A stretch of 64,000 nucleotides of DNA from Novimethylophilus kurashikiensis. Its GTDB lineage: Bacteria > Pseudomonadota > Gammaproteobacteria > Burkholderiales > Methylophilaceae. The number at the start of each line of letters is the position of its first letter. The stretch's first letter is position 1. The notes beneath the pieces were generated by a model that saw only the letters and a program-made list of their open reading frames with translations, had not been told where the DNA came from and did no database searches. Both the position numbers and the translations under genes were made by a program. Below are positions 1-64,000 of the stretch, in pieces. The stretch spans positions 248,001-312,000 of the forward strand of contig NZ_BDOQ01000003.1 of assembly GCF_003112435.1 (NCBI RefSeq). Reading direction: 5' to 3'.

Positions 1-1704
1 GGTGCCGTGGGGCACGATGCTTCTGCCGCCATCCTAGTAGACGGCAAGTTAATTGCCGCAGCCGAAGAAGAGCGCTTTTTGCGCGACAAGCACGCCAAAG
101 GCAAATACCCGCTGGAATCAGCAAAATACTGTCTGCGCGAAGCCGGCATCACCCCCGATCAAGTGGACATCGTTGCGTTCCCCTATGCCGAAATTCCGCT
201 GACGTCCCCTGCTCGCTGGCACTACGCCAAACGTTACTGGTACGCCCCGGACCGCGCGCTCGATGCGATCTTCAACGGCAATCGACGTTTCCGCCGAAAT
301 CGAGACGGCGTACTGAAACTCATGGAGGAACTCGGCCTGAGCAAGGCCCGCTTCGTTCCCGTGGAACACCATCTGGCCCATGCCAGTAGCGCCTACCACT
401 TGAGCGGATTCAAGGAAAAAACCGCGATTGTTGGTATCGACGGCAAGGGCGAGTACGCCACCACCTTCTTCGGCTATGGCGAAAACGGCAAGATCCACAA
501 GATCAAGGAATTCTTCGATCCCGATTCACTTGGCGGTCTGTACGGCGCAATTACCGAATATCTCGGCTTCGAAATGCTGGATGGCGAATTCAAGGTCATG
601 GGGATGGCGCCTTACGGTGACCCCAAGAAATACGACCTATCGCGACTACTGGAATTCGACGGCGAGAATTTTCGCGTCAACACCAAGCTCATCAACGTTG
701 TCGGCCTTCGCCGCTACAAGGAAAACGGTAAAGGCTACTATTTCGCCAAAGCGTTGGTGGACTGGCTGGGGCCGAAACGTAACGGCGACGAAATCGACGA
801 TCCGTATATCCATTACGCCGCGGCGGTACAGCAACTGCTGGAAGACGTTTCGCTCAAGCTCATCGATCATTACGTCGGCGACATCATCCGCGAAACCGGC
901 CGTATTGCGATGGCAGGCGGCGTAGCGCTCAACGTTAAGCTCAACCAGCGCATCATCGCCATGCCCGGTGTTAAAGAGTTGTTCGTACAACCCGCTTCCG
1001 GCGATGCCGGGACTGCTCTCGGTGCCGCAACTTATGTCGCTGCGGAAATGGGTGAAAAGGTAGAGCCTATGCGTCATGCCTATCTCGGTCCAGCCTTCAC
1101 AACCGAAGAATGTATTGCCGCCTGCGAAATCCATCCTTCCAAGCCTAAATGGCAACGTATCGACGATGCCTCAGCAAAGGGCGCGGAGATTTTGGCAGGA
1201 GGCAATCCGCTCGCCTGGTTCCAGGGGCGCATGGAGTTCGGCCCTCGTGCCTTGGGCTGCCGCAGTATCCTCGGCGACCCCAGCCACCCTGGCGTGGCTG
1301 ATCGTATCAATGCCCAGATCAAATACCGCGAACGTTGGCGGCCCTTCTGCCCGTCCATGCTGGATCGGGCCGCTGCCGATATCCTCGGTACCAACCATCC
1401 AGCGCCTTACATGACGTTCACTTTCGACGTGGCCGAACAATGGAAACCGCGCATTCCCGAAGTCGTACATGAAGACGGGACGGCACGAGCCCAAGTCGTC
1501 ACCATGGATACCAACCCGCGCTATTACCGGTTAATCGAAGAACTCGAGAAACGTCGAGGCAACCCGGTCGTGCTCAACACCTCGCTCAACCGTCGAGGCG
1601 AGCCCATGGTGTGCAGCCCGGAGGATGCGCTCAACATGTTCTTCGGGTCAGATTTGCAGTATTTGATTATGGAAGACGTGCTGGTCACCAAAGAAACAGC
1701 ATGA
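1..1704 (+). CDS. Carbamoyltransferase, NodU/CmcH family (5' end outside window)
   Basis: Transfers a carbamoyl group from carbamoyl phosphate, via a carbamoyl-adenylate, to a sugar or similar acceptor in surface polysaccharide or natural-product synthesis. The open frame runs through base 1, so the N-terminus lies left of the window; 567 residues are visible. Family landmarks in order are a GHDASAA motif followed by AAAEEERF, an EHHLAHASSAY histidine pair, MGMAPYG, MAGGVALN, the glycine/arginine block MEFGPRALGCRS, and PVVLNTSLNRRGEPMV near the C-terminus (YrdC-like tail). The next gene starts inside its stop codon (ATGA), so the two are translationally coupled. The acceptor cannot be told from sequence. 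Confidence 0.88.
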   Translation, partial: GAVGHDASAAILVDGKLIAAAEEERFLRDKHAKGKYPLESAKYCLREAGITPDQVDIVAFPYAEIPLTSPARWHYAKRYWYAPDRALDAIFNGNRRFRRNRDGVLKLMEELGLSKARFVPVEHHLAHASSAYHLSGFKEKTAIVGIDGKGEYATTFFGYGENGKIHKIKEFFDPDSLGGLYGAITEYLGFEMLDGEFKVMGMAPYGDPKKYDLSRLLEFDGENFRVNTKLINVVGLRRYKENGKGYYFAKALVDWLGPKRNGDEIDDPYIHYAAAVQQLLEDVSLKLIDHYVGDIIRETGRIAMAGGVALNVKLNQRIIAMPGVKELFVQPASGDAGTALGAATYVAAEMGEKVEPMRHAYLGPAFTTEECIAACEIHPSKPKWQRIDDASAKGAEILAGGNPLAWFQGRMEFGPRALGCRSILGDPSHPGVADRINAQIKYRERWRPFCPSMLDRAAADILGTNHPAPYMTFTFDVAEQWKPRIPEVVHEDGTARAQVVTMDTNPRYYRLIEELEKRRGNPVVLNTSLNRRGEPMVCSPEDALNMFFGSDLQYLIMEDVLVTKETA

Positions 1705-2609
1705 GCCGGGACAGCAACCCATTGCGAGTCTCTGCGCTCATCGTTAACTACAATTCGGGGGAGCATGCTGTCGAATGCATCACCTCCCTGCTGAAGCAAA
1801 CGGCTGTCGAGCTCGATATTATCGTCGTCGACAACGCCAGCCGTGATGACAGTGTCGACATTCTCCGCACGACATTCGGAGAGCGCATCACTCTTATCGA
1901 AAGTCGGGAAAACCTGGGATTCGGCCGCGCCAACAATCTGGCGGCTACATCCGCTCGCGGCGACATATTGCTACTGATCAACCCGGATGCGGTTCTGCTG
2001 GAGGATACGGCGGTTGCCACCTTGGCGGATTTTCTCTTGGAAAACCCAAAGATTGGAATTGCCGGCCCGCAAGTCCATGAACCGTCCAAGCGCAAATACG
2101 TACTACCGCGACAGCGCTATCCATCAGAATCGCGCCTGAAACATACTTCCAAGCTCAAGGCTCTGCCGGGCGAATATGCCTGGATCCTGGGTGCCTGCAT
2201 TATGCTGCGCAAACCTGTTTACAATCAATTGGGCGGATTCGACCCGGATTATTTTCTCTACGGAGAGGATATCGATATTTGCCTGCGCGCGCGACTCGCC
2301 GGCTACAGCATCGCCTACTACCCCTCGGCCAAGATCACGCATATCGGTGGGGCTAGCGAACAGAGCTCCCCAACGCTGGAGAAGTTTCTACGCAAAAAAC
2401 GGGGATTTTTTCTCTTCTGCAGAAAACATTACGATGCGAGGGATGTCGCTCACATCGCCCGCATGTCTTTGATGACGACTGCCTTTAAACGCATCCAACT
2501 CGGGCTGCGCCGACTGCTCGGCCTCGTGTCCCAATCCGACTACCTGGGCCAGAAACATCGGCTAGATGCGGAAAGCATCGTTGCGCGAGAAACGCTTTCC
2601 AAAAATTAA
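1701..2609 (+). CDS. Family 2 glycosyltransferase (rhamnosyltransferase-like)
   Basis: Cytosolic GT-A fold transferase of 302 residues that should add a sugar to a surface glycan precursor. The N-terminal nucleotide-binding block reads VSALIVNYNSGEH, followed by IVVDNASRDDS and the metal-binding region LLINPDA; the acceptor-side motif GGFDPDYFLYGEDIDIC is typical of rhamnosyltransferase-like GT2 proteins. The ATG at 1701 overlaps the upstream stop codon as ATGA, which fixes the start better than a longer in-frame extension into the previous gene. It converges with the next gene and their stop codons overlap (TAA/TTA at 2606-2609). Donor and acceptor are unknown. Confidence 0.87.
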   Translation: MSRDSNPLRVSALIVNYNSGEHAVECITSLLKQTAVELDIIVVDNASRDDSVDILRTTFGERITLIESRENLGFGRANNLAATSARGDILLLINPDAVLLEDTAVATLADFLLENPKIGIAGPQVHEPSKRKYVLPRQRYPSESRLKHTSKLKALPGEYAWILGACIMLRKPVYNQLGGFDPDYFLYGEDIDICLRARLAGYSIAYYPSAKITHIGGASEQSSPTLEKFLRKKRGFFLFCRKHYDARDVAHIARMSLMTTAFKRIQLGLRRLLGLVSQSDYLGQKHRLDAESIVARETLSKN

Positions 2610-3598
2610 GCTTCTTTCGCTCGCGGGAAAGCTTTCAGCAGATTCAACGCTGCAGCCGCTACCTCTGCCGTATCGATATCATCCATCGATTCCTTCTTGA
2701 TCACCGCATGGTTCTGCTTGACGGGATACGGGCCAGTGTTCGCAGGATTGGTAGGTCCGAAGAGTCCAACGAGGGGGACGTTAGACCCTGAAGCAACATG
2801 CAACACACCGCAGTCCTGCGAGATATACAGGTTCACCTCGCTCATCAGCTTGAATAGTTCCGGAACATCAGTCTTTCCGATCAAATTAATCGTACCGGGA
2901 ACGCTTTGCTCGAAGCGTTTACCGAGAAACGACTCATGCTTGGTTCCGGTAATCACGAATCGTATCCGTGAGTCTGCGTCAATCAGGCGATTGGCCAATT
3001 CGATGTAGCGATCGACCGGCCACAGTTTTTGATGCGTCGCTTGCCTTCGGTAGAAGAACTTCCATCCGTGGATAGCCGTCCTGGCACAGCCCAGGTGCAT
3101 GCAGATCAAGATGTCGTCTGGCTTGATCCCGACATTGGCGAGCGGAGAAGGATGTCCATTCACTCCTCTCCCAATCACATAGGCACGATCTTCATCGGTC
3201 AACGGATACCCTGTGTAGCCGGCAACGAACTGCAACACCTGCTCTGCATGATGTACCCCGGAAACCAGCGGCGGAACCGAGACCAGATTCTTCTTGATTC
3301 CGGATACGGCATCGATGGATTTATAGTACAAGCAGATCACTTGAGAATACTGTTCGGCCAGCTTTGCCAGTTTGCGCTTGCTGTCCGAGATCAATAGCGT
3401 ACGGATATCCGGATTGCCATAAAACACTTCCGCGCTTTTCTTGTTCAACGCCACCAGATCGAAAGTGGTTCCAGGGTAATGTTTTTTGAGAAAACGGATT
3501 GCCGGAGTACAAAAGATATTGTTTCCCGTATGACTGGCAGCGACGAGAAGTACCTGGTCTCCAAGAATGGTCGGCGAACGCCCCTCATTAGTTTGCAT
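2606..3598 (-). CDS. Family 9 glycosyltransferase (heptosyltransferase-like)
   Basis: A 330-residue GT-B protein of the ADP-heptose:LPS heptosyltransferase family. The N-terminus has the LVAASHTGNNIFCTPAIRFL pattern typical of these enzymes, and the C-terminal donor domain has ISQDCGVLHVASGSNVPLVG followed by LFGPTNPANTGPY. It is the distal gene of the minus-strand surface-glycan group that begins at hldD. Whether it adds heptose or another sugar cannot be decided; it is more divergent than WaaF at 7024-8052. Confidence 0.8.
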   Translation of the reverse strand: MQTNEGRSPTILGDQVLLVAASHTGNNIFCTPAIRFLKKHYPGTTFDLVALNKKSAEVFYGNPDIRTLLISDSKRKLAKLAEQYSQVICLYYKSIDAVSGIKKNLVSVPPLVSGVHHAEQVLQFVAGYTGYPLTDEDRAYVIGRGVNGHPSPLANVGIKPDDILICMHLGCARTAIHGWKFFYRRQATHQKLWPVDRYIELANRLIDADSRIRFVITGTKHESFLGKRFEQSVPGTINLIGKTDVPELFKLMSEVNLYISQDCGVLHVASGSNVPLVGLFGPTNPANTGPYPVKQNHAVIKKESMDDIDTAEVAAAALNLLKAFPRAKEA

Positions 3599-3659
3599 CG
3601 GCTACATTTCCGTTTCAGGGTTTTTTAAGAAAAATACGAATTGAGGCTGCAAACTTCAG

Positions 3660-4355
3660 TCAGCCTATGCCCAAACCGAGTTTAAAGAGAATACGTGAAA
3701 ATCTGGGGCGTTCCCGAGGCAGCAAGTATGGATTGTCACCGATGCTCGCTATTCCGCGCGCTGTGGTAGTCGCCGCTTCATACCCGGCCTTACGCACCGC
3801 CTCGACCACGCGAGCATCAAGGGAGCCGTAGGGATAGCAGAACTGCGTCACCGGCTTTTGCAGCAGGGATTCCAAGTCTGCTTTGGAGCCGGCGATCTCG
3901 CGCTGAAGACTATCAGCGTCGCAATCCGGCAAATGCGGGTGAGTTTGCGTATGTGCCCCCACCTCCATGCCCGCAGCACTCCATTTCAGCAGTTGCTCCT
4001 CGTTCATCAACGGTTTGCGCGCGCCAATTAAATCCGCATCCCAATTGTTGTGCTGCCCCATGCGCTGGCTAACCATGTAACAGGTGGCGGTGTGGCCGTA
4101 ACGCTGCAAGATCGGAAGGGCCGCATCCAACGTATCGGCATAACCGTCGTCGAAAGTGATGACCGCCACCTTGCCTTTTGCATCATCGCGCAAATAAGGC
4201 ATGGCTTCGTTCATCGAGATACCGCGATACCCCAACAAGCGCAGCAATGCCATTTGCCAGGCAAAAGCCTTGGTCTGCACATATAGCCGAGGCTTGCGGT
4301 CCTCGGACGCAGGTTGCCCGATGTTGTGGTACATGAAGATTGGAATCGAACGCAT
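3660..4355 (-). CDS. Polysaccharide deacetylase, NodB-type
   Basis: Carbohydrate esterase 4 family protein of about 231 residues that should remove N-acetyl groups from a polysaccharide or lipid-linked glycan. The first NodB motif is ITFDDGYADT (catalytic Asp-Asp), the zinc histidines are in GAHTQTHPHL, and YPYG plus a C-terminal PRERPRF block follow. I chose the ATG at 4355 because it is preceded by AAGGCGG at good spacing; a longer frame starting at 4403 would overlap the glycosyltransferase upstream. No signal peptide is evident. Confidence 0.85.
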   Translation of the reverse strand: MRSIPIFMYHNIGQPASEDRKPRLYVQTKAFAWQMALLRLLGYRGISMNEAMPYLRDDAKGKVAVITFDDGYADTLDAALPILQRYGHTATCYMVSQRMGQHNNWDADLIGARKPLMNEEQLLKWSAAGMEVGAHTQTHPHLPDCDADSLQREIAGSKADLESLLQKPVTQFCYPYGSLDARVVEAVRKAGYEAATTTARGIASIGDNPYLLPRERPRFSRILFKLGLGIG

Positions 4356-4374
4356 CGCAACCGCCTTTAGTGAT

Positions 4375-5466
4375 TCAACGATTAGTGCCCAGCGCCCGCT
4401 CATAGCATGCCAGCGTTCGCTGCATCATGCCATCGATCTGGAATCGCTCCAGCGCCATGGAATAGGCATTATCCAAAATCGAACTGTTATCAGCCTTCAA
4501 TGTACTGATGACCGCTTCAGCCAGCGCGGCTGGATCAGCAGCCGGCACCAGGGTGCCGGTCACTCCGGGCTTGACCAGTTCAGGCAAGCCGCCGACATCG
4601 GTGGCCACCACAGGCCGTTTCATGGCGAATGCTTGCGGGACTACGCGGGAATGGGCCTCTGCTGTCGAGCTGATCACCACGCAATCCGATGCCGCAATAA
4701 AGTCGGCTACGTCAGTCCTGTAACCGGTCAGTACGAACTTATCACGCTGGGAACACGCCGCCAGACTGCTCTTAAGTTCCTCATCGAATTCCATTCGTGT
4801 GGCTTCGCCCACCAATAAAAAACGCACATCTGGAATAGCCGCCACAATGGCGTCGGCTGCCTCCACCAGATAACGTTGCCCCTTGTTCGGCCGAATCATG
4901 CCGATATTAGTCAGAACCTTGCAGCCGGAGGAAATATTGAACTCGCTGCGAATCTTGTCTCCGGTACGCCGAAAATTGAACTCGGCAAGATCGATGCCTT
5001 CGTTGATGACTTCGATTTTTGTGCTCGATACTCCCATCGCTACAAGACGCTGCTTCAGCACTTCCGAAACCACGATCACACGATCACTGCCGTGCCGCCA
5101 GATCAGTTGCTGTAGTTTGCGACGGCTGATCCCTTCGCTATGCAAGGTTCGGATCACTTTCGCGCCCAGCAGACGCAGCACTGCGCCATGCATCGCATCG
5201 TGAGCATCGTGGCAATGCACCAGATCGAACCGATACTGACGCATCAAGGACCACAGCCGGCTCATGGCTGCGGGAAGAACAGCGCCGCGGAAAGGCACCT
5301 CGAAATACGGCACGTTCCAAGTCCGGGCCCATTCCAGTATCTTGGCGTTAGGTCGTGCAGCAATCCATGCTTCATGGCCGTGGGCGTTGAGCCACCGGAT
5401 TTCCTCCAGGGCTCGCAATTCCTTACCTCCCCAATTGATACTGGATTCGGTATGCAGGATACGCAT
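4375..5466 (-). CDS. Family 4 glycosyltransferase
   Basis: GT-B retaining transferase of 363 residues, probably acting on the cytosolic face of the inner membrane. It has the N-terminal glycine loop SSINWGGKELRAL, the inter-domain NIGMIRPNKGQRYLVEAA, and the donor-binding EX7E region in SSTAEAHSRVVPQAFAM followed by PVVATDVGGLPELV. It lies between the GT-C membrane protein and the deacetylase, with gaps of about 20-25 bp that suggest one operon. Specificity unknown. Confidence 0.87.
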   Translation of the reverse strand: MRILHTESSINWGGKELRALEEIRWLNAHGHEAWIAARPNAKILEWARTWNVPYFEVPFRGAVLPAAMSRLWSLMRQYRFDLVHCHDAHDAMHGAVLRLLGAKVIRTLHSEGISRRKLQQLIWRHGSDRVIVVSEVLKQRLVAMGVSSTKIEVINEGIDLAEFNFRRTGDKIRSEFNISSGCKVLTNIGMIRPNKGQRYLVEAADAIVAAIPDVRFLLVGEATRMEFDEELKSSLAACSQRDKFVLTGYRTDVADFIAASDCVVISSTAEAHSRVVPQAFAMKRPVVATDVGGLPELVKPGVTGTLVPAADPAALAEAVISTLKADNSSILDNAYSMALERFQIDGMMQRTLACYERALGTNR

Positions 5467-5491
5467 GGATTCCGTCTTCTCCGGTTAGAAC

Positions 5492-7027
5492 CTAATGACT
5501 CACCCGGTAAACCGAGATCGAATCGCGTCCATGACTTAAGGTAGTCATAAGGGTTAATGCCGGTTGCCTGGACAGAAAGTCGGTCAGTTCCCGTCGTTCG
5601 CCATCAGCGTGCACCATCAAATAATCGTATTGAGCTGCTTCCCTCGTTGAGAACACCTGCTGGATCTCCTCCATGAGCACCATACCGCGGCGGAAAGGTT
5701 GGCTGGCGTCAGCGTAATACCGCAAACGTGGCGAATCCGCATAGATGCGACTACCGGATGCTGCATGGGATATCATCCACTTGGCAGCATCCAGTTCGTC
5801 GGTTTTCTCCTTATTCCACACACCCACCATCATGCCGAACTGAATTCCTAGTATCGCGGCAACAAGAGGAAACTTCCAATTATCGGATAGCAGATGCCAA
5901 GGCTTTTGGTGCCAGGTTCTATATAGCCCTGCCAGCCCGAAAGCGGCATAGACGATGATGACAAAGCCGATCGGCATCAAATAGCGCTTTGGGAGCAGAA
6001 AACTGCTCAGAAGCATAAATGCCGCATGTGTTGTGCCTATTGCAATCAGCCAAGCGAATACGTTCTGGAATTTAGGCAGTTTTTCCGATTCCAGATATTT
6101 TCGGGCATAGCCCGCCAGCAATAGATGTAGCCAACCTGCAGAGGTCGAAATTTTGGCCACAAGGATGTAAATCAACGTCAGCAGCAGGCCGTCCATGCCA
6201 TAAGCCGAGATGAACTTGCCGAGTACCGTGTTTCCATAAAGCCGGGCTTTCTCAAGCAGGCCATGCGCCAACTGTTCATAGGCCCCCTGGAGTAACAGGA
6301 GAGGATCGCCCAGCCGCCCCATCTTTTGCAGATCCAACGCAGGATGCAGCAACCAAGCAATCAATAACCCACAGCCCGCCAGGATCAGCAGCAGGTTCAT
6401 CTTGATATAAGACATCGCCCGGTCAGTATTTTGTCGCTGAAACAGAATGAGCAGCGGCAAAACTGCCAGATAAGTCAGTCCCTCTACCCGGAACAATGCA
6501 GCCACGGCAGCAGTGATCCCCCAGCCTAAGGCATTACTCCAGCGTTGGCTGCGATAAAACCGAAGGAAAAAGACGATGCTCCACAGATGAAACGCCCAAA
6601 AACCTGGGTCTCGCAGCACCATCGGAAGATAAGTACGGACGATGCTGGAGGAAACAAAAAGCAAGACACCTGCCGCAATCATCGCTGGGCGATCGCCACC
6701 GACTTCCCGCACTAGTGTGAGCAGGCCGGCCGTCAGCGCGGCAAAAAACATCATGTCGAGCAAATGCGCTGACATTTCGAACCCAAGATTCCCCAGTTTG
6801 TGCACCAACATCATCAACAGGGGATAAAACGGCCAATTGTAGAGTTCTAGGCCTTGACGCCATTCTCCTGCATCGAATTTCCTTGCGACTTCGATATAGA
6901 GAATCCCGTCGACATTGATGCTGCCGTACGATTGCACCATCATCCAGATAGCCAGCGGCAAGGATAGTAAAGCCCAAAGCCAAGGCAAACGAGAGCTTGC
7001 GGAAAACTGGTTCAATGGATTGCTCAT
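5492..7027 (-). CDS. Polytopic membrane glycosyltransferase (GT-C, PMT/ArnT-like)
   Basis: A 511-residue integral membrane protein with about ten hydrophobic segments, of the dolichyl/undecaprenyl-phosphate mannosyl- or aminoarabinosyl-transferase type. The early periplasmic loop carries INVDGILYIEVARKF, where the acidic residue is typical of GT-C catalysts, and a soluble C-terminal part begins near residue 420. Its ATG overlaps the waaF stop (7024-7027), so it belongs to the LPS operon. The sugar transferred is unknown. Confidence 0.75.
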   Translation of the reverse strand: MSNPLNQFSASSRLPWLWALLSLPLAIWMMVQSYGSINVDGILYIEVARKFDAGEWRQGLELYNWPFYPLLMMLVHKLGNLGFEMSAHLLDMMFFAALTAGLLTLVREVGGDRPAMIAAGVLLFVSSSIVRTYLPMVLRDPGFWAFHLWSIVFFLRFYRSQRWSNALGWGITAAVAALFRVEGLTYLAVLPLLILFQRQNTDRAMSYIKMNLLLILAGCGLLIAWLLHPALDLQKMGRLGDPLLLLQGAYEQLAHGLLEKARLYGNTVLGKFISAYGMDGLLLTLIYILVAKISTSAGWLHLLLAGYARKYLESEKLPKFQNVFAWLIAIGTTHAAFMLLSSFLLPKRYLMPIGFVIIVYAAFGLAGLYRTWHQKPWHLLSDNWKFPLVAAILGIQFGMMVGVWNKEKTDELDAAKWMISHAASGSRIYADSPRLRYYADASQPFRRGMVLMEEIQQVFSTREAAQYDYLMVHADGERRELTDFLSRQPALTLMTTLSHGRDSISVYRVSH

Positions 7028-8052
7028 GACCGTTGCGCAACCTCTAAGGTTGGCAAGCTTTCAATGACCTGCGCTGGAGTAATTTCTCGCAAGCATCGCA
7101 AATGGCCCAGCGGGCACTCGCGCTTGAAACACGGACTACAAGAAAGGCCCAGACTGAGGATTTTTGCCTCATTGCTCATCGGTGGGGTATGCGATGGATC
7201 AGAGGATCCATAAACGGCCACCAGAGGCCGCTGCAAGGCGGCGGCAACATGCATGAGTCCGGAGTCGTTGCTCACCACGGCGGAGGCGAGCGCCATCAGG
7301 TCGATTGCCTCACCCAGGCTGGTTCTACCGCTAAGATCCTGACAACGTCCCTGCGTTAGACGATTGATAGTGGCTGTAACCGGGCGGTCTTTTTCCGAGC
7401 CGAATAACCATACCTGCCAACCAAAATCCAGCATCCGGTTGGCAACCTCTGCATAGTAAGCCTCGGGCCAGCGCTTGGCCGAGCCGTACTCTGCCCCAGG
7501 GCAGAGCGCCAGTACCGGTGATTTCGACTCGGCAATGCCGAGCTTCTGCAATGCTGAATGTGCGTTCGCTGGATTTGTGACCAACCGCGGTTGAGGGAGT
7601 GTCGCAGGGAGCTTCTCGCCTGATTCCAGGCCGAGCACACAGAAACGGTCCACCGTTCTCGGCAGTGAGGCCTTATCCAATGGCCGGATATCGTTCAGCA
7701 AACCGTAACGGAACTCTCCAAGAAAACCGGTGCGTATGGGAATCCGCGCAGCAAGCGGCAGAATTGCCGACTTGAAAGAATTGACGAGAAGGATAGCTTG
7801 GGTGAAATGACGGTCGCGCAAACTCTGACCGAACCGGATACGCTCACCCAAGGCAAACTCTCCATGCTTGAACGGCAGCGCAATCGCTTCGTCTACCTCG
7901 GGCATGCGGGAAAGCAGAGGCAGTGTCCAACCGGGCGCAGCCACTGCCACGTAAGCATGGGGATCCCGAGCTTTTAGTGACTGGAACAGGCTGTGCGCCA
8001 GCACCATATCGCCTACCCAGGACGGCCCCAGGACGAGTATCCGTTCAGCCAT
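7024..8052 (-). CDS. waaF: LPS heptosyltransferase II
   Basis: Adds the second L-glycero-D-manno-heptose to the LPS inner core on the cytosolic side of the inner membrane. At 342 residues it has the usual length. The N-terminus LVLGPSWVGDMVLAHSLFQ and the donor motif LCPGAEYGSAKRWP with NDSGLMHVAAAL are classic WaaF signatures, and a C-terminal cysteine pair (SCSPCF) is also usual. It is immediately downstream of hldE, as in many betaproteobacteria. Confidence 0.92.
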   Translation of the reverse strand: MAERILVLGPSWVGDMVLAHSLFQSLKARDPHAYVAVAAPGWTLPLLSRMPEVDEAIALPFKHGEFALGERIRFGQSLRDRHFTQAILLVNSFKSAILPLAARIPIRTGFLGEFRYGLLNDIRPLDKASLPRTVDRFCVLGLESGEKLPATLPQPRLVTNPANAHSALQKLGIAESKSPVLALCPGAEYGSAKRWPEAYYAEVANRMLDFGWQVWLFGSEKDRPVTATINRLTQGRCQDLSGRTSLGEAIDLMALASAVVSNDSGLMHVAAALQRPLVAVYGSSDPSHTPPMSNEAKILSLGLSCSPCFKRECPLGHLRCLREITPAQVIESLPTLEVAQRS

Positions 8053-8054
8053 GC

Positions 8055-9542
8055 TTACTGGTTTTCTACGGACGCCAATTTGCCGATAATGCGCGTGGTG
8101 CTGCGTCCTGGAACAATATCGACAAGCGCCACTCGCCCGCCCCAGGATTTCACTTCCTGGCCACCCACCACTTGATCTTCAGTGTAATCGCTGCCCTTGA
8201 CGAGCACGTGCGGTCGAATAAGCTCGATCAGCTTGAGCGGAGTATCGTCGTCGAACAGGGTCACCGCATCGACCGATTCCAGCGCTGCGAGGACACGCGC
8301 ACGATCCGACTCATGAATCACCGGTCGACTGGGTCCTTTAAGCGCGCTCACAGAGCGGTCGGTGTTGAGGCCTATAATGAGTTTGTGACCGAGCTTGCGC
8401 GCTTGTTCGAGATAAGTCACATGCCCGCTATGCAGGAGGTCGAAACAGCCGTTAGTGAAAACGATAGTTTTGCCTGCGGCCTTCCAGTTGGCGACACGCA
8501 CCAGCAGGCGGTCGAGATCGCAAACCTTGTCCGCCTGCTCACGCACTTCCTCATTTGCCAATTCCGCCAGCAATTCCTCTGCGGTAATGGCAACCGTTCC
8601 AACTTTGCCCACCACAATTCCAGCTGCCAAATTGGCAAGATGCAAGGCATCATAATGACTGAGTTTAGCGACCAAGCCTGCTGCCAGCGTTGCAATAACG
8701 GTATCTCCAGCGCCGGAAACATCAAACACTTGTTTGGCCACGGCGGGAATTTGCATGCGCTGCCCGTCTTCAATCAAAGAAATACCTTCTTCACTGCGCG
8801 TGACCGCCAGAAAATCGAGCGCCAAATCGACGCGCAAATGATCTGCAGCATCCAGCAGTGCCTCGATATCACTAATGCCGCCGCAAGCCTCGGCGGTTTC
8901 ACGGCGGTTAGGCGTCAGTGCTGTGGCGCCCCGGTATTTGGAATAATCACGACCTTTAGGATCGACCAGCACTTGGATTCGTGCTTGCCTTGCAAGGCCG
9001 ATGACGACTTGGCATATTTCGGGCGTCAGCACGCCCTTGTTGTAATCGGACAACACGACAATAGCGGGATCGTCAGCCATGGCCTGACGAATGGCATGCT
9101 CCAGCGCTGCTGCCTCGTCCGCATTAAAAATTTCTGATGACTCGCGATCCACACGCAATATCTGCTGGTGACCACCCACGATTCGCGTCTTGGTAATCGT
9201 CGGACGCTCCGCCAGTTTGACGATGTGATGAGTTTCTACTCCCACCTGGCCAACGGCATCGACCAGTTGTCTACCGGCCTCATCGTTGCCCACCGTTCCC
9301 AGCAGACGACAATGGAGCCCCAGTCCGGCAATATTCGCGGCGACATTGGCGGCGCCGCCCGGACGGCAGTTTTCCTTATCGAGCAGCACCACGGGAACGG
9401 GCGCCTCGGGAGAGACGCGCTCCACCTTGCCCCAGAGGTAGCGATCCAGCATGAGATCGCCGATCACCAGCGCCCATGCGGTGGTGCTGCCTCCCTCAGG
9501 CGCAAACTTGCGCTTGATCGTGTCAATCAGGCGTGTTTGCAT
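8055..9542 (-). CDS. hldE: Bifunctional heptose 7-phosphate kinase / heptose 1-phosphate adenylyltransferase
   Basis: Makes ADP-D,D-heptose for LPS. The first ~330 residues are a PfkB/ribokinase-fold kinase (GDLMLDRYLWGKVERVSPEA, RPGGAANVAAN, and the anion-hole FDVSGAGDTVIATLA); the C-terminal ~135 residues are a cytidylyltransferase-type domain with TNGCFDLLHSGHVTYL. The fused 495-residue form is the usual one in proteobacteria. Its start overlaps the end of gmhA, giving a compact hldD-gmhA-hldE-waaF transcription unit. Confidence 0.95.
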   Translation of the reverse strand: MQTRLIDTIKRKFAPEGGSTTAWALVIGDLMLDRYLWGKVERVSPEAPVPVVLLDKENCRPGGAANVAANIAGLGLHCRLLGTVGNDEAGRQLVDAVGQVGVETHHIVKLAERPTITKTRIVGGHQQILRVDRESSEIFNADEAAALEHAIRQAMADDPAIVVLSDYNKGVLTPEICQVVIGLARQARIQVLVDPKGRDYSKYRGATALTPNRRETAEACGGISDIEALLDAADHLRVDLALDFLAVTRSEEGISLIEDGQRMQIPAVAKQVFDVSGAGDTVIATLAAGLVAKLSHYDALHLANLAAGIVVGKVGTVAITAEELLAELANEEVREQADKVCDLDRLLVRVANWKAAGKTIVFTNGCFDLLHSGHVTYLEQARKLGHKLIIGLNTDRSVSALKGPSRPVIHESDRARVLAALESVDAVTLFDDDTPLKLIELIRPHVLVKGSDYTEDQVVGGQEVKSWGGRVALVDIVPGRSTTRIIGKLASVENQ

Positions 9543-10098
9543 CGTCTACCAGTTCGCAAAGTATGTGGCCGATCAGAATATGCGCTTCCTGGATACGTGC
9601 CGTAACCTTCGAGGGTGCGGCCAGCGTCATGTCGCACAGCTCGCCCAGTTTGCCCTTGCCTTCGCCTGTCCAACCCACGGTTGTCGCGCCAATGGCTTTT
9701 GCGGCTTCGATTGCACGCAGCACATTAGGACTGTTGCCGGAAGTAGAGATGCCGACCACGAGGTCTTTCTCGGTACACAAGGCCTCGATCTGGCGAGCGA
9801 AGACATAGTCGTAGCCGTAGTCGTTACCGACAGAGGTGAGAATGGAGGTATCTGTGGTCAGCGCGATGGAAGGTAATCCGCGCCGTTCTTTCACATAGCG
9901 ACCAACGAATTCCGCGGCCATGTGCTGGCTATCGGCTGCGCTTCCGCCGTTGCCCATCCAGAGAATTTTTCCGCCCCGCTCCAAGGTTTCCATCATCATT
10001 TTGGCAAGGCGCTCGATCTCGGGAACGAGCGCGTCCAATTGGGCGATGGTGTCGCGGTGAGCGCTGATGGCGCTGCGTATGGTGTCAGCAATAAGCAT
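9523..10098 (-). CDS. gmhA: Sedoheptulose 7-phosphate isomerase (SIS domain)
   Basis: First step of ADP-heptose synthesis: sedoheptulose 7-phosphate to D-glycero-D-manno-heptose 7-phosphate. A 191-residue SIS-fold protein with the phosphate-binding LWMGNGGSAADSQHMAAEF and GISTSGNSPNVLRAIEAA. DiaA, a DnaA-binding protein, is a close relative and cannot be excluded by sequence alone, but placement between hldD and hldE favours GmhA. It overlaps both neighbours. Confidence 0.9.
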   Translation of the reverse strand: MLIADTIRSAISAHRDTIAQLDALVPEIERLAKMMMETLERGGKILWMGNGGSAADSQHMAAEFVGRYVKERRGLPSIALTTDTSILTSVGNDYGYDYVFARQIEALCTEKDLVVGISTSGNSPNVLRAIEAAKAIGATTVGWTGEGKGKLGELCDMTLAAPSKVTARIQEAHILIGHILCELVDDANTPD

Positions 10099-11059
10099 CG
10101 GCTTGCATCAGGTAGTTTTGAACGTAATCGCGAACGCCGTCTTCCAGCGTTCGGAAAGGCTTGTCGTAGCCGGCGGCACGCAATTTGGTCATGTTGGCCT
10201 GGGTGTAGTACTGGTACTTGCCCTTGAGATCGTCCGGCATGTCGATCCATGTGATCGAGGGCTCGCGGCTCATGCTAGTCATAACCGCAGTGGCCAAATC
10301 CTTGAACGCACGAGCCTCGCCCGTACCGACGTTGAAAATGCCGGATTGATCAGGGTGCTTGAGGAAGAAAGTGACGACCTCCGCCACATCCTTCACATAA
10401 ACGAAATCGCGCAGCTGCATGCCGTCTTGCACTTCAGGCCGGTCACTCTTGAACAATTTGACGGTACCGGTATCGCGGAATTGATTGAAGCTGTGGAACG
10501 CCACACTGGCCATGCGTTCCTTGTGATATTCGTTGGGACCGTAGACGTTAAAGAACTTGAATCCGCACCACTGCGGCGGCACGGCGGCGCCCGTTTTGAC
10601 TTGCCGCAACGCCCATTGGTCGAACAGATACTTGGAATATCCGTAGCCATTGAGCGGACGCAAGGTCTCCATCGTATCGTCGTACCCCTGCTCACCGCCG
10701 CCGTAGGTTGCAGCCGAACTGGCGTAGAGGAAAGGCACGTCGTTTTGCGCACACCAGTTCCACAGTTGCTGGCTGTAACGGAAGTTGTCCTGCACCAGCA
10801 GGTTGAAATCGCGCTCGGTGGTCGCGCTGATGGCCCCCATATGGATGATCGCTGTCACCTTGCCGCGATTCTGCGCAAGCCACCCTGGCAACTCGTCCTT
10901 GTCCAGATAATCCGCGTAGCGCCGATGGCAAAGGTTTTGCCATTGTTCGGGATGCTTGCAGCGATCCACGATCACGAGGTCATCTCGCCCTTCTTGGGTG
11001 TTGAGATGCCAGGCGATCATGCTGCCTATCATGCCGGCGCCGCCAGTAATTACGATCAT
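10085..11059 (-). CDS. hldD: ADP-L-glycero-D-manno-heptose 6-epimerase
   Basis: Epimerises ADP-D,D-heptose to ADP-L,D-heptose, the WaaC/WaaF donor. A 324-residue extended short-chain dehydrogenase with the N-terminal NADP motif TGGAGMIGSMIAWHL, an YASSAATYG segment, and the YGYSKYLFDQW catalytic Tyr-Lys pair. It is the promoter-proximal gene of the heptose operon; the 54 bp between it and the next gene upstream hold no other clear element. Confidence 0.94.
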   Translation of the reverse strand: MIVITGGAGMIGSMIAWHLNTQEGRDDLVIVDRCKHPEQWQNLCHRRYADYLDKDELPGWLAQNRGKVTAIIHMGAISATTERDFNLLVQDNFRYSQQLWNWCAQNDVPFLYASSAATYGGGEQGYDDTMETLRPLNGYGYSKYLFDQWALRQVKTGAAVPPQWCGFKFFNVYGPNEYHKERMASVAFHSFNQFRDTGTVKLFKSDRPEVQDGMQLRDFVYVKDVAEVVTFFLKHPDQSGIFNVGTGEARAFKDLATAVMTSMSREPSITWIDMPDDLKGKYQYYTQANMTKLRAAGYDKPFRTLEDGVRDYVQNYLMQADAYC

Positions 11060-11113
11060 GTCGTTCAGAGGGTTAATGCGAAAACGCTAGTATAGCAAGA
11101 ACGCAACGCCGAC

Positions 11114-12514
11114 TTACTTGCAAAGGGCTCCGCTGCCGTAAATCGCGGCGCTATGGCCTTGTTTAAGATACGGCGAAAATTCGGCCAATTTGCATAGATT
11201 CAAACTCGGAACAAGCGATTTTTCTTCGACGAACAATAAAAAGCGCTCGCCTGCGCTCGCCTTCTGGGCAATATCGACAGCTTCCAGTACCGGCATAGGC
11301 TGACCGCGGTAATACACCGCCCGCGGATCAACCTCGTGCAAGGCATAAACGGGTACCTGCGGGTATTGAACAAAGGTCTTGGCAATTTGTGGCAGTGCTT
11401 GGTAGCGATGCTTGAACACCTTGGCCTCCCCGACTGCGTAAAACACGAAAAATGCCGCGACTAAGACTGCACATCCGCCCACAGCCCAGCGCTGCTTTTG
11501 GGAGCTCAGCTTCAGGTAAACCTCACTCGCCAGCAGAGCGAATAAAATCGCCCATGCAGGGTATGACGGGAGAAGGTATTTGGCGTGCTTGTTTGCCATC
11601 AGTGAAAACAGCACCAGCGGTATCACGGCGGCGATCAACATGAAGCCGCTTTTAGGTGAGTCCAGCCACCGCCTAGTATTCTTGGTCGGATTCAGCAACA
11701 CAAGTAGGCACCATGGCAGAAAATCGGCGATGAGCCAAAGCGGATATTGGTACAGCGGATCGGCCTGGGCGCGTTCGATTTTACCGGCCATATCGGTTTC
11801 CACGATATGACCCCAGATATCCCACCCCAACTTGAGCGAAACCGCCAGATACCAGGGCAAGGCGATCAGCAGGGCGATCAGCCAGCCGCGCCAGTGTGTT
11901 AGGCATTCCATCGCTTGCGGCACGCGATAACGCCACCAGAACACCAACATCAATGGAACATAAAACAGCAAGGCCACCGGCCCCTTGGTCAACAAGGCCA
12001 GACCGATAAATATAAAGGCCAGATTCAGCCATTTCCTGTCATGGCTGCCGAAGATGTATTCGAACGCCGACAGTATGCTGGCGAAACAGCACGAGGCCAG
12101 CAGCATCTCGATCTCTGCACGGCGGGCAAACGTGGTAAAACCGGCACTGGTGATGAGCACGACGACTGTCGTTACGGCAGCGGCAAGCCCGAAATGGCGG
12201 CGCACGACGAAAAAGGAAAACCAGGTGACTCCCAACGCGGCCAAGGCGGACGGCAGGCGCACCGCCCACTCCGAGGCGTTTCCGATCACTACCGCGGGAA
12301 TCGCCGCCAGCCAATACAGCAACGGCGGCTTGCTGATGTACAAATGATGGTTGAGCGTGGGGATGAGCCAATCGCCGGAAGCGAGCATTTCCTGCACGGG
12401 AACGCCGCGCCTGGCTTCGTTAAACGAGAGCAGGGGAATGCTGCCCAATCCCCAGAAATAAATCCCCAGCGTGGCAATTGCCAACGCCCAAAGCCATCGT
12501 TGTTGTTTAAGCAT
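11114..12514 (-). CDS. ArnT-like membrane glycosyltransferase (GT83)
   Basis: A 466-residue polytopic inner-membrane protein with the GT83 periplasmic loop LLSFNEARRGVPVQEM and FISKPPLLYWLAA-type region (here YISKPPLLYWL), which carries the catalytic acidic residue in ArnT. Members transfer 4-amino-4-deoxy-arabinose or other sugars from undecaprenyl phosphate to lipid A or glycans. No arn biosynthesis genes are in the window, so the sugar is unknown. It stands alone between hldD and hemH. Confidence 0.8.
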   Translation of the reverse strand: MLKQQRWLWALAIATLGIYFWGLGSIPLLSFNEARRGVPVQEMLASGDWLIPTLNHHLYISKPPLLYWLAAIPAVVIGNASEWAVRLPSALAALGVTWFSFFVVRRHFGLAAAVTTVVVLITSAGFTTFARRAEIEMLLASCCFASILSAFEYIFGSHDRKWLNLAFIFIGLALLTKGPVALLFYVPLMLVFWWRYRVPQAMECLTHWRGWLIALLIALPWYLAVSLKLGWDIWGHIVETDMAGKIERAQADPLYQYPLWLIADFLPWCLLVLLNPTKNTRRWLDSPKSGFMLIAAVIPLVLFSLMANKHAKYLLPSYPAWAILFALLASEVYLKLSSQKQRWAVGGCAVLVAAFFVFYAVGEAKVFKHRYQALPQIAKTFVQYPQVPVYALHEVDPRAVYYRGQPMPVLEAVDIAQKASAGERFLLFVEEKSLVPSLNLCKLAEFSPYLKQGHSAAIYGSGALCK

Positions 12515-12531
12515 GACCGCTTAGTTTCTGA

Positions 12532-13632
12532 TTAATTTTTAGCGCCCATCGCCAGAGCACGCAATCGCGACTGTTCCAGTTCGGCGGCATCAGGCACACG
12601 CTCCGGCTCGACCCAGCCTTGAAGATGGGGCTTCACGATCTCAACCATGGCCTGGATCCATTCCTCGCGTTCGTTCAAGGCGGGAATGTAGTGGTACTCG
12701 CTGCCTCCCGCAGCCAGAAACGTGGCCTTGCCTTCCATGGCGATTTCTTCCAGCGTTTCCAGGCAGTCGCTGGAGAAACCGGGGCAAATCACGTCGACGC
12801 GCTTCACCCGCTGCTTGCCTAGGTCTTCCAACGTCGGTGCGAAATAAGGTTTGAGCCACTCCGCGCGGCCGAAACGGGACTGGAAGCACACCATGTACTG
12901 CTGCGCATTCAATCCCAGCGCTTCGGCAAGTAGGCGGCCGGTCTTGTGGCAGAAGCAATGATAAGGGTCGCCGAGGTCGAGGCTGCGGCGCGGTATACCA
13001 TGGAAGCTCATGATGAGCTTCTCCGGCTTGCCGTGCACCATCCAGTACTTGCGCACGCTGTCGGCCAGCGCAGCGATATAAGCCGGATGGTCGTGATACT
13101 GCTTGATGGTACGCAGCTCGGGCAGGTTGCGAGTCTTGAGCAAGCTCTTGAACACGGCATCGAAAGCAGAAGCCGTGCTGCTGGCCGCATATTGCGGAAA
13201 CAGCGGAAACACTAGGATACGATCGCAGCCCTGCTCGCGCAGCTTGGCGATAGCGGAAGCGACCGACGGATTGCCGTAGCTCATGCCCAACTCCACCGGG
13301 AGCGCCTGCCCAAGGGCGTTGCCCAAATACCCCTGCAGCAGCTTGGCCTGGCGCTGGGCATGCACCATGAGCGGAGAACCGTCGCTGGTCCAGATTTGCG
13401 CATACTTCTCCGCTGACTTTTGCGGACGGAAAGGCAGGATGAAAGCGTTCAGGATTACCCACCATACGGCCTTTGGGATTTCCACCACGCGCGGGTCGCT
13501 GAGAAACTGCTTGAGATAACGGCGCAAAGCAGGAGCCGTAGGCTCATCAGGCGTACCGAGGTTGAGCAGGAGAATACCGACGCGCGATTTGCTACCGTGC
13601 GCAAAAGACGGTTCGGGCAGAAAATTAGCCAT
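12532..13632 (-). CDS. hemH: Ferrochelatase
   Basis: Inserts Fe(II) into protoporphyrin IX, the last step of haem synthesis. The 366-residue protein has [19 protein letters not shown] at the N-terminus, the active-site histidine in [17 protein letters not shown], and the glutamate motif [16 protein letters not shown]. It lies 3 bp from hrcA and is probably co-transcribed. Haem supply matters here because the island encodes a haem monooxygenase and two globins, although this gene is a normal housekeeping locus. Confidence 0.95.
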
Positions 13633-13635
13633 GGG

Positions 13636-14658
13636 TTAGTGTGAAGACAATGCGTTGGAAAGCAGTTTGGCAGTGATATCCACGATGGGAATCACGCGTT
13701 CATAGGCCATACGGGTCGGGCCAATCACGCCCAGCGTGCCGACCACATCGCCATCAACCTCGTACGGTGCCGTGACCATGCTGCACTCGTCCAGCGGCGA
13801 ATAACCCGATTCGCCCCCGATGAAAATCTGCACCCCCTCGGCGCATTGGCTGTTGTCGAGCAGTTGCAGCAGCGAGGTTCGGTTCTCAAACGCCTCGAAC
13901 AGCTTGCGAAGCGAAGTGACGTTGGACGACAGATCGGCCACGTTGAGCAGCCTGCTCTCGCCCGCCAGTACCAAGCCATCGTCATCGCTCTTGCCTTGAT
14001 CGCTGGCTTCCAGCGCCGCAGTCATGAGACGCGTGATGTCGGAACGCATCTGCTGCAGCTCGGCATGGATTTTCTGGCGCACTTCGTCGAAGGTCTGGCC
14101 GGAGAAATGCTGGTTGAAGAAATTGGCAGCCTGGGTGAGCTCGGACGCGTTGAACGGCCGCTCGGTGGTGATGATGCGATTTTGCACATTGCCGTCCGCC
14201 GCCACGATGATGAGCAAGATGCGCTTCTCGGAAAGCGGCACGAATTCGAGTTGGCGGAAAGCCACGCCCTTGCGCTTGGGGATCATCACCACACCGGCGA
14301 ACTTGCTCAACTCGGACAGCATCTTGGCGGCCGAGCCGATCAGCTCCTGGGGATCGGGCGATTGCAAGCGGTCTTCGAGTTGCCTGATTTCCGTCGACCC
14401 CAACGGCTTGACCGTCAGCAGCGTGTCGACAAACAGCCGATACCCGCGCGGCGTTGGAATGCGGCCGGCCGAGGTATGCGGGCTGGCGATAAAGCCCATG
14501 CCCTCGAGGTCGGCCATCATGTTGCGGATACTGGCCGGGCTCAGCTCCAACCCCGAGCACTGGGCCAGCGTACGCGAGCCGACAGGCTGGCCTTCACTGA
14601 TGTAGTGTTCGACCAGGGTCTTGAGGAGAATTTGTGCACGTTGATCCAGCATCATCAA
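13636..14658 (-). CDS. hrcA: Heat-inducible transcription repressor HrcA
   Basis: Represses groE/dnaK-type heat-shock operons by binding CIRCE elements. A 340-residue protein with an N-terminal winged helix ([52 protein letters not shown]) and a C-terminal GAF-like domain ending with [17 protein letters not shown]. Two in-frame ATGs (14658 and 14655) precede the leucine; the exact one is not settled. No perfect CIRCE element was found inside the window. Confidence 0.94.
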
Positions 14659-14664
14659 ATCCTA

Positions 14665-16566
14665 TCAGGGATTCGCCTTCTTTTTATAGCGTCCCAGTTC
14701 TTTCATCATGGCAAGCAGCTTGCCCTGCTTTTGCTCGAACACCTTGTCGGCTTCCGCGCCTTCCAACGGCTTATCATGCACATCCGTAACATGGCGCCCT
14801 GAAGTTTGCACGCCGATAGGCAGCGTGATCTTGGCCGTATCGTCGATATATCCCACATCGGTCCAGGCAGTGATGATCACATGATCACGCTTTTGCGGCG
14901 AGAGGAGGCTGATACCCACCGAATAATCCTCCACCGGATTGGTCACACCCAGCATCGGCATGATGGTGGGAATGATATCCAGATGACTGGTCATCTTGTC
15001 GTGTACGCCCGGCACCATGCCCGGCACCCATAAGACCATGGGGGTGCGAACCTGCGGGTCCGAGATCGTCGAGTTATGGCCCCAATATCCGGCCTCCATG
15101 AACTCCTCACCGTGGTCGCCGGTGACAATGACAATGGTGTTATCCAGCAAGTTGTTTTGCTTGAGGTAATCGAATACCCGCGCAAATTGGCTATCGAGGT
15201 GGTGCACCGCGTTGATATAGCGGTTCTTGATCGGAACAATGTCGTTCCGCAGTTGCTCCTTGCTCAAAGTCGCATAATTGATGTCGTCACGGTAAGGCGT
15301 ACGGATGACGCTTTCCGGAGGAAAGTAATAGCGCGCATGCGGCGACTCGAAGAACATGAAAGTGAAGAACGGCCGCTTGGGATCGCGCTGGTCGATGAAC
15401 TTGAGCAGATTGCCGACATTCTCCCGGTCACGCTGCCATCCGGCCCCGCTCTCAAGCGTATGCAATTCGGAAGCCGGCACCTTGCTGAAAATCGTCTTGT
15501 CGAATTCGGGATAAGAGAATTTGGCGCTGGTATAGAGCGACATTTGATAATTCTGCTTTTGCAGGACATCGATGATGGGCGCGCCACGATTCAACTCAAA
15601 GAACGATTCCCAATAATTACCGGGGATGCCCGTAAACATGGTGAAAATGCCGTTACGCGTGCCGTTACCGCCGCTGAAATGATGGGTGAAGCGCTGACCG
15701 TGCTGAGCGAAATCCCAGGTCGCGGGCATGATTTCCTGGTCCAACATGTCGGCACGCAATGATTCCGACACCAGCCACACGATGTTCAACGGCTTTGCAG
15801 GCTGCTTGAAATCGAGTGGATGCAAGGGATAGTTCAGGCTGCTTGCGCCCTCATCCTTGACCGAAAGGTTGGCCTGCTTGGCGTTGACCTTGAAGCCCAG
15901 CGTTTTAAAAAGGCTGCGAGCAGTGACTCCCACGTAATAAGGTATGCCTTCGCTATAGGCCAGGATGCGAGAATCGCCCAAAGCGCTGGAATATGCATAC
16001 GTAGCGCGATCGGCACAAGATGAGACCAGGAACAAAGCAACTACAGGCACCAGCCACTTGCCCTTCCCGCTTAGATTGCCCCGATCGCTTAATTTTTTCG
16101 CCACAAACAAAAGCAAGGCATGCACTGCAACAAAACCCAGGGCGATCAGCGCAAAAGTCAGCGTGGTCGCGTTGCTGCCACCCAGCGATTCGATTCCGCC
16201 AGGAGTGACGATCAGGTTAACGACAAAACCATTGACGAACATGCCATACAAGGCATGCAATTTGGCATTGGCATAGAAAAAGAGGGTGGTAATAGCACCC
16301 AGAAAAATGGCAACCCCAGCTGTCCAGCGCCCTCCCCCGCTAAAGCGCGAAAAAAGCTTGTTGGCCAACCATGTCAGGAGAATGGCCGGTAGTAGATACT
16401 GGGTGTTGTAACTCAGGAAAGCATTTGCTAGAAAAAAGGTTGCTGCCGTCCCTTGCGTGCTGGCCGCGGAAAAACTGACGGTATCCCGAGTAATCCACAG
16501 CAGGATCAGATAGACGAAAAGAAAATACCAGCCGTACGTTTGCTGCTTCGAGGAACCTGCTGACAT
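14665..16566 (-). CDS. Sulfatase-fold inner-membrane protein, YejM/PbgA-like
   Basis: A 633-residue protein with about five N-terminal membrane segments (first ~200 residues, DUF3413-like) followed by a periplasmic alkaline-phosphatase/sulfatase domain. The domain contains LVSESLRADML, the nucleophile region GGNGTRNGIFTMF, FFESPHARYYFPP and the metal-binding VTGDHGEEF. YejM/PbgA relatives control LPS synthesis or transfer phospholipid-derived groups; phosphoethanolamine transferases are a more distant alternative. It sits between hrcA and the divergent nadK. Confidence 0.75.
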   Translation of the reverse strand: MSAGSSKQQTYGWYFLFVYLILLWITRDTVSFSAASTQGTAATFFLANAFLSYNTQYLLPAILLTWLANKLFSRFSGGGRWTAGVAIFLGAITTLFFYANAKLHALYGMFVNGFVVNLIVTPGGIESLGGSNATTLTFALIALGFVAVHALLLFVAKKLSDRGNLSGKGKWLVPVVALFLVSSCADRATYAYSSALGDSRILAYSEGIPYYVGVTARSLFKTLGFKVNAKQANLSVKDEGASSLNYPLHPLDFKQPAKPLNIVWLVSESLRADMLDQEIMPATWDFAQHGQRFTHHFSGGNGTRNGIFTMFTGIPGNYWESFFELNRGAPIIDVLQKQNYQMSLYTSAKFSYPEFDKTIFSKVPASELHTLESGAGWQRDRENVGNLLKFIDQRDPKRPFFTFMFFESPHARYYFPPESVIRTPYRDDINYATLSKEQLRNDIVPIKNRYINAVHHLDSQFARVFDYLKQNNLLDNTIVIVTGDHGEEFMEAGYWGHNSTISDPQVRTPMVLWVPGMVPGVHDKMTSHLDIIPTIMPMLGVTNPVEDYSVGISLLSPQKRDHVIITAWTDVGYIDDTAKITLPIGVQTSGRHVTDVHDKPLEGAEADKVFEQKQGKLLAMMKELGRYKKKANP

Positions 16567-16685
16567 ATAAGAGAAAAATCCTGCCCCGTTTAATTATCGT
16601 GCACTATAGATAGGGATTATACCGACAAGTTCCATCCCCCTCTCCCCAACTTTTTCGTGGCCTGCTTCTGTGGTTTAATGCAGCC

Positions 16686-17549
16686 ATGTCACATCCGTTC
16701 AAAGCCGTTACCCTGATTGGGAAATACATGGACCCGCGCATGCGGGAGTATGTCGAAGCCCTGGCCGTTTTGCTCAACCAACGCGGCATCAAAATCCATA
16801 TCGAAATGGTCACGGCCGAGAAGCTCGGCATTTCCGATATTCCCAGCGTCGCCATGGAGGGCGTAGGCAAGGTTTCCGACCTGGTGATCGTGCTCGGCGG
16901 CGACGGCACCATGCTCACTGCTGCGCGTGCATTGCTGGACGATCATGTGCCGCTCGTCGGCATCAATCGCGGCCGCTTCGGCTTCCTCACCGACATTTCC
17001 ACGGACGGCATGCTTCAGGCCGTCGGCAAGATTCTGGACGGCGAATACACGGTGGAACAACGCATCCTCTTGGGTGCCGATATCGTTCGCAACGGCAGGG
17101 TCTTGAGCAAAGGCCGTGCCCTCAACGACATCGTCGTCAGCAAGGGCGGGCAGGCGCGCCTCATCGAGCTGGAAGTCACCATCGACGGCCAGTACGTACA
17201 TCGCCAACGCTCCGATGGCCTCATCGTTTCGACGCCCACCGGGACTACGGCCTATGCTCTCTCGGCGGGAGGCCCGTTGTTGCACCCGACATTGGAAGCC
17301 ATCGCCCTGGTGCCGATCTGTCCGCACACCCTATCCAATCGCCCGTTCGCCATCAACAGCAACAGCACGGTCGAAATCACCCTGATGCGCGCCGACGATG
17401 CTCGGGTGCATTTCGACGGCCAATTGCATGCCGAGTTGAGCATGGGCGACAAAGTCATTATCAACCGGCTCAACAACACCATCCCGTTGCTGCATCCGCT
17501 CGGCCATAGTCACTACGAGTTGCTGCGCGAAAAGCTGCACTGGGGCTAA
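16686..17549 (+). CDS. nadK: NAD kinase
   Basis: Phosphorylates NAD to NADP. The 287-residue protein contains the diagnostic VLGGDGTMLTAAR, a second conserved block INRGRFGFLTDI, LNDIVVSKGG and STPTGTTAYALSAGGP. It is divergent from the sulfatase-fold gene, with a 119-bp intergenic region that must hold both promoters, and is followed 25 bp later by recN, the usual order in betaproteobacteria. Confidence 0.96.
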   Translation: MSHPFKAVTLIGKYMDPRMREYVEALAVLLNQRGIKIHIEMVTAEKLGISDIPSVAMEGVGKVSDLVIVLGGDGTMLTAARALLDDHVPLVGINRGRFGFLTDISTDGMLQAVGKILDGEYTVEQRILLGADIVRNGRVLSKGRALNDIVVSKGGQARLIELEVTIDGQYVHRQRSDGLIVSTPTGTTAYALSAGGPLLHPTLEAIALVPICPHTLSNRPFAINSNSTVEITLMRADDARVHFDGQLHAELSMGDKVIINRLNNTIPLLHPLGHSHYELLREKLHWG

Positions 17550-17574
17550 TTCCAGCAAACCAACACCAAACATC

Positions 17575-19230
17575 ATGCTGCGTTCCCTCTCCATTCGCGA
17601 CTTCGTGATCGTCGATCAGCTCGAGCTGGATTTTCCCTCCGGTTTTACCGTATTGACCGGCGAAACCGGGGCCGGCAAATCCATCCTCATCGATGCGCTG
17701 TCTTTGGCTTTGGGTGAACGCGGCGAATCCGGCATGGTGCGGCAAGGCTGCGAGCGCGCTGAGATTACCGCCGAATTCGATGTCTCCGAATTACCCAATT
17801 TGCAGGCCTGGTTGAGCGAACACGAGTTACTCGACGGAAACGCATGCCTATTGCGCCGCATCCTTTACACGGATGGGCGCTCCCGCGGCTTCATCAACGG
17901 TTCATCAGCCACCATGCAACAACTGCGGGAAGCCGGCGAATTTTTGGTCGACATCTACAGCCAACACGCGCACCACTCCCTACTGAAATCGGCCTCCCAG
18001 CGCGAATTGCTCAATGCCTACGGTAGTTTGCAAGCTTTGGCAGGTAAGGTCGCCGCCAGTTACAAGCAATGGCGCGAGTTGCACACGCGACGAGTCGAGA
18101 TGGAACGCAATGCAGCGGCTTATGCGGAAGAACTGGCTGAACTGCGCGACCAGACCCGCGAGTTAGCGCAATTAGGCCCTTCTGCCGAAGAGTGGGAGGC
18201 GCTGCAACAGGAACACAGCCGCCTCGCCCATGCCGCCAGTATCCTGACCGGCGGCGTGGAGTGCCGCGACATGCTGGCCGAAGGCGAGACCTCTGCCCTG
18301 CGCCAATTGCATTTCGTGCAGCACAAGCTGCGGGAATTGCTCGATTACGATCCGGCCTTGCAAGAAGCGCTGGACGCAATCGACCCCGCCGTCATCCAAC
18401 TGGAAGAATCTGACCGCTTCCTCAAGCGGTATCTCAATCGCTCCGATCTGGACCCGGAACGATTGAACGAGGTCGATAGCCGCATCCAGGCACTGCACGC
18501 CACAGCGCGCAAGCATCGCTGCCGCCCCGAAGAATTGGCTGAACTGCTGGAACGCTGGCAAGCACGGATGACCGAACTCGAAGGCGCCGGTTCCGACGGT
18601 GCGCTCGCTCAGCAGGAAACCGCCGCGCGCCAGGCGTATGAATCGCTGGCACAAGAACTCAGCCATGGGCGTGCCCAGGCGGCCGCCTCGCTGCAAGACA
18701 AGGTCAGCGCCGAGATGCAACGCCTTTCCCTCGCCGGCGGGCGCTTCGCCATTGCATTGACGGCGTTGGGAGAAGGCACCGCGCACGGGCTTGAGCAAAT
18801 CGAATTCCTGGTCGCAGGCCACGCGGGCGTAGAACCGCGCCCATTGAGCAAAGTCGCCTCCGGCGGCGAGCTTTCTCGTATCAGCCTCGCCATCCGCGTC
18901 GTTACGGCTCAACAGGGCGAAACGCCGACCATGATTTTTGACGAAGTGGACGTGGGTATCGGCGGCGGCGTGGCGGAAGTCGTCGGCCAGTTGCTCAGCA
19001 CCTTGGGCGAAAATCGCCAGGTGCTTGTCATCACGCACTTGCCGCAAGTCGCGGCACAAGGCCGTACCCATCTGCGCGTCAGCAAATCTACCCACGAGGG
19101 CCAAACATTGAGCACCATCCAGCCCCTGGATAATACCCACCGCACCGAAGAAATCGCCCGCATGCTGGGCGGCATGCAAATCACCGACACCACCCGTCAG
19201 CACGCCCGCGAGATGCTCGGCTTCGCCTGA
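17575..19230 (+). CDS. recN: DNA repair protein RecN
   Basis: SMC-like ATPase acting early in double-strand-break repair. Walker A is GETGAGKSILIDAL near residue 30, the ABC signature is KVASGGELSRISLAIRV, and Walker B is MIFDEVDVGIGG. The central ~300 residues are predicted coiled coil. Length (551) is normal. It ends just before a strong hairpin whose A/T polarity serves the opposite strand. Confidence 0.96.
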   Translation: MLRSLSIRDFVIVDQLELDFPSGFTVLTGETGAGKSILIDALSLALGERGESGMVRQGCERAEITAEFDVSELPNLQAWLSEHELLDGNACLLRRILYTDGRSRGFINGSSATMQQLREAGEFLVDIYSQHAHHSLLKSASQRELLNAYGSLQALAGKVAASYKQWRELHTRRVEMERNAAAYAEELAELRDQTRELAQLGPSAEEWEALQQEHSRLAHAASILTGGVECRDMLAEGETSALRQLHFVQHKLRELLDYDPALQEALDAIDPAVIQLEESDRFLKRYLNRSDLDPERLNEVDSRIQALHATARKHRCRPEELAELLERWQARMTELEGAGSDGALAQQETAARQAYESLAQELSHGRAQAAASLQDKVSAEMQRLSLAGGRFAIALTALGEGTAHGLEQIEFLVAGHAGVEPRPLSKVASGGELSRISLAIRVVTAQQGETPTMIFDEVDVGIGGGVAEVVGQLLSTLGENRQVLVITHLPQVAAQGRTHLRVSKSTHEGQTLSTIQPLDNTHRTEEIARMLGGMQITDTTRQHAREMLGFA

Positions 19231-19276
19231 GCTTTCTCGGGCACCGCAGTCAACTCGCCTTTAACTTCACTCGCTT

Positions 19277-19323
19277 AAAAAAAACCGGCAAGCGACGCCT
19301 CTATACAGGCGTCGCTTGCCGGT
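19277..19323 (-). terminator. Intrinsic terminator of the coq7 operon
   Basis: A perfect 17-bp stem (19284-19300 with 19307-19323, 6-nt loop) is followed on the minus strand by eight T. It sits just past the stop of the minus-strand gene at 19351. On the plus strand no T run follows, so recN is not clearly served by it. Confidence 0.93.
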
Positions 19324-19350
19324 TGGTGTGAATAATGCCGCAGCTAGGGC

Positions 19351-19668
19351 TTAGGCCAGGATCGCCTTTACCGTCAACGTCTCGTTCTTTTCAATCAGTT
19401 CGAACAGGCGGTCAATGTTGGGATGTTTGCCGCGATTTAACCTTGCATCATCCGTATGCTCGGCATACAACTCGCAGCCGAGCTTGGCGGCCTCAGGCGT
19501 GATGCTGCCGAATTGATTGGCAAGATGGAGATACAGGCGCAATGAGCCCTGGCTGCCCGCCTTGTTCTCGATGACGGCCGCAGTACTGCCCGTGGCGTCC
19601 AGCAACTCAAGGCGAGCCAGATGATCGATGGTAGGGAAGGTGTCGAGATTTTCCTTGAAGCTTGGCAT
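19351..19668 (-). CDS. Small conserved protein, DUF2322-like
   Basis: A 105-residue soluble protein that begins MPSFKENLDTFPTIDHLA and ends with an acidic/lysine-rich helix. It resembles, from memory, the DUF2322 family of betaproteobacterial proteins of unknown function. It is 1 bp downstream of coq7 and is the last gene before the terminator. No catalytic motif was recognised. Confidence 0.65.
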   Translation of the reverse strand: MPSFKENLDTFPTIDHLARLELLDATGSTAAVIENKAGSQGSLRLYLHLANQFGSITPEAAKLGCELYAEHTDDARLNRGKHPNIDRLFELIEKNETLTVKAILA

Positions 19669-19669
19669 T

Positions 19670-20305
19670 TCAGATCCAGTAAGTGGTTTTTGTCATGACT
19701 TTTGAAGAGAGTTTCATCGCCAGCCGCACCGGCAGCGGCAGTTGTGCCCCGCCATGCTGGATAGCCGTGGCAGCGTGCTTGGCCTCGTCGACCTTCATCT
19801 GCTCGAGCACCGCACGGCTCTTGGCATCCTGCCCCGGCAAGCGCGACAGGTGATTTTCGATGTGTTTGCCGACCTGCATTTCGGTCTCGGCGAGAAAACC
19901 CAGGTTCCATTTATCGCCCAAGGCACCGGCCAGCGCGCCCAAGGCAAACGAACCGGCGTACCACACCGGATTAAGGAGGCTCTTGTGGCTGCCGAGCTCT
20001 TCAATGCGCTTTTCGCACCAGGCCAAATGTTCGGTTTCTTCCTGCGAGGCCTGGCGCAGCGCCGCCTCGGTCTGGATGTTGCGCGAGGTCAGCGCCTGTC
20101 CGTTGTAGAGCGCCTGAGCACAGACTTCGCCACTATGGTTGATGCGCATGAGGGCAGCGGCCTGTTTTTTCTCGGCGTCGGTCAGGGCTGGCTCTGCCAA
20201 GTCATGGTCGGGATGGGGCCGCACCGTATGCGCCGTGGAAAAGACCGTGCGCAGCCCTTTGTCGAATTCGGCGATGAACGTATCCAGCGTGAGTTTTTGC
20301 AGCAT
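19670..20305 (-). CDS. coq7: Ubiquinone 5-/6-hydroxylase, Coq7 type
   Basis: Di-iron monooxygenase that carries out a ring hydroxylation in ubiquinone synthesis. The 211-residue protein has the paired ExxH ligands of the family in [30 protein letters not shown] and [13 protein letters not shown]. Its presence shows the host makes ubiquinone aerobically. It follows the GlcF-like gene by 2 bp. Confidence 0.93.
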
Positions 20306-20307
20306 GG

Positions 20308-21459
20308 CTAAATCTCTCCCGTAAATCCCATTTGACGAGCCAATAGCACTACCGGATGCATGATCTGTACAGCCTCTCCTGCCCGATTAAATCCAGAAGC
20401 CAGATGCATGGCACAACCGATATTTGCCGTGACCAAATAATCAGACTCGATTGTCTGATATGCGATAATTTTATCATCGCGCAGCCGATTCGCCATCTCT
20501 GGCTGGGTCAACACATAACTCCCGGCACCGCCGCAACATTGCGCATTCCCAGGCAAGGCCACCACTTCCAATGAAGGGATGCGCTTAAGCACGACTTGCT
20601 GGCTGCCCTTGGCGTCGAGGGCGTTGCGCAAGGTGCAAGGTTCCTGCACCACCACCTTGGCAGGCAAGGGCTGCACCTTAGCTCGATCCCAGCCTTGCGC
20701 TTGCGATAGAAACACGTTGATATCCTGCGCCCGCTTCGGCAAGTATTCTGCCAACCTTGCCCCACAGCCGCTCGCAACGCTCAAAATCGGCAAGTCGCCG
20801 TATCGGGAAAAAGCGGCTTGGTTGTTGGCCTCCAGAGCTTCCGCCCCAGTGCGGTCCCCAGCTTGCCGGTGAAGACCACCGCAGCATCCTTGCGACGAAG
20901 GGACATGGACGGTGTAACCCAAGCGATTCAGCACATAAATGGCGGAGGCCAGCGTCTCCGCATCGATCGCATTGGTGACGCAGCCCAGGAAAAGCGCCAC
21001 CTCGCCTTGTGCTGACTCAGCCGGATAACTGTCCTGCCATCGATACTGTTGGCTCACCTGCGGCCCATGTTTGAGCCCGAACTTATGGGCGAGGCGCAGC
21101 AAACCGCCGCCGAAGCGCATGAGGCGTGGCCGCTCGAACAGCCAAGTTGCCAGACGCAGCATGCGCGGCATCGGTTGGGTTCCCCGGATCATTGCGCGCG
21201 CCTCATCGGCCACCTTGCCGTAATTGACCTGGTTGGGGCAAACGCTTTCACAAGCCCGACAGGTGAGGCACAAATCCATGTGCTCGGCGTAGCGTTCGTT
21301 GGCCGGCAATACGCCTTGAGCCACGGCCTGCGTCATGAGGATGCGGCCACGCGGGGAGTCGGCTTCCGACTGTGTTTTGCGGTAGGTGGGGCAGTGCGGC
21401 AGACACAAACCGCAAGCAACGCACCTTCCGGTTTCAGCAATGAGCGCGGTTTTATCCAT
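20308..21459 (-). CDS. (Fe-S)-binding oxidoreductase subunit, glycolate oxidase GlcF-like
   Basis: A 383-residue protein with two N-terminal 4Fe-4S motifs ([16 protein letters not shown] and [12 protein letters not shown]) and two CCG domains ([11 protein letters not shown] and [10 protein letters not shown]). This is the layout of GlcF, the iron-sulfur subunit of glycolate oxidase; lactate or glycerol-3-phosphate dehydrogenase subunits share it. glcD and glcE are not adjacent on this strand within the window, so the partner flavoprotein is not seen. Confidence 0.8.
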
Positions 21460-21471
21460 GTTTCTTAAAAC

Positions 21472-21505
21472 AAAAAACCGCCATGCTACGAAGGCAGCAT
21501 GGCGG
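21472..21505 (-). terminator. Intrinsic terminator of ctpA region
   Basis: A 10-bp perfect stem (21478-21487 with 21496-21505) is followed on the minus strand by TTTTTTG. It lies 15 bp beyond the ctpA stop codon and between ctpA and the next gene, separating the two transcription units. Confidence 0.9.
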
Positions 21506-21519
21506 CGCGGGTCAGGAAA

Positions 21520-22929
21520 TTATTGCTTCTTTTGCAGGATTTGCAGGCCCTTGAGCAAGTTCATGGCCTGGGTGAACTGGAAGTCGTTCTTGGAGCCCGG
21601 CTCGATCGGCGCTTGATGATCGGCCTTGCTGTCCTTGTCCGACTTGTCCTTGCTGTCGTCCTTTTCAGGCGCAGCCGGCTTGATCGCATCGGCCGGTGTC
21701 GTATCGGCATCCTTGGGGTTCGCCAGGTGACGGGTCAGGTCTGCTTCGCGAATATTAAATCCGCTGTCGGAGGCGTCTTCGACCACGATATCCGGCACGA
21801 TGCCCTTGGCCTGGATAGAACGGCCGTTCGGAGTGAAGTAACGGGCAGTCGTGAGCTTGATCGCGGTGCCGTTATTCATCGGCAGGATGGTCTGAACCGA
21901 ACCCTTGCCGAACGTTTGCGTACCGAGAATGATGGCGCGCTTGTGGTCTTGCAAAGCGCCCGACACGATTTCGGAAGCCGAGGCCGAGCCGCCGTTCACC
22001 AGCACCACCATAGGCACGGATTTCATGTCGGCTGCTTCACCCTTGAGGTAATCCTCACGTGCACCGCCCTTGGCGTAGTTTTCAGGCGTTGCAGTCAAGC
22101 GCATCTTAGCATCCGCAGTACGGCCTTCGGTGTACACCACAAGGTCGTTCTTGGGCAGGAACGCTGCGGAAACCCCCACGGCTGCATTCAACAAACCACC
22201 TGGGTTATTGCGCAGATCGAGTACGAAGCCCTTGAAAGGACCGCCGCTTTGGTCATGCAGGGACTTAATAGCTTTCGCCAGATCTTCGCCGGTGTGTTCC
22301 TGGAACTGGGTGATGCGCACATAGGCATAGCCCGGCTCAGGCATCTTGGCCTTTACGCTTTGCACCTTCACCACGGCACGGGTCAACGGAATCACCAACG
22401 GCTTGCTTTCACCCTTGCGCAGGATGGTCAGCACGATTTGCGTATCGGGTTTGCCGCGCATGCGCTTGACGGCATCGTTCAAGGTCATGCCTTTGACCGG
22501 CGTCTCGTCGAGCTTGATGATCAGGTCATTGGGCTTGATGCCGGCCTTGTAGGCTGGCGTGTCTTCGATGGGAGAAACAACCTTGACGAAACCGTCTTCC
22601 ATGCCGACCTCGATGCCCAGGCCGCCGAATTCGCCTTGGGTGCCGGCCTGGAGTTCCTTGAATGCATCTGCATCAAGATAGGCTGAGTGCGGATCGAGGC
22701 CCGACAACATGCCGTTGATGGCTTCGGAGATGAGCTTTTTGTCTTCGACCGGCTCGACGTAATCGCTCTTGATCTTGCCGAACACTTCGGCAAATGCGCG
22801 CAAATCGTCCAACGGCAGTTGGGTCTTGTTGTTATCCTTGTCGGCGATCGCTGGGATATTGAGGCTGAGCAGCACGCCCAGCAAAGCACCAATCCCGATC
22901 CATCCGAACTTTTCAAATCTCGCACGCAT
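21520..22929 (-). CDS. ctpA: C-terminal processing serine protease (S41 family)
   Basis: Periplasmic tail-specific protease of 469 residues. An N-terminal membrane anchor/signal (WIGIGALLGVLLSLNIPAIA) is followed by a PDZ domain (about residues 80-170) and the S41 catalytic core with the nucleophile in VNGGSASASEIVSGAL and the lysine in GTQTFGKGSVQTILP. A ~65-residue charged, Lys/Asp-rich C-terminal extension follows the protease core. Substrates are likely cell-wall hydrolases or lipoproteins, by family. Confidence 0.92.
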   Translation of the reverse strand: MRARFEKFGWIGIGALLGVLLSLNIPAIADKDNNKTQLPLDDLRAFAEVFGKIKSDYVEPVEDKKLISEAINGMLSGLDPHSAYLDADAFKELQAGTQGEFGGLGIEVGMEDGFVKVVSPIEDTPAYKAGIKPNDLIIKLDETPVKGMTLNDAVKRMRGKPDTQIVLTILRKGESKPLVIPLTRAVVKVQSVKAKMPEPGYAYVRITQFQEHTGEDLAKAIKSLHDQSGGPFKGFVLDLRNNPGGLLNAAVGVSAAFLPKNDLVVYTEGRTADAKMRLTATPENYAKGGAREDYLKGEAADMKSVPMVVLVNGGSASASEIVSGALQDHKRAIILGTQTFGKGSVQTILPMNNGTAIKLTTARYFTPNGRSIQAKGIVPDIVVEDASDSGFNIREADLTRHLANPKDADTTPADAIKPAAPEKDDSKDKSDKDSKADHQAPIEPGSKNDFQFTQAMNLLKGLQILQKKQ

Positions 22930-23096
22930 GTTGTGTTCCTGTTAAATGACCGCTCGTTGGACAGTGAAAATCACAAAGCGTTTATTCTCCGCGATTTGCC
23001 GGCATTGTGCAAAAGATGATCTAGGAAAATCCGGGAGAGTTGCCGGAAAATGCGGTTCGGGGCAGCCGGAATGGCTGCCCGAAAAGTGACGGCTGC

Positions 23097-23837
23097 TTAA
23101 AACTCGTATTCCACTTGCATACGGAAAGTGTTGTTCGGCGCAGCATCGCTCACCCCGACCAACCAGGCAGCGTTATATCGGATAGCCTGATGCTGCCCCA
23201 CGCCAACCTTGCCGAACACTGCCGGGCCCATACGATGGTTTTGCTGGTCGCTGTCTTCCCAGCGATTCCATTTCCCCATCTCACCCATGCCTTGCAGGCC
23301 GAATTCCAGTTCCTGCTGCCAGCGGTACTTGACCTGCCACTGATAGCCGATTTCGGTCACGTGCTTTTCGTCTTCATCGGATGGCCCGAATTGACGTTCG
23401 AACAACACGTTGCCGTTCAATTGCAGCTTGCCGAATTCCGTCTGGAACAATGGGCCGAACTTGAATTCGTAGGGTGTATGGCGCTTGTTGCTCAGTGGCG
23501 CCTCAATCTCCGTAATCAAGCCGATATCCACCGGATATTTGCCAGCATCGGTCAACTGGAACTTGTTTTCCCACTCGGCCAGCGTCACGCCTTCGCTACC
23601 AGCGGTTTCGCGCTTCAAGTACAACTCGGTGAACCAGTAATCCGTCGCGCCGTAACCGAAGCCGATGCTGGCGGCATGCTCGCGAACCTTATCCGCATCC
23701 TTGGCAGTGCCGAACTTGAAATCGATTTCTTTTTCGCCGGACTCTACCAGCGGCGTGTAGACATAATCGGCAGGACTCGCCATGACCAACCCAGCGTGCA
23801 GCAAACCGGCAACCAACAACCCCTTACGAACTTGCAT
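23097..23837 (-). CDS. Secreted, probable outer-membrane beta-barrel protein
   Basis: A 246-residue protein with an N-terminal signal peptide (LLVAGLLHAGLVMASPADY) and a sequence of alternating polar/aromatic strands ending in the C-terminal phenylalanine typical of outer-membrane barrels (VEYEF). No family was recognised. It is the last gene of the FTR1-cupredoxin group (32 bp after FTR1), which suggests an envelope role in iron uptake, but this is inference. Confidence 0.7.
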   Translation of the reverse strand: MQVRKGLLVAGLLHAGLVMASPADYVYTPLVESGEKEIDFKFGTAKDADKVREHAASIGFGYGATDYWFTELYLKRETAGSEGVTLAEWENKFQLTDAGKYPVDIGLITEIEAPLSNKRHTPYEFKFGPLFQTEFGKLQLNGNVLFERQFGPSDEDEKHVTEIGYQWQVKYRWQQELEFGLQGMGEMGKWNRWEDSDQQNHRMGPAVFGKVGVGQHQAIRYNAAWLVGVSDAAPNNTFRMQVEYEF

Positions 23838-23869
23838 TTAAAACGGCCCCTACTAATTGTGAAGAAATC

Positions 23870-24691
23870 TTATTTGTGCGAAGAAAACTGCTGGCGCTTC
23901 ACCCACTGCATGCCGGCCACGATGATGGCCAATGCAGCGATGTAGAACACCAGTTGCATTCCGGCAGGCTGGGCGTCGTACCCAATCAAGCTATGCAGCA
24001 CCATGCCGGTCACCGATTGCTCCGGCAGAATCGCGGAAGTGTTCCAAAGCGGCGTCGCCAGGCTAGGCAGAATGTCTGCCTGGATGAGATAGCGCGCCAC
24101 TTGCGAAGCCATGCCGGCAGCCAGCAGCAACACCAGCACGCTCGTAGCGACAAAGAACCAGCGCATGGGTATGCGCAGCAACCCGGCATAAATGGCATAC
24201 CCGACCAGCGCACCGGCCAGTACCCCTATCGCACCACCCGCCATCATGGCGTGCATGCTGCTGCCGCCGGATGCCGCGATGCCGTAAAGGAACAGTACGG
24301 TCTCCGACCCCTCCCTCAGCACCGCCAAGCCCACGACAACCAACAGAATCGAACATTCGCTGCGTCCCTCGCGAATTTCCTTGCCGACGTTGCGCGCGTT
24401 GGCCGCCAGTTCTGCACCATGCGACGACATCCAGATGTTGTGCCATGCCAGCATGACCACGGCCACGCTCAGCACCATAGCGTTGAACAACTCCTGGCCG
24501 ATGCCGCTGGCGAATTCTGCGATCACATCTGTCGAAGCCGCGACAATGCCCGAGCCGATCAGCCCGGCCATTAACCCGGCGGCCAACCAGCGCTTGCGCC
24601 CGGGTACATCGCGCGTCGCTGCAGCCACAATGCCGATGATGATGGCTGCTTCGAGCACTTCACGAAAAACGATGACGGCAGTTCCGAACAT
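23870..24691 (-). CDS. FTR1-family high-affinity iron permease
   Basis: A 273-residue, seven-helix inner-membrane permease. Both iron-binding REXXE motifs are visible: REVLE at the N-terminal end of helix 1 and REGSE near residue 130. FTR1/EfeU proteins import ferric iron, usually with a cupredoxin/oxidase partner; here a cupredoxin gene directly precedes it. Expression is probably iron-controlled through the Fur box at 25063. Confidence 0.92.
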   Translation of the reverse strand: MFGTAVIVFREVLEAAIIIGIVAAATRDVPGRKRWLAAGLMAGLIGSGIVAASTDVIAEFASGIGQELFNAMVLSVAVVMLAWHNIWMSSHGAELAANARNVGKEIREGRSECSILLVVVGLAVLREGSETVLFLYGIAASGGSSMHAMMAGGAIGVLAGALVGYAIYAGLLRIPMRWFFVATSVLVLLLAAGMASQVARYLIQADILPSLATPLWNTSAILPEQSVTGMVLHSLIGYDAQPAGMQLVFYIAALAIIVAGMQWVKRQQFSSHK

Positions 24692-24716
24692 GCTGTTCTC
24701 CAGTCTTGCTTCTGTA

Positions 24717-25034
24717 TTACTTGGCTACGATGACGCCTTGCGCCGTGGCTTGGTTAAAGTCGCCGAAGAAGGGATAGCGCCCAGGCTCCAACGGACCGAT
24801 GTACACGGTGGTGCTGCTCTTGCCTGCGACCAGTTTTTCACGGTTCAACGGATAGCTTTCGAACTCTTCAGGCGTAGGGTCCTGGTTCTCGACCAGCAGC
24901 TTGATTTTCTTGCCTGCCGGCACCGCGAGCTCGGCCGGCTGGAATTTGTGATCCTTGATGACGATGGTGAAATCCGCGTCTGCGGCCATGCCTGTGATCG
25001 GCAGCAGCAAAACCAGCATCAATATCTTTTTCAT
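24717..25034 (-). CDS. Periplasmic cupredoxin-domain protein (EfeO N-domain-like)
   Basis: A ~105-residue exported cupredoxin (signal peptide MKKILMLVLLLPITGMAA). The mature part has the beta-sandwich pattern (FTIVIKDHKFQPAELAVPAG, YPFFGDFNQ) of cupredoxin_1 domains partnered with FTR1 permeases, where it may bind copper or iron. I chose the ATG at 25034, which starts a clean signal peptide; a start six codons upstream is possible. First gene of the iron operon. Confidence 0.85.
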   Translation of the reverse strand: MKKILMLVLLLPITGMAADADFTIVIKDHKFQPAELAVPAGKKIKLLVENQDPTPEEFESYPLNREKLVAGKSSTTVYIGPLEPGRYPFFGDFNQATAQGVIVAK

Positions 25035-25062
25035 CGAAACATTTTCTTTCATGGAAATTTAG

Positions 25063-25081
25063 GCTAATGATAACCGTTCTC
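25063..25081 (-). promoter_or_regulatory. Fur box
   Basis: GCTAATGATAACCGTTCTC matches the 19-bp Fur consensus at 15 of 19 positions by direct comparison. It lies about 30 bp upstream of the cupredoxin start, where a promoter would be, so the cupredoxin-FTR1-barrel operon is probably repressed by Fe-Fur. Confidence 0.8.
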
Positions 25082-25240
25082 ATTTGTGATGGCAACTATA
25101 ATCCATTCACTGCTTATTGATATTGTTTTATGAAATGACCATCAATGCGGTATGAAGATTGAAGGAGGAAAAGCTCCTCCGTTGAACGCGCAACGTGGCT
25201 AGTTCGCCGACTGGTTCGAGGAAAATTTGCAGTCAATACC

Positions 25241-25267
25241 AGTGGAGCCTGGCTGGCAGGCTCCACT
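25241..25267. other. Strong hairpin downstream of narL
   Basis: An 11-bp perfect inverted repeat (25241-25251 with 25257-25267) directly follows the narL-like gene. No T run follows on either strand, so it may stabilise the 3' end or act with Rho. A second smaller hairpin (GGAGGA/TCCTCC) lies near 25163-25180. Nothing else is seen in 25082-25288. Confidence 0.55.
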
Positions 25268-25288
25268 ATCAGAATCCATCATGACTAA

Positions 25289-25942
25289 CTAATGTTGCGG
25301 CTTGTTCTGATGCTTCCACACGGCCGCTTCGAGCCGGCTCGTCAGGTTCAACTTGCGCAGCAAATTCTTGATATGGACTTTCACCGTGGTATCGCTGATA
25401 CCCAGATATCGCGCAATCGTCTTGTTGTTCATGCCGTTAGCAAGGCAATCCAGGATTTCCTGCTCGCGTTCGGTCAGCGCCACATCGCTGTTGGCCTTTT
25501 TGAGGGTCGGATCCAACAGGGCGTTCTTGAGGATTTCCGTCAAACTATCCTGCAGGACCGTGATACCTGAGGCTGCCTTTTTCAGATTCGCACACAAATC
25601 CTCGGGCTCCATATCCTTGAGCAGATATCCATCGGCGCCCGCACGCAACGCTTCGAGCAAATCGTCCTCGGCATCGGATACCGTCAAAACGATGTACCGC
25701 GCCTTGAGCGGAGATTCCTTAAAGCGCCTCAAGGTTTCCAAGCCGTTCATACCCTTCATGTTGAGGTCGATCAGCACCATGTCCGGCAGCACCTCTTGCG
25801 CCAAATCCAGCCCTTCCTGCCCGGAAGAGGCTTCACCGACCACCTCGAAATCCGCCTGGTCGGAAATGATCTGCCGCACCCCTTTCCGAAACAGCGCGTG
25901 GTCGTCGATCAGTAATACCTTGATTGAGTCACTCATATCCAT
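25289..25942 (-). CDS. NarL/FixJ-type response regulator
   Basis: A 217-residue regulator with a receiver domain (LLIDDHALFRKGVR acidic pocket; phospho-acceptor Asp in VLIDLNMKGMNG; Lys in YLLKDM) and a LuxR-type helix-turn-helix near residues 150-210 (LTEREQEILDCLANGMNNK, GISDTTVKVHIKNLLRKL). The recognition-helix pattern TVKVH.K closely follows NarL, which reads TACYYMT heptamers. It is 9 bp downstream of a NarX-like kinase. Its targets may include the 7-2-7 palindromes of the amine island (inference). Confidence 0.9.
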   Translation of the reverse strand: MDMSDSIKVLLIDDHALFRKGVRQIISDQADFEVVGEASSGQEGLDLAQEVLPDMVLIDLNMKGMNGLETLRRFKESPLKARYIVLTVSDAEDDLLEALRAGADGYLLKDMEPEDLCANLKKAASGITVLQDSLTEILKNALLDPTLKKANSDVALTEREQEILDCLANGMNNKTIARYLGISDTTVKVHIKNLLRKLNLTSRLEAAVWKHQNKPQH

Positions 25943-25951
25943 CTCCTTCTC

Positions 25952-27754
25952 CTATTGAGCGAGTTTTGGCGTAAACACCAGCCTGACTCGCGTCCCCCCC
26001 TTGCGGCGGGCCATCACCTGGATTTCGCCCCCCAGACTAAAGGCCCGCTCCTTCATGATGGCTTGGCCGTAATGATGCGGCTCATCGCCCTGCGTCGCCA
26101 TGTAGCCGACACCGTCATCGTCGATGGTCACCATCACCGTACCGTTCGACTGAAACACGAGCGCGATCACCACGTTGCTGGCCCCCGCATGGCGTACGAT
26201 ATTGGACAGCGCCTCCCGCACGACATGCAAGATATGGAACTCCTCGTTCACGGTGAGGCGGCAATTGACCAGCCGGTTATCCAGGGTAATCGCCAGGCTG
26301 GAACGCTGGGTGAACTCGTCGATGGCGGTCTGGATTGCCGTACCCAAGCCTCGCACGTCCATATGCACCCGGAACGTGGTCAGCAACTCCCTGAGCTCCT
26401 TATAGGCGCCGTCCAGGCCTTGGCGCAACTCATCCAGGATGCCTTGTATTTCGCTTCCGGCTTCTTGCACTACCGCACTCGATTGCAGGCGAGAAAGCTG
26501 GATTTTCATGAAAGACAACGACTGCGCGAGCGAATCGTGCAACTCGCGCGCAATGGCCGCACGCTCCTCGAGAAGCGCAACCCGACGCCCCTCCTGTTCG
26601 CGGCTTTGAATGCCCATGATCATGGCCAGCAACTGCGCTGTGACCTCTACGAGATTTCTTTCCGCATCCTCGAATTCACGCCCCTCGTCCGCCTCGATCT
26701 TTAGAATTGCCAGTTCATCATATGCACCGGAGAACGCAACTGCTAGGCAGCGCATACTGACGCCGCTATCAGTAGTCATCACCATTTCGATCGGTACAGA
26801 GCCCTCCGCATCCTCGACCAACTCCCGCTGCATCATGGATGGCAAATATTGTGAAAACAGCACGCGCTGGCCCGAATCGGAATCGTATGCCGGGAAAATC
26901 AACGCCACATTATTCACATCCAGCGTTCTTTCCAACGAATACAAAATCTTCCGCAGCGTCATCTCGCTCAGGGTGCTGGTATTGATGAGCTCCACGAATT
27001 TAATAAGAAAATCCTGCGACCGGATCAATCGCCGGATACGTTCCCCGCTCGACTGATTGACCCATTGCGTTTCGGCCTTGAAACCCTCGAGCCGGGATGC
27101 AATTTCATAGAACATGCGCTCCAGCCGCACGAACTCATCGGTACTGGCACCCTGTACATCTTTCGCAAATTCCGGCGGCACAAGCGATAACAAATGGTCC
27201 AGCCGATCGAGCAAGACGCGCCGGGCGCCCAGGGCAATCGCTGCAATACAGCTCATGACCAGCAACAGCCCGACCAATTGCAGCAATGCGATGACGGACT
27301 GCCTCATCTCCATGTCATGCTCAATCGCATCGCCCAGGCTGTCGTAAGCCGTTTCCACCTTGCGCGCCGCGCTCAATTTATCTGCGAGAGATGACCGCGT
27401 CATGGCTATCGAGAAGTCGTTACGAGCAGACTGAATCTCCTTCAACCTCTGGCCGAAAGAGGCATCGGATAGCCTGCCCAGCCACGTCAATGCCGGGTCG
27501 GAATCATCCAGATTTCTGCGTGACAATCGCCCCAGCAGTTCCTCGGTTTGCACCGACGACTGTGCCTCCGTCATATCTAGATGATATTTCCAAAAAAGCT
27601 GCTGTTCTCTTATTTTTTGGATTTCTTCTTGCGCAGTTGGAATATAATCGACGAGAAACAGCGACCCGGCTTGCATTAGTACGATCGTAATTACCAAACA
27701 AAGCAGCAGCGTCAGCAAGCGGGTATAAAGCGTGTGACGGAACAAGCTTCTCAT
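25952..27754 (-). CDS. NarX-like sensor histidine kinase
   Basis: Membrane sensor of about 600 residues: a first membrane helix (LLTLLLCLVITIVLMQAGSL), a ~115-residue periplasmic helical domain, a second helix (LLQLVGLLLVMSCIAAIALG), a HAMP-like stretch, a GAF-like region and a HisKA_3 kinase core with the phospho-histidine in AIARELHDSLAQSLSF and an ATPase domain (ALSNIVRHAGA, DDDGVG). The NarX P-box for nitrate was not clearly seen in the periplasmic part. The ATG at 27754 is used; a TTG at 27787 is an alternative and neither has a clear Shine-Dalgarno. Confidence 0.88.
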   Translation of the reverse strand: MRSLFRHTLYTRLLTLLLCLVITIVLMQAGSLFLVDYIPTAQEEIQKIREQQLFWKYHLDMTEAQSSVQTEELLGRLSRRNLDDSDPALTWLGRLSDASFGQRLKEIQSARNDFSIAMTRSSLADKLSAARKVETAYDSLGDAIEHDMEMRQSVIALLQLVGLLLVMSCIAAIALGARRVLLDRLDHLLSLVPPEFAKDVQGASTDEFVRLERMFYEIASRLEGFKAETQWVNQSSGERIRRLIRSQDFLIKFVELINTSTLSEMTLRKILYSLERTLDVNNVALIFPAYDSDSGQRVLFSQYLPSMMQRELVEDAEGSVPIEMVMTTDSGVSMRCLAVAFSGAYDELAILKIEADEGREFEDAERNLVEVTAQLLAMIMGIQSREQEGRRVALLEERAAIARELHDSLAQSLSFMKIQLSRLQSSAVVQEAGSEIQGILDELRQGLDGAYKELRELLTTFRVHMDVRGLGTAIQTAIDEFTQRSSLAITLDNRLVNCRLTVNEEFHILHVVREALSNIVRHAGASNVVIALVFQSNGTVMVTIDDDGVGYMATQGDEPHHYGQAIMKERAFSLGGEIQVMARRKGGTRVRLVFTPKLAQ

Positions 27755-27826
27755 GCCGGAGAAAAAAGAAAGATCAAGAAATTTCAAGGTGAAGATAACC
27801 GTCCAGACATATTGAAAAAACGCATC

Positions 27827-27839
27827 AAGGGTAACCCTT
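27827..27839. promoter_or_regulatory. Perfect palindrome in the sensor-kinase/PAS divergent region
   Basis: AAGGGTAACCCTT is a perfect 6-1-6 inverted repeat located 11-23 bp before the ATG of the PAS protein and about 75 bp upstream of the kinase start. It could be an operator for either gene or part of the ribosome-binding region. No consensus was recognised. Confidence 0.4.
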
Positions 27840-27849
27840 AAACCATAAA

Positions 27850-29229
27850 ATGAGCTTATACGTTTTTAGTACTTTTGTGCTAAGTCTGGTGTTTATGCTG
27901 GTCATGGGCAGCTGGTGGAACGGAAGTGCTCCGTTCAAGGTTCACCTGGCTGCGCTTGCCGTGGTCTGCGCCACTATGTTGTGTATCACGCTGCTGATCG
28001 CACTTTATCCTGTTTTGGCGTCGCGTTCCCGGTTCGGACGCCGCATTTCAAAAGAAGACAAGGCCGCCTGGGGCATCGACGTTTCCAACAAGCTCTCCAC
28101 GCCTGCCGCCGTACTCGACGGCTACAATGTCGTGTTTGCCAACAAGGCCTTTTTGAACGAACTCGGCATGTCGGGCATGAGCGACCAAGTCATCGGAATG
28201 CCGCTCACCAACCTCGTCCATCCCAGTGACCACCAGAATATCGCAAAACTGTTTGCCCGAGGTTCGGCAGACGAAACAGACCAAAGCTTCACCATCAAAC
28301 TGCGCATACTGAGTGCCGACGGCACCAGCATTCCCGTTTTTGCCGCAATCTCCCCATTAAGCACCACGGACAATCCTGAATTCAACCTGCTTCAGCTGTC
28401 TCCGACGACCGCGGTAAAACACACCTTCACCAGCACGCCGGATTTATTCGACTATCACCTGTTGGTCGAACAGATCGAGCAGATCGTGTTTCAACTGAAT
28501 ACCGCCCGCGAAATTATCTTTCTCAACCCCTCGTGGGAGCGGTTGCTGGACCACAAGCTCGAAGGCAGCCTCAATAAATCCCTGCTCGCCTACATCCACC
28601 CAGAGGATAAACCCATGGTGGATGCACGGCTTAACTCCCTCACCCTCGGCCGGCGCAACCACTGCCTACTCGAGACACGGTTGATCGGCAGGAACGGCGA
28701 TTCTCGCTGGGTTGAACTCCGCGCCCGGAACATCAGCGGCAACCCCGGAGAACTTTCGAGCGTGATCGGCACATTGACCGACATCAGCCGCATGAAGCAG
28801 ACCGAAGCCAGCCTGCGCGCCAACCGGCGCTCCCTCAGCATGCTGCTCAGCAACGTCCCCGGCATGGTTTATCGCTGCAAGAACGACAAGAACTGGACCT
28901 TCGAATTCGTCAGTGACGGCAGTCTGGACGTCACCGGCTATGAACCCTACGAAATGGTCAACAACCCTAATTTCGCCTACACCCAGATCATTCACCCGGA
29001 TGATCGTGCTCGCACCTGGGATCTCTGCCAGCGGCAGGTCGCCAAGCAGGAGCGATTCCAGTTCATCTACCGCATCACAACGCGGTCAGGCCAGGTCAAA
29101 TATGTCTGGGAGCAAGGCAAGGGCGTCTTTTCGAGCACTGGCGACCTGCTTGCCCTCGAAGGATTCATTACCGACCTGGCAAGCCATGACAATGAAGACG
29201 GCATGCTCGACATTCGCCAGATCGTTTAA
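27850..29229 (+). CDS. Membrane-anchored triple-PAS protein without an output domain
   Basis: A 459-residue protein: two N-terminal membrane helices (first ~60 residues) then three PAS domains (about 75-190, 200-320 and 330-450), the last two with PAC-type ends (VIGTLTDISRMKQTE and LEGFITDLASHD). It stops directly after the third PAS with no kinase, GGDEF, EAL or methyl-accepting segment, so it must signal through a partner. It is divergent from the NarX/NarL-like pair, which suggests an accessory sensor for that system (inference). Confidence 0.82.
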   Translation: MSLYVFSTFVLSLVFMLVMGSWWNGSAPFKVHLAALAVVCATMLCITLLIALYPVLASRSRFGRRISKEDKAAWGIDVSNKLSTPAAVLDGYNVVFANKAFLNELGMSGMSDQVIGMPLTNLVHPSDHQNIAKLFARGSADETDQSFTIKLRILSADGTSIPVFAAISPLSTTDNPEFNLLQLSPTTAVKHTFTSTPDLFDYHLLVEQIEQIVFQLNTAREIIFLNPSWERLLDHKLEGSLNKSLLAYIHPEDKPMVDARLNSLTLGRRNHCLLETRLIGRNGDSRWVELRARNISGNPGELSSVIGTLTDISRMKQTEASLRANRRSLSMLLSNVPGMVYRCKNDKNWTFEFVSDGSLDVTGYEPYEMVNNPNFAYTQIIHPDDRARTWDLCQRQVAKQERFQFIYRITTRSGQVKYVWEQGKGVFSSTGDLLALEGFITDLASHDNEDGMLDIRQIV

Positions 29230-29263
29230 CCACCCGATTCAATATCCACATCTTCTTCCTGAC

Positions 29264-29287
29264 AAAAAAGAAGGCGCCTAAGCGCCT
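29264..29287 (-). terminator. Intrinsic terminator of the TorF-type porin gene
   Basis: AGGCGC-CTAA-GCGCCT stem (29272-29287) followed on the minus strand by TTCTTTTTTG. It lies 44 bp beyond the porin stop and 35 bp past the convergent PAS gene. Confidence 0.85.
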
Positions 29288-29330
29288 ACGGAAGAGAGCT
29301 TATTTAAAAGCTAAATGCGTTATCTCAAGA

Positions 29331-30188
29331 TTAGAAGGTTCTCTTGAGGAACAACACGACGTGGTCGTCGCCGGTGTAGGTACCCTTGCCGTCCACATAC
29401 CAGGAATGACGCGCATTGGTGGTAGTGAAGTTAACCCCGGCGTTCCAACCCGTGCTGCCAGCGATGGAGAAGTTCTTGTTCACGCCCACCAGATAGTCGG
29501 TGTAGTCGGCGACTGAACGTCCTTCAACCGTTTGACGGCCGGCGTGCAGCGCGAGGTTGATATCGTAGGGCAGCGTGTAGTTGAAGTTCAGCTCGGTGTA
29601 ATCGCTGCCGCGGCTGTCGCCCTTGCCATCGCCCAGGCTCTTGTTGTTGAGACCGAAGAAATCGCTCACAGCGTAGCTATATTTCAGCGTGAACCACTTC
29701 CAGGTGGCGGCTGCATTCAATTCCGTAGTGTTGGGCGATTCCTTGGTGCCCGCACCGAAATTCGGATGCTCGTTGTCGGGGTAATAGAACTGCAGGAAGC
29801 CGACGTTAATACCGATATCCTGCGTGATCTGACGGGCATATCCGCCGTAGAGGTCGATTTCGAGCGTATTGCCGTATAGCGCGTCCTTGTCGACGTTGGA
29901 ACCCCAAACGCCCAGGTAGACGCCGCTGGAGTGCGCATAATCGAAACCACCCTGCAATGCGGGACGCTCATTGGTGTAGGTGATGCCGCGGAACACGTAC
30001 TGGCCGTAGATGCCAATATTGGCACTGAAAGAATGCGGCGATGCGGGTTCGGCAGGTGCGGGTTCGGCAGGTGCGGGTGCAGCGGCTGCCGGAGCAGCAG
30101 CGGCGGCTTCCTCTGCCATAGCGGGAGATGCAGCCGTCAATGCAGCTCCTAATAGTCCAATGAGATACAACGGTTTCCTTGCGTTCAT
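29331..30188 (-). CDS. TorF-family putative porin (copy 1)
   Basis: A 285-residue outer-membrane protein. It has a signal peptide (LIGLLGAALTAASPAMAEE) followed by an Ala/Pro/Glu-rich linker (about residues 25-55) and then beta strands such as IGIYGQYVFRGITYTNERPA, ending in the barrel-type C-terminus FLKRTF. This is the TIGR02001/TorF-type family of putative porins. A second copy lies at 57658-58563. It is separated from the globin-dmm genes by about 140 bp with no operator of the island type. Confidence 0.82.
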   Translation of the reverse strand: MNARKPLYLIGLLGAALTAASPAMAEEAAAAAPAAAAPAPAEPAPAEPASPHSFSANIGIYGQYVFRGITYTNERPALQGGFDYAHSSGVYLGVWGSNVDKDALYGNTLEIDLYGGYARQITQDIGINVGFLQFYYPDNEHPNFGAGTKESPNTTELNAAATWKWFTLKYSYAVSDFFGLNNKSLGDGKGDSRGSDYTELNFNYTLPYDINLALHAGRQTVEGRSVADYTDYLVGVNKNFSIAGSTGWNAGVNFTTTNARHSWYVDGKGTYTGDDHVVLFLKRTF

Positions 30189-30330
30189 TTATGCCACCCC
30201 TTAAAAGTTGAAAAATTAACTGCCGATAAACAACGGTGTTGCGAACATTCTTTTATTCATCCGCCTTTGCCGCTTTGCAGCACTGCGGTAAAGATTGCAA
30301 AACAAGCGGTCTTATTTGCGGTTTCTGTCT

Positions 30331-30753
30331 TTAATCGTTGCGATTGACCAGCAACTCGGCCACGACGGTGAAATTGGCCATCAGCTTGCTTTTCACGTCC
30401 GGGCCCAGCCCGACTTCGTCGATGGCCATATCCATGCAAACCAGCCAAGCATCCTTGGCTTTGGCATTGATTTCTACGTGCTCATGCATGGTCCGCACGT
30501 TGGAATGTCCGTACTTCTCGGCATAAAGATTAGGGCCGCCAAGAAACCCGGAAAGGAAGTTGAACTGCTCGACCCGAGAATGGGCGATGCCGTGGCCCCG
30601 CAAGTGCAGCACGCTGACGGGCTCTCCCTCGGGGTGCTGCTCGACGATGTCGTAAAACGTCTCGACGAGTCGTCGAATCCCGTTTTCCCCACCCACCAGG
30701 TTGTAGAGATTGGCATTGGCAGATTCAACCGATGTCGATGTGCTTTGCATCAT
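30331..30753 (-). CDS. Group II truncated haemoglobin
   Basis: A 140-residue 2-on-2 globin. The pattern LYNLVGGENGIRRLVETFYD, then FLSGFLGGPNLYAEKYGHSN and RTMHEHVEI, followed by a conserved tryptophan (AKDAWLVCM), is that of trHbII; the histidine after RTM is the likely proximal haem ligand. It is the last gene of the dmm operon, 25 bp after dmmC. It may supply oxygen, hold haem, or remove NO or peroxide; the sequence does not decide. Confidence 0.88.
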   Translation of the reverse strand: MMQSTSTSVESANANLYNLVGGENGIRRLVETFYDIVEQHPEGEPVSVLHLRGHGIAHSRVEQFNFLSGFLGGPNLYAEKYGHSNVRTMHEHVEINAKAKDAWLVCMDMAIDEVGLGPDVKSKLMANFTVVAELLVNRND

Positions 30754-30778
30754 TCAACCCTCCCTTCGTGCTTCGAAA

Positions 30779-31819
30779 CTATTCCGGATGCGTACCGATA
30801 TCGAGCGGCGCGCCATCGTCGTATCGGCTGAGCCATTCCACCGCCGTCGCGTGAAATTTCGTCAGGCCCTTGTACTCGAGCAGATCGGGATGCAAGTCCT
30901 TCAGAATGCGATGGAAGCGTTTTGCCCAGCGCGGATACGTGGCAAGCTCGTTCAAGCTGATGAGATAGCAGCGGATGCTGAACACGATGCCGTTGCTGCG
31001 CGGCAACCTGAACAAGGTTTGCAGCTCGACGCGCAAATGCACCCGATCGCCGGCGTTATCCAGGGTGATGTGATTGCGGTCCGGCCCCCACAGCGGATAG
31101 TTCTCAGGCGAGGTATCCAGGCGCGGGTTGAGGGTCATGGTCCAGTTGAGACGGCGTACCGGCTCACCCAGCTGCAGGTTCATCATGAACTTCAGGGCAC
31201 GGTCCATCACCCCGATTTCCGTCGCACGCGGCACCGGTGCATGCCATTGATGCCAAGACATGCCCACATCGAAGGCGAGCGACCAGTCGGCTTGGCTGGT
31301 GACAATGCCAGCGTCGGCAAACAAGGTGCCTTCGCGCTGGTCGAGGATCACCCAGTCGCCCTGGATCTGGCGCCCCACATATTCGAACGGCTCCATCGGC
31401 AACGACGAACGGTCACCGAACGTAAAGGTGTTTTCAATGCCCAGCGGCAGGTTCTGCCAAGTCCAGCGATTGCCGTCCTTGGTCAACTTGAACTGCTCCG
31501 GGTAATCGCGCGAGAGCGATTCCATGATCAGTTCCAGGACATCCCACTGCGCATCCATCATGTGCGGCAACGAGGCGTAACGTCCCGGGTCGCGGGCCAG
31601 CGTGATCGCCTTGTCCCGACATTCGGACACGTAGTGCTCGTCGATATCCAGCGGAAACTCCAGGACCGAACCAGGCTTACCCTTTACATGCGGCTCGATG
31701 TTGACCGAGTACATGTATTTGTCTTCGGGGAACGGGAAAGGAAAGCGGCGAATCGCATCCAGCGAATTGCGATAGGTATAGTCGTCGCGGAAAGTCTCTT
31801 CCTTGAATGCAAGTCCCAT
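30779..31819 (-). CDS. dmmC: Dimethylamine monooxygenase, haem subunit (HODM alpha, DUF3445)
   Basis: Catalytic subunit of haem-dependent oxidative N-demethylase, which converts dimethylamine to methylamine and formaldehyde with O2 and NAD(P)H. The 346-residue protein shows the DUF3445 pattern (FPFPEDKYMYSVNIEP, LPHMMDAQWDVLELIMESLS, PLWGPDRNHITLDNAG, RLPRSNGIVFSIRCYLISL). The name follows the order of the described dmmDABC cluster, where the fourth gene is this family. Neighbours dmmD, dmmA and dmmB encode the other subunits. Confidence 0.87.
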   Translation of the reverse strand: MGLAFKEETFRDDYTYRNSLDAIRRFPFPFPEDKYMYSVNIEPHVKGKPGSVLEFPLDIDEHYVSECRDKAITLARDPGRYASLPHMMDAQWDVLELIMESLSRDYPEQFKLTKDGNRWTWQNLPLGIENTFTFGDRSSLPMEPFEYVGRQIQGDWVILDQREGTLFADAGIVTSQADWSLAFDVGMSWHQWHAPVPRATEIGVMDRALKFMMNLQLGEPVRRLNWTMTLNPRLDTSPENYPLWGPDRNHITLDNAGDRVHLRVELQTLFRLPRSNGIVFSIRCYLISLNELATYPRWAKRFHRILKDLHPDLLEYKGLTKFHATAVEWLSRYDDGAPLDIGTHPE

Positions 31820-31831
31820 GATGAAATTCCT

Positions 31832-32785
31832 TTAGATATCAAGCAGCATGTGCGTACAACGCGCACGGGAAACACAGGGCAGGATTTTCTTGCCCGAAGA
31901 TTTTTCGGCGTCGCTCAGGTAGTGGTCGTGGTGGAAGATTTCGCCATCCAGTTCCAGCACATCGAGCTCGCAACGGCCACAGGCCCCGCCGCGACATAGC
32001 GAATCGGGCCCCACCCCGGCCGTCTCAAGCGCCTCGAGTAAGGTCATGTCGGCAGTCACTTCCACCTCCATGTTCGATTTGGCCAATTGCACCTTGAAGG
32101 CATCGCCCATCGGCGGCGCGGTAAACTGTTCGCTATGGACATGGTTTTCCGGCCAACCCAGCTCGCGAGCTGCTTCCAGCACGGCGTTTACCATGGGTGC
32201 AGGTCCGCAGACGTAGACATGCGTCCCCAAGGGCTGGCGGCTCAGCACCGCCGGGATATCCAGCTGCTGCCCCAGCGAATCGATGTAGAAATGGGCACGC
32301 TCGCCGCATTCAGACTTGAGTTGCGCACTGAATGCGCCGTGCTCGGGCGAGCGGAATGCATAGTGCAGTTCGTATTCGAAACCGTTGCGCTTGAGATCGT
32401 GCAATTGCGACATGAACGGCGTAATGCCGATGCCGCCGGCGATCAGCACATGCTTGCGCCCCATCCGGATCAGCTGGAACAAATTGACCGGCATGGTGAT
32501 CTGCAAGACCGAGCCTTCAGCCACGTTATCGTGCATGTAGGCCGAACCGCCGCGCGAACGCTCCTGGCGTCGAACCGAGATGTGATACGCCTGTGTATCG
32601 TCAGGAGCGCCCATCAGCGAATAAGCATTGCGATGAATGCGCCCGCCGATGTCCATGGCCACGACGACATGGCTGCCGCCGGAAAAGGGCGGGAAAGCTT
32701 GCCCGTCTTCCCGCACCAGCGTGAAATGCTTGACCAGCGGCGTCACCTGCTCGATGGCGGCAACGCGGACATTGACCGTACTCAT
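31832..32785 (-). CDS. dmmB: Dimethylamine monooxygenase reductase subunit (flavin/NAD(P)H + 2Fe-2S)
   Basis: A 317-residue phthalate-dioxygenase-reductase-type protein that passes electrons to the haem subunit. Order: flavin-binding barrel (RNAYSLMGAPDD), nucleotide-binding domain (LIAGGIGITPFMSQ, YVCGPAPMVNAV), then a C-terminal plant-type ferredoxin with CRGGACGRC and a fourth cysteine in ILPCVSRA. Start overlaps the dmmA stop by 4 bp. Confidence 0.9.
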   Translation of the reverse strand: MSTVNVRVAAIEQVTPLVKHFTLVREDGQAFPPFSGGSHVVVAMDIGGRIHRNAYSLMGAPDDTQAYHISVRRQERSRGGSAYMHDNVAEGSVLQITMPVNLFQLIRMGRKHVLIAGGIGITPFMSQLHDLKRNGFEYELHYAFRSPEHGAFSAQLKSECGERAHFYIDSLGQQLDIPAVLSRQPLGTHVYVCGPAPMVNAVLEAARELGWPENHVHSEQFTAPPMGDAFKVQLAKSNMEVEVTADMTLLEALETAGVGPDSLCRGGACGRCELDVLELDGEIFHHDHYLSDAEKSSGKKILPCVSRARCTHMLLDI

Positions 32786-33384
32786 GGGTAAATTTCCTCA
32801 ATGGCGGGCACTTCGCCCGGATTTTCGGCGTCGATCATCAAGCCCATGTAGGCGCCGAGATGGCGCGAAAAGTGATCGCGCACGAAGAGCTTCCTGGAGC
32901 ACTTGCTGCAGGCCACGATATTGGTCGTGACGTTCGGCGTGGTCGCCTTGCAATGGACGCAATAGACCGGTCGCGAAAGGCTGTTGGAAAGCTGCTTCAC
33001 AATTTCGCTTTCCTGGATATCGAACAGCGCGGCCAGCTTGCACAGCGACCAAATGAAACTTTCCGTCCCCGAGACATAAAAGCGCGTGCCCATCTTCATA
33101 TCGGGCAAACGGCGATAGAAGGCGTAAAGCGCTTCCATCTGGGTATCGAACACCTGCAATTCGTCACCGACGAGCTTGGTGAGCGTCTGCGAATAGTCCT
33201 TGTCGGTGCTGTCGCCCCGCACGTAAAACACGGTCACCGGCTGTACGGGATGCATCTGCTGAAACAGCTGCAATACCGCCATTCCTCCGGCCCCTTTTGC
33301 CACGACTACATGCGCCGATGCCTTCTCTTTCCACACCAGCGTTTCGTAGTTCGGCTTGCTTCTGATCCTGTACCCACGTTCCAT
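32782..33384 (-). CDS. dmmA: Dimethylamine monooxygenase small subunit with Cys4 ribbon
   Basis: A 200-residue protein with a Rossmann-like N-terminal part (VVVAKGAGGMAVLQLFQQM) and a C-terminal metal ribbon made of CVHC and CSKC separated by 15 residues. It corresponds to the gamma subunit of haem-dependent oxidative N-demethylase (DmmA family). The Cys4 site could bind zinc or iron. Its place between dmmD and dmmB is the published cluster order. Confidence 0.82.
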   Translation of the reverse strand: MERGYRIRSKPNYETLVWKEKASAHVVVAKGAGGMAVLQLFQQMHPVQPVTVFYVRGDSTDKDYSQTLTKLVGDELQVFDTQMEALYAFYRRLPDMKMGTRFYVSGTESFIWSLCKLAALFDIQESEIVKQLSNSLSRPVYCVHCKATTPNVTTNIVACSKCSRKLFVRDHFSRHLGAYMGLMIDAENPGEVPAIEEIYP

Positions 33385-33412
33385 GATTCCGGCCTCGAAT
33401 GATTAGAGCGGT

Positions 33413-34528
33413 TTACTTGGCGCCATCCGGATGCGTACGCAGACGCATCGGATCGTAGAACGGCGTGCGTACCACCCTGGCCTTGGAGGTCTTGCTGCCC
33501 ACCACTTCCAGCTGGGTGCCGATCTGCGAAAACTCCGGCTTGACGTGCGCCATAGCCAACGATTGCATCAGGTAGCGGCTAAAACTTGCGCTCGTCACAA
33601 CGCCGATTTCCTTGCCGTCCTTGACCAGCTTTGCGCCTGCCTCGACTGCCGTGGCGGAATCGCACACCAGGCCGACCTGCTTGACGCGCTCGCGTCCGCG
33701 CAGCTTCAGCACGGCTTCCTTGCCGATGTAATCGCCCTTCTTGTCGAGATCGACACCCCAGCCCATGTTGACTTCCCAAGGCGTGGTATCGCCTTCCGGC
33801 ATTTCAAAGGGGAAGAACAGCAGCGCTGCTTCGATACGGGTCAGGTCGAGTGAATTCCAGGAGGCCGCAATCACACCGAAAGGCGCACCGACCTCCAGGA
33901 TCTTGTCCCAGATCAGGATGGCGTCCTTGCTGGCGCAATACACTTCGTAGCCGCGCTCGCCGGAGTAACCGCCGCGTGCCACATAGACGTCACAGCCGAA
34001 CACCTGGGTTTTGACGTGCTTGAAATAAGGCAGCGCAGCCAGGTCAAAACCGACATGCGGCGCCAGCACGTCCAGCGACTTGGGGCCTTGCAGGGAGAGG
34101 ATGTGTACGTCGAGGTCTGCCGCGACGACAACCTTCTTGCCGGCGGCCAGCATGGCCAGGTGTTGCGGCGTCTTGCCACTGCCGTGCGAGACGCGGAATT
34201 CGGTCTTGCTGTCGCGGATGATCATGATGTCGTCGCACAGCGCGCCGTTTTCATCGACCTCAGCCGCAAGGCGCGAAGTCCCAGGCTGCATGCTCGTCAC
34301 GTCGATCGCTACCAGGCGGTCGAGCACGCTTTCGGCATCTTCGCCGCTGACGTTGACGATATTGAGGGCAGACACGTCGTAGAGTCCGGCGCGCGAACGC
34401 ACGGCGACGACTTCATCATGCGCATCGCTGTGATAGCTCCATGGAATCGGCATGTCGTTCCATGTATCGCCATCGAGCTTGGACCCCAGCTCGCGATGCC
34501 TGACGTTAAGAATTGAATTACGCGACAT
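33413..34528 (-). CDS. dmmD: Folate-binding GcvT-like subunit of dimethylamine monooxygenase
   Basis: A 371-residue aminomethyltransferase-fold protein; in this enzyme family it binds tetrahydrofolate and captures the formaldehyde released on demethylation as methylene-tetrahydrofolate. GcvT landmarks are SRAGLYDVSALNIVNVSGED, an RGGYSGERGYEVY-type block and EVNMGWGVDLDKKGDYIGKE. The ATG at 34528 has GGGAG nine bases upstream; a TTG at 34537 would overlap that site. It is the first gene of the operon behind the operator module at 34592-34627. Confidence 0.86.
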   Translation of the reverse strand: MSRNSILNVRHRELGSKLDGDTWNDMPIPWSYHSDAHDEVVAVRSRAGLYDVSALNIVNVSGEDAESVLDRLVAIDVTSMQPGTSRLAAEVDENGALCDDIMIIRDSKTEFRVSHGSGKTPQHLAMLAAGKKVVVAADLDVHILSLQGPKSLDVLAPHVGFDLAALPYFKHVKTQVFGCDVYVARGGYSGERGYEVYCASKDAILIWDKILEVGAPFGVIAASWNSLDLTRIEAALLFFPFEMPEGDTTPWEVNMGWGVDLDKKGDYIGKEAVLKLRGRERVKQVGLVCDSATAVEAGAKLVKDGKEIGVVTSASFSRYLMQSLAMAHVKPEFSQIGTQLEVVGSKTSKARVVRTPFYDPMRLRTHPDGAK

Positions 34529-34591
34529 ATCTGCCAACTCCCATGATGGATATGAATAACTTAAAGAAAAGATATAGAAAGGGACCAGCCT

Positions 34592-34627
34592 CTAGAATTC
34601 TCTCGATGGCGTACTCCCTAAGGGGTA
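34592..34627 (-). promoter_or_regulatory. Island operator/promoter module, dmm copy
   Basis: The palindrome TACTCCCTAAGGGGTA (34612-34627) is followed in the direction of transcription by 10 bp (plus the flanking base G) and the block GAATTCTAG (34600-34592). The AATT block begins 64 bp from the dmmD ATG. This spacing is shared by five other promoters of the island. An extra exact heptamer TACTCCT lies at 34644-34650. Confidence 0.75.
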
Positions 34628-34650
34628 GCAAGCCACCGAGAAATACTCCT

Positions 34651-35064
34651 TTAAGCCGGCATGTGGGCGGCTTGCTTCATCGCGCCGGCCATGAACTCGT
34701 AAGTCGCCTTCCAGGCCTTGTGCACCTCGTCGGTGTAGTGGCCGCGCAACCCTTGTTCGAGCGTCCAGTACAGTGCTTCACCCACAGTATCGTACTGACT
34801 GTCGGACACGCCGTAGGCCACATGGCGTCGGCCGCAAGCCGCGATGGCGGGCGCCAGCCTGTCCATCTGGGTGAGTCCGGTAATCACGAGCGACAGCATG
34901 GTGCGCAGGCTGCGCCCCTGCTCTTGCATATCTGCCTTGAACAAGGATCGCAGGCCGGGATCAAGCTCGAACAAACGGCCGTAGAACAAGGTCGTCACGG
35001 TATCGCCCAAAGGTTCGGCCAAGGCCCATGTCTTCTGTACCAGCGAAATTTGATGCGGTGTCAT
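34651..35064 (-). CDS. Single-domain globin (3-on-3, bacterial haemoglobin type)
   Basis: A 137-residue globin related to Vgb and flavohaemoglobin haem domains, without a reductase domain. Features are LVQKTWALAEPLGDTVTTLF, FYGRLFELDPGLRSLFK, and CGRRHVAYGV with the likely proximal histidine. I placed the start at the ATG at 35064, preceded by GGAGAGG at ideal spacing, rather than 19 codons upstream. It has its own copy of the island operator module and is separate from the dmm operon. Role could be O2 delivery, NO or redox handling. Confidence 0.88.
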   Translation of the reverse strand: MTPHQISLVQKTWALAEPLGDTVTTLFYGRLFELDPGLRSLFKADMQEQGRSLRTMLSLVITGLTQMDRLAPAIAACGRRHVAYGVSDSQYDTVGEALYWTLEQGLRGHYTDEVHKAWKATYEFMAGAMKQAAHMPA

Positions 35065-35115
35065 CACGCCTCTCCGATGAATGTTTGAGTGCATTGTCGA
35101 TATCCATATCCGGTT

Positions 35116-35151
35116 CAACAATTCCTCTTTGGGCTTACTTCGAAAGTGGTA
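35116..35151 (-). promoter_or_regulatory. Island operator/promoter module, globin copy
   Basis: Palindrome TACTTCGAAAGTGGTA (35136-35151), then 10 bp, then GAATTGTTG on the minus strand (35124-35116). Reading TTGTTG as -35, a 17-bp spacer leads to GACAAT (4 of 6 to TATAAT). The block starts 52 bp from the globin ATG. Confidence 0.75.
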
Positions 35152-35199
35152 GGAATGCGGCTGAAACCGCCATGAATCAAGGCGTTGCGGGCGTAGGGA

Positions 35200-35239
35200 A
35201 AGGGGTAGGATGGGACATGCTTCTTTGAGAGTACCCCTT
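35200..35239. promoter_or_regulatory. Diverging heptamer pair upstream of the cupin gene
   Basis: AAGGGGTA (35200-35207) and TACCCCTT (35232-35239) form a perfect 8-bp inverted repeat 24 bp apart. The right arm also starts a small palindrome TACCCCTTAGGGATA. Both halves match the TACYYMT heptamer seen in the island operators. They lie 77-116 bp before the cupin ATG and may control it. Confidence 0.5.
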
Positions 35240-35315
35240 AGGGATAATTGTGGATGGTTGCTGAGGCGGATTTAATTTATTCACCATCAACCACTGCAAT
35301 AAAAGGAGTAATCGC

Positions 35316-35669
35316 ATGAAGTACAAGAAGCAAGCTATCGCCGACAGCCAACCCTCGATGAACGTTGACGGCGTCAAGGCCTGGCTGGGTGACGTGTTCA
35401 TCTCCGCCAAGAACGAGCCCAACAAGGATCAGCCGCTCTGTGCAGGTTTCTTCCACCTGGAAGCCGGCAAGCCGCTGGACTACACCTACGACTACGAGGA
35501 AATGAAGATCGTGGTGGAAGGCGAGTTCAACATCACCGAAGTCAAGACCGGCAATAAGTACAACTGCAAGCCAGGCGACGTGCTGTATTTCGCCGATGGC
35601 GATCACATCATTTTCGATACACCGCACCGTGCAGTAGGTTTCTTCTGCGGTCAGCGCAAGCCGCTGTAA
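35316..35669 (+). CDS. Small cupin-domain protein
   Basis: A 117-residue single-domain cupin with the conserved pattern YEEMKIVVEGEFNITEVKTG and CKPGDVLYFADGDHIIFDTP. It resembles EutQ-type or general cupin_3 proteins that bind metals and small ligands. Strong ribosome-binding site (AAAAGGAG) before the ATG. It is the only plus-strand gene of the island, placed between the globin and the PAS-MCP gene. Function unknown; a role in amine or C1 metabolism is only suggested by location. Confidence 0.82.
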   Translation: MKYKKQAIADSQPSMNVDGVKAWLGDVFISAKNEPNKDQPLCAGFFHLEAGKPLDYTYDYEEMKIVVEGEFNITEVKTGNKYNCKPGDVLYFADGDHIIFDTPHRAVGFFCGQRKPL

Positions 35670-35688
35670 TACGGCTGTTGCAGCAACG

Positions 35689-35714
35689 CCATGCCCGGCT
35701 CGCGCCGGGCATGG
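35689..35714. terminator. Hairpin between convergent cupin and PAS-MCP genes
   Basis: An 11-bp perfect stem (35689-35699 with 35704-35714, loop TCGC) lies 20 bp after each stop. On the plus strand TTCTTA follows, giving a weak U tract; the minus strand has none. Probably ends the cupin transcript. Confidence 0.65.
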
Positions 35715-35734
35715 TTCTTACACATGGCAACGAA

Positions 35735-36730
35735 TTAATTCGGGCCTTGCGCCATGTTCCTGATCTCATCCGTGGCCTGGGACGTACGCTCCACCAGCTT
35801 GCGCACCTCGTCTGCCACCACCGCGAATCCCCTTCCCGCATCGCCGGCACGCGCCGCTTCAATCGCCGCATTAAGCGCCAGCAGGTTGGTCTGCTTGGTG
35901 ATCTCGCTGATGGCGTCGGATACCTTGATGATCCGCTGCATATTGGTTTCGGCACGTTCGATCTCGGCCAGATGCATGGCCTTGGCTTCGTGCTCGTGCG
36001 TGATATCGCGAAATGCGCCGGCCGATTTCAACGGCCTGCCGAACTCATTGCGCAAAGTCGCTGCCCGTTCGCGGAACCAGACGTAGCCGCGTTCGCGCGT
36101 CATCAGCCGGTATTCGACGCTGTACGGCGTCAAGCCGCTCGCATCGGCGATATGCCGGGAGAATTCTTCTAATACGCGGGGCTTGTCTTCAGGGTGGATC
36201 GCGCGCGTCCAGCTATCCCATCCATCGGGAAACTCCTCCGCGCTATAGCCGAGCAATGCCCGGAACTGCTGCGACCAGACGATCTTGTTCTCGGGATGGT
36301 CGGGGTCGCCGTCCACGATGTGCAAGATCCAGATACCTTCCGTCAATGCCGATTTTGCGAGTTCGAAATCTTCGTACAGCACCGATGCCGCGGCCATCTT
36401 TTCCTCGATCTCGGCTTTTTCCCGGGTGACGGCCTCGGCCTGCTCCCGCAGCACCTCGATTTCGGCAGACAGCGCCTCGATCTTGCAGTTGAGTTCGTCT
36501 TCACGATCGGCCAGGCTGGCATCGAACTGCCGCCGCAGGGTAAGAACTTCACTTTCGTGTGCCGCTGTCAGCTCGGTCCGATGCCGTTCGACCGATCTCA
36601 ACGCGTCGCCGACGAAGCTCACAAGTACCGTGTCGAGGCGACTCAGCGCGGTAGGGTCACCGGCAGCGAGATCGCGAATCACCTGTTCTAAGCTGGAAAT
36701 TCTGGAAGTGCGCAAAAACGGCCAAGACAT
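35735..36730 (-). CDS. Soluble PAS protein with minimal chemoreceptor signalling tip
   Basis: A 331-residue protein with no membrane segment. A coiled coil (about residues 55-120) precedes a PAS/PAC domain (about 135-245) and a short methyl-accepting chemotaxis hairpin ([37 protein letters not shown]) that stops within ~20 residues of the tip. The long methylation and adaptation helices of normal MCPs are missing. It could plug into CheA/CheW arrays as a cytosolic energy or redox sensor, or use the hairpin only for dimer signalling. Downstream of etfA. Confidence 0.82.
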
Positions 36731-36766
36731 CGTCCCACTCCTTCTTGTTGATATTTGGATAAAGCA

Positions 36767-36795
36767 ACAGGCAGGAAGCCCAGCCTCCTGCCTGT
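36767..36795 (-). terminator. Hairpin after etfA
   Basis: A 10-bp perfect stem (36767-36776 with 36786-36795, 9-nt loop) lies 20 bp past the etfA stop. The minus strand continues TGCTTTATCC, a poor U tract, so termination may be partial and the PAS-MCP gene could be reached. Confidence 0.6.
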
Positions 36796-36815
36796 CGTAT
36801 TGCGAGCACCAAGGA

Positions 36816-37775
36816 TTAAGCGAGTTGGTTACGCAATTCCTCCTCGATTTCGAAGATGTCGCCGACGATACCGTATTTGGCGATAGTGAAAATCGAGGCG
36901 TTGGGGTCGGTGTTGACCCCGATGATGGTCGGCACGTGCTTCATGCCCGCCATGTGCTGGATGGAGCCGGAGATACCCATGGCAACATACAGCTTGCACG
37001 AGCTCACCACCTTGCCGGACTGCCCCACCTGGCGCGACTTGGGCAACCAGCCGGCATCGGCAATCGGACGCGAGCAGCACAGCGTTGCGCCGGCCATCTC
37101 GGCCAGTTCGCGGAACTGCTCGACATTGCTTTCCTCGCCGATGCCGCGACCGATAGACATGATGAAATCGACGGTCGTGATGTCGATGTCGTTGCCGCCG
37201 CCTTGCTCGACGAATTCCAAGTTACGGCTGCGCGACGGCACGCTGCTCATGTCGAGCGTGCTGACCACCGGCGAGCCTGCTTCTTCCACCGGCTTGAACA
37301 CGCTGGCGCGGAGTGCCAGTGCCACGCAGGTTTTGCCGGGGAAATCGACTTCCACGTTGACCTTCTGGTTGTAGCCGCCGCGCGTCGCCACCAGGTCGGC
37401 ACCGTCGTATTCCATCTTGAACACATCGGTGGCAAAGCCCAGGCCGCCCTTGGCTGCGAGCGTCGCCGCGTAACCGAGCGTATCCACCGTATGCGGCAAC
37501 AGCACGACATCCGGGCGCTTGCTCACGATCAGTGCCGATACTGCGGCTTCATGAATTTCGGGGTCGAAATCCACAGTGGGCGTCACGACGGTGACGACTT
37601 CGTCCACGCCGTTGAGCGAAACGTCTTTCACGTAGACCGATGACTGTGCGCCGATGATCCCGACCACTACGCGGTCGTCGCCCTGGCGCAACCCTTGTGC
37701 TGCACCGATGAGTTCTTGCGTCACGGGGCGCAGTTCGCCGCGTCTATGCTCTGCGATTACCAATATCGTTTTCAT
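36816..37775 (-). CDS. etfA: Electron transfer flavoprotein, alpha subunit
   Basis: FAD-binding subunit (319 residues) of the ETF heterodimer, the natural acceptor of trimethylamine dehydrogenase. The C-terminal FAD domain shows [12 protein letters not shown]-type (here [10 protein letters not shown]), [20 protein letters not shown] and [20 protein letters not shown]-like segments. The ATG at 37775 begins [13 protein letters not shown]; it lies 2 bp past the etfB stop codon. The order etfB-etfA downstream of an EtfD-like gene and tmd ties it to amine oxidation. Confidence 0.93.
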
Positions 37776-37776
37776 T

Positions 37777-38571
37777 TCATTCCCCCTTGTATTCACGGAT
37801 GATCTCAATCAGCTTGGCGGCCTGCTCGGCGGGTGTGCCGTCGATCATGGCGGCACGGCCCTTGGTCGGCACGTACATACGGCGGACGCGCGAGGCGGAG
37901 CGATCAGCCCCGGCATCGGCAGCGCTCAAGCCGATGTCGCCGAGCGAGATTTCTTCGATGGGTTTGGATGCCGCCTGCTTGATACCGCGCAGCGACGCGT
38001 AGCGAGGCTTGTTGATACCGAGCTGGATGGTCAGCACAGCCGGGCAAGCAACTTCGACTTCCTGGGACAATCCGCCTTCCAGTTCGCGACGTACCACGGC
38101 CTTGTTGGCGCCGGGCTGGTACTGCAACTCGGCCACCACTGCGGCATGCGGCCAATCGAGGTAAGCCGCGGTCGAGATACCGGTCGAGCCGTAGGCCTGG
38201 TCGGACGATTGCACCCCGGCGAATACCATATCGGGCGCTTCCTTCTTCACCACGGCAGCGAGCACGCGACCGATGGCGATGGAATCGGCGCCTTCCAGGG
38301 CGTCGTCCCACACGCGAACGGCGCGATCTGCACCTTTAGCCAGGCACTTGCGCAGGCTTTCATCGACGCGGTCGGGGCCGATGGAAACCACCACCACTTC
38401 CACTTCGGAGCTGCTGGCTTCCTTGATCTTCATGGCTTCTTCGAGCGAGTAGTCGTCCCACTCGTTAAGGTCGTAGATGAAGAAGTCTTCGTCCACGTCC
38501 TTGCCGTCGGCACGGAACTCGAAGTCCTCGTCCAATGCTGCGACCTGCTTTACTGCAACCAATATCTTCAT
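37777..38571 (-). CDS. etfB: Electron transfer flavoprotein, beta subunit
   Basis: AMP-binding subunit of ETF, 264 residues, beginning MKILVAVKQVAALDEDFEF as usual. The conserved YSLEEAMKIKEA and SDQAYGSTGISTAAYLDWP segments are present. It shares an operon with etfA. About 50 bp separate it from the repeat protein upstream, without a clear terminator, so the tmd-side transcript may continue through it. Confidence 0.94.
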   Translation of the reverse strand: MKILVAVKQVAALDEDFEFRADGKDVDEDFFIYDLNEWDDYSLEEAMKIKEASSSEVEVVVVSIGPDRVDESLRKCLAKGADRAVRVWDDALEGADSIAIGRVLAAVVKKEAPDMVFAGVQSSDQAYGSTGISTAAYLDWPHAAVVAELQYQPGANKAVVRRELEGGLSQEVEVACPAVLTIQLGINKPRYASLRGIKQAASKPIEEISLGDIGLSAADAGADRSASRVRRMYVPTKGRAAMIDGTPAEQAAKLIEIIREYKGE

Positions 38572-38622
38572 GGTTCTCTCCTGAGAGACTGTTTTAAGAA
38601 TAGCTACTTGGCACGAAAGGAT

Positions 38623-40026
38623 TTACGTGCAGCGGTCGGCAAACCACTTGAACACCGCAAATCTCACCGTCGGGTCGGGGTCGTCGTGCAGCCCCCATTT
38701 ATCTTCTGCATGCAAGGCGGCGTTGCCGACCAACAGCATGCGATGCAGGTAATACGGGTCTTGCAGCAAGGGCAGTAGCGTGTTGCGGCCGGCCTTGCGG
38801 TTGAGGATGACACCGCGTCGTACGTCGTCTTCCGGGTGCCGGGCCAGGGTTCTCAACACTGTTTGCGACGTGTTCGCATTGGAGGCCACGCCGCTCAGCA
38901 CATCGACCGAATCATCCTCGGCCAGCTTGTTGAGCAGCGACGGCTTGGCGTTCGCGTGATACGCCACGGCGGCCCGGACCCAGGGGTCGTTGTCCTCCGC
39001 AAGTTGAGTCAATAGCAACTCCGGGCATCTGGCATTCCGTCCGACCGCACGGCGTACTTCCGTTTCTTCATCCCTCGCCAGGGTTTGCAGCAATTCATCC
39101 GGCGTGGCCGGGTTACGCGCCAGCCACTGGCGTACCCAATGATCTGGATCGTTGGCCAAATACTGCATGAGCGAAGGCGCGAGATCCTCACGGGCCGCAA
39201 TGCAGCGCCGGACGGGAGCAGCTTCGTCGCGAGCGAGTTGCGGGATCGCATCACCCGGCGTTGCGACGTTGCTCGCCACGCCCCGCCGTACGCCGGCATC
39301 GGGATGAACAGCAAGTCGCTTGAGGGCAGCCTCGCCAAGTCGGCTATCGCGCGCCACCTGCCTCAGTACCACCGGCTCGTTTTCCTCGGCGGCAAGCGCC
39401 ATGACAGAGGACGGGCAATGCGGATGCCCTGCTACGGCCGCCCGAAGATACGCATTACCGCGCCGATAAATCGCCTCGAGCACGGTTGCAGGGGTAGCGG
39501 CATTGGCCGCCATGTCGCTGTCGAATGCTTCCGGCATGCGGCGATTGATGGATTCGAACGCATCGCAGCCGGCGGTCGGATTGCCGGCGACAGCCTTGAG
39601 CACTTCCTGGTCGTCGCTGATCGCCGCCAGGCGTGTCAGCAAGTCAGAAGGGGCTTGCCGGTGCTGGGCAATCAAGCGAATCAGCGCGATCTGTTTTTCG
39701 TCCCGGTACAGGTCGGCCAAGGCCTGCGACGGCGTACCGGCATGCTTGTCAAGGCGGAGGCGAATAGCGGTATCCGAATACCCGGCCAGCCGTGCCAGCA
39801 CCGAGGGCGGCGTATGCTCCCAACGGGCCAGCATCAAGGCGTTGCGCCGCTGGGAGAACATCATCGCGGCCAACCGCTCGCGCAACTTCGGCGAAACCGC
39901 CTCATACACGGCAGCCGCGGCATGAAGATCACCCGTGACCAGGGCCAGGGCGGCTAAATCCTCCACCCTGGTCGGCACGTCGCTCTCAGATCTCAGCAGC
40001 AACAACCTCGTCTTCCCATTCTTCAT
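38623..40026 (-). CDS. Leucine-rich-repeat-variant (LRV/HEAT-like) solenoid protein
   Basis: A ~467-residue all-helical repeat protein. From about residue 70 on, a ~24-residue unit recurs, of the type NPATPDELLQTLARDEETEV followed by RRAVGRN, with Pro at the start of each helix pair. This fits LRV or HEAT-like solenoids used for protein binding. The N-terminal Cys cluster of some LRV proteins is absent. It overlaps the end of the EtfD-like gene by 41 bp; a GTG at 39978 is an alternative start. Position between the ETF reductase gene and etfBA suggests assembly or docking, but this is unproven. Confidence 0.75.
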   Translation of the reverse strand: MKNGKTRLLLLRSESDVPTRVEDLAALALVTGDLHAAAAVYEAVSPKLRERLAAMMFSQRRNALMLARWEHTPPSVLARLAGYSDTAIRLRLDKHAGTPSQALADLYRDEKQIALIRLIAQHRQAPSDLLTRLAAISDDQEVLKAVAGNPTAGCDAFESINRRMPEAFDSDMAANAATPATVLEAIYRRGNAYLRAAVAGHPHCPSSVMALAAEENEPVVLRQVARDSRLGEAALKRLAVHPDAGVRRGVASNVATPGDAIPQLARDEAAPVRRCIAAREDLAPSLMQYLANDPDHWVRQWLARNPATPDELLQTLARDEETEVRRAVGRNARCPELLLTQLAEDNDPWVRAAVAYHANAKPSLLNKLAEDDSVDVLSGVASNANTSQTVLRTLARHPEDDVRRGVILNRKAGRNTLLPLLQDPYYLHRMLLVGNAALHAEDKWGLHDDPDPTVRFAVFKWFADRCT

Positions 40027-42118
40027 ATTCGATGCACTCGTCGATCAGCTCGATCAGCTCGCGCACGACGAACTTGCCTTCAAACCCTGAGGTCTTGAGC
40101 GCGTCCTCGAACATGGTCAGGTCCTTGGGGCAGGAGACGATGAACACTTGCAGCCCTTCGATCGTCCCGGCTTCCTTCATACGGTTGGCCGAGGGCTTTT
40201 CCAAACCGACCGGATCGGGAATCCAGATGCGGCCGCCGCCTGCACCGCAGCAGAAGGAGTTGTCGCGGTTGCGCCCCATTTCCACCAGCTCGCAGCCCAG
40301 CATCTTGATGATGTCGCGCGGTGCGTCGTAGCCCTTGTTGTAACGGCCCAGATGGCAAGGGTCGTGGAAGGTCACCCGGTAATCGAGCTTCTTCTTGAGC
40401 TTGATGCGACCCTGCTCGATGAGCTGTTTCACCACGGTGGTGTAGTGCTGGATCTCGAACTCGCCACCGAAATCCGGGTACTCGTTACGGATGGTGTTGA
40501 ACGAGTGCGGGTCAGTCGTGACGATGGACTTGAAATCGCAGGATTGCAGTGTGCCGATATTGGATGTCGCCAACAGCTCGTACAGACCTTCTTCACCCAC
40601 GCGGCGCACGTCGTTGCCGGCGTTCATTTCCGACTCGAACAGCAGGCCGAAATCGACACCGGCGTGGTGCATGAGCCGGGCAAAGGCTTGCGTGACCTTC
40701 TGGTTGCGCGGGTCGAACGAGGCGTAGTCGCCGACGAACCACAACAGATCGACGGGCTCCTTACGTGCGTCCTTGACCTCGAACGGCAGCGCCTTGGTCC
40801 AGGCAGGACGCTTGCGCTTGGAATCGCCGAAGGAATTCCCGGTCTTGTGGATCGCGCCCAGCGTCTTTTCCAGGATGGGATCCATATCGCCGTCCTCGAC
40901 CAGCTTGCGGCGCATCTGCACGATGATGGGCACATGCTCCACCGCTACCGGGCAGATTTCCACGCAGGCCATGCAGGTACGGCAGGACCACAGGGTTTCC
41001 ATGAAGACCTGGCCCACGTCCTTACCGTGGATGTCGAGTTCCGCCTTGTCCGGCAAGGTGCCCGAACTCATCGCGTTGTTGGCGAACTCGCGCAGCGACA
41101 GGATCACGTCGCGCGGCGACAGCGGGGCACCGACGGCATTAGCCGGGCAAGCCTCGTGGCAGCGGCCGCACTTGGTGCAGGCGTCAAGGTGCAGCAACTG
41201 CTTCCAGGTGAGGTCGGTGATGTACTTGTAGCCGGCGCTCTCCTGCTCTTCCGGCACCTTGGGCAGACGCTGTGCCGGCAACGGATCGCGGAACATCAGC
41301 GACGCAGAGGCCGTGAAGATGTGCTTGATCTTGGTGTAGGGAATGCAGGCGACGAAGGTCAGCGCCAGCAGGCCATGGAACCACCACAAGCCGCTGCGCA
41401 GCGTGCCTGCACCTTCGGCACTGAAGCCGATGCCCTGCATGACCTGGGCGATGAGAGCGCCTACCGGCGACCACCAGCGGTAGTCCCACACCGTAGGCCG
41501 ATCGGCCAGCCACACCAGACGGGTCGCCTCAAGAATAAAGCCGGTGACGGCGATGAGGATGAACGACCACAGGAAGGCCCAGTCCTCGCGGCGATAGCCG
41601 CTACGGTCGTAGTCGGGATCACCCGGCTGACGATCGGGCCGCGTGTAGTCGAGCTTGGGCAGGTGCAGCCATTTGCGGCGGTACATCATGTAGAGCAGGC
41701 CGCCGATAACGCCGACGCCGGCGAAATCGAGAATCAGCGAGAACCACAGATAGAAACTGCCGTACCAGAAGTGCCAGCCGAACAAGCGCGCCGTGAAGTC
41801 GTATTCCAGCGTGATGGTGACCGTACCGAGGAACAGCATGATGAAACCGAAAAAGATGAGCTTGTGCGCACGTCCGGCCGACTTGTCGCGGCGGACTAGG
41901 GTGCGGTGGGTGAGCATGGTTTTCGCCATGTCGCCGAAGCGGTGCAGCAGTTCGCCCCACGATCCGTCGGGCTGACCGCGCCGGTATTTACGGATTTGCG
42001 CGTAGGTGCCGTAGAGAAAGACGGCGATCGCCGCATAGCCGAAGGCGTAGAACAAATAGATCGCCTGGGGCTGGAAATTCTCGAACAGCACTCGGGTGAT
42101 TTCTCTGGGATCGCTCAT
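39986..42118 (-). CDS. Membrane Fe-S/haem oxidoreductase, EtfD-type ETF:quinone reductase candidate
   Basis: A 710-residue protein: an N-terminal NarI-like membrane domain with about six helices (first ~290 residues), two 4Fe-4S motifs (CTKCGRCHEACP and CRTCMACVEICP), and two CCG domains in the C-terminal half (FHDPCHLGRYNKGYD, NSFCCGAGGGRIWIP). This is the layout of EtfD/DgcB-type membrane reductases. With etfBA and tmd on the same strand, the best reading is that it returns ETF electrons to quinone, in place of the classical flavin-containing ETF-QO. A separate dehydrogenase role is possible. Confidence 0.82.
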   Translation of the reverse strand: MSDPREITRVLFENFQPQAIYLFYAFGYAAIAVFLYGTYAQIRKYRRGQPDGSWGELLHRFGDMAKTMLTHRTLVRRDKSAGRAHKLIFFGFIMLFLGTVTITLEYDFTARLFGWHFWYGSFYLWFSLILDFAGVGVIGGLLYMMYRRKWLHLPKLDYTRPDRQPGDPDYDRSGYRREDWAFLWSFILIAVTGFILEATRLVWLADRPTVWDYRWWSPVGALIAQVMQGIGFSAEGAGTLRSGLWWFHGLLALTFVACIPYTKIKHIFTASASLMFRDPLPAQRLPKVPEEQESAGYKYITDLTWKQLLHLDACTKCGRCHEACPANAVGAPLSPRDVILSLREFANNAMSSGTLPDKAELDIHGKDVGQVFMETLWSCRTCMACVEICPVAVEHVPIIVQMRRKLVEDGDMDPILEKTLGAIHKTGNSFGDSKRKRPAWTKALPFEVKDARKEPVDLLWFVGDYASFDPRNQKVTQAFARLMHHAGVDFGLLFESEMNAGNDVRRVGEEGLYELLATSNIGTLQSCDFKSIVTTDPHSFNTIRNEYPDFGGEFEIQHYTTVVKQLIEQGRIKLKKKLDYRVTFHDPCHLGRYNKGYDAPRDIIKMLGCELVEMGRNRDNSFCCGAGGGRIWIPDPVGLEKPSANRMKEAGTIEGLQVFIVSCPKDLTMFEDALKTSGFEGKFVVRELIELIDECIEYEEWEDEVVAAEI

Positions 42119-42165
42119 GGGGAGTTACCTATTCGAAATTGCGTGACTGAAAAACTGTGAGCATC

Positions 42166-42196
42166 GAAAACCGCCGCCGCGGCAAACCGCGGCGGC
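42166..42196 (-). terminator. Terminator-like hairpin between tmd and the EtfD-like gene
   Basis: A 10-bp GC-only stem (42173-42182 with 42187-42196, loop CAAA) followed on the minus strand by GGTTTTCG. It lies 10 bp after the tmd stop. The short T run suggests partial termination or mRNA stabilisation that would give more TMADH than reductase. Confidence 0.7.
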
Positions 42197-42206
42197 AGGT
42201 TCCTTG

Positions 42207-44497
<2,291 letters not shown>

Positions 44498-44548
44498 GTC
44501 GGCCTGTCCCAACGGGGTAAATCAGGAACACCTGAATTAGTCGGGAAT

Positions 44549-44579
44549 AAAAAAAGTGGGCGGATTGCTCCGCCCACTT
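44549..44579 (-). terminator. Intrinsic terminator of the first permease
   Basis: An 11-bp perfect stem (44554-44564 with 44569-44579, loop TTGC) with a seven-base T run following on the minus strand. It lies 40 bp beyond the permease stop and isolates the permease transcript from the tmd promoter. Confidence 0.93.
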
Positions 44580-44619
44580 CGAGGCACGCCTGCGGGAAGA
44601 CAGGCGGGAGGTTGCTGCG

Positions 44620-46317
44620 TTACAGGCTGTGGAAGAAGTACACCACCAGTACGCCTGCACCGAGGGCTACGTACGGCAGGATGCCCGCGCGGTTGGTAAC
44701 CCCTGTCTCATTGGAGGCCAGGTGCATGTCTTCCAACATGGCTTTCGGGAACACGCCCTTATCCTGAACGAAGTGACGGTAGATGAAGACCGGAACGATC
44801 AGCGAAGCGAAGATCAAGCCGGTCTTGAGAGTACCGGCGCCCCACACATCGGCACCCAGGCCCATCATCGACAGATTCACGTAGCCCAGCAATGCGCCGC
44901 TCAGCAACAGGAGCGTAGGGGCCTTATAGGGGCGATCCCAGTTCGGACGATCCATGCGATGGATCCAGCCGGAGTTCAGGTTGAGGAAGTTGAAGATGAT
45001 GTAACCGACGTTGGACGCAGCCAGCACGAACACGTAGTCGGACATCAACAGCAGAATCAGGTTGAAGCAGAGGTCGGTCCACATCGCACGGGTCGGTGCG
45101 CCGTGTTCGTTGACGTGGGAGAGATACTTGGGCAACCAACCGTCTACGGAGGCCTGGTACAACGTACGTGAAGAACCGGCCATCGAAGTCATGATGGACA
45201 GCATGAGCGCGAGCACCAGCATCACTACCAGCACACCACCGATGAACTTACCGCCGCCCAGCATGTTGGAAAGCACTGCCGCAACACCCATGCCGCTGTA
45301 GATATCGGGAGCAAGCATACCGTTGTACACCGCAGGCGTTGTTACCTTGCCGGCGGCATCGGTAACTGCAGGGGTGACCAGGTGACCCAGGCCGAGGTGA
45401 CCTTGGAAAGCGATCGGCACCAGGGTGAATACTGCGATACACAGCAAGCCGGAGTAGAAAATGGCCTTGAAGGTGTCGGTCTTGGGGTTTTTGAATTCAC
45501 GGGTATAGCAGACGGCGGTTTCGAAACCGTAGGTCGACCAGGCTGCGATGAACAGGCCACCCGCCATCAGTTTCCAGCCTTCGATGCCCCATACGCCGTC
45601 GATCACGTTACCGGCAGGGTCATAAGCCAGCGGTGCGAACGGGAAGAAGTGCGCTTGCGGGATATCGCCGGTGAAGATCGGCACCAGGCCGATGAGCATC
45701 AGCGGGATCAGGGCGGTGATACCGAGGACCAATGTCGCCTTGGCGGAACGCAGGATACCGCCGTGCTGAATGGCGAACACCGTCAGCAAGACCGCCGCGC
45801 CCAGGATGAAGGTGGCATTGATGCGGAGCACCAGGCCATCCTTGATCGCACCGAGGTCGAGCAGGGTGATTTGCCAGGTATTGATGACTGCGTCGGGGGC
45901 GAACAATGCATTGAGCATGTAACCCGCCGCGAGGCCCGATCCGATGGCGAGCACGGGAGACCAGGCGAACCAGTTACACCAGACCGAGACCGGCGCGATG
46001 AACTTGCTGTACTTGACCCAGGCAATAGCACCGTAAACCGATGCGCCGCCGGATTTATGCGGGAACAAGCCGGCGATTTCAGCATAGGTAAATGCTTGGA
46101 TGAAGCCGAAGCCGATCGACAGCATCCAGACGATCCACGACGGTTTGCCTACGGTTGCCGCGATCGCGCCGATCGAGAACAGCACGAGGGCAGGCACGCC
46201 GCTGGCTACCCAGAACGCGCCCTTCCAATCGATCTTGCGATGCAGTGTTGCATTTTGCGCGACCACATCATCGGCAAGGTCTGCCGTGATCGCGTCCATT
46301 ACTGGTGGATTTTTCAA
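44620..46317 (-). CDS. APC-superfamily amine/amino-acid permease (copy 1)
   Basis: A 565-residue inner-membrane permease with about twelve helices and the APC pattern GVPALVLFSIGAIAATVG, FTYAEIAGLFPHKSGGASVY. Its location next to tmd suggests uptake of trimethylamine, dimethylamine or methylamine. The start appears to be TTG at 46317 because AAAGGGG sits six bases upstream; the next ATG (46299) lacks a ribosome site. It has its own operator module (46479-46514) with a ~160-nt leader, and its own terminator. Confidence 0.85.
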   Translation of the reverse strand: MKNPPVMDAITADLADDVVAQNATLHRKIDWKGAFWVASGVPALVLFSIGAIAATVGKPSWIVWMLSIGFGFIQAFTYAEIAGLFPHKSGGASVYGAIAWVKYSKFIAPVSVWCNWFAWSPVLAIGSGLAAGYMLNALFAPDAVINTWQITLLDLGAIKDGLVLRINATFILGAAVLLTVFAIQHGGILRSAKATLVLGITALIPLMLIGLVPIFTGDIPQAHFFPFAPLAYDPAGNVIDGVWGIEGWKLMAGGLFIAAWSTYGFETAVCYTREFKNPKTDTFKAIFYSGLLCIAVFTLVPIAFQGHLGLGHLVTPAVTDAAGKVTTPAVYNGMLAPDIYSGMGVAAVLSNMLGGGKFIGGVLVVMLVLALMLSIMTSMAGSSRTLYQASVDGWLPKYLSHVNEHGAPTRAMWTDLCFNLILLLMSDYVFVLAASNVGYIIFNFLNLNSGWIHRMDRPNWDRPYKAPTLLLLSGALLGYVNLSMMGLGADVWGAGTLKTGLIFASLIVPVFIYRHFVQDKGVFPKAMLEDMHLASNETGVTNRAGILPYVALGAGVLVVYFFHSL

Positions 46318-46478
46318 TTTGAACCCCTTTACGTTAGTCGGTTGACGACGATGCCTAAAAAACCCAACCCCCCTCTTCCCACATCGCCGTTGTTACCTGG
46401 TGCCCTTGAAATTTCATATTTTTAAATGACATGCACAACTTCTGCATTAAGTTCATTCTGCGGATTTCCCGCATGCCC

Positions 46479-46514
46479 CAACAATTCCCTTTACGGATTA
46501 CTCCTTAAGAGGTA
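46479..46514 (-). promoter_or_regulatory. Island operator/promoter module, permease copy
   Basis: This copy has the best symmetry: TTACTCCTTAAGAGGTAA (46498-46515), whose two heptamers both match the NarL consensus TACYYMT in a 7-2-7 arrangement. It is followed by 10 bp and GAATTGTTG (46487-46479) on the minus strand; TTGTTG plus an 18-bp spacer leads to CAGAAT. The permease start is about 160 bp downstream. Confidence 0.8.
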
Positions 46515-46583
46515 ATGGGATTTTGTTATCTTTTTTAGCATACCCATTTGGCATGATCGCCACAGACATCCAAGGCGCTTCGG

Positions 46584-47336
46584 TCATGCCGCACGGGCTG
46601 TCTTGATGCAGAGTTCCTCCGGCCGCACCATATCCGAGAGCACCGCCTCCGGCGGCACGCCTGCGTCTACCGCAACCTGAGCCGCATCGCGCACCATATC
46701 GATATTGCCGCTCAAATACACCAGCCACTGCGAAGATAGCGGGATCTGCTGTAACGCCAGGTTGGAAGCTCTTCCGTACTGGCCGTGTTCGGGCAGCCGC
46801 TCGCGCGATAGGCAAGGCGAATAGTGAAAATTCCGGTTGAGGCTGGATAAGGCGCGCAGCTGCTCCGTCAGATAGAGCTCTTCGCGGTAGCGTACGCCGT
46901 GATAAAGATGGATCTCGCCGCGATGACCTTGCCGCAAGGCTTCGCGCGCCATTCCGTAGAGCGGGGCCAGGCCGGAACCCGTGCCGATCATGAGAATAGG
47001 CTGGTCGAAACGGCTAGGCGTGTAAAAACTCCTGCCTTGCGGCCTCTCGATGTACAACGTGTCGCCGGGACGCATTTCTTCATGCAGCCAGCGGCTGACT
47101 TCGCTACCCGCAACGCACTTGACGTGAAGTTGCAATTCGCCGTCGATGCTGGGGGCGCTGGCCAGTGAAAAGCTCTTGACCCGGTGCTCGTCGATCCACA
47201 CGCGGATGTATTGCCCTGCCTTGTAATCGGAGACCTCCGGACAGGACAGCCTGATGCCGATAATCCCCGGCGTAAGTTCCGCAACACGTATGACGGTTGC
47301 TTTTAGCCGATGGTCGATTGGATGTGCCGATTTCAT
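46584..47336 (-). CDS. FAD/NAD(P)H oxidoreductase without ferredoxin domain
   Basis: A ~250-residue FNR-type reductase: flavin barrel with VKSFSLASAPS, nucleotide domain with MIGTGSGLAPLYGMAREAL and YLSGNIDMVRDA. The 2Fe-2S domain seen in dmmB is missing. The ATG at 47336 (MKSAHPIDHR) has AGGAAA upstream; a longer frame starts at 47375. It has its own operator module, so it is part of the island regulon, but its redox partner is not obvious (globins or a distant oxygenase are possible). Confidence 0.83.
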   Translation of the reverse strand: MKSAHPIDHRLKATVIRVAELTPGIIGIRLSCPEVSDYKAGQYIRVWIDEHRVKSFSLASAPSIDGELQLHVKCVAGSEVSRWLHEEMRPGDTLYIERPQGRSFYTPSRFDQPILMIGTGSGLAPLYGMAREALRQGHRGEIHLYHGVRYREELYLTEQLRALSSLNRNFHYSPCLSRERLPEHGQYGRASNLALQQIPLSSQWLVYLSGNIDMVRDAAQVAVDAGVPPEAVLSDMVRPEELCIKTARAA

Positions 47337-47397
47337 GGCCGATTTCCTGTCGCTATTGCTGGGAATAACGGACAAGATACCGGCATCCGGCGATGGA

Positions 47398-47432
47398 AAT
47401 AATTGTGTTGAAGAAGTACTCCCATGGTGGTA
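47398..47432 (-). promoter_or_regulatory. Island operator/promoter module, flavin-reductase copy
   Basis: Palindrome TACTCCCATGGTGGTA (47417-47432), then 10 bp and CAATTATTT on the minus strand (47406-47398). TTATTT plus a 17-bp spacer leads to TATCTT. The block starts 62 bp from the ATG at 47336. A second weaker palindrome (TATCCCGTGGGAGTA, 47431-47445) abuts it. Confidence 0.72.
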
Positions 47433-47462
47433 TCCCGTGGGAGTAAGAACTTGGAAGCTGCT

Positions 47463-47576
47463 TTACTGATAGCGGCTGACAAAGCGCCGGGCGCAGTAAA
47501 GACAGAGCCCGCTGCATGCGCCTATGATGATCACCGCCAGGATATCGGCATTCGGATAGCCCCAGAACTCGCTCAT
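47463..47576 (-). CDS. Small single-span membrane protein (37 residues)
   Basis: MSEFWGYPNADILAVIIIG begins a 37-residue peptide with one hydrophobic segment, a Cys-rich patch (ACSGLCLYC) and a basic tail. The ATG at 47576 has AAGG eight bases upstream and lies 28 bp after the winged-helix gene, on the same strand. Small size makes the call tentative. No function known. Confidence 0.5.
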   Translation of the reverse strand: MSEFWGYPNADILAVIIIGACSGLCLYCARRFVSRYQ

Positions 47577-47604
47577 CGCACGGCCTTTCGAACTTTTGCA
47601 AACA

Positions 47605-47898
47605 TCAGGGATAAGCCAGCAAACCGGTATCGCGCATGCGCGAACGGCCGAATTCGGAGAGCCGCCAGTTGAATCGCAAGCTTCCGGGTATCGTGGGGGT
47701 ACGGTCGTCGAGCCGGCTGGAAACGCGCACGATGAGACCTGCTGCCGCCAATTCATCCAGCGCCACGCGGATGCTGTTGACCCAATAGTCGCCCGAGAGG
47801 TTGTATTCCTTGAGGACCTTGGAAATTAAATCGCTATCCCAAATGCTCGCAGCCTTGCTGATTTCGACGAGCAGAAAACCTTTCTGATGCAGTTTCAC
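47605..47898 (-). CDS. Small protein with winged-helix-like pattern
   Basis: A 97-residue soluble protein. The order helix-helix-helix-strand (ISKAASIWDSDLISKVLKEY, WVNSIRVALDELAAAGLIVR, RFNWRLSEFGRSRM) is like a PadR/MarR-type winged helix, as is the ending LSEFGR. Its start overlaps the stop of the transporter (ATGA). It is one of only two candidate DNA-binding regulators near the island operators. The fold assignment is by eye. Confidence 0.6.
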   Translation of the reverse strand: MKLHQKGFLLVEISKAASIWDSDLISKVLKEYNLSGDYWVNSIRVALDELAAAGLIVRVSSRLDDRTPTIPGSLRFNWRLSEFGRSRMRDTGLLAYP

Positions 47899-48959
47899 GT
47901 CCCCTCCTCCACAGGACCGACCTCACGTAGTTGCGCGACGGATTCCGCCGACTCGCCGAACATCACAAAGCTCCCCAGGACCGTCAGCGCCAACCCGACG
48001 AGGAAATACCATTGCGGCAATTGCAGCGTAAACGCCGCGATGAAAATCAAGGCGAACACTGCGTACAGATTGCCTACCGCCTCGCCGCGACCGACTCCGA
48101 TCAGGCTGAAACTCTTGTAGAAGGCGGTATAGCAATAGGCGTGACACGCGGCCGCCAGGAAAATCCACAACATGGCTCGGCTTTCCGTCACGGTAGAAAG
48201 AATCAGCGAACCGATAGGCAAGTCGGTAAAGATCGCCAGCAGCGGCAGGATCAACAGCCCCCAGAACAAAATCTCGAAGCTGAACCGGCATTGAATGCCC
48301 ACGTCGGGATCGGTCACGTCCATTGCACGAGCTGCGACCGCCCCCTCGGCTCCCCAGCCGATCGCCGACATGATGCCGCCGACATACCCCAGCCAGGCAT
48401 GGCTGCCGGAAAGATCCATCTCGCCCAGCAGCCCCGGTCCGTAGATGACCATGCCGCCCAGGATGATGATGCTCATGCCGATGGCGGCCTGGCGGGAGAT
48501 TTTTTCCTTATACCAAAGCGTGGCAATCACTGCCCCGACCACGGGGTAGAACAGCGAGGTGATCGCCGCGAACACCGGACCGACGTAGCCCATGGCCATG
48601 TAGGAACCGAAAATCGCCATCGGCCCGCCGAACAGGGAGGCCAGCGCATACCACTTCGATATCTTGCGAAAGCGCACCATGGTCCGCCCATAATCGCGAA
48701 CCTTGCCCAGCACGCCGTTCCACAACAACAGGAACAGCATCACGGTAATGGCATGGATCCAGGTCATTACCGCGGTCGCGGCCAACCGTAGCGATTGATC
48801 GTCTGCGGCAATCAGCGAAAAGGGCTGTTCGTACCACAGCGCGGTTCCCGGCACATACCAGGCACCCCATAGCACCGCCGTCCATAGCGCCCACATGAAG
48901 CCCCAGCGCTGGTTGCGAGCATGATGCCGGTGTATAGCCAGTTCCAGGGCGTTGCTCAT
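47895..48959 (-). CDS. DMT-superfamily (EamA-like) membrane transporter
   Basis: A ~354-residue protein with about ten membrane helices in two repeats (WGFMWALWTAVLWGAWYVPG, ALASLFGGPMAIFGSYMAMG, AAIGMSIIILGGMVIYGPG). The ATG at 48959 lies 8 bp after the ribB stop; longer frames run into ribB and are not credible. Part of the folE2-ribB operon, so it could move a pterin, flavin or amine, but no substrate is indicated. Confidence 0.8.
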   Translation of the reverse strand: MSNALELAIHRHHARNQRWGFMWALWTAVLWGAWYVPGTALWYEQPFSLIAADDQSLRLAATAVMTWIHAITVMLFLLLWNGVLGKVRDYGRTMVRFRKISKWYALASLFGGPMAIFGSYMAMGYVGPVFAAITSLFYPVVGAVIATLWYKEKISRQAAIGMSIIILGGMVIYGPGLLGEMDLSGSHAWLGYVGGIMSAIGWGAEGAVAARAMDVTDPDVGIQCRFSFEILFWGLLILPLLAIFTDLPIGSLILSTVTESRAMLWIFLAAACHAYCYTAFYKSFSLIGVGRGEAVGNLYAVFALIFIAAFTLQLPQWYFLVGLALTVLGSFVMFGESAESVAQLREVGPVEEGT

Positions 48960-48967
48960 ACCATCGC

Positions 48968-50101
48968 TCAAACGTTCAGGAAACCGGTCACTTCCAGGCC
49001 GAAACCGGCCATGCTCGGCATCTTGCGAGGCGCCGTCATGAGGCGCATTTTGGTGACGCCGAGATCGCGCAGGATTTGAGCACCAATGCCGTAGTCGCGC
49101 AGCTCGTGCTTGACCCGAACCGGCTCGCCGGCAAAACGCACGCGGTCGATCAAATCGCCATTGCCCTCGGGGCGCCGCAACAGCACGATGACGCCGCAGC
49201 CTTCCGCCGCGATCGTCCGCATCGCTTGCGGCACGCTCCACGCATGGGCCTGGCTGTCGCCGTCGAGCAGATCGAGGACCGACAGCGGTTCGTGCACCCG
49301 CACCAGGATTTCCTCACCGGGCACCGGCTCGCCTTTCACAAGCGCGAGGTGGGTTTCGTCGGCGGTCCGGTCATGATAGGCGATCAGCCTGAACTCGCCG
49401 TGGGCCGTCTCGATCACGCGCTCGGCTGCACGTTCCACCAGGGTTTCGTTCTCGCTCCGGTAGCGGATCAGGTCGGCGATGGTGCCGATCTTGAGGCCGT
49501 GCACCGCGGCGAATTCGCGCAAGTCGGGCAAGCGCGCCATGCTGCCGTCGTCCTTGAGGATCTCGCAGATCACGGCGGCAGGCTCGAGCCCCGCCATGCG
49601 GGCCAGATCGCAGCCGGCCTCGGTATGGCCAGCACGCACCAGCACGCCGTCGTTTTGCGCGATGAGCGGGAACACATGCCCGGGGCTGACGATATCCTCA
49701 GGACGTGCCTCGGCGGCCACCGCGGTGAGGATGGTATGCGAGCGGTCGGCCGCGGAAATGCCGGTAGTGACGCCATGCGCGGCTTCGATCGACGCCGTGA
49801 AATTAGTGCCCAGGCGCGTCCCGTTGCGCTGCACCATGGGGGACAGGCCGAGACGGTCGCAACGGTCTTGCGTCAGCGTCAGGCAAATCAGCCCCCGCCC
49901 GTGCTTGGCCATGAAATTGATGTTTTGCTGCGTGGCGAACTCGGCACCGAGCACCAAATCACCTTCATTCTCGCGGTCTTCCTCATCCACCAGCACGACC
50001 ATCTTGCCGGCGCGGATGTCCTCGATGATCTCGGTAATCGGGCTGATGCCGGGGGCCAGCAGCCCGTCGAAGCCCAGAAATGCTGGATTGATGTCGTTCA
50101 T
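48968..50101 (-). CDS. ribB: 3,4-dihydroxy-2-butanone 4-phosphate synthase with degenerate RibA domain (RibBX)
   Basis: Makes the four-carbon unit of riboflavin. Residues ~20-215 are the RibB domain with [20 protein letters not shown] and [13 protein letters not shown] intact. The C-terminal ~160 residues resemble GTP cyclohydrolase II but lack the zinc-binding cysteine cluster; that region reads [20 protein letters not shown], so this half is probably inactive, as in RibBX proteins. It extends the flavin supply needed for TMADH (FMN), ETF and the reductases. Overlaps folE2 by 4 bp. Confidence 0.88.
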
Positions 50102-50895
50102 GACTGCTTGCCCTCAATCACCGCATAGGCCGAGTGATTGTGGATGGACTCGAAGTTCTCGCATTCCACGGTATAGGCACCGAGGCGCGGTTCCTCATTG
50201 AGCTGGGCCGCGACGTCGCGCACCATGTCTTCCACGAACTTGGGATTGTCGTAGGCCAGCTCAGTCACGTATTTCTCGTCCGGGCGCTTCAGCAAGCCGT
50301 ACAGCTCGCTCGACGCCTGGCCTTCCACCAAGCCGATAATGTCTTCCACCCAGATGAACTCGTTGATCTTCGCTGTTACCGTGACGTGCGAACGCTGGTT
50401 GTGCGCGCCGTAGTTGGAAATTTTCTTGGAGCATGGGCACAGGCTGGTGACCGGGACCAGGACCTTCACCGTGATGCTGTACTCGCCGTTCTTGACCTCG
50501 CCGATGAAGGTGACGTCATAGTCCAGCAGGCTGGTCACCCCGGACACTGGGGCCGACTTGTTGATGAAGTAGGGAAAACTCATCTCGATGAGCCCGGACT
50601 GGGCTTCGAGGCGATGGGCCATCTCGCGCAGGATGGATTCGAAATTCTCCATGGAAATCTCGCGGTCGTTGACGTTGAGCATCTCCACGAAGCGCGACAT
50701 ATGCGTGCCCTTGAAGTGATGGGGCAGATGCACGTACATATTGAACATCGCCACCGTGTGCTGCACGCCGCCGCTCTTGTCCTTGACCTTGACCGGGTGA
50801 CGCATGGACTTGATACCGACCTTGTCGATGGCAAGATGCCGTGTATCCACCATGCCCTGGACATCTTCTATAGGAAAGTCGACGACTTGATTCAT
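50098..50895 (-). CDS. folE2: GTP cyclohydrolase I, type IB
   Basis: First step of folate (and other pterin) synthesis: GTP to dihydroneopterin triphosphate. The 265-residue protein has the FolE2 pattern [34 protein letters not shown] and the metal-cysteine block [19 protein letters not shown]. The ATG at 50895 ([11 protein letters not shown]) has GGGG seven bases upstream. It leads the folE2-ribB-transporter operon behind the operator at 51175 and a ~250-nt structured leader. Tetrahydrofolate demand by dmmD gives a reason for island control. Confidence 0.92.
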
Positions 50896-50941
50896 TTGTT
50901 TGCCCCACTCATTCAACTGATTTCCGGTTCAGCGCCGCCGT

Positions 50942-51070
50942 GCTTTTTTAAAGCCGCAAACCGACGCCTCTCTAAAAAAGCGAAGGGGGTCATGGGATAT
51001 ACATTGTCACAACCCGAGTCGCTACGGACTGCTAAGACGTACACCGATGCGCGCGCTCCCGACCCCCTTC
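50942..51070 (-). ncRNA. Candidate structured leader RNA of folE2
   Basis: In the RNA sense, GAAGGGGGUC (51070-51061) pairs perfectly with GACCCCCUUC (50991-50982); four more pairs (GGGA/UCCC) extend the stem inward past a 2-nt bulge, enclosing about 60 nt. The 3' arm runs directly into GCUUUUUUA, so the closed form looks like an intrinsic terminator. That U tract is in turn perfectly complementary to UAAAAAAGC (50950-50942). Together with 50896-50941 and 51071-51174 this explains most of the long gene-free leader. No known riboswitch class was recognised. Confidence 0.55.
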
Positions 51071-51077
51071 TCAAACC

Positions 51078-51095
51078 TTAACCATTCCTGGTTAA
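51078..51095. promoter_or_regulatory. Perfect palindrome in the folE2 leader
   Basis: TTAACCATTCCTGGTTAA has perfect 7-bp arms around TTCC. It lies about 50 bp downstream of the predicted transcription start and 8 bp upstream of the leader stem, so it may be a repressor operator or a small RNA hairpin. Confidence 0.5.
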
Positions 51096-51174
51096 GAGAG
51101 GAGACAAGCCGATTGGCTCTGAGCTTCCAAAGCTAACCAACTTGGGGTGAATTATTCAGCCTGGCTAGCACTCG

Positions 51175-51210
51175 GCACAATTCCAACTAAGGATTACTCC
51201 CTTGGGGTTA
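51175..51210 (-). promoter_or_regulatory. Island operator/promoter module, folE2 copy
   Basis: Palindrome TACTCCCTTGGGGTTA (51195-51210), 10 bp, then GAATTGTGC (51183-51175) on the minus strand. TTGTGC plus a 17-bp spacer leads to GAATAA. The ATG of folE2 is about 280 bp further on. The bases from 51211 to 51263 show nothing further. Confidence 0.72.
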
Positions 51211-51263
51211 GCCGTTTTACTCTTTAGCCGTATATCTACGCGCACTCATCAAACCGGCATGGC

Positions 51264-52433
51264 TCAAGCCAGCGCCTGCTCAAGATCCGCGATCAAATCC
51301 ACCACATCCTCCAGCCCTACCGATAGGCGTACCATGCTCTCGCTGATGCCGCGTCGCGCACGTTCTTCCTCGCTCATGTCGTGGTGCGAAGTGGTGACCG
51401 GCTGAGTCACCAGGCTTTCGACCCCGCCCAAGCTCGGCGCCAGGCTGATGATCTTGAAGCGCTCCACGACCTCGCCAGCATCCCGCTTGGTAGAGTCAAC
51501 CTCGAAGGTCACCATGCCGCCGAACCCGCGCATCTGTCGTGCAGCCAATGCGTAATCGGGAGAATCCGGCAATCCGGGATAGTAGACGCGGGTGATGGAT
51601 GGATGCGCTTGCAGGAAGCGGGCAATAGCCAGGGCATTGGCGTTGTGGCGTTCGACTCGTAAGGTCAGCGTCGCCAGGCTTCTCGAAAGCTTATGCGCGG
51701 TTTCGGGCGCCAGCATCTGCCCCAGGTTCTTGCGCCAGGGACGTACCGGCGCCAGCAAGGCCCGGGTTGCCGCCAATACCCCGCCTGTCAGGTCGCTATG
51801 ACCGCCCAGGTATTTGGTAGCGCTTTGCATGACGATATCCGCGCCCAGCTTCAAAGGCTGCTGGTTGATCGGTGTGGCAAAGGTGTTATCCACGGCCACC
51901 AGCGCACCATGGGCGTGGGCCATGGTGGCAATTTTTTCGATATCGAGCAGTTCCAGGCGAGGATTGGTAGGCGTTTCGAAAAACACCATGCCCACGCCGT
52001 CGGCGAGCAGCTGCTCGAGTTGCTGCAAATCCGAGGCGAAAAGCTGGTAGGTCGAAAATCCCAGCCCGGGGAGCTGCTCCGAAAGCAATTCGAGGGTGCC
52101 GCCATACGCATCGCCGATGCAGACGATGCCGCGACGGCCGTGCGCCAGAAACAAGGCCGACAGCGCGGCCATGCCCGACGAGAAGACCAAGGCGGCCTCC
52201 GCATCGTCCAGGCTGGCGAGCTTGGCCTCGAGGTCTTGGATGGTGGGGTTGGCCCCGTAGCGGGTATAGAGAAAACCTTCGCGATGCCCCTCCACCACAT
52301 CCAGCAGCTGGCGCGTCGTATCGAACTTGAAGGTCGTGGTGTCGTATAGCGGCAAATGCGGCGAGCCGAGCGCATCCTTGATGGCCCCGCCATGGATCAT
52401 TCTGGTCGCTGTTCCTTTTCCGTCCTTAGCCAT
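51264..52433 (-). CDS. Cys/Met-metabolism PLP enzyme (cystathionine gamma-synthase/lyase type)
   Basis: A ~389-residue transsulfuration enzyme. PLP-binding lysine is in MQSATKYLGGHSDLTGG; the substrate region is YTRYGANPTIQDLE and the active-site tyrosine is in GDAYGGT. The cysteine that marks methionine gamma-lyase (after the tyrosine-glycine) is a glycine here, so a synthase or cystathionine gamma-lyase is preferred. Start at 52433 is supported by GGAG seven bases upstream. Last gene of the fae-like/hutG unit; why it is in the island is unclear. Confidence 0.82.
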   Translation of the reverse strand: MAKDGKGTATRMIHGGAIKDALGSPHLPLYDTTTFKFDTTRQLLDVVEGHREGFLYTRYGANPTIQDLEAKLASLDDAEAALVFSSGMAALSALFLAHGRRGIVCIGDAYGGTLELLSEQLPGLGFSTYQLFASDLQQLEQLLADGVGMVFFETPTNPRLELLDIEKIATMAHAHGALVAVDNTFATPINQQPLKLGADIVMQSATKYLGGHSDLTGGVLAATRALLAPVRPWRKNLGQMLAPETAHKLSRSLATLTLRVERHNANALAIARFLQAHPSITRVYYPGLPDSPDYALAARQMRGFGGMVTFEVDSTKRDAGEVVERFKIISLAPSLGGVESLVTQPVTTSHHDMSEEERARRGISESMVRLSVGLEDVVDLIADLEQALA

Positions 52434-52481
52434 GTTTAGCTCCTCTGCTTTTCCATTCAAGCCGACAATTCAAGTCGTCAT

Positions 52482-53309
52482 TCAAGTCATGCCTGGGCGC
52501 CATTCGAGCATGGATTCCAGCATCGCCCGCAGCACGCCTTTCACCTGCTGCGCCGAGGCCGGATCGATCTGATCGGCACGCGTCCTCGACATATAGGTAT
52601 TCATCGACATCTCCATTTGAACTGCATGGACGCCTTCAATCGGGTTGCCGTAGTGGCGGGTGATGTACCCTCCTTTGAACCGCTGGTTCACGACCCAGGA
52701 ATATCGATCCTGGCGCTGGAGCACTTCGGTGAGACGTTCGACCAACAAGGCATTGCAGGATTGCCCATCGGCCGTGCCGATATTGAAATCGGGAAGCTCT
52801 CCGTCGAAAAACCGGGGGACGCGTCCCCGGATGGAATGGGCATCCCACAACAGCGCATAGCCATGCTGCGCCTTGACGCGCTGCAGCACAGCCTTTAATT
52901 GATCATGATAAGGACACCAGTAGGCTTCCAATCGCTCTGCGATTTCGTCCAGGTCAGGCGCCGCATCAGCCTTATACAGCGGTGCGCCATCAAAGCCATC
53001 CAACGGGCAGAGGTTGGTCGTGGATTTGCCCGGGTACAGGCTGGCATTGTCCGGCGGCCGATTCAGGTCGATGACATATCTGGAATGCGTGGCGACAAGC
53101 ACGGTGGCATCGAGCGTCTCCAGAAAATCGTAGAGAATATCGAGGTGCCAGTCGGTATCGGGGAGTGCCAGGGCTTCCGGCCGCAAGCGCGGAACAAGCC
53201 AGGGAGGAAGACAAGTCCCGGTGTGGGGCATCGAGACCACGAGCGGGCTCCCGCCCTGCCGCAGCAGGAACACGGGCTCGGACGGAAGCGTTTGCTCGCT
53301 CATGGTCAT
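52482..53309 (-). CDS. hutG: N-formylglutamate amidohydrolase
   Basis: Hydrolyses N-formylglutamate to glutamate and formate. The 275-residue protein has the family motifs VVSMPHTGTCLP, DTDWHLDILYDFL, YVIDLNRPPDN and LLWDAHSIRGRVPRFF. No other histidine-degradation gene is nearby; it lies 11 bp after a formaldehyde-activating-enzyme homologue. A role in clearing formylated glutamate formed during the N-methylglutamate pathway is possible (inference). Confidence 0.87.
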   Translation of the reverse strand: MTMSEQTLPSEPVFLLRQGGSPLVVSMPHTGTCLPPWLVPRLRPEALALPDTDWHLDILYDFLETLDATVLVATHSRYVIDLNRPPDNASLYPGKSTTNLCPLDGFDGAPLYKADAAPDLDEIAERLEAYWCPYHDQLKAVLQRVKAQHGYALLWDAHSIRGRVPRFFDGELPDFNIGTADGQSCNALLVERLTEVLQRQDRYSWVVNQRFKGGYITRHYGNPIEGVHAVQMEMSMNTYMSRTRADQIDPASAQQVKGVLRAMLESMLEWRPGMT

Positions 53310-53320
53310 CGACGCATTAA

Positions 53321-53869
53321 TCAGAGCTTGCCGTCCAAGCCCATCTGGAAGTACTTATGCACGATTTTTTCCTGGTTCTCGAGCAGCCAGTCGATATCGG
53401 GCTCATGCGACATCGCCTTGTGGATCGCCTTGGCGGTGGCTTCGCGGTGGATATTGAACAGAATCCTGTGGTCCAGATCTTTTTGCTCGACCACGATGGG
53501 GTTGAGCCAGACCGAGACGATGATGCCCAGATCGTTGGCTTTTTCCTTCGGGATATCGCCGTTGCGGACGGCATCGAGCACACCGTTGGCCACTGCCGCC
53601 TGCACCGTTCCCATCAGGATATTGGTGTAGCGGCTGCTTTCCACGGTGACCTTGCTCACCATGATGGTCGCAGGACGAATCATGACGTCCGTATTCAACA
53701 AAGCGAGCACGCGGCTATGTCCCTTGACCTGGTCGCCCAGCAAGGTGCCGAATGCCGTTCCCATGGGGCCGCTCATCTCGCCGATTGCCACTTCGGGCTC
53801 GGCTGCCGTTCCCGCAGGGCCGCCAGCTACCAGTGCTTCGCCCACTCTCATGTAAATCTTGTCGCTCAT
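53321..53869 (-). CDS. Divergent formaldehyde-activating enzyme (Fae) homologue
   Basis: Fae condenses formaldehyde with tetrahydromethanopterin. This 182-residue protein keeps the family frame (MRVGEALVAGG, GPMGTAF, SKVTVESSRY, AVANGVLDAVRNGDIP, NIHREATAKAIHKAM). The catalytic histidine of Fae, expected right after the EVA motif, is missing: the text reads EVAIGEMSGPMG. It is therefore closer to the Fae-like paralogues of unknown role. Start at 53869 fits GAGGA six bases upstream. First gene of the hutG/PLP-enzyme operon. Confidence 0.82.
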   Translation of the reverse strand: MSDKIYMRVGEALVAGGPAGTAAEPEVAIGEMSGPMGTAFGTLLGDQVKGHSRVLALLNTDVMIRPATIMVSKVTVESSRYTNILMGTVQAAVANGVLDAVRNGDIPKEKANDLGIIVSVWLNPIVVEQKDLDHRILFNIHREATAKAIHKAMSHEPDIDWLLENQEKIVHKYFQMGLDGKL

Positions 53870-53929
53870 CATTGTCCTCAAAAAGGTTGGTTTTGGTAAA
53901 AAATTAAAGTTACTTAATCAGGAGTCTCG

Positions 53930-55933
53930 TCATAGCTTGAACTGCCCGACGATACGAAAGAGTTCGGCTGCACGTTCGTTCAGCTCGTGCAGCGTGCGCG
54001 TGGCACCCGACATACTTTCGTTGGTGGTTTGGGCCATGTTGTCGACCCGCTCGACCGCCTGCGCCATTTGCGACGCCGCGACCGATTGCTCGGTGGTGGC
54101 ATTGGCAATATCTGCCATGACGATCACCACGCCTTGCAACGTTTCCTGCATCCTGCGGATTTCGTCCGAAGCGTCGGACGCTTGCCGCATGCTTTGGCCA
54201 ACGGCATCGCCCGCGGCTTCCATGTTGCCGACCGCGCGCATCGTATCCTGCCGCACGCCTTCGATCATTTCGCCGATCTCTACCGTTGCTTGCGCGGTAC
54301 GCTCGGCAAGCTTGCGCACTTCATCGGCAACGACCGCAAATCCCCGCCCCACATCCCCGGCACGGGCGGCCTCGATAGCAGCATTGAGCGCCAGCAGGTT
54401 GGTCTGGTCGGAAATCTCGCGAATGACTCCGACGATGCTTTGAATATCGTGCGAACGCCCGGCGAGATCCTTCATGGTCGAGCTCAATGCATCCATGTCG
54501 GCCGACACCTTGGCGACAAGATCGGATGCTCGATGCACCGTATCGACGCTTGCCGCGGCAGAATCGCCCGCCTGGCGACTCATCTCATCCGCGTTCCTGG
54601 CATTGTCGGCGACATGCGCGATGCTCACCGTCAATTGTTCGAGGGTGGCGGAGTTTTCACGCGAGATGTCGGCGTGACGGTGCGAGCTCTCGGTGATCTC
54701 GGCCGTAGCGTTGCTTAGCTCGCTGATGCCTTTGCTCAAGTCCTGGATTTCTCCGCGCACCTCCAGGAACATCTGCCTGAGCTTGCCGATGAATTCGTTG
54801 AACGCAGATGCGGTTTCGCCGATTTCATCCTGGCTTTCCACCGCGAGCTGCGAACTGAGGTCGCCGCTGCCGTCGGCCAGCTGGCACATGGCGTCGCGCA
54901 TCTTGCGAATCGGCCGGGTCAGGTAATCGAGCAGGAAAATCAAACCGCCGATCATCAACAGTAGGCTGACAAATGCGATGAGCATCGACTTGTTGCGATC
55001 CGAGGCCGATTTTTCCAATATTTTGGCAAGCGGAACGGTCACCTCCAATATCCATGGCGACTCGACCCCTTTAACCATCACAGGCTCCAGAAAATGCGCG
55101 GTGCCGTCGTTCATATATTGAAACGACTTGCCCTGTTTCAGCATGGCCCTGGCCTCCTGGGGTAGATCGCCCTCACTGGCAGCCTTGCCCACACTGGCAT
55201 CTTCGGGGGTCGCAATATAGGTGCCCTGGCTTGAATACAGCTTGAGAAAGCCGCTCTCAAAAGGACGGATTGTCCTTAACTCTCCCTGGAAATTCTTGAG
55301 TCCGATATCGACCCCGCTGATGCCTACGAACTTGCCGTTTTCCACCATGGGCACCACCAGCGACGTCATCAGGGTAGGCACACCCGAGACGGTGTAGATA
55401 TAAGGATCGATCAATACCGGCTTGCCCTGTTTCTTGGGCAGCAAGTAATAATCCCCGGCCCCTTCCTTATCGTAGTCGACCAAGGGCTCGACGACGATCT
55501 TCTCGCCGTCGTAGTGCCAGTACGGCATATATCGTCCGGCGGCGTCCGACCCCGGCTGGTTGGCAAAATGTGCGTCCGCATCGTCGAAGGCGTTGGCTTC
55601 CCACCCCGTATAAAGCGCCAGGATTTCATGATGCTCGCGCAAGGTGGCTTCGATGATGTCGTTGGTCGTACGCCTGTCGCGCACGCCGCTTTTCCGGAGG
55701 CCGAGGATGGCGTTACCGGAATCCTGGGCAACCGCCATGGCCAGGGAAAGTCGCTGCGAGATGCGCTGTGCCTCGGTCTTGGCGATCTGCTGCGCCATAT
55801 CGAGACCGCTCTGCCTGGCTTCGTTGGTTCGGGTAGTGGTCATGAACCCGAGCAGTAAAAGGTAGCTGACGAGCATGATCGCTGCCGCAGCCAGGACGAT
55901 TTTCATACGGAAGGTTTTGATTTGAATGTTCAT
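53930..55933 (-). CDS. Methyl-accepting chemotaxis protein with double-Cache sensor
   Basis: A 667-residue transmembrane chemoreceptor: helix 1 ([19 protein letters not shown]), a ~270-residue periplasmic dCache_1 domain ([50 protein letters not shown]), helix 2 ([20 protein letters not shown]), HAMP, and a full MCP signalling domain ([20 protein letters not shown]). Its setting among amine genes suggests amine or C1 chemotaxis, but the ligand cannot be read from the sequence. Confidence 0.9.
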
Positions 55934-55943
55934 GAGCCGACTC

Positions 55944-56651
55944 TCACTTCTTCAATCCTTCGATCCATCTGGTATAGACGCTTGCAGCCAAGCGATTCAG
56001 GCTTGCAATCCGCGTTTCCAAGTCTTGCTGAATCTCCATGTTCGACTGCACCGATGGTGTTTCGACCGGCCGAGCCATCACAGGGTCCTCGCCTTTACAC
56101 CATTCGCGCACCATTTCAACCGTCATCTCGATATGGCACTGAAAACCGATGTGCGGGCCGTGGGTGAACGCCTGGTTTTCGCAATAGTCGTTGCGCAGGA
56201 TTTGCATGGCGCCGGGTGGAATGCTGAAGGTCTGGTAGTGCCATTGGAACGTGGTAAAACGCTCGATGCCGCCGAACCATTGCCGAGCTTCCGGTTGAGG
56301 CAACACCTCGACTGCATGCCAGCCTTTTTCCATGCATTTGTTGTTGGTGATCGTGCCGCCCATCGCCTTGGCCATCATCTGGCCGCCCAGACAATGTCCG
56401 AGCAGCGGGATATCCTTGCGCACGGCATCCCTGATCAATGCCAGCAGCGGCGGGATCCACGGCAAGGGATCGTTGACGCTCATGGGGCCGCCCATCATGG
56501 CGATGCCGGCATAAGCCGAACAATCCGTCGGCAGCGGCTCGCCCGCGTCGATCCGGATGAGCTGCCAGCGAATTCCTGCCTCATTGAGGAATTTCGACAG
56601 GTAGCCCGGCCCCTCCGTGGGAGAAAAACGAATGATGCCGACGGGTTTCAT
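55944..56651 (-). CDS. Class I glutamine amidotransferase-like protein
   Basis: A 235-residue GATase1 protein with the catalytic triad in place: Cys in [17 protein letters not shown] and His-Glu in GFQCHIEMT. Such stand-alone proteins include GMP-synthase-like amidotransferases and gamma-glutamyl hydrolases of the PuuD type. Near the N-methylglutamate genes, hydrolysis or transfer of a gamma-glutamyl amide is conceivable. It overlaps the next upstream gene by 4 bp and is 10 bp from the chemoreceptor gene. Confidence 0.82.
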
Positions 56652-56935
56652 ACGCTGCGCCTGAATTTCTCCCAGCGGTATTTGGCCCAGTAATAAGCGT
56701 CCATGACCGAGAGCGCATAGATGAACAAGCCGCCGGCGAACTTGCCGACAATAGAAACGCCGGGGGCTGCCAGGTTGAACGTGACCACCCCCAGCATGAG
56801 CATGAAGAACAGCATCATGAGGCCGCGCGTGGGCGTGTTGTTGATCACCTGCCCGACACCCGGCAGGAACATCGCGATCACCAGCACCAGCAGCGGATGC
56901 AAGGGCGGTCTCAAGGATTTTTCAGCCGTCGTCAT
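56648..56935 (-). CDS. Small two-span membrane protein
   Basis: A 95-residue protein with two or three hydrophobic segments (LLVLVIAMFLPGVGQVI, LMMLFFMLMLGVVTFNLA, GGLFIYALSVMDAYYWA). The PGVGQ turn and the DAYYWAK ending resemble TM2-type small membrane proteins. Its start and stop overlap both neighbours (4 bp each), so the three genes are one translational unit. Function unknown. Confidence 0.7.
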   Translation of the reverse strand: MTTAEKSLRPPLHPLLVLVIAMFLPGVGQVINNTPTRGLMMLFFMLMLGVVTFNLAAPGVSIVGKFAGGLFIYALSVMDAYYWAKYRWEKFRRSV

Positions 56936-57591
56936 GCGGTTGCTCCTTCCAGTTTGCAGCGCAGTTGTACTGCCTGGTCAACGAGCCCGGCGATGGCCTG
57001 GCTCGGTAGCGGCTGGGCATCGAACGTGGTGGCACGCAATAGCAAGTAATCGCCGCGCTCCGCCTGCTTGGCTTGATAAGTCATCCGCAAGCGTTGCGGC
57101 GTCAGCAGCAATTCCTTGGCTTTTTCATCGGCAAAGAACAACCGTACGGCCGGGTCGATCAACTTGAGGTCGGGCGGGGTGCTGCAAGTCTTGTATAGCG
57201 CATGAGTCGGCCAATTCGGCAAGGGCTCCACGCTGCCGTCCCAATGCCAGGACGGACTATAAAATTCGATATTCTGCGGCCTGACCAGCATGTCCAACGT
57301 GCCCCAGGCGCTATTACGGCCTTCGACTGTCACGTGCAGCCACAACGAAGGTATCTTGCGCGGCGCGATATGGTCTTCCTCGAGGGTCAACCGCACCGGA
57401 TATCCCCGGTAGCGCCCTTCCAACATGGCGTAGCCGGCTTCGTTGCGCGTAATGACGGCACCTTCCAGCAGTTGTGCGCATTCATTGAGCAAGTGCCCGC
57501 GGGCCGACAAAGTGTCGCGACGGTTGCGCCAGTACATCCAGCCCAACACGGAAGCGAAAACAACCAACAGTCCCAATGTCATCAGAGTCAT
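56932..57591 (-). CDS. Membrane-anchored protein of unknown function
   Basis: A ~219-residue protein with one N-terminal membrane helix (LMTLGLLVVFASVLGWMYW) and a cytosolic or periplasmic domain of mixed strands (GRYRGYPVRLTLEEDH, LHVTVEGRNSAWGTLDMLVR). No family was recognised. I used the ATG at 57591; a TTG at 57627 is possible. It heads a compact three-gene unit with the small membrane protein and the amidotransferase. Confidence 0.65.
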   Translation of the reverse strand: MTLMTLGLLVVFASVLGWMYWRNRRDTLSARGHLLNECAQLLEGAVITRNEAGYAMLEGRYRGYPVRLTLEEDHIAPRKIPSLWLHVTVEGRNSAWGTLDMLVRPQNIEFYSPSWHWDGSVEPLPNWPTHALYKTCSTPPDLKLIDPAVRLFFADEKAKELLLTPQRLRMTYQAKQAERGDYLLLRATTFDAQPLPSQAIAGLVDQAVQLRCKLEGATA

Positions 57592-57657
57592 GTTTAACGT
57601 CGCCAGATTGAGGAGCGCTCGATGCAAGACTTCTGCCGAGCGCCCCTGCTATTCACC

Positions 57658-58563
57658 TCAGAAGCTCTTGGTCAGGACCACGAAACCGGTGTCCCTCGCG
57701 ATGTCCGACTTGGAGGTGGTGTTGCGCAAGCTCAGGAAGTCCTTGTAGGCATCGGGTTCGTTCGTGCCGGAATAAAACGCACCCACAGACCAACCGCCGG
57801 CAAAGCCCTTGGTGACACCCAGTTTCCAGTAGCTGATATCCAGGCCGTTGGAGTCGGCAATGATCTGCCGGCCCAATTGCCCGGATACCGTCCAGGTCGG
57901 GAATACTTCGTAAGCCGCATCGGCTTCGTAGTAGTACGAACCCTTGGTGTCGCCGCCGGGCTTGATACCCGCGTTCACATCGCCATTGAAACCGCCGCCG
58001 ACGCCGGAATTATTGTTGTTCCAGCCCCAGTATTCGGTAAGGGTGCGACCGGCCTTCACGGTTAGCCACTTGTAGGTCAGCGCACCGTAAATCTCGAAGG
58101 TGTTCAACGAATTGGACTTGGTGACTGGATAGCCGCGATCAGGCTGGAAACCGGAATCGCTCCAGTTGGCGCCGGGGTAGTAGTAATAGATGCCGCCAAC
58201 GTCGAAACTCAGGTCGGCAACGGCAGGAATAGCACCGCGAAAGCCGCCGTAGAAGTCGGTTTCCAGGTTGGCGCCCGGCAGCCATTGATCGCTCACGTTG
58301 GAGGCGGCGAAGCCTGCATAGAAACCGGACTTGTGATCCGCCTCAATGCCGAACTGCGCTGCCGGCTTGCCCCAGGTTTGGGACTGGCCGCGAAAAATGT
58401 AGTCGGTGACAAAGGAAATACTGGCCGGAAAAGTCCAGTCGGGCGCAGGCGCAGCAGCAGCGGGAGCCGCCGCCGGAGCGGCAGCATCCTCGGCAAAAGC
58501 ATTACCTGCAGCGACAGCAGAAACGGCGACCAGCATGGCGCCGGGAATCAATTTCTGAAACAT
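57658..58563 (-). CDS. TorF-family putative porin (copy 2)
   Basis: A 301-residue outer-membrane protein with a signal peptide (AMLVAVSAVAAGNAFAED), an Ala/Pro linker (residues ~25-42) and barrel strands such as SFVTDYIFRGQSQTWGKPA, ending FVVLTKSF. It has the same layout as the porin at 29331-30188. Two copies near the ends of the island may help amines cross the outer membrane (inference). Confidence 0.83.
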   Translation of the reverse strand: MFQKLIPGAMLVAVSAVAAGNAFAEDAAAPAAAPAAAAPAPDWTFPASISFVTDYIFRGQSQTWGKPAAQFGIEADHKSGFYAGFAASNVSDQWLPGANLETDFYGGFRGAIPAVADLSFDVGGIYYYYPGANWSDSGFQPDRGYPVTKSNSLNTFEIYGALTYKWLTVKAGRTLTEYWGWNNNNSGVGGGFNGDVNAGIKPGGDTKGSYYYEADAAYEVFPTWTVSGQLGRQIIADSNGLDISYWKLGVTKGFAGGWSVGAFYSGTNEPDAYKDFLSLRNTTSKSDIARDTGFVVLTKSF

Positions 58564-58603
58564 GTTTTAACCTTTCAATCATAGTCGGCGCACATCAATG
58601 GGA

Positions 58604-58656
58604 GCGGTGCGAGACGCGTGACGGTTTCATTGCCGCACGACGCCTCGCACTACCGC
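58604..58656. other. Stem-loop between the porin and usp genes
   Basis: GTGCGAG (58607-58613) pairs with CTCGCAC (58644-58650), and GCGG/CCGC extends it past a 2-nt bulge. No T run follows on either strand. It lies in the presumed 5' region of the porin and the 3' region of usp. Confidence 0.45.
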
Positions 58657-58689
58657 ACCATAATTACCGAGCTAAATTAAGGGGCCCAA

Positions 58690-59121
58690 TTAACGCACAA
58701 CGGTGACCGGGCAATGCGCCTTGACGATGACGTCGTGGGCGATGGAGCCGAGCAGCATGCGGGATACCCCGGTGCGGCCGACAGTGCCGGTAATGATGTG
58801 GTCGTAACCGTTTTTTTCTGCGAAGTCGATGATGCAGGCGGCGATGTTATGGCCGCCTTCGGTCGCACAAGCGACATTGCTCAACCCCGCCGCCTTGGCT
58901 TTCGCAATCGCCGCTTGCAGTTCATCCTGCATCTGGGCATCCGCCGCGTTCAGCATGTTGGAATCCCAGAAATAGCGGTGTGCAAGATCGCTGTTGGTGA
59001 TACGGTTCACGGTGAAAAATGTCACGTGCGCACCGGTCTTCCCGGCGAGAGCAATGGCGTAATCCACGGCTTTGTCTGAACTGTGCGACCCATCGGTGGC
59101 ACAGAGTAATTTGTTGTTCAT
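58690..59121 (-). CDS. Universal stress protein, UspA family
   Basis: A 143-residue single-domain Usp. It has the N-terminal LLCATDGSHSSDKAVDYAIA and the C-terminal ATP-binding-type motif GTVGRTGVSRMLLGSIAHD followed by HCPVTVVR. It is 27 bp downstream of the second permease and probably in the same operon, a common pairing for transporters and Usp proteins. Confidence 0.9.
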   Translation of the reverse strand: MNNKLLCATDGSHSSDKAVDYAIALAGKTGAHVTFFTVNRITNSDLAHRYFWDSNMLNAADAQMQDELQAAIAKAKAAGLSNVACATEGGHNIAACIIDFAEKNGYDHIITGTVGRTGVSRMLLGSIAHDVIVKAHCPVTVVR

Positions 59122-59148
59122 CAGATGTTCTCCCTCTCTCAGTCGGTC

Positions 59149-60543
59149 TTAATAGCCCTTGGGACGCGGCCAAGGCATCGTGAATTGATCGCCGCGCTTG
59201 ACGAACTGGTACCTTCGGAAAGTGAACCAGAGCGAAGCCACGATGTAGAACGCCATGATGGACAGCAGCGATGCGCCGTAGCCCAGGAACGTGGCGAAAT
59301 AAACCGCAGAGCAGAGGATGAACAACGTGATTGCCGGGATCGGGTGGAACGGGTGGATATAGCCGCGCTTGATGCTGTTGAGCGGCCATTTCTTGCGGAA
59401 CTTCACCATGTTGATGGACATGAAGGTGTAACCCAGCAAGCCCGACAGGATGGAGAAGGTGATCACCTGATCCAGCAGGCCGGTAAACGCGAAGGACACG
59501 GCGATGGGAATCAGGAAAATGATCGAACGATACGGCGTACGGTAGCGCGGATGGATCGCACCGAACCAGACCGGCATATAGCGGTCGCGTCCCAGCGAGA
59601 ACCAGGCGCGGGCGGCATCGTTAATACAACCGTTGGCCGAGGCGATCGCGGAGAACATGGTGCCGATGAACAGCAGGACCTGCACCTTGGTATTGCCGAT
59701 GAGCGAAGCGGCGTCATACAGCGGCGTGACAGCCTGGCCCAGGTATTGCCAGGGCATGAGACCGGAACAGATGTACCAGGTCAGGCTTGCGGCCACCAAT
59801 AAGGTCATCATGCCGCCCATGGTGCCCAGCGGAATGGCGCGACCCGCGGAACGTACTTCCTCTGCGGCCTGGCAGGTGCCTTCGATCCCCAGGTAATACC
59901 ACATGCCGAACTGCAACGAGGCAATGACACCGATCCAGCCGTAGGGCAGGTCGGTCAGCAGTTCGCTGTGCTTGAGCACGGCGCCCGGATGCACCGGGTC
60001 GGTCACGAGGAACAGGACCAGAATGGCGAAAAACGCGAATAGCGTGATGACGAAATTGAGCGTCAACGTCATGAACACGCCGCGGTAGTTGAGCCACGCC
60101 AGGAAGGCGATGGTCAGCACCACGAACGGTTTGGTATCGAGCCCGGCGTAGCCTAGCGCTTCCGCACCCGACTTCATGAGGTCGCCCACGACCAGCGCAT
60201 CCGCCGCCTCCAGCATGGTATAGGCCATGACCAGATATAGCCCGACGTTAAACGCCATCAATGGCCCGATGATGTGTTTGGCCTGGGTATATTGCCCCCC
60301 TGCCGCCGCCACCGTCGAAGTCACTTCTGAGTCGATCATGGCCACGCAGGTATACAGCAACCCGATGACCCAACAGGCGATCAGGGACCCGTAAGCCCCC
60401 CCTTTTGCGACAGAGAAATTCCATCCCATGAATTCCCCTACCAACACGATGCCAACCCCTAACGCCCAGATATGGAAGGGGTTCAGCACCTTCAACATGG
60501 TTATGCGCTCACCGCCGGTGGCGCTTGCAGCACTTGTGCTCAT
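59149..60543 (-). CDS. APC-superfamily amine/amino-acid permease (copy 2)
   Basis: A 464-residue permease with twelve predicted helices. The first helices read LGVGIVLVGEFMGWNFSVAK and the family glutamate is in YLGIEGTCQAAEEVRSAG. The start at ATG 60543 is preferred over a TTG two codons upstream. It lies downstream of three genes for small membrane proteins and a terminator-linked structured RNA. Given mgs upstream, methylamine or ethanolamine-like substrates are plausible. Confidence 0.87.
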   Translation of the reverse strand: MSTSAASATGGERITMLKVLNPFHIWALGVGIVLVGEFMGWNFSVAKGGAYGSLIACWVIGLLYTCVAMIDSEVTSTVAAAGGQYTQAKHIIGPLMAFNVGLYLVMAYTMLEAADALVVGDLMKSGAEALGYAGLDTKPFVVLTIAFLAWLNYRGVFMTLTLNFVITLFAFFAILVLFLVTDPVHPGAVLKHSELLTDLPYGWIGVIASLQFGMWYYLGIEGTCQAAEEVRSAGRAIPLGTMGGMMTLLVAASLTWYICSGLMPWQYLGQAVTPLYDAASLIGNTKVQVLLFIGTMFSAIASANGCINDAARAWFSLGRDRYMPVWFGAIHPRYRTPYRSIIFLIPIAVSFAFTGLLDQVITFSILSGLLGYTFMSINMVKFRKKWPLNSIKRGYIHPFHPIPAITLFILCSAVYFATFLGYGASLLSIMAFYIVASLWFTFRRYQFVKRGDQFTMPWPRPKGY

Positions 60544-60565
60544 CTCCAATGTCTCCCTTTTGTCT

Positions 60566-60721
60566 TTATTGATCCATCAGTTCGTCGGCACCTTCCCGCG
60601 AACTCATGAGAAAGTCTTCGTCATATTCTTTGGCCACGCTCACCAGATCTGCCAGCATCCATAAAAAAAGCAGGCCGGATACGATCCAGGCGGCATAGCT
60701 CAATACTTGCCAGAAATTCAT
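60566..60721 (-). CDS. Small membrane protein (51 residues)
   Basis: Starts MNFWQVLSYAAWIVSGLLFL: one N-terminal membrane helix followed by an acidic tail ending DELMDQ. AAGGGA lies six bases before the ATG at 60721, and the stop is 22 bp from the permease ATG. It fits a small accessory subunit of the permease. No homologue recognised. Confidence 0.65.
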   Translation of the reverse strand: MNFWQVLSYAAWIVSGLLFLWMLADLVSVAKEYDEDFLMSSREGADELMDQ

Positions 60722-60762
60722 AATTGATCCCTTCGGAATGAATACAGATGTGTGTTGAACAG

Positions 60763-61143
60763 TTACTTATCGCCGAATTTCTCTGCGATAACTTCCCTGT
60801 ATTGCTTGTCCGAAACCTTAATCATGTAGATGAAGTAACCGATGATGACCGCTGCGGTAACCAGCAACATGACGGGATCGATCGTATAGTCGAACTTGGT
60901 GTCGATGAGCGCAGCAGCCTTCTCTGCGTCGTAACCGAGCTTGACCCACTGCTCCTGAATGACTGCTGGCAGATGCAGCGATTCCCAAGTGGGCTTGGGG
61001 CCGTTGTTTGCCGCTGCAGCAGCGCTTTCGCTCTTTAGCCAGAGCGGAATGTAAAGACTGACGTAGACCAGAACGAGAATAAAAATACTGTCAACGAATT
61101 GACCTAATCCGCTCTGTTTTTTGGGGATAAATTTCTTAGCCAT
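60763..61143 (-). CDS. Small two-span membrane protein (126 residues)
   Basis: Two hydrophobic segments (IFILVLVYVSLYIPLWL near residues 20-36 and VMLLVTAAVIIGYFIYMI near 92-109) flank a ~50-residue soluble loop with ESLHLPAVIQEQWVKLGYD. A lysine-rich N-terminus implies cytosolic ends. The ribosome site GAGGAGAGGAG is strong. Second gene of the permease operon; unknown function. Confidence 0.75.
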   Translation of the reverse strand: MAKKFIPKKQSGLGQFVDSIFILVLVYVSLYIPLWLKSESAAAAANNGPKPTWESLHLPAVIQEQWVKLGYDAEKAAALIDTKFDYTIDPVMLLVTAAVIIGYFIYMIKVSDKQYREVIAEKFGDK

Positions 61144-61187
61144 CGACTGCTCCTCTCCTCAAACCTAATACTGATGAATGGGATTTT

Positions 61188-61535
61188 TTATTTTGTTGTA
61201 GACGGGACAACGTTGAGCGCATCGGCTGCGGCATCGGCTTTTGCCTGTTTTGCTGCGGCGCGATTGGCGTCGAGATGCTTGATGTCGAGACCGTAGATGA
61301 AATCCTTGTCCTCGGCATAATGGGTGGTCATTGCGGTGACGGAGGCCGTGTTGAAAAGGACCAGCAACCCGCTGCCGCAATACATGGCAAACCTGATCTG
61401 GGGGTCATGCACAATACTGAGAATACTGACCAGGACGAACCCCACTGCGCCCCAAAGCAACAGTATGTCGACCCAGGCCATGGCACAGTCCTGCAAAAAC
61501 ATTCGCTGTATCCGCGATTTCATATCCTGCTTCAT
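61188..61535 (-). CDS. Small two-span membrane protein (115 residues)
   Basis: Two hydrophobic stretches (WVDILLLWGAVGFVLVSILS and FAMYCGSGLLVLFNTASVTA) followed by a charged Ala/Lys/Asp-rich tail. AGGAGG precedes two adjacent ATGs; the one at 61535 has the better spacing. First gene after the terminator-linked RNA element, with two more small membrane-protein genes and the permease downstream. Confidence 0.75.
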   Translation of the reverse strand: MKQDMKSRIQRMFLQDCAMAWVDILLLWGAVGFVLVSILSIVHDPQIRFAMYCGSGLLVLFNTASVTAMTTHYAEDKDFIYGLDIKHLDANRAAAKQAKADAAADALNVVPSTTK

Positions 61536-61617
61536 CATTTCCTCCTTTAATTGAAAAATTAACTACAAAACAGCCTCCGATTTACAAACGACATTCGCAG
61601 GACACGCCTGCACAAAT

Positions 61618-61646
61618 AAAAAACGGAGGAACGAATTCGTCCTCCG
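61618..61646 (-). terminator. Intrinsic terminator between mgsC and the permease operon
   Basis: Stem CGGAGGA/TCCTCCG with an inner CGAATTCG helix (61624-61646), followed on the minus strand by six T (61623-61618). It lies ~80 bp before the first small membrane-protein gene and directly after the structured element at 61662-61769. Confidence 0.92.
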
Positions 61647-61661
61647 CATTGAATAAAGAAA

Positions 61662-61769
61662 GAAGGGAGCCATGCGAGATTGAGCAAACCGCCTCGATAC
61701 CTGCCTTGCGGCAGATATCTCGGCTAACACCTCGCATTTTGATATTCGTCATGGCCCGAAGCTCCCTTC
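61662..61769 (-). ncRNA. Candidate structured regulatory RNA (aptamer-like) ahead of a terminator
   Basis: In the RNA sense: a closing stem of 9 perfect pairs (GAAGGGAGC 61769-61761 with GCUCCCUUC 61670-61662); a small hairpin UUCG/CGAA; a 7-bp stem AUGCGAG/CUCGCAU (61737-61731 with 61678-61672); and a long helix (61724-61691) with tandem G-A mismatches capped by a GCAA tetraloop on CUGCC/GGCAG. The junction strands are A/U-rich. It is followed by an intrinsic terminator and then transport genes, the order of a terminating riboswitch. It could also be a 3'-UTR element of mgsC. Confidence 0.6.
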
Positions 61770-61814
61770 AAAACCGACGACGCTACGTCGGGAGGAGTTG
61801 CAACATGGAAATCT

Positions 61815-63161
61815 TTAGAACGGTGAAACTCCCGGAATCCAGTTGGTACCAGCCAGCGGAATCTTGGCCATGGCTGCCGCTTCGAGCGTCAGCGCGACCA
61901 GGTCTTCCTTCTCCAGGTGATGCACGTTGGATTTGCCGCAGGCACGGGCAACCGTGGTGAGTTCCATGTTCAGCGTCTTCAGGTAGTTCTTGAGACGCTT
62001 GGCACCTACCAACGGCTCCAGTCGCTGCTCGAGGATCTCGTCCTGGGTCGTCACACCGACCGGGCACTTACCGGTCTGGCAGTGATGGCAGAAGCCAGGT
62101 GCGGTACCCAGTGCGTTGTAGTCCGCGGTGGCATCGATGTGCTGACCGTTCTGCACGTAGCTGCTGCTGTTGCAGCCGAGGGACAGCAATACGCCCTGGC
62201 CGATCGCTACGGCATCTGCACCCATGGCGAGTGCCTTGGCGACGTCTGCACCGGTACGGATACCGCCGGAGACGATCAACTGCACCTTGCCGCGCATGTT
62301 CATGTCTTCCAGCGCATCCACAGCCTGGCGCAATGCGGCCAGGGTCGGGATACCGATGTGCTCGATGAACACGGTCTGGGTTGCAGCCGTACCGCCTTGC
62401 ATACCGTCGACCACGATCACGTCGGCACCGGCGTGTACGGCCAGCTTCACGTCGTTGAACGTACGGGTGGCGCCCACCTTGATGTAGATCGGCTTTTCCC
62501 AGTCGGTAATTTCGCGCAGCTCTGCCACCTTGATGGCCAGGTCGTCAGGACCGGTCCAGTCAGGGTGACGGCAAGCGGAACGCTGGTCCACACCGACCGG
62601 CAGCGTACGCATGCCGGCCACGCGCTTGGTTACCTTCTGGCCCAGCAGCATGCCGCCGCCGCCCGGCTTGGCACCTTGGCCAATCACCAGTTCGATGGCA
62701 TCAGCCTTGCGCAGGTCGTCCGGGTTGAAGCCGTAACGGGAAGGCAGGCACTGGTACACCAGCGTCTTGGAGGACTGACGCTCTTCCGGGGTCATACCGC
62801 CGTCGCCGGTGGTGGTCGAGGTACCCATTTCGGTCGCGGCGCGACCCAGGGCTTCCTTCACACGGCCGGACAAGGCGCCGAAGCTCATGCCTGCAACGGT
62901 GATGGGGATCGCCAGTTCGATCGGCTTCTTGGCGAAACGCGTGCCGAGAACCGTGGTCGTGGTGCACTTCTCGCGATAACCTTCCAACGGGTAACGCGAG
63001 GCGGAGCCGGCCAGGAACACCAGGTCGTCGAAGGACGGCAGCTGGCGCTTGGCGCCCATACCGCGAATTTCATACAAGCCGGTCGCCGAGGCACGGTGCA
63101 CGTACTCGATGACTTTCTGGTTAAAGCCAGCGCTTTCTTCCAACACTAATTTTTTGCTCAT
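61815..63161 (-). CDS. mgsC: N-methylglutamate synthase subunit C (FMN/Fe-S, GltB-like)
   Basis: A 448-residue protein equal to the FMN-binding synthase domain of glutamate synthase. It has GQGAKPGGGGMLLGQKV, DGMQGGTAATQTVFI, SGGIRTGADVAKALAMGADA and the 3Fe-4S cysteines CHHCQTGKCPVG. With MgsA and MgsB it forms N-methylglutamate from methylamine and glutamate. GlxD-type or glutamate-synthase-like roles share the fold; the neighbouring amine genes favour Mgs. Confidence 0.87.
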   Translation of the reverse strand: MSKKLVLEESAGFNQKVIEYVHRASATGLYEIRGMGAKRQLPSFDDLVFLAGSASRYPLEGYREKCTTTTVLGTRFAKKPIELAIPITVAGMSFGALSGRVKEALGRAATEMGTSTTTGDGGMTPEERQSSKTLVYQCLPSRYGFNPDDLRKADAIELVIGQGAKPGGGGMLLGQKVTKRVAGMRTLPVGVDQRSACRHPDWTGPDDLAIKVAELREITDWEKPIYIKVGATRTFNDVKLAVHAGADVIVVDGMQGGTAATQTVFIEHIGIPTLAALRQAVDALEDMNMRGKVQLIVSGGIRTGADVAKALAMGADAVAIGQGVLLSLGCNSSSYVQNGQHIDATADYNALGTAPGFCHHCQTGKCPVGVTTQDEILEQRLEPLVGAKRLKNYLKTLNMELTTVARACGKSNVHHLEKEDLVALTLEAAAMAKIPLAGTNWIPGVSPF

Positions 63162-63174
63162 GATGGTTCCCTAA

Positions 63175-63858
63175 TCAATATTCCTGGTTCGCGTCAGCGT
63201 TCCAGTTATAGAGTTTCTTGGCACCGGCGACCCGCTTGAACTCCTTCGGGTCGTGCTTGAAACCGGCACGGTTGAGCAACTCTTGTACAGCGGCATAGTC
63301 GGCATCGGTCATTGGCTCAATTTGAGCATCGGCGCCCAGGGACTTAATGTTGCCGCGTACGTAGAACACCGCTTCGTACATGGAATCGCCCAGGCCGTCG
63401 CCAGCATCGCCGCAGATCACCATGCGACCGGCTTGCGCCATGAAGCCGGAGAAATTGCCGATGCTGCCGCCGACCACGATGTCGATGCCTTTCATCGAGA
63501 TGCCGCAGCGCAAGCTGGTATCGCCCTCGATGATTAGCGTGCCGCCGTGGCCGCTGGCGCCGGCTGCGGAAGAGGCGAAGCCCTTGACGCGAACCGTGCC
63601 GGACATCATGTTTTCCGCGACGCCCCAACCTACGTTGCCGTGGACGGTAATGTTGGCGTGCTTGTTCATGCCGCCGACGTAGTAGCCACCGTGCCCCTGG
63701 ATGTCGATATCGACCTCGGTATCCATGCCGGCCGCGATGCTATGCACACCGTCCGGGTTCAGGATTTCCAGTTTCTTGACACCCTTTCCTGGCAGTTCCT
63801 TATGCAGGAATTGGTTCAGCTCCCGCACGGTGATCTTGTGAAGGTCTAGACTTTCCAT
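63175..63858 (-). CDS. mgsB: N-methylglutamate synthase subunit B (GXGXG domain)
   Basis: A 227-residue protein matching the C-terminal right-handed beta-helix (GXGXG) domain of GltB: GHGGYYVGGMNKHANITVHG, GVAENMMSGTVRVKG, GASGHGGTLIIEGD, ICGDAGDGLGDSMYEA. In the heterotrimer it is a structural subunit linking ammonia/methylamine and synthase sites. Its start overlaps the end of mgsA by 13 bp. Confidence 0.87.
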   Translation of the reverse strand: MESLDLHKITVRELNQFLHKELPGKGVKKLEILNPDGVHSIAAGMDTEVDIDIQGHGGYYVGGMNKHANITVHGNVGWGVAENMMSGTVRVKGFASSAAGASGHGGTLIIEGDTSLRCGISMKGIDIVVGGSIGNFSGFMAQAGRMVICGDAGDGLGDSMYEAVFYVRGNIKSLGADAQIEPMTDADYAAVQELLNRAGFKHDPKEFKRVAGAKKLYNWNADANQEY

Positions 63859-64000
63859 ATGTAAAGCTCCTCAGGCATCGGTTCGTAAAGGTTGGCGTTC
63901 TTCACATCCGGCAGGTGCGCCAGAGAACGGTATTCGGAAGCAATCGCCACATAATCGTCATGCTCGGCAACGATGGCCGGCTTGCAGGCGAACGGGTCGC
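63846..64000 (-). CDS. mgsA: N-methylglutamate synthase subunit A, C-terminal end (runs off window)
   Basis: Only the last ~51 residues are visible, ending EPMPEELYIWKV with the stop at 63846-63848. The segment EYRSLAHLPDVKNANLYEP matches the tail of GlxB/MgsA-type class II glutamine amidotransferase domains. The N-terminal catalytic Cys lies outside the window. Overlaps mgsB by 13 bp. Confidence 0.8.
   Translation of the reverse strand, partial: DPFACKPAIVAEHDDYVAIASEYRSLAHLPDVKNANLYEPMPEELYIWKV

Follow-up and report, generated by a model that had tools for sequence, protein, structure and literature searches.

The gap between mgsC and a transport cassette

What reads the structured RNA that is encoded between mgsC and a group of transport genes in Novimethylophilus kurashikiensis? 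The window, by which the whole 64,000-nt stretch of DNA under analysis is meant, has on its minus strand the order mgsB, mgsC, a gap of 276 nt (the length already given in the first-pass annotation), a gene for a 116-aa protein, a gene for a 126-aa protein, an APC-family permease gene, Usp and a porin. The glutamate-synthase-like large subunit encoded by mgsC (61815..63161, minus strand; PF01645, 4e-91) is followed by the three genes referred to below as the cassette: those of the 116-aa (61188..61538, minus) and the 126-aa (60763..61143, minus) proteins, both of membrane type and without a Pfam family, and that of the permease (59149..60549, minus; PF13520), for which the nearest NCBIfam model is ethanolamine permease with a score below the cut-off. 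The pair of small proteins accompanies an APC permease in groups as far apart as Methylophilaceae and Rhizobiales, and the three are probably an uncharacterised multi-part transporter. No promoter-like site was found in the mgsC-cassette gap of the window.

The gap had been described as a multi-stem element followed by an intrinsic terminator and then by transport genes, and was interpreted as a terminating riboswitch of no recognised class. The structural part of this description is borne out. The closing stem P1 (GAAGGGAGC/GCUCCCUUC) consists of 9 bp, with its 5′ arm at 61761..61769 and its 3′ arm, followed by UUCUUUCUUUAUU, at 61662..61670, and thus bounds an element of 108 nt (61769-61662, minus strand). 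The interior (61671..61760, minus) is formed by a 7-bp stem (AUGCGAG/CUCGCAU) and a long helix that contains tandem GA and is capped by a GCAA tetraloop (GCC-GA-GAUAUCUGCC-GCAA-GGCAGGUAUC-GA-GGC). The minimum free energy of the element is −53.2 kcal/mol as compared with −32.4 kcal/mol for dinucleotide shuffles (z = −5.77, 0/200). The intrinsic terminator T2 (CGGAGGACGAAUUCGUUCCUCCGUUUUUU; 61618..61647, minus; z = −4.95) begins 14 nt past P1. In a search of Rfam 15 there was no match at gathering score in the window and none at E ≤ 10 in the gap, and 12 related loci gave no match either.

Three features had been missed. A small hairpin, P0 (CCGACGUAGCGUCGUCGG plus UUUU; 61770..61791, minus; z = −2.8), lies just after mgsC. 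A Shine-Dalgarno (SD) sequence, GGGAG (61762..61766, minus), lies within the 5′ arm of P1, the 3′ arm being an anti-SD. And an AUG (61752), just after this arm and 9 nt past the SD, opens a leader reading frame of 56 codons (MTNIKMRGVSRDICRKAGIEAVCSISHGSLLSLFNAEDEFVPPFFICAGVSCECRL; 61582..61752, minus) that spans P1 and T2, such that the U tract of T2 codes for part of it. The U tract behind the P1 of the window is interrupted.

Homologous loci

A DNA-level search of 100 relatives for the element recovered nothing beyond its own genome, apart from a 34-nt match in genome G065, inside an SDR gene, that was discarded as chance. Since there were no relatives at the DNA level, homologues were anchored on the 116-aa protein. 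This protein is encoded by 24 of 187 family genomes and, as a search of contigs revealed, also in Methylophaga, Paraburkholderia, Methyloversatilis and many Rhizobiales. Its gene is nearly always followed by the 126-aa gene and the permease. In Methylophilaceae and Methylophaga mgsC is directly upstream of the cassette; in most alphaproteobacterial loci and in Paraburkholderia mgsC is missing from this position and, by visual inspection, the cassette carries a TTGACA-type promoter sequence of its own.

In the alphaproteobacterial loci L065, L073, L083, L091, L101 and others, the gene of the 116-aa protein is preceded, at a distance of about 100 nt, by a TTGACA-type promoter and by another structured-looking leader (GUUGCCCCGUAGCAA...GGGGCGGGC...UGCGGGG); the two that were scanned, L065 and L083, gave no Rfam match. 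In L117-L121 and L104-L106, which are cassettes of g25 and Methyloversatilis, a short motif immediately before the 116-aa gene encodes residues of the type D-x-F-[YI]-P-S-x-K but has no obvious start codon. The cassette is also borne by L058, a metagenome-assembled genome (MAG; TH-08apr19-40) titled Bordetella parapertussis; its 116-aa protein resembles those of Methylophilaceae (54%) and the title is therefore probably a mislabel.

Conservation of the hairpin

The first-pass annotation had looked to covariation in homologous gaps, and to the presence of the element wherever the permease operon is conserved, as the touchstones of its proposal. All 24 cassette-bearing Methylophilaceae gaps fold to a hairpin of about 100–125 nt, and P1 is present in every one of them. 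In an alignment of 21 sequences from seven genera, 12 of the 13 P1 pairs show double changes, the number of double-change cells being 79 versus 26 in shuffles (0/500), and P1 pairs to 95.6% as compared with 33–61% for slid controls; it should be noted that this alignment was registered by hand on the stem, and the counts lean towards the stem. When all genera were aligned with plain MAFFT the register slipped and RNAalifold yielded no structure, which is the reason for the registration by hand. Within Methylotenera (g7) covariation extends over the entire hairpin, with double changes in 10 pairs (0/500). A U tract follows P1 in every genus, and nearly all Methylophilaceae homologues have a P0-like hairpin with a T tract in the corresponding position. 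A candidate anti-SD upstream of P0 (CUCCUCCC), which could pair with the SD in an alternative fold, was present in some genera, inconsistently, and was dropped.

Covariation thus holds for P1 across seven genera but does not extend to a common interior, whose sequence and fold change from genus to genus. Indeed, a covariance model of the Methylotenera hairpin does not detect the window's own element, from which it follows that the interiors differ. This bears directly on the riboswitch, in which methylamine, N-methylglutamate, glutamine or glutamate would bind the interior and stabilise or destabilise P1 and T2. In its favour, a terminator and transport genes are preceded by a very stable and elaborate fold that includes tandem GA and a GNRA loop, and there are a nearly invariant apical region in Methylotenera (GCGGGUUnnnCCUCCAACUACCG) and a nearly invariant loop in Methylophaga (GAUCCUUACCCCGUC). 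The interior is, however, unrelated between genera while P1, SD/AUG and the reading frame persist, and the window's interior is without a close homologue, so that a shared aptamer is not supported: what is common to the homologues is P1 with SD/AUG, rather than a ligand-binding core. Together with the lack of an Rfam class this makes a riboswitch rather improbable. Of the original proposal, a conserved, structured and probable attenuator before transport genes stands; the aptamer is not supported.

Linkage of P1 to the cassette

Among the 51 genomes of the family with mgsC, 24 have the cassette and 27 lack it. P1 with SD-AUG was found in 24/24 of the former and, as judged by eye from the folds, in 2/27 of the latter; in the other 25, mgs mostly ends in short ordinary terminators. 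P1 therefore belongs with the cassette. The two genomes that have lost the cassette and kept P1 are G196 (locus L135), in which P1 still pairs and a stop inside the hairpin breaks the leader ORF, and G030 (L138), in which the ORF is still open. The gap of G030 leads directly to a gene starting MKPVVIIQ, like an amidotransferase further downstream in the window, a gene order that fits the cassette having been lost recently.

These distributions also bear on a second alternative, namely that P1 and T2 are terminators at the end of the mgs operon which give rise to a small RNA derived from the 3′-UTR, that a C-rich loop of this RNA pairs with ribosome binding sites (RBSs) in trans, and that the ORF is secondary. 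The U tract after P1 in every genus and the retention of P1 with its U tract in cassette-less G196, where the ORF is broken, agree with this, as does the fact that the element is single-copy. So does the C-rich apical loop: the anti-SD-like CCUCC occurs in the hairpin interior of 17 of the 24 Methylophilaceae loci (L005-L007, L010-L016, L018-L022, L025 and L026) and is kept across differing reading frames (g20 versus g7/g15/g22), and Methylophaga has CCUUACCCC. On the other hand, the window, g9 and g12 are without CCUCC, 25 of the 27 cassette-less mgsC genomes are without P1, and the frame is conserved in 23 of 24 loci. We consider this alternative unlikely.

A different hairpin in Methylophaga

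In 11 Methylophaga-type loci (L028, L029, L030, L032, L033, L035, L036, L037, L041, L044 and L050) the gap between mgsC and the 116-aa gene contains a terminator-type hairpin with a covarying stem (nine pairs with double changes) and a near-invariant loop, GAUC[CU][UC]UACCCCGUC. The hairpin is single-copy, with one strong match per genome. There is no ORF in the hairpin, and a covarying hairpin at the same place without an ORF counts against an attenuator that is read by translation. It is the best argument for a non-ribosomal signal. Downstream of it, 10 of the 11 loci have AGGAGG-N5-GUGUA[GA], a possible start-stop element. The Methylophaga hairpin may represent this switch with some other reader, or else be a distinct element.

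A leader reading frame within the stem

An SD and an AUG at the same site of P1 were found in 24/24 cassette-bearing genomes. The SD in the 5′ arm varies (GGGAG, GAGGG, GGAAG or GGGGG), with the AUG a few bases on. The frame stays open across the hairpin and its U tract in 23/24, the other two frames in 0/48. It is also open in 21/21 of a second alignment set, in which an upstream AUG was scored in seven rows, the conserved AUG lying in its frame +1. Thus, as would be expected of a leader-ORF attenuator, a conserved ORF with SD and start lies upstream of the genes and overlaps a covarying, terminator-type hairpin: P1 covaries, a U tract is there in all genera, and in the window T2 lies inside the ORF. 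An aptamer would not be expected to conserve an open frame.

The length of the leader ORF ranges from 40 to 116 aa; in Methylotenera alone it is 62–112 codons, with the frame kept. In the hairpin part of the Methylotenera ORF, pS is 0.27 and pN 0.24, and the conservation of both classes of codon sites is, judging by the substitution pattern, constraint on the RNA. The middle of the ORF drifts (pN/pS 0.95). In the last 12 codons, pS is 0.77, pN 0.28 and pN/pS 0.36, and these codons are, by this measure, under purifying selection in three genera. In the pair of g9 loci there are 17 amino-acid-changing codon changes versus one silent change in 56 codons, with the frame kept.

It could be argued that the ORF encodes a bona fide small protein from an RBS that is sequestered by its own transcript, and that the protein rather than attenuation matters, and both the SD-AUG-ORF in 24 genomes and the selection on the C-terminus in three genera would accord with it. 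Constraint is, however, limited to some 9–12 C-terminal residues, the middle evolves like neutral sequence, the excess of amino-acid-changing differences in g9 and the variation in length speak against a conserved protein, and the window's ORF has no homologous protein family; such a gene is very improbable. We read the leader as selected for being translated and not for its product, with a putatively functional tail added in three genera.

All 18 loci examined of the Methylotenera-type genera g7, g15 and g22, in which the ORF ends 46–89 nt before the cassette, have this tail, Y-x-[LI]-x-x-P-F-[W/D/G/S/T]-UGA, with synonymous codon changes; in g22 it is carried by a separate 17-codon ORF. The tail also occurs, as VIYYQNALPFW-UGA, in L057, a Methylophaga-labelled MAG, where the last codons are the 3′ arm of P1 and the U run, and UGA is the stop codon in 19/19 of these loci taken together. 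Conserved residues by the stop and a variable rest, as expected of an arrest peptide, are thus found in g7, g15, g22 and L057. In L057 the AUG at P1 is directly followed by UGA, which means that the ORF at this site is not universal. The conserved tail is absent in four of the seven genera, namely g1 (that of the window), g9, g12 and g20; the ORF of the window ends with SCECRL and lacks PFx-UGA.

Comparison with known attenuators

In the growth-rate-dependent attenuator of E. coli ampC, a ribosome at the leader RBS competes with the terminator hairpin. The start-stop ORF of L057 (AUGUGA) fits this pattern, whereas the Methylophilaceae frame is open for 40–116 codons and three of the genera have the conserved tail. 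In E. coli pyrBI, a ribosome on the leader ORF (pyrL) close behind RNA polymerase suppresses an intrinsic terminator hairpin (PMC5021804). As in pyrBI, the leader ORF here runs across an intrinsic terminator, but it is the 5′ arm of a hairpin of about 100 nt that holds its SD and start codon, and the genes and the signal differ. TnaC, the leader peptide of tnaCAB, ends with Pro-UGA and blocks RF2, the ribosome stalling when Pro occupies the P site and UGA the A site (PMC10941005). The loci described here share with it a short leader ORF before a transporter operon and conserved C-terminal residues beside UGA; they differ from it in having PF[W/D/G/S/T], no sensor of the W12/D16 type and an arrest that is putative, and the tail is missing from the window and, with it, from four of seven genera. 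The uORFC motifs, likewise covarying RNA structures overlapping a conserved uORF, are proposed as ribosome-mediated attenuators; the passages considered here describe no motif from these bacteria or before these genes (RNA Biol 2021, PMC8632094). Literature searches for N-methylglutamate with riboswitch or for a Methylotenera N-methylglutamate permease yielded nothing relevant on RNA regulation, and one for Methylophilaceae small RNA nothing relevant.

A proposed translation-coupled attenuator

The RBS and AUG in the stem, the frame kept through it and the arrest-like tail together suggest that the switch is read by a ribosome and not by a metabolite aptamer. The gap is thus best explained, with a probability of roughly 0.6, as a translation-coupled attenuator like those of pyrL and ampC, with a hidden leader ORF. 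The leader would be co-transcribed with mgs. From a polymerase leaving mgsC, P0 would be made first and then the 5′ arm of P1 with the SD and the start codon. A ribosome that loads promptly and trails the polymerase would keep P1 and T2 unfolded and so permit transcription into the 116-aa, 126-aa and permease genes. If no ribosome arrives in time, P1 would close, the SD would be sealed, and transcription would terminate at the U tract of P1, at T2 or at both. In g7, g15 and g22 the tail, which resembles a stop-codon arrest peptide, may provide a second checkpoint. A ligand may have a part in this, via either the nascent peptide or the RNA.

Besides the Methylophaga hairpin and the start-stop AUG of L057, some observations weigh against this attenuator: in the window the ORF is without the conserved tail and the U tract behind P1 is interrupted, and terminators can remain efficient when placed in the first ~100 bp of a coding region (PMC4824070). 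A bolder version is that the PF[W/D/G/S/T]-UGA leader is a new nascent-peptide sensor which stalls on a metabolite of the methylamine pathway and, together with the ribosome-gated terminator with its RBS in the stem, sets the expression of the permease, and that, once excised, the hairpin and its C-rich loop may double as a small RNA; this we regard as speculative and, in its entirety, doubtful.

If the translation-coupled attenuator is right, the apparent orphan riboswitch would be an example of a case that can be resolved by reading-frame tests alongside covariation. It would represent an undescribed family of ribosome-read attenuators, probably with an arrest peptide, for the N-methylglutamate pathway, and methylotrophs would couple the uptake of C1/N substrates to translation via a leader ORF in a terminator stem.
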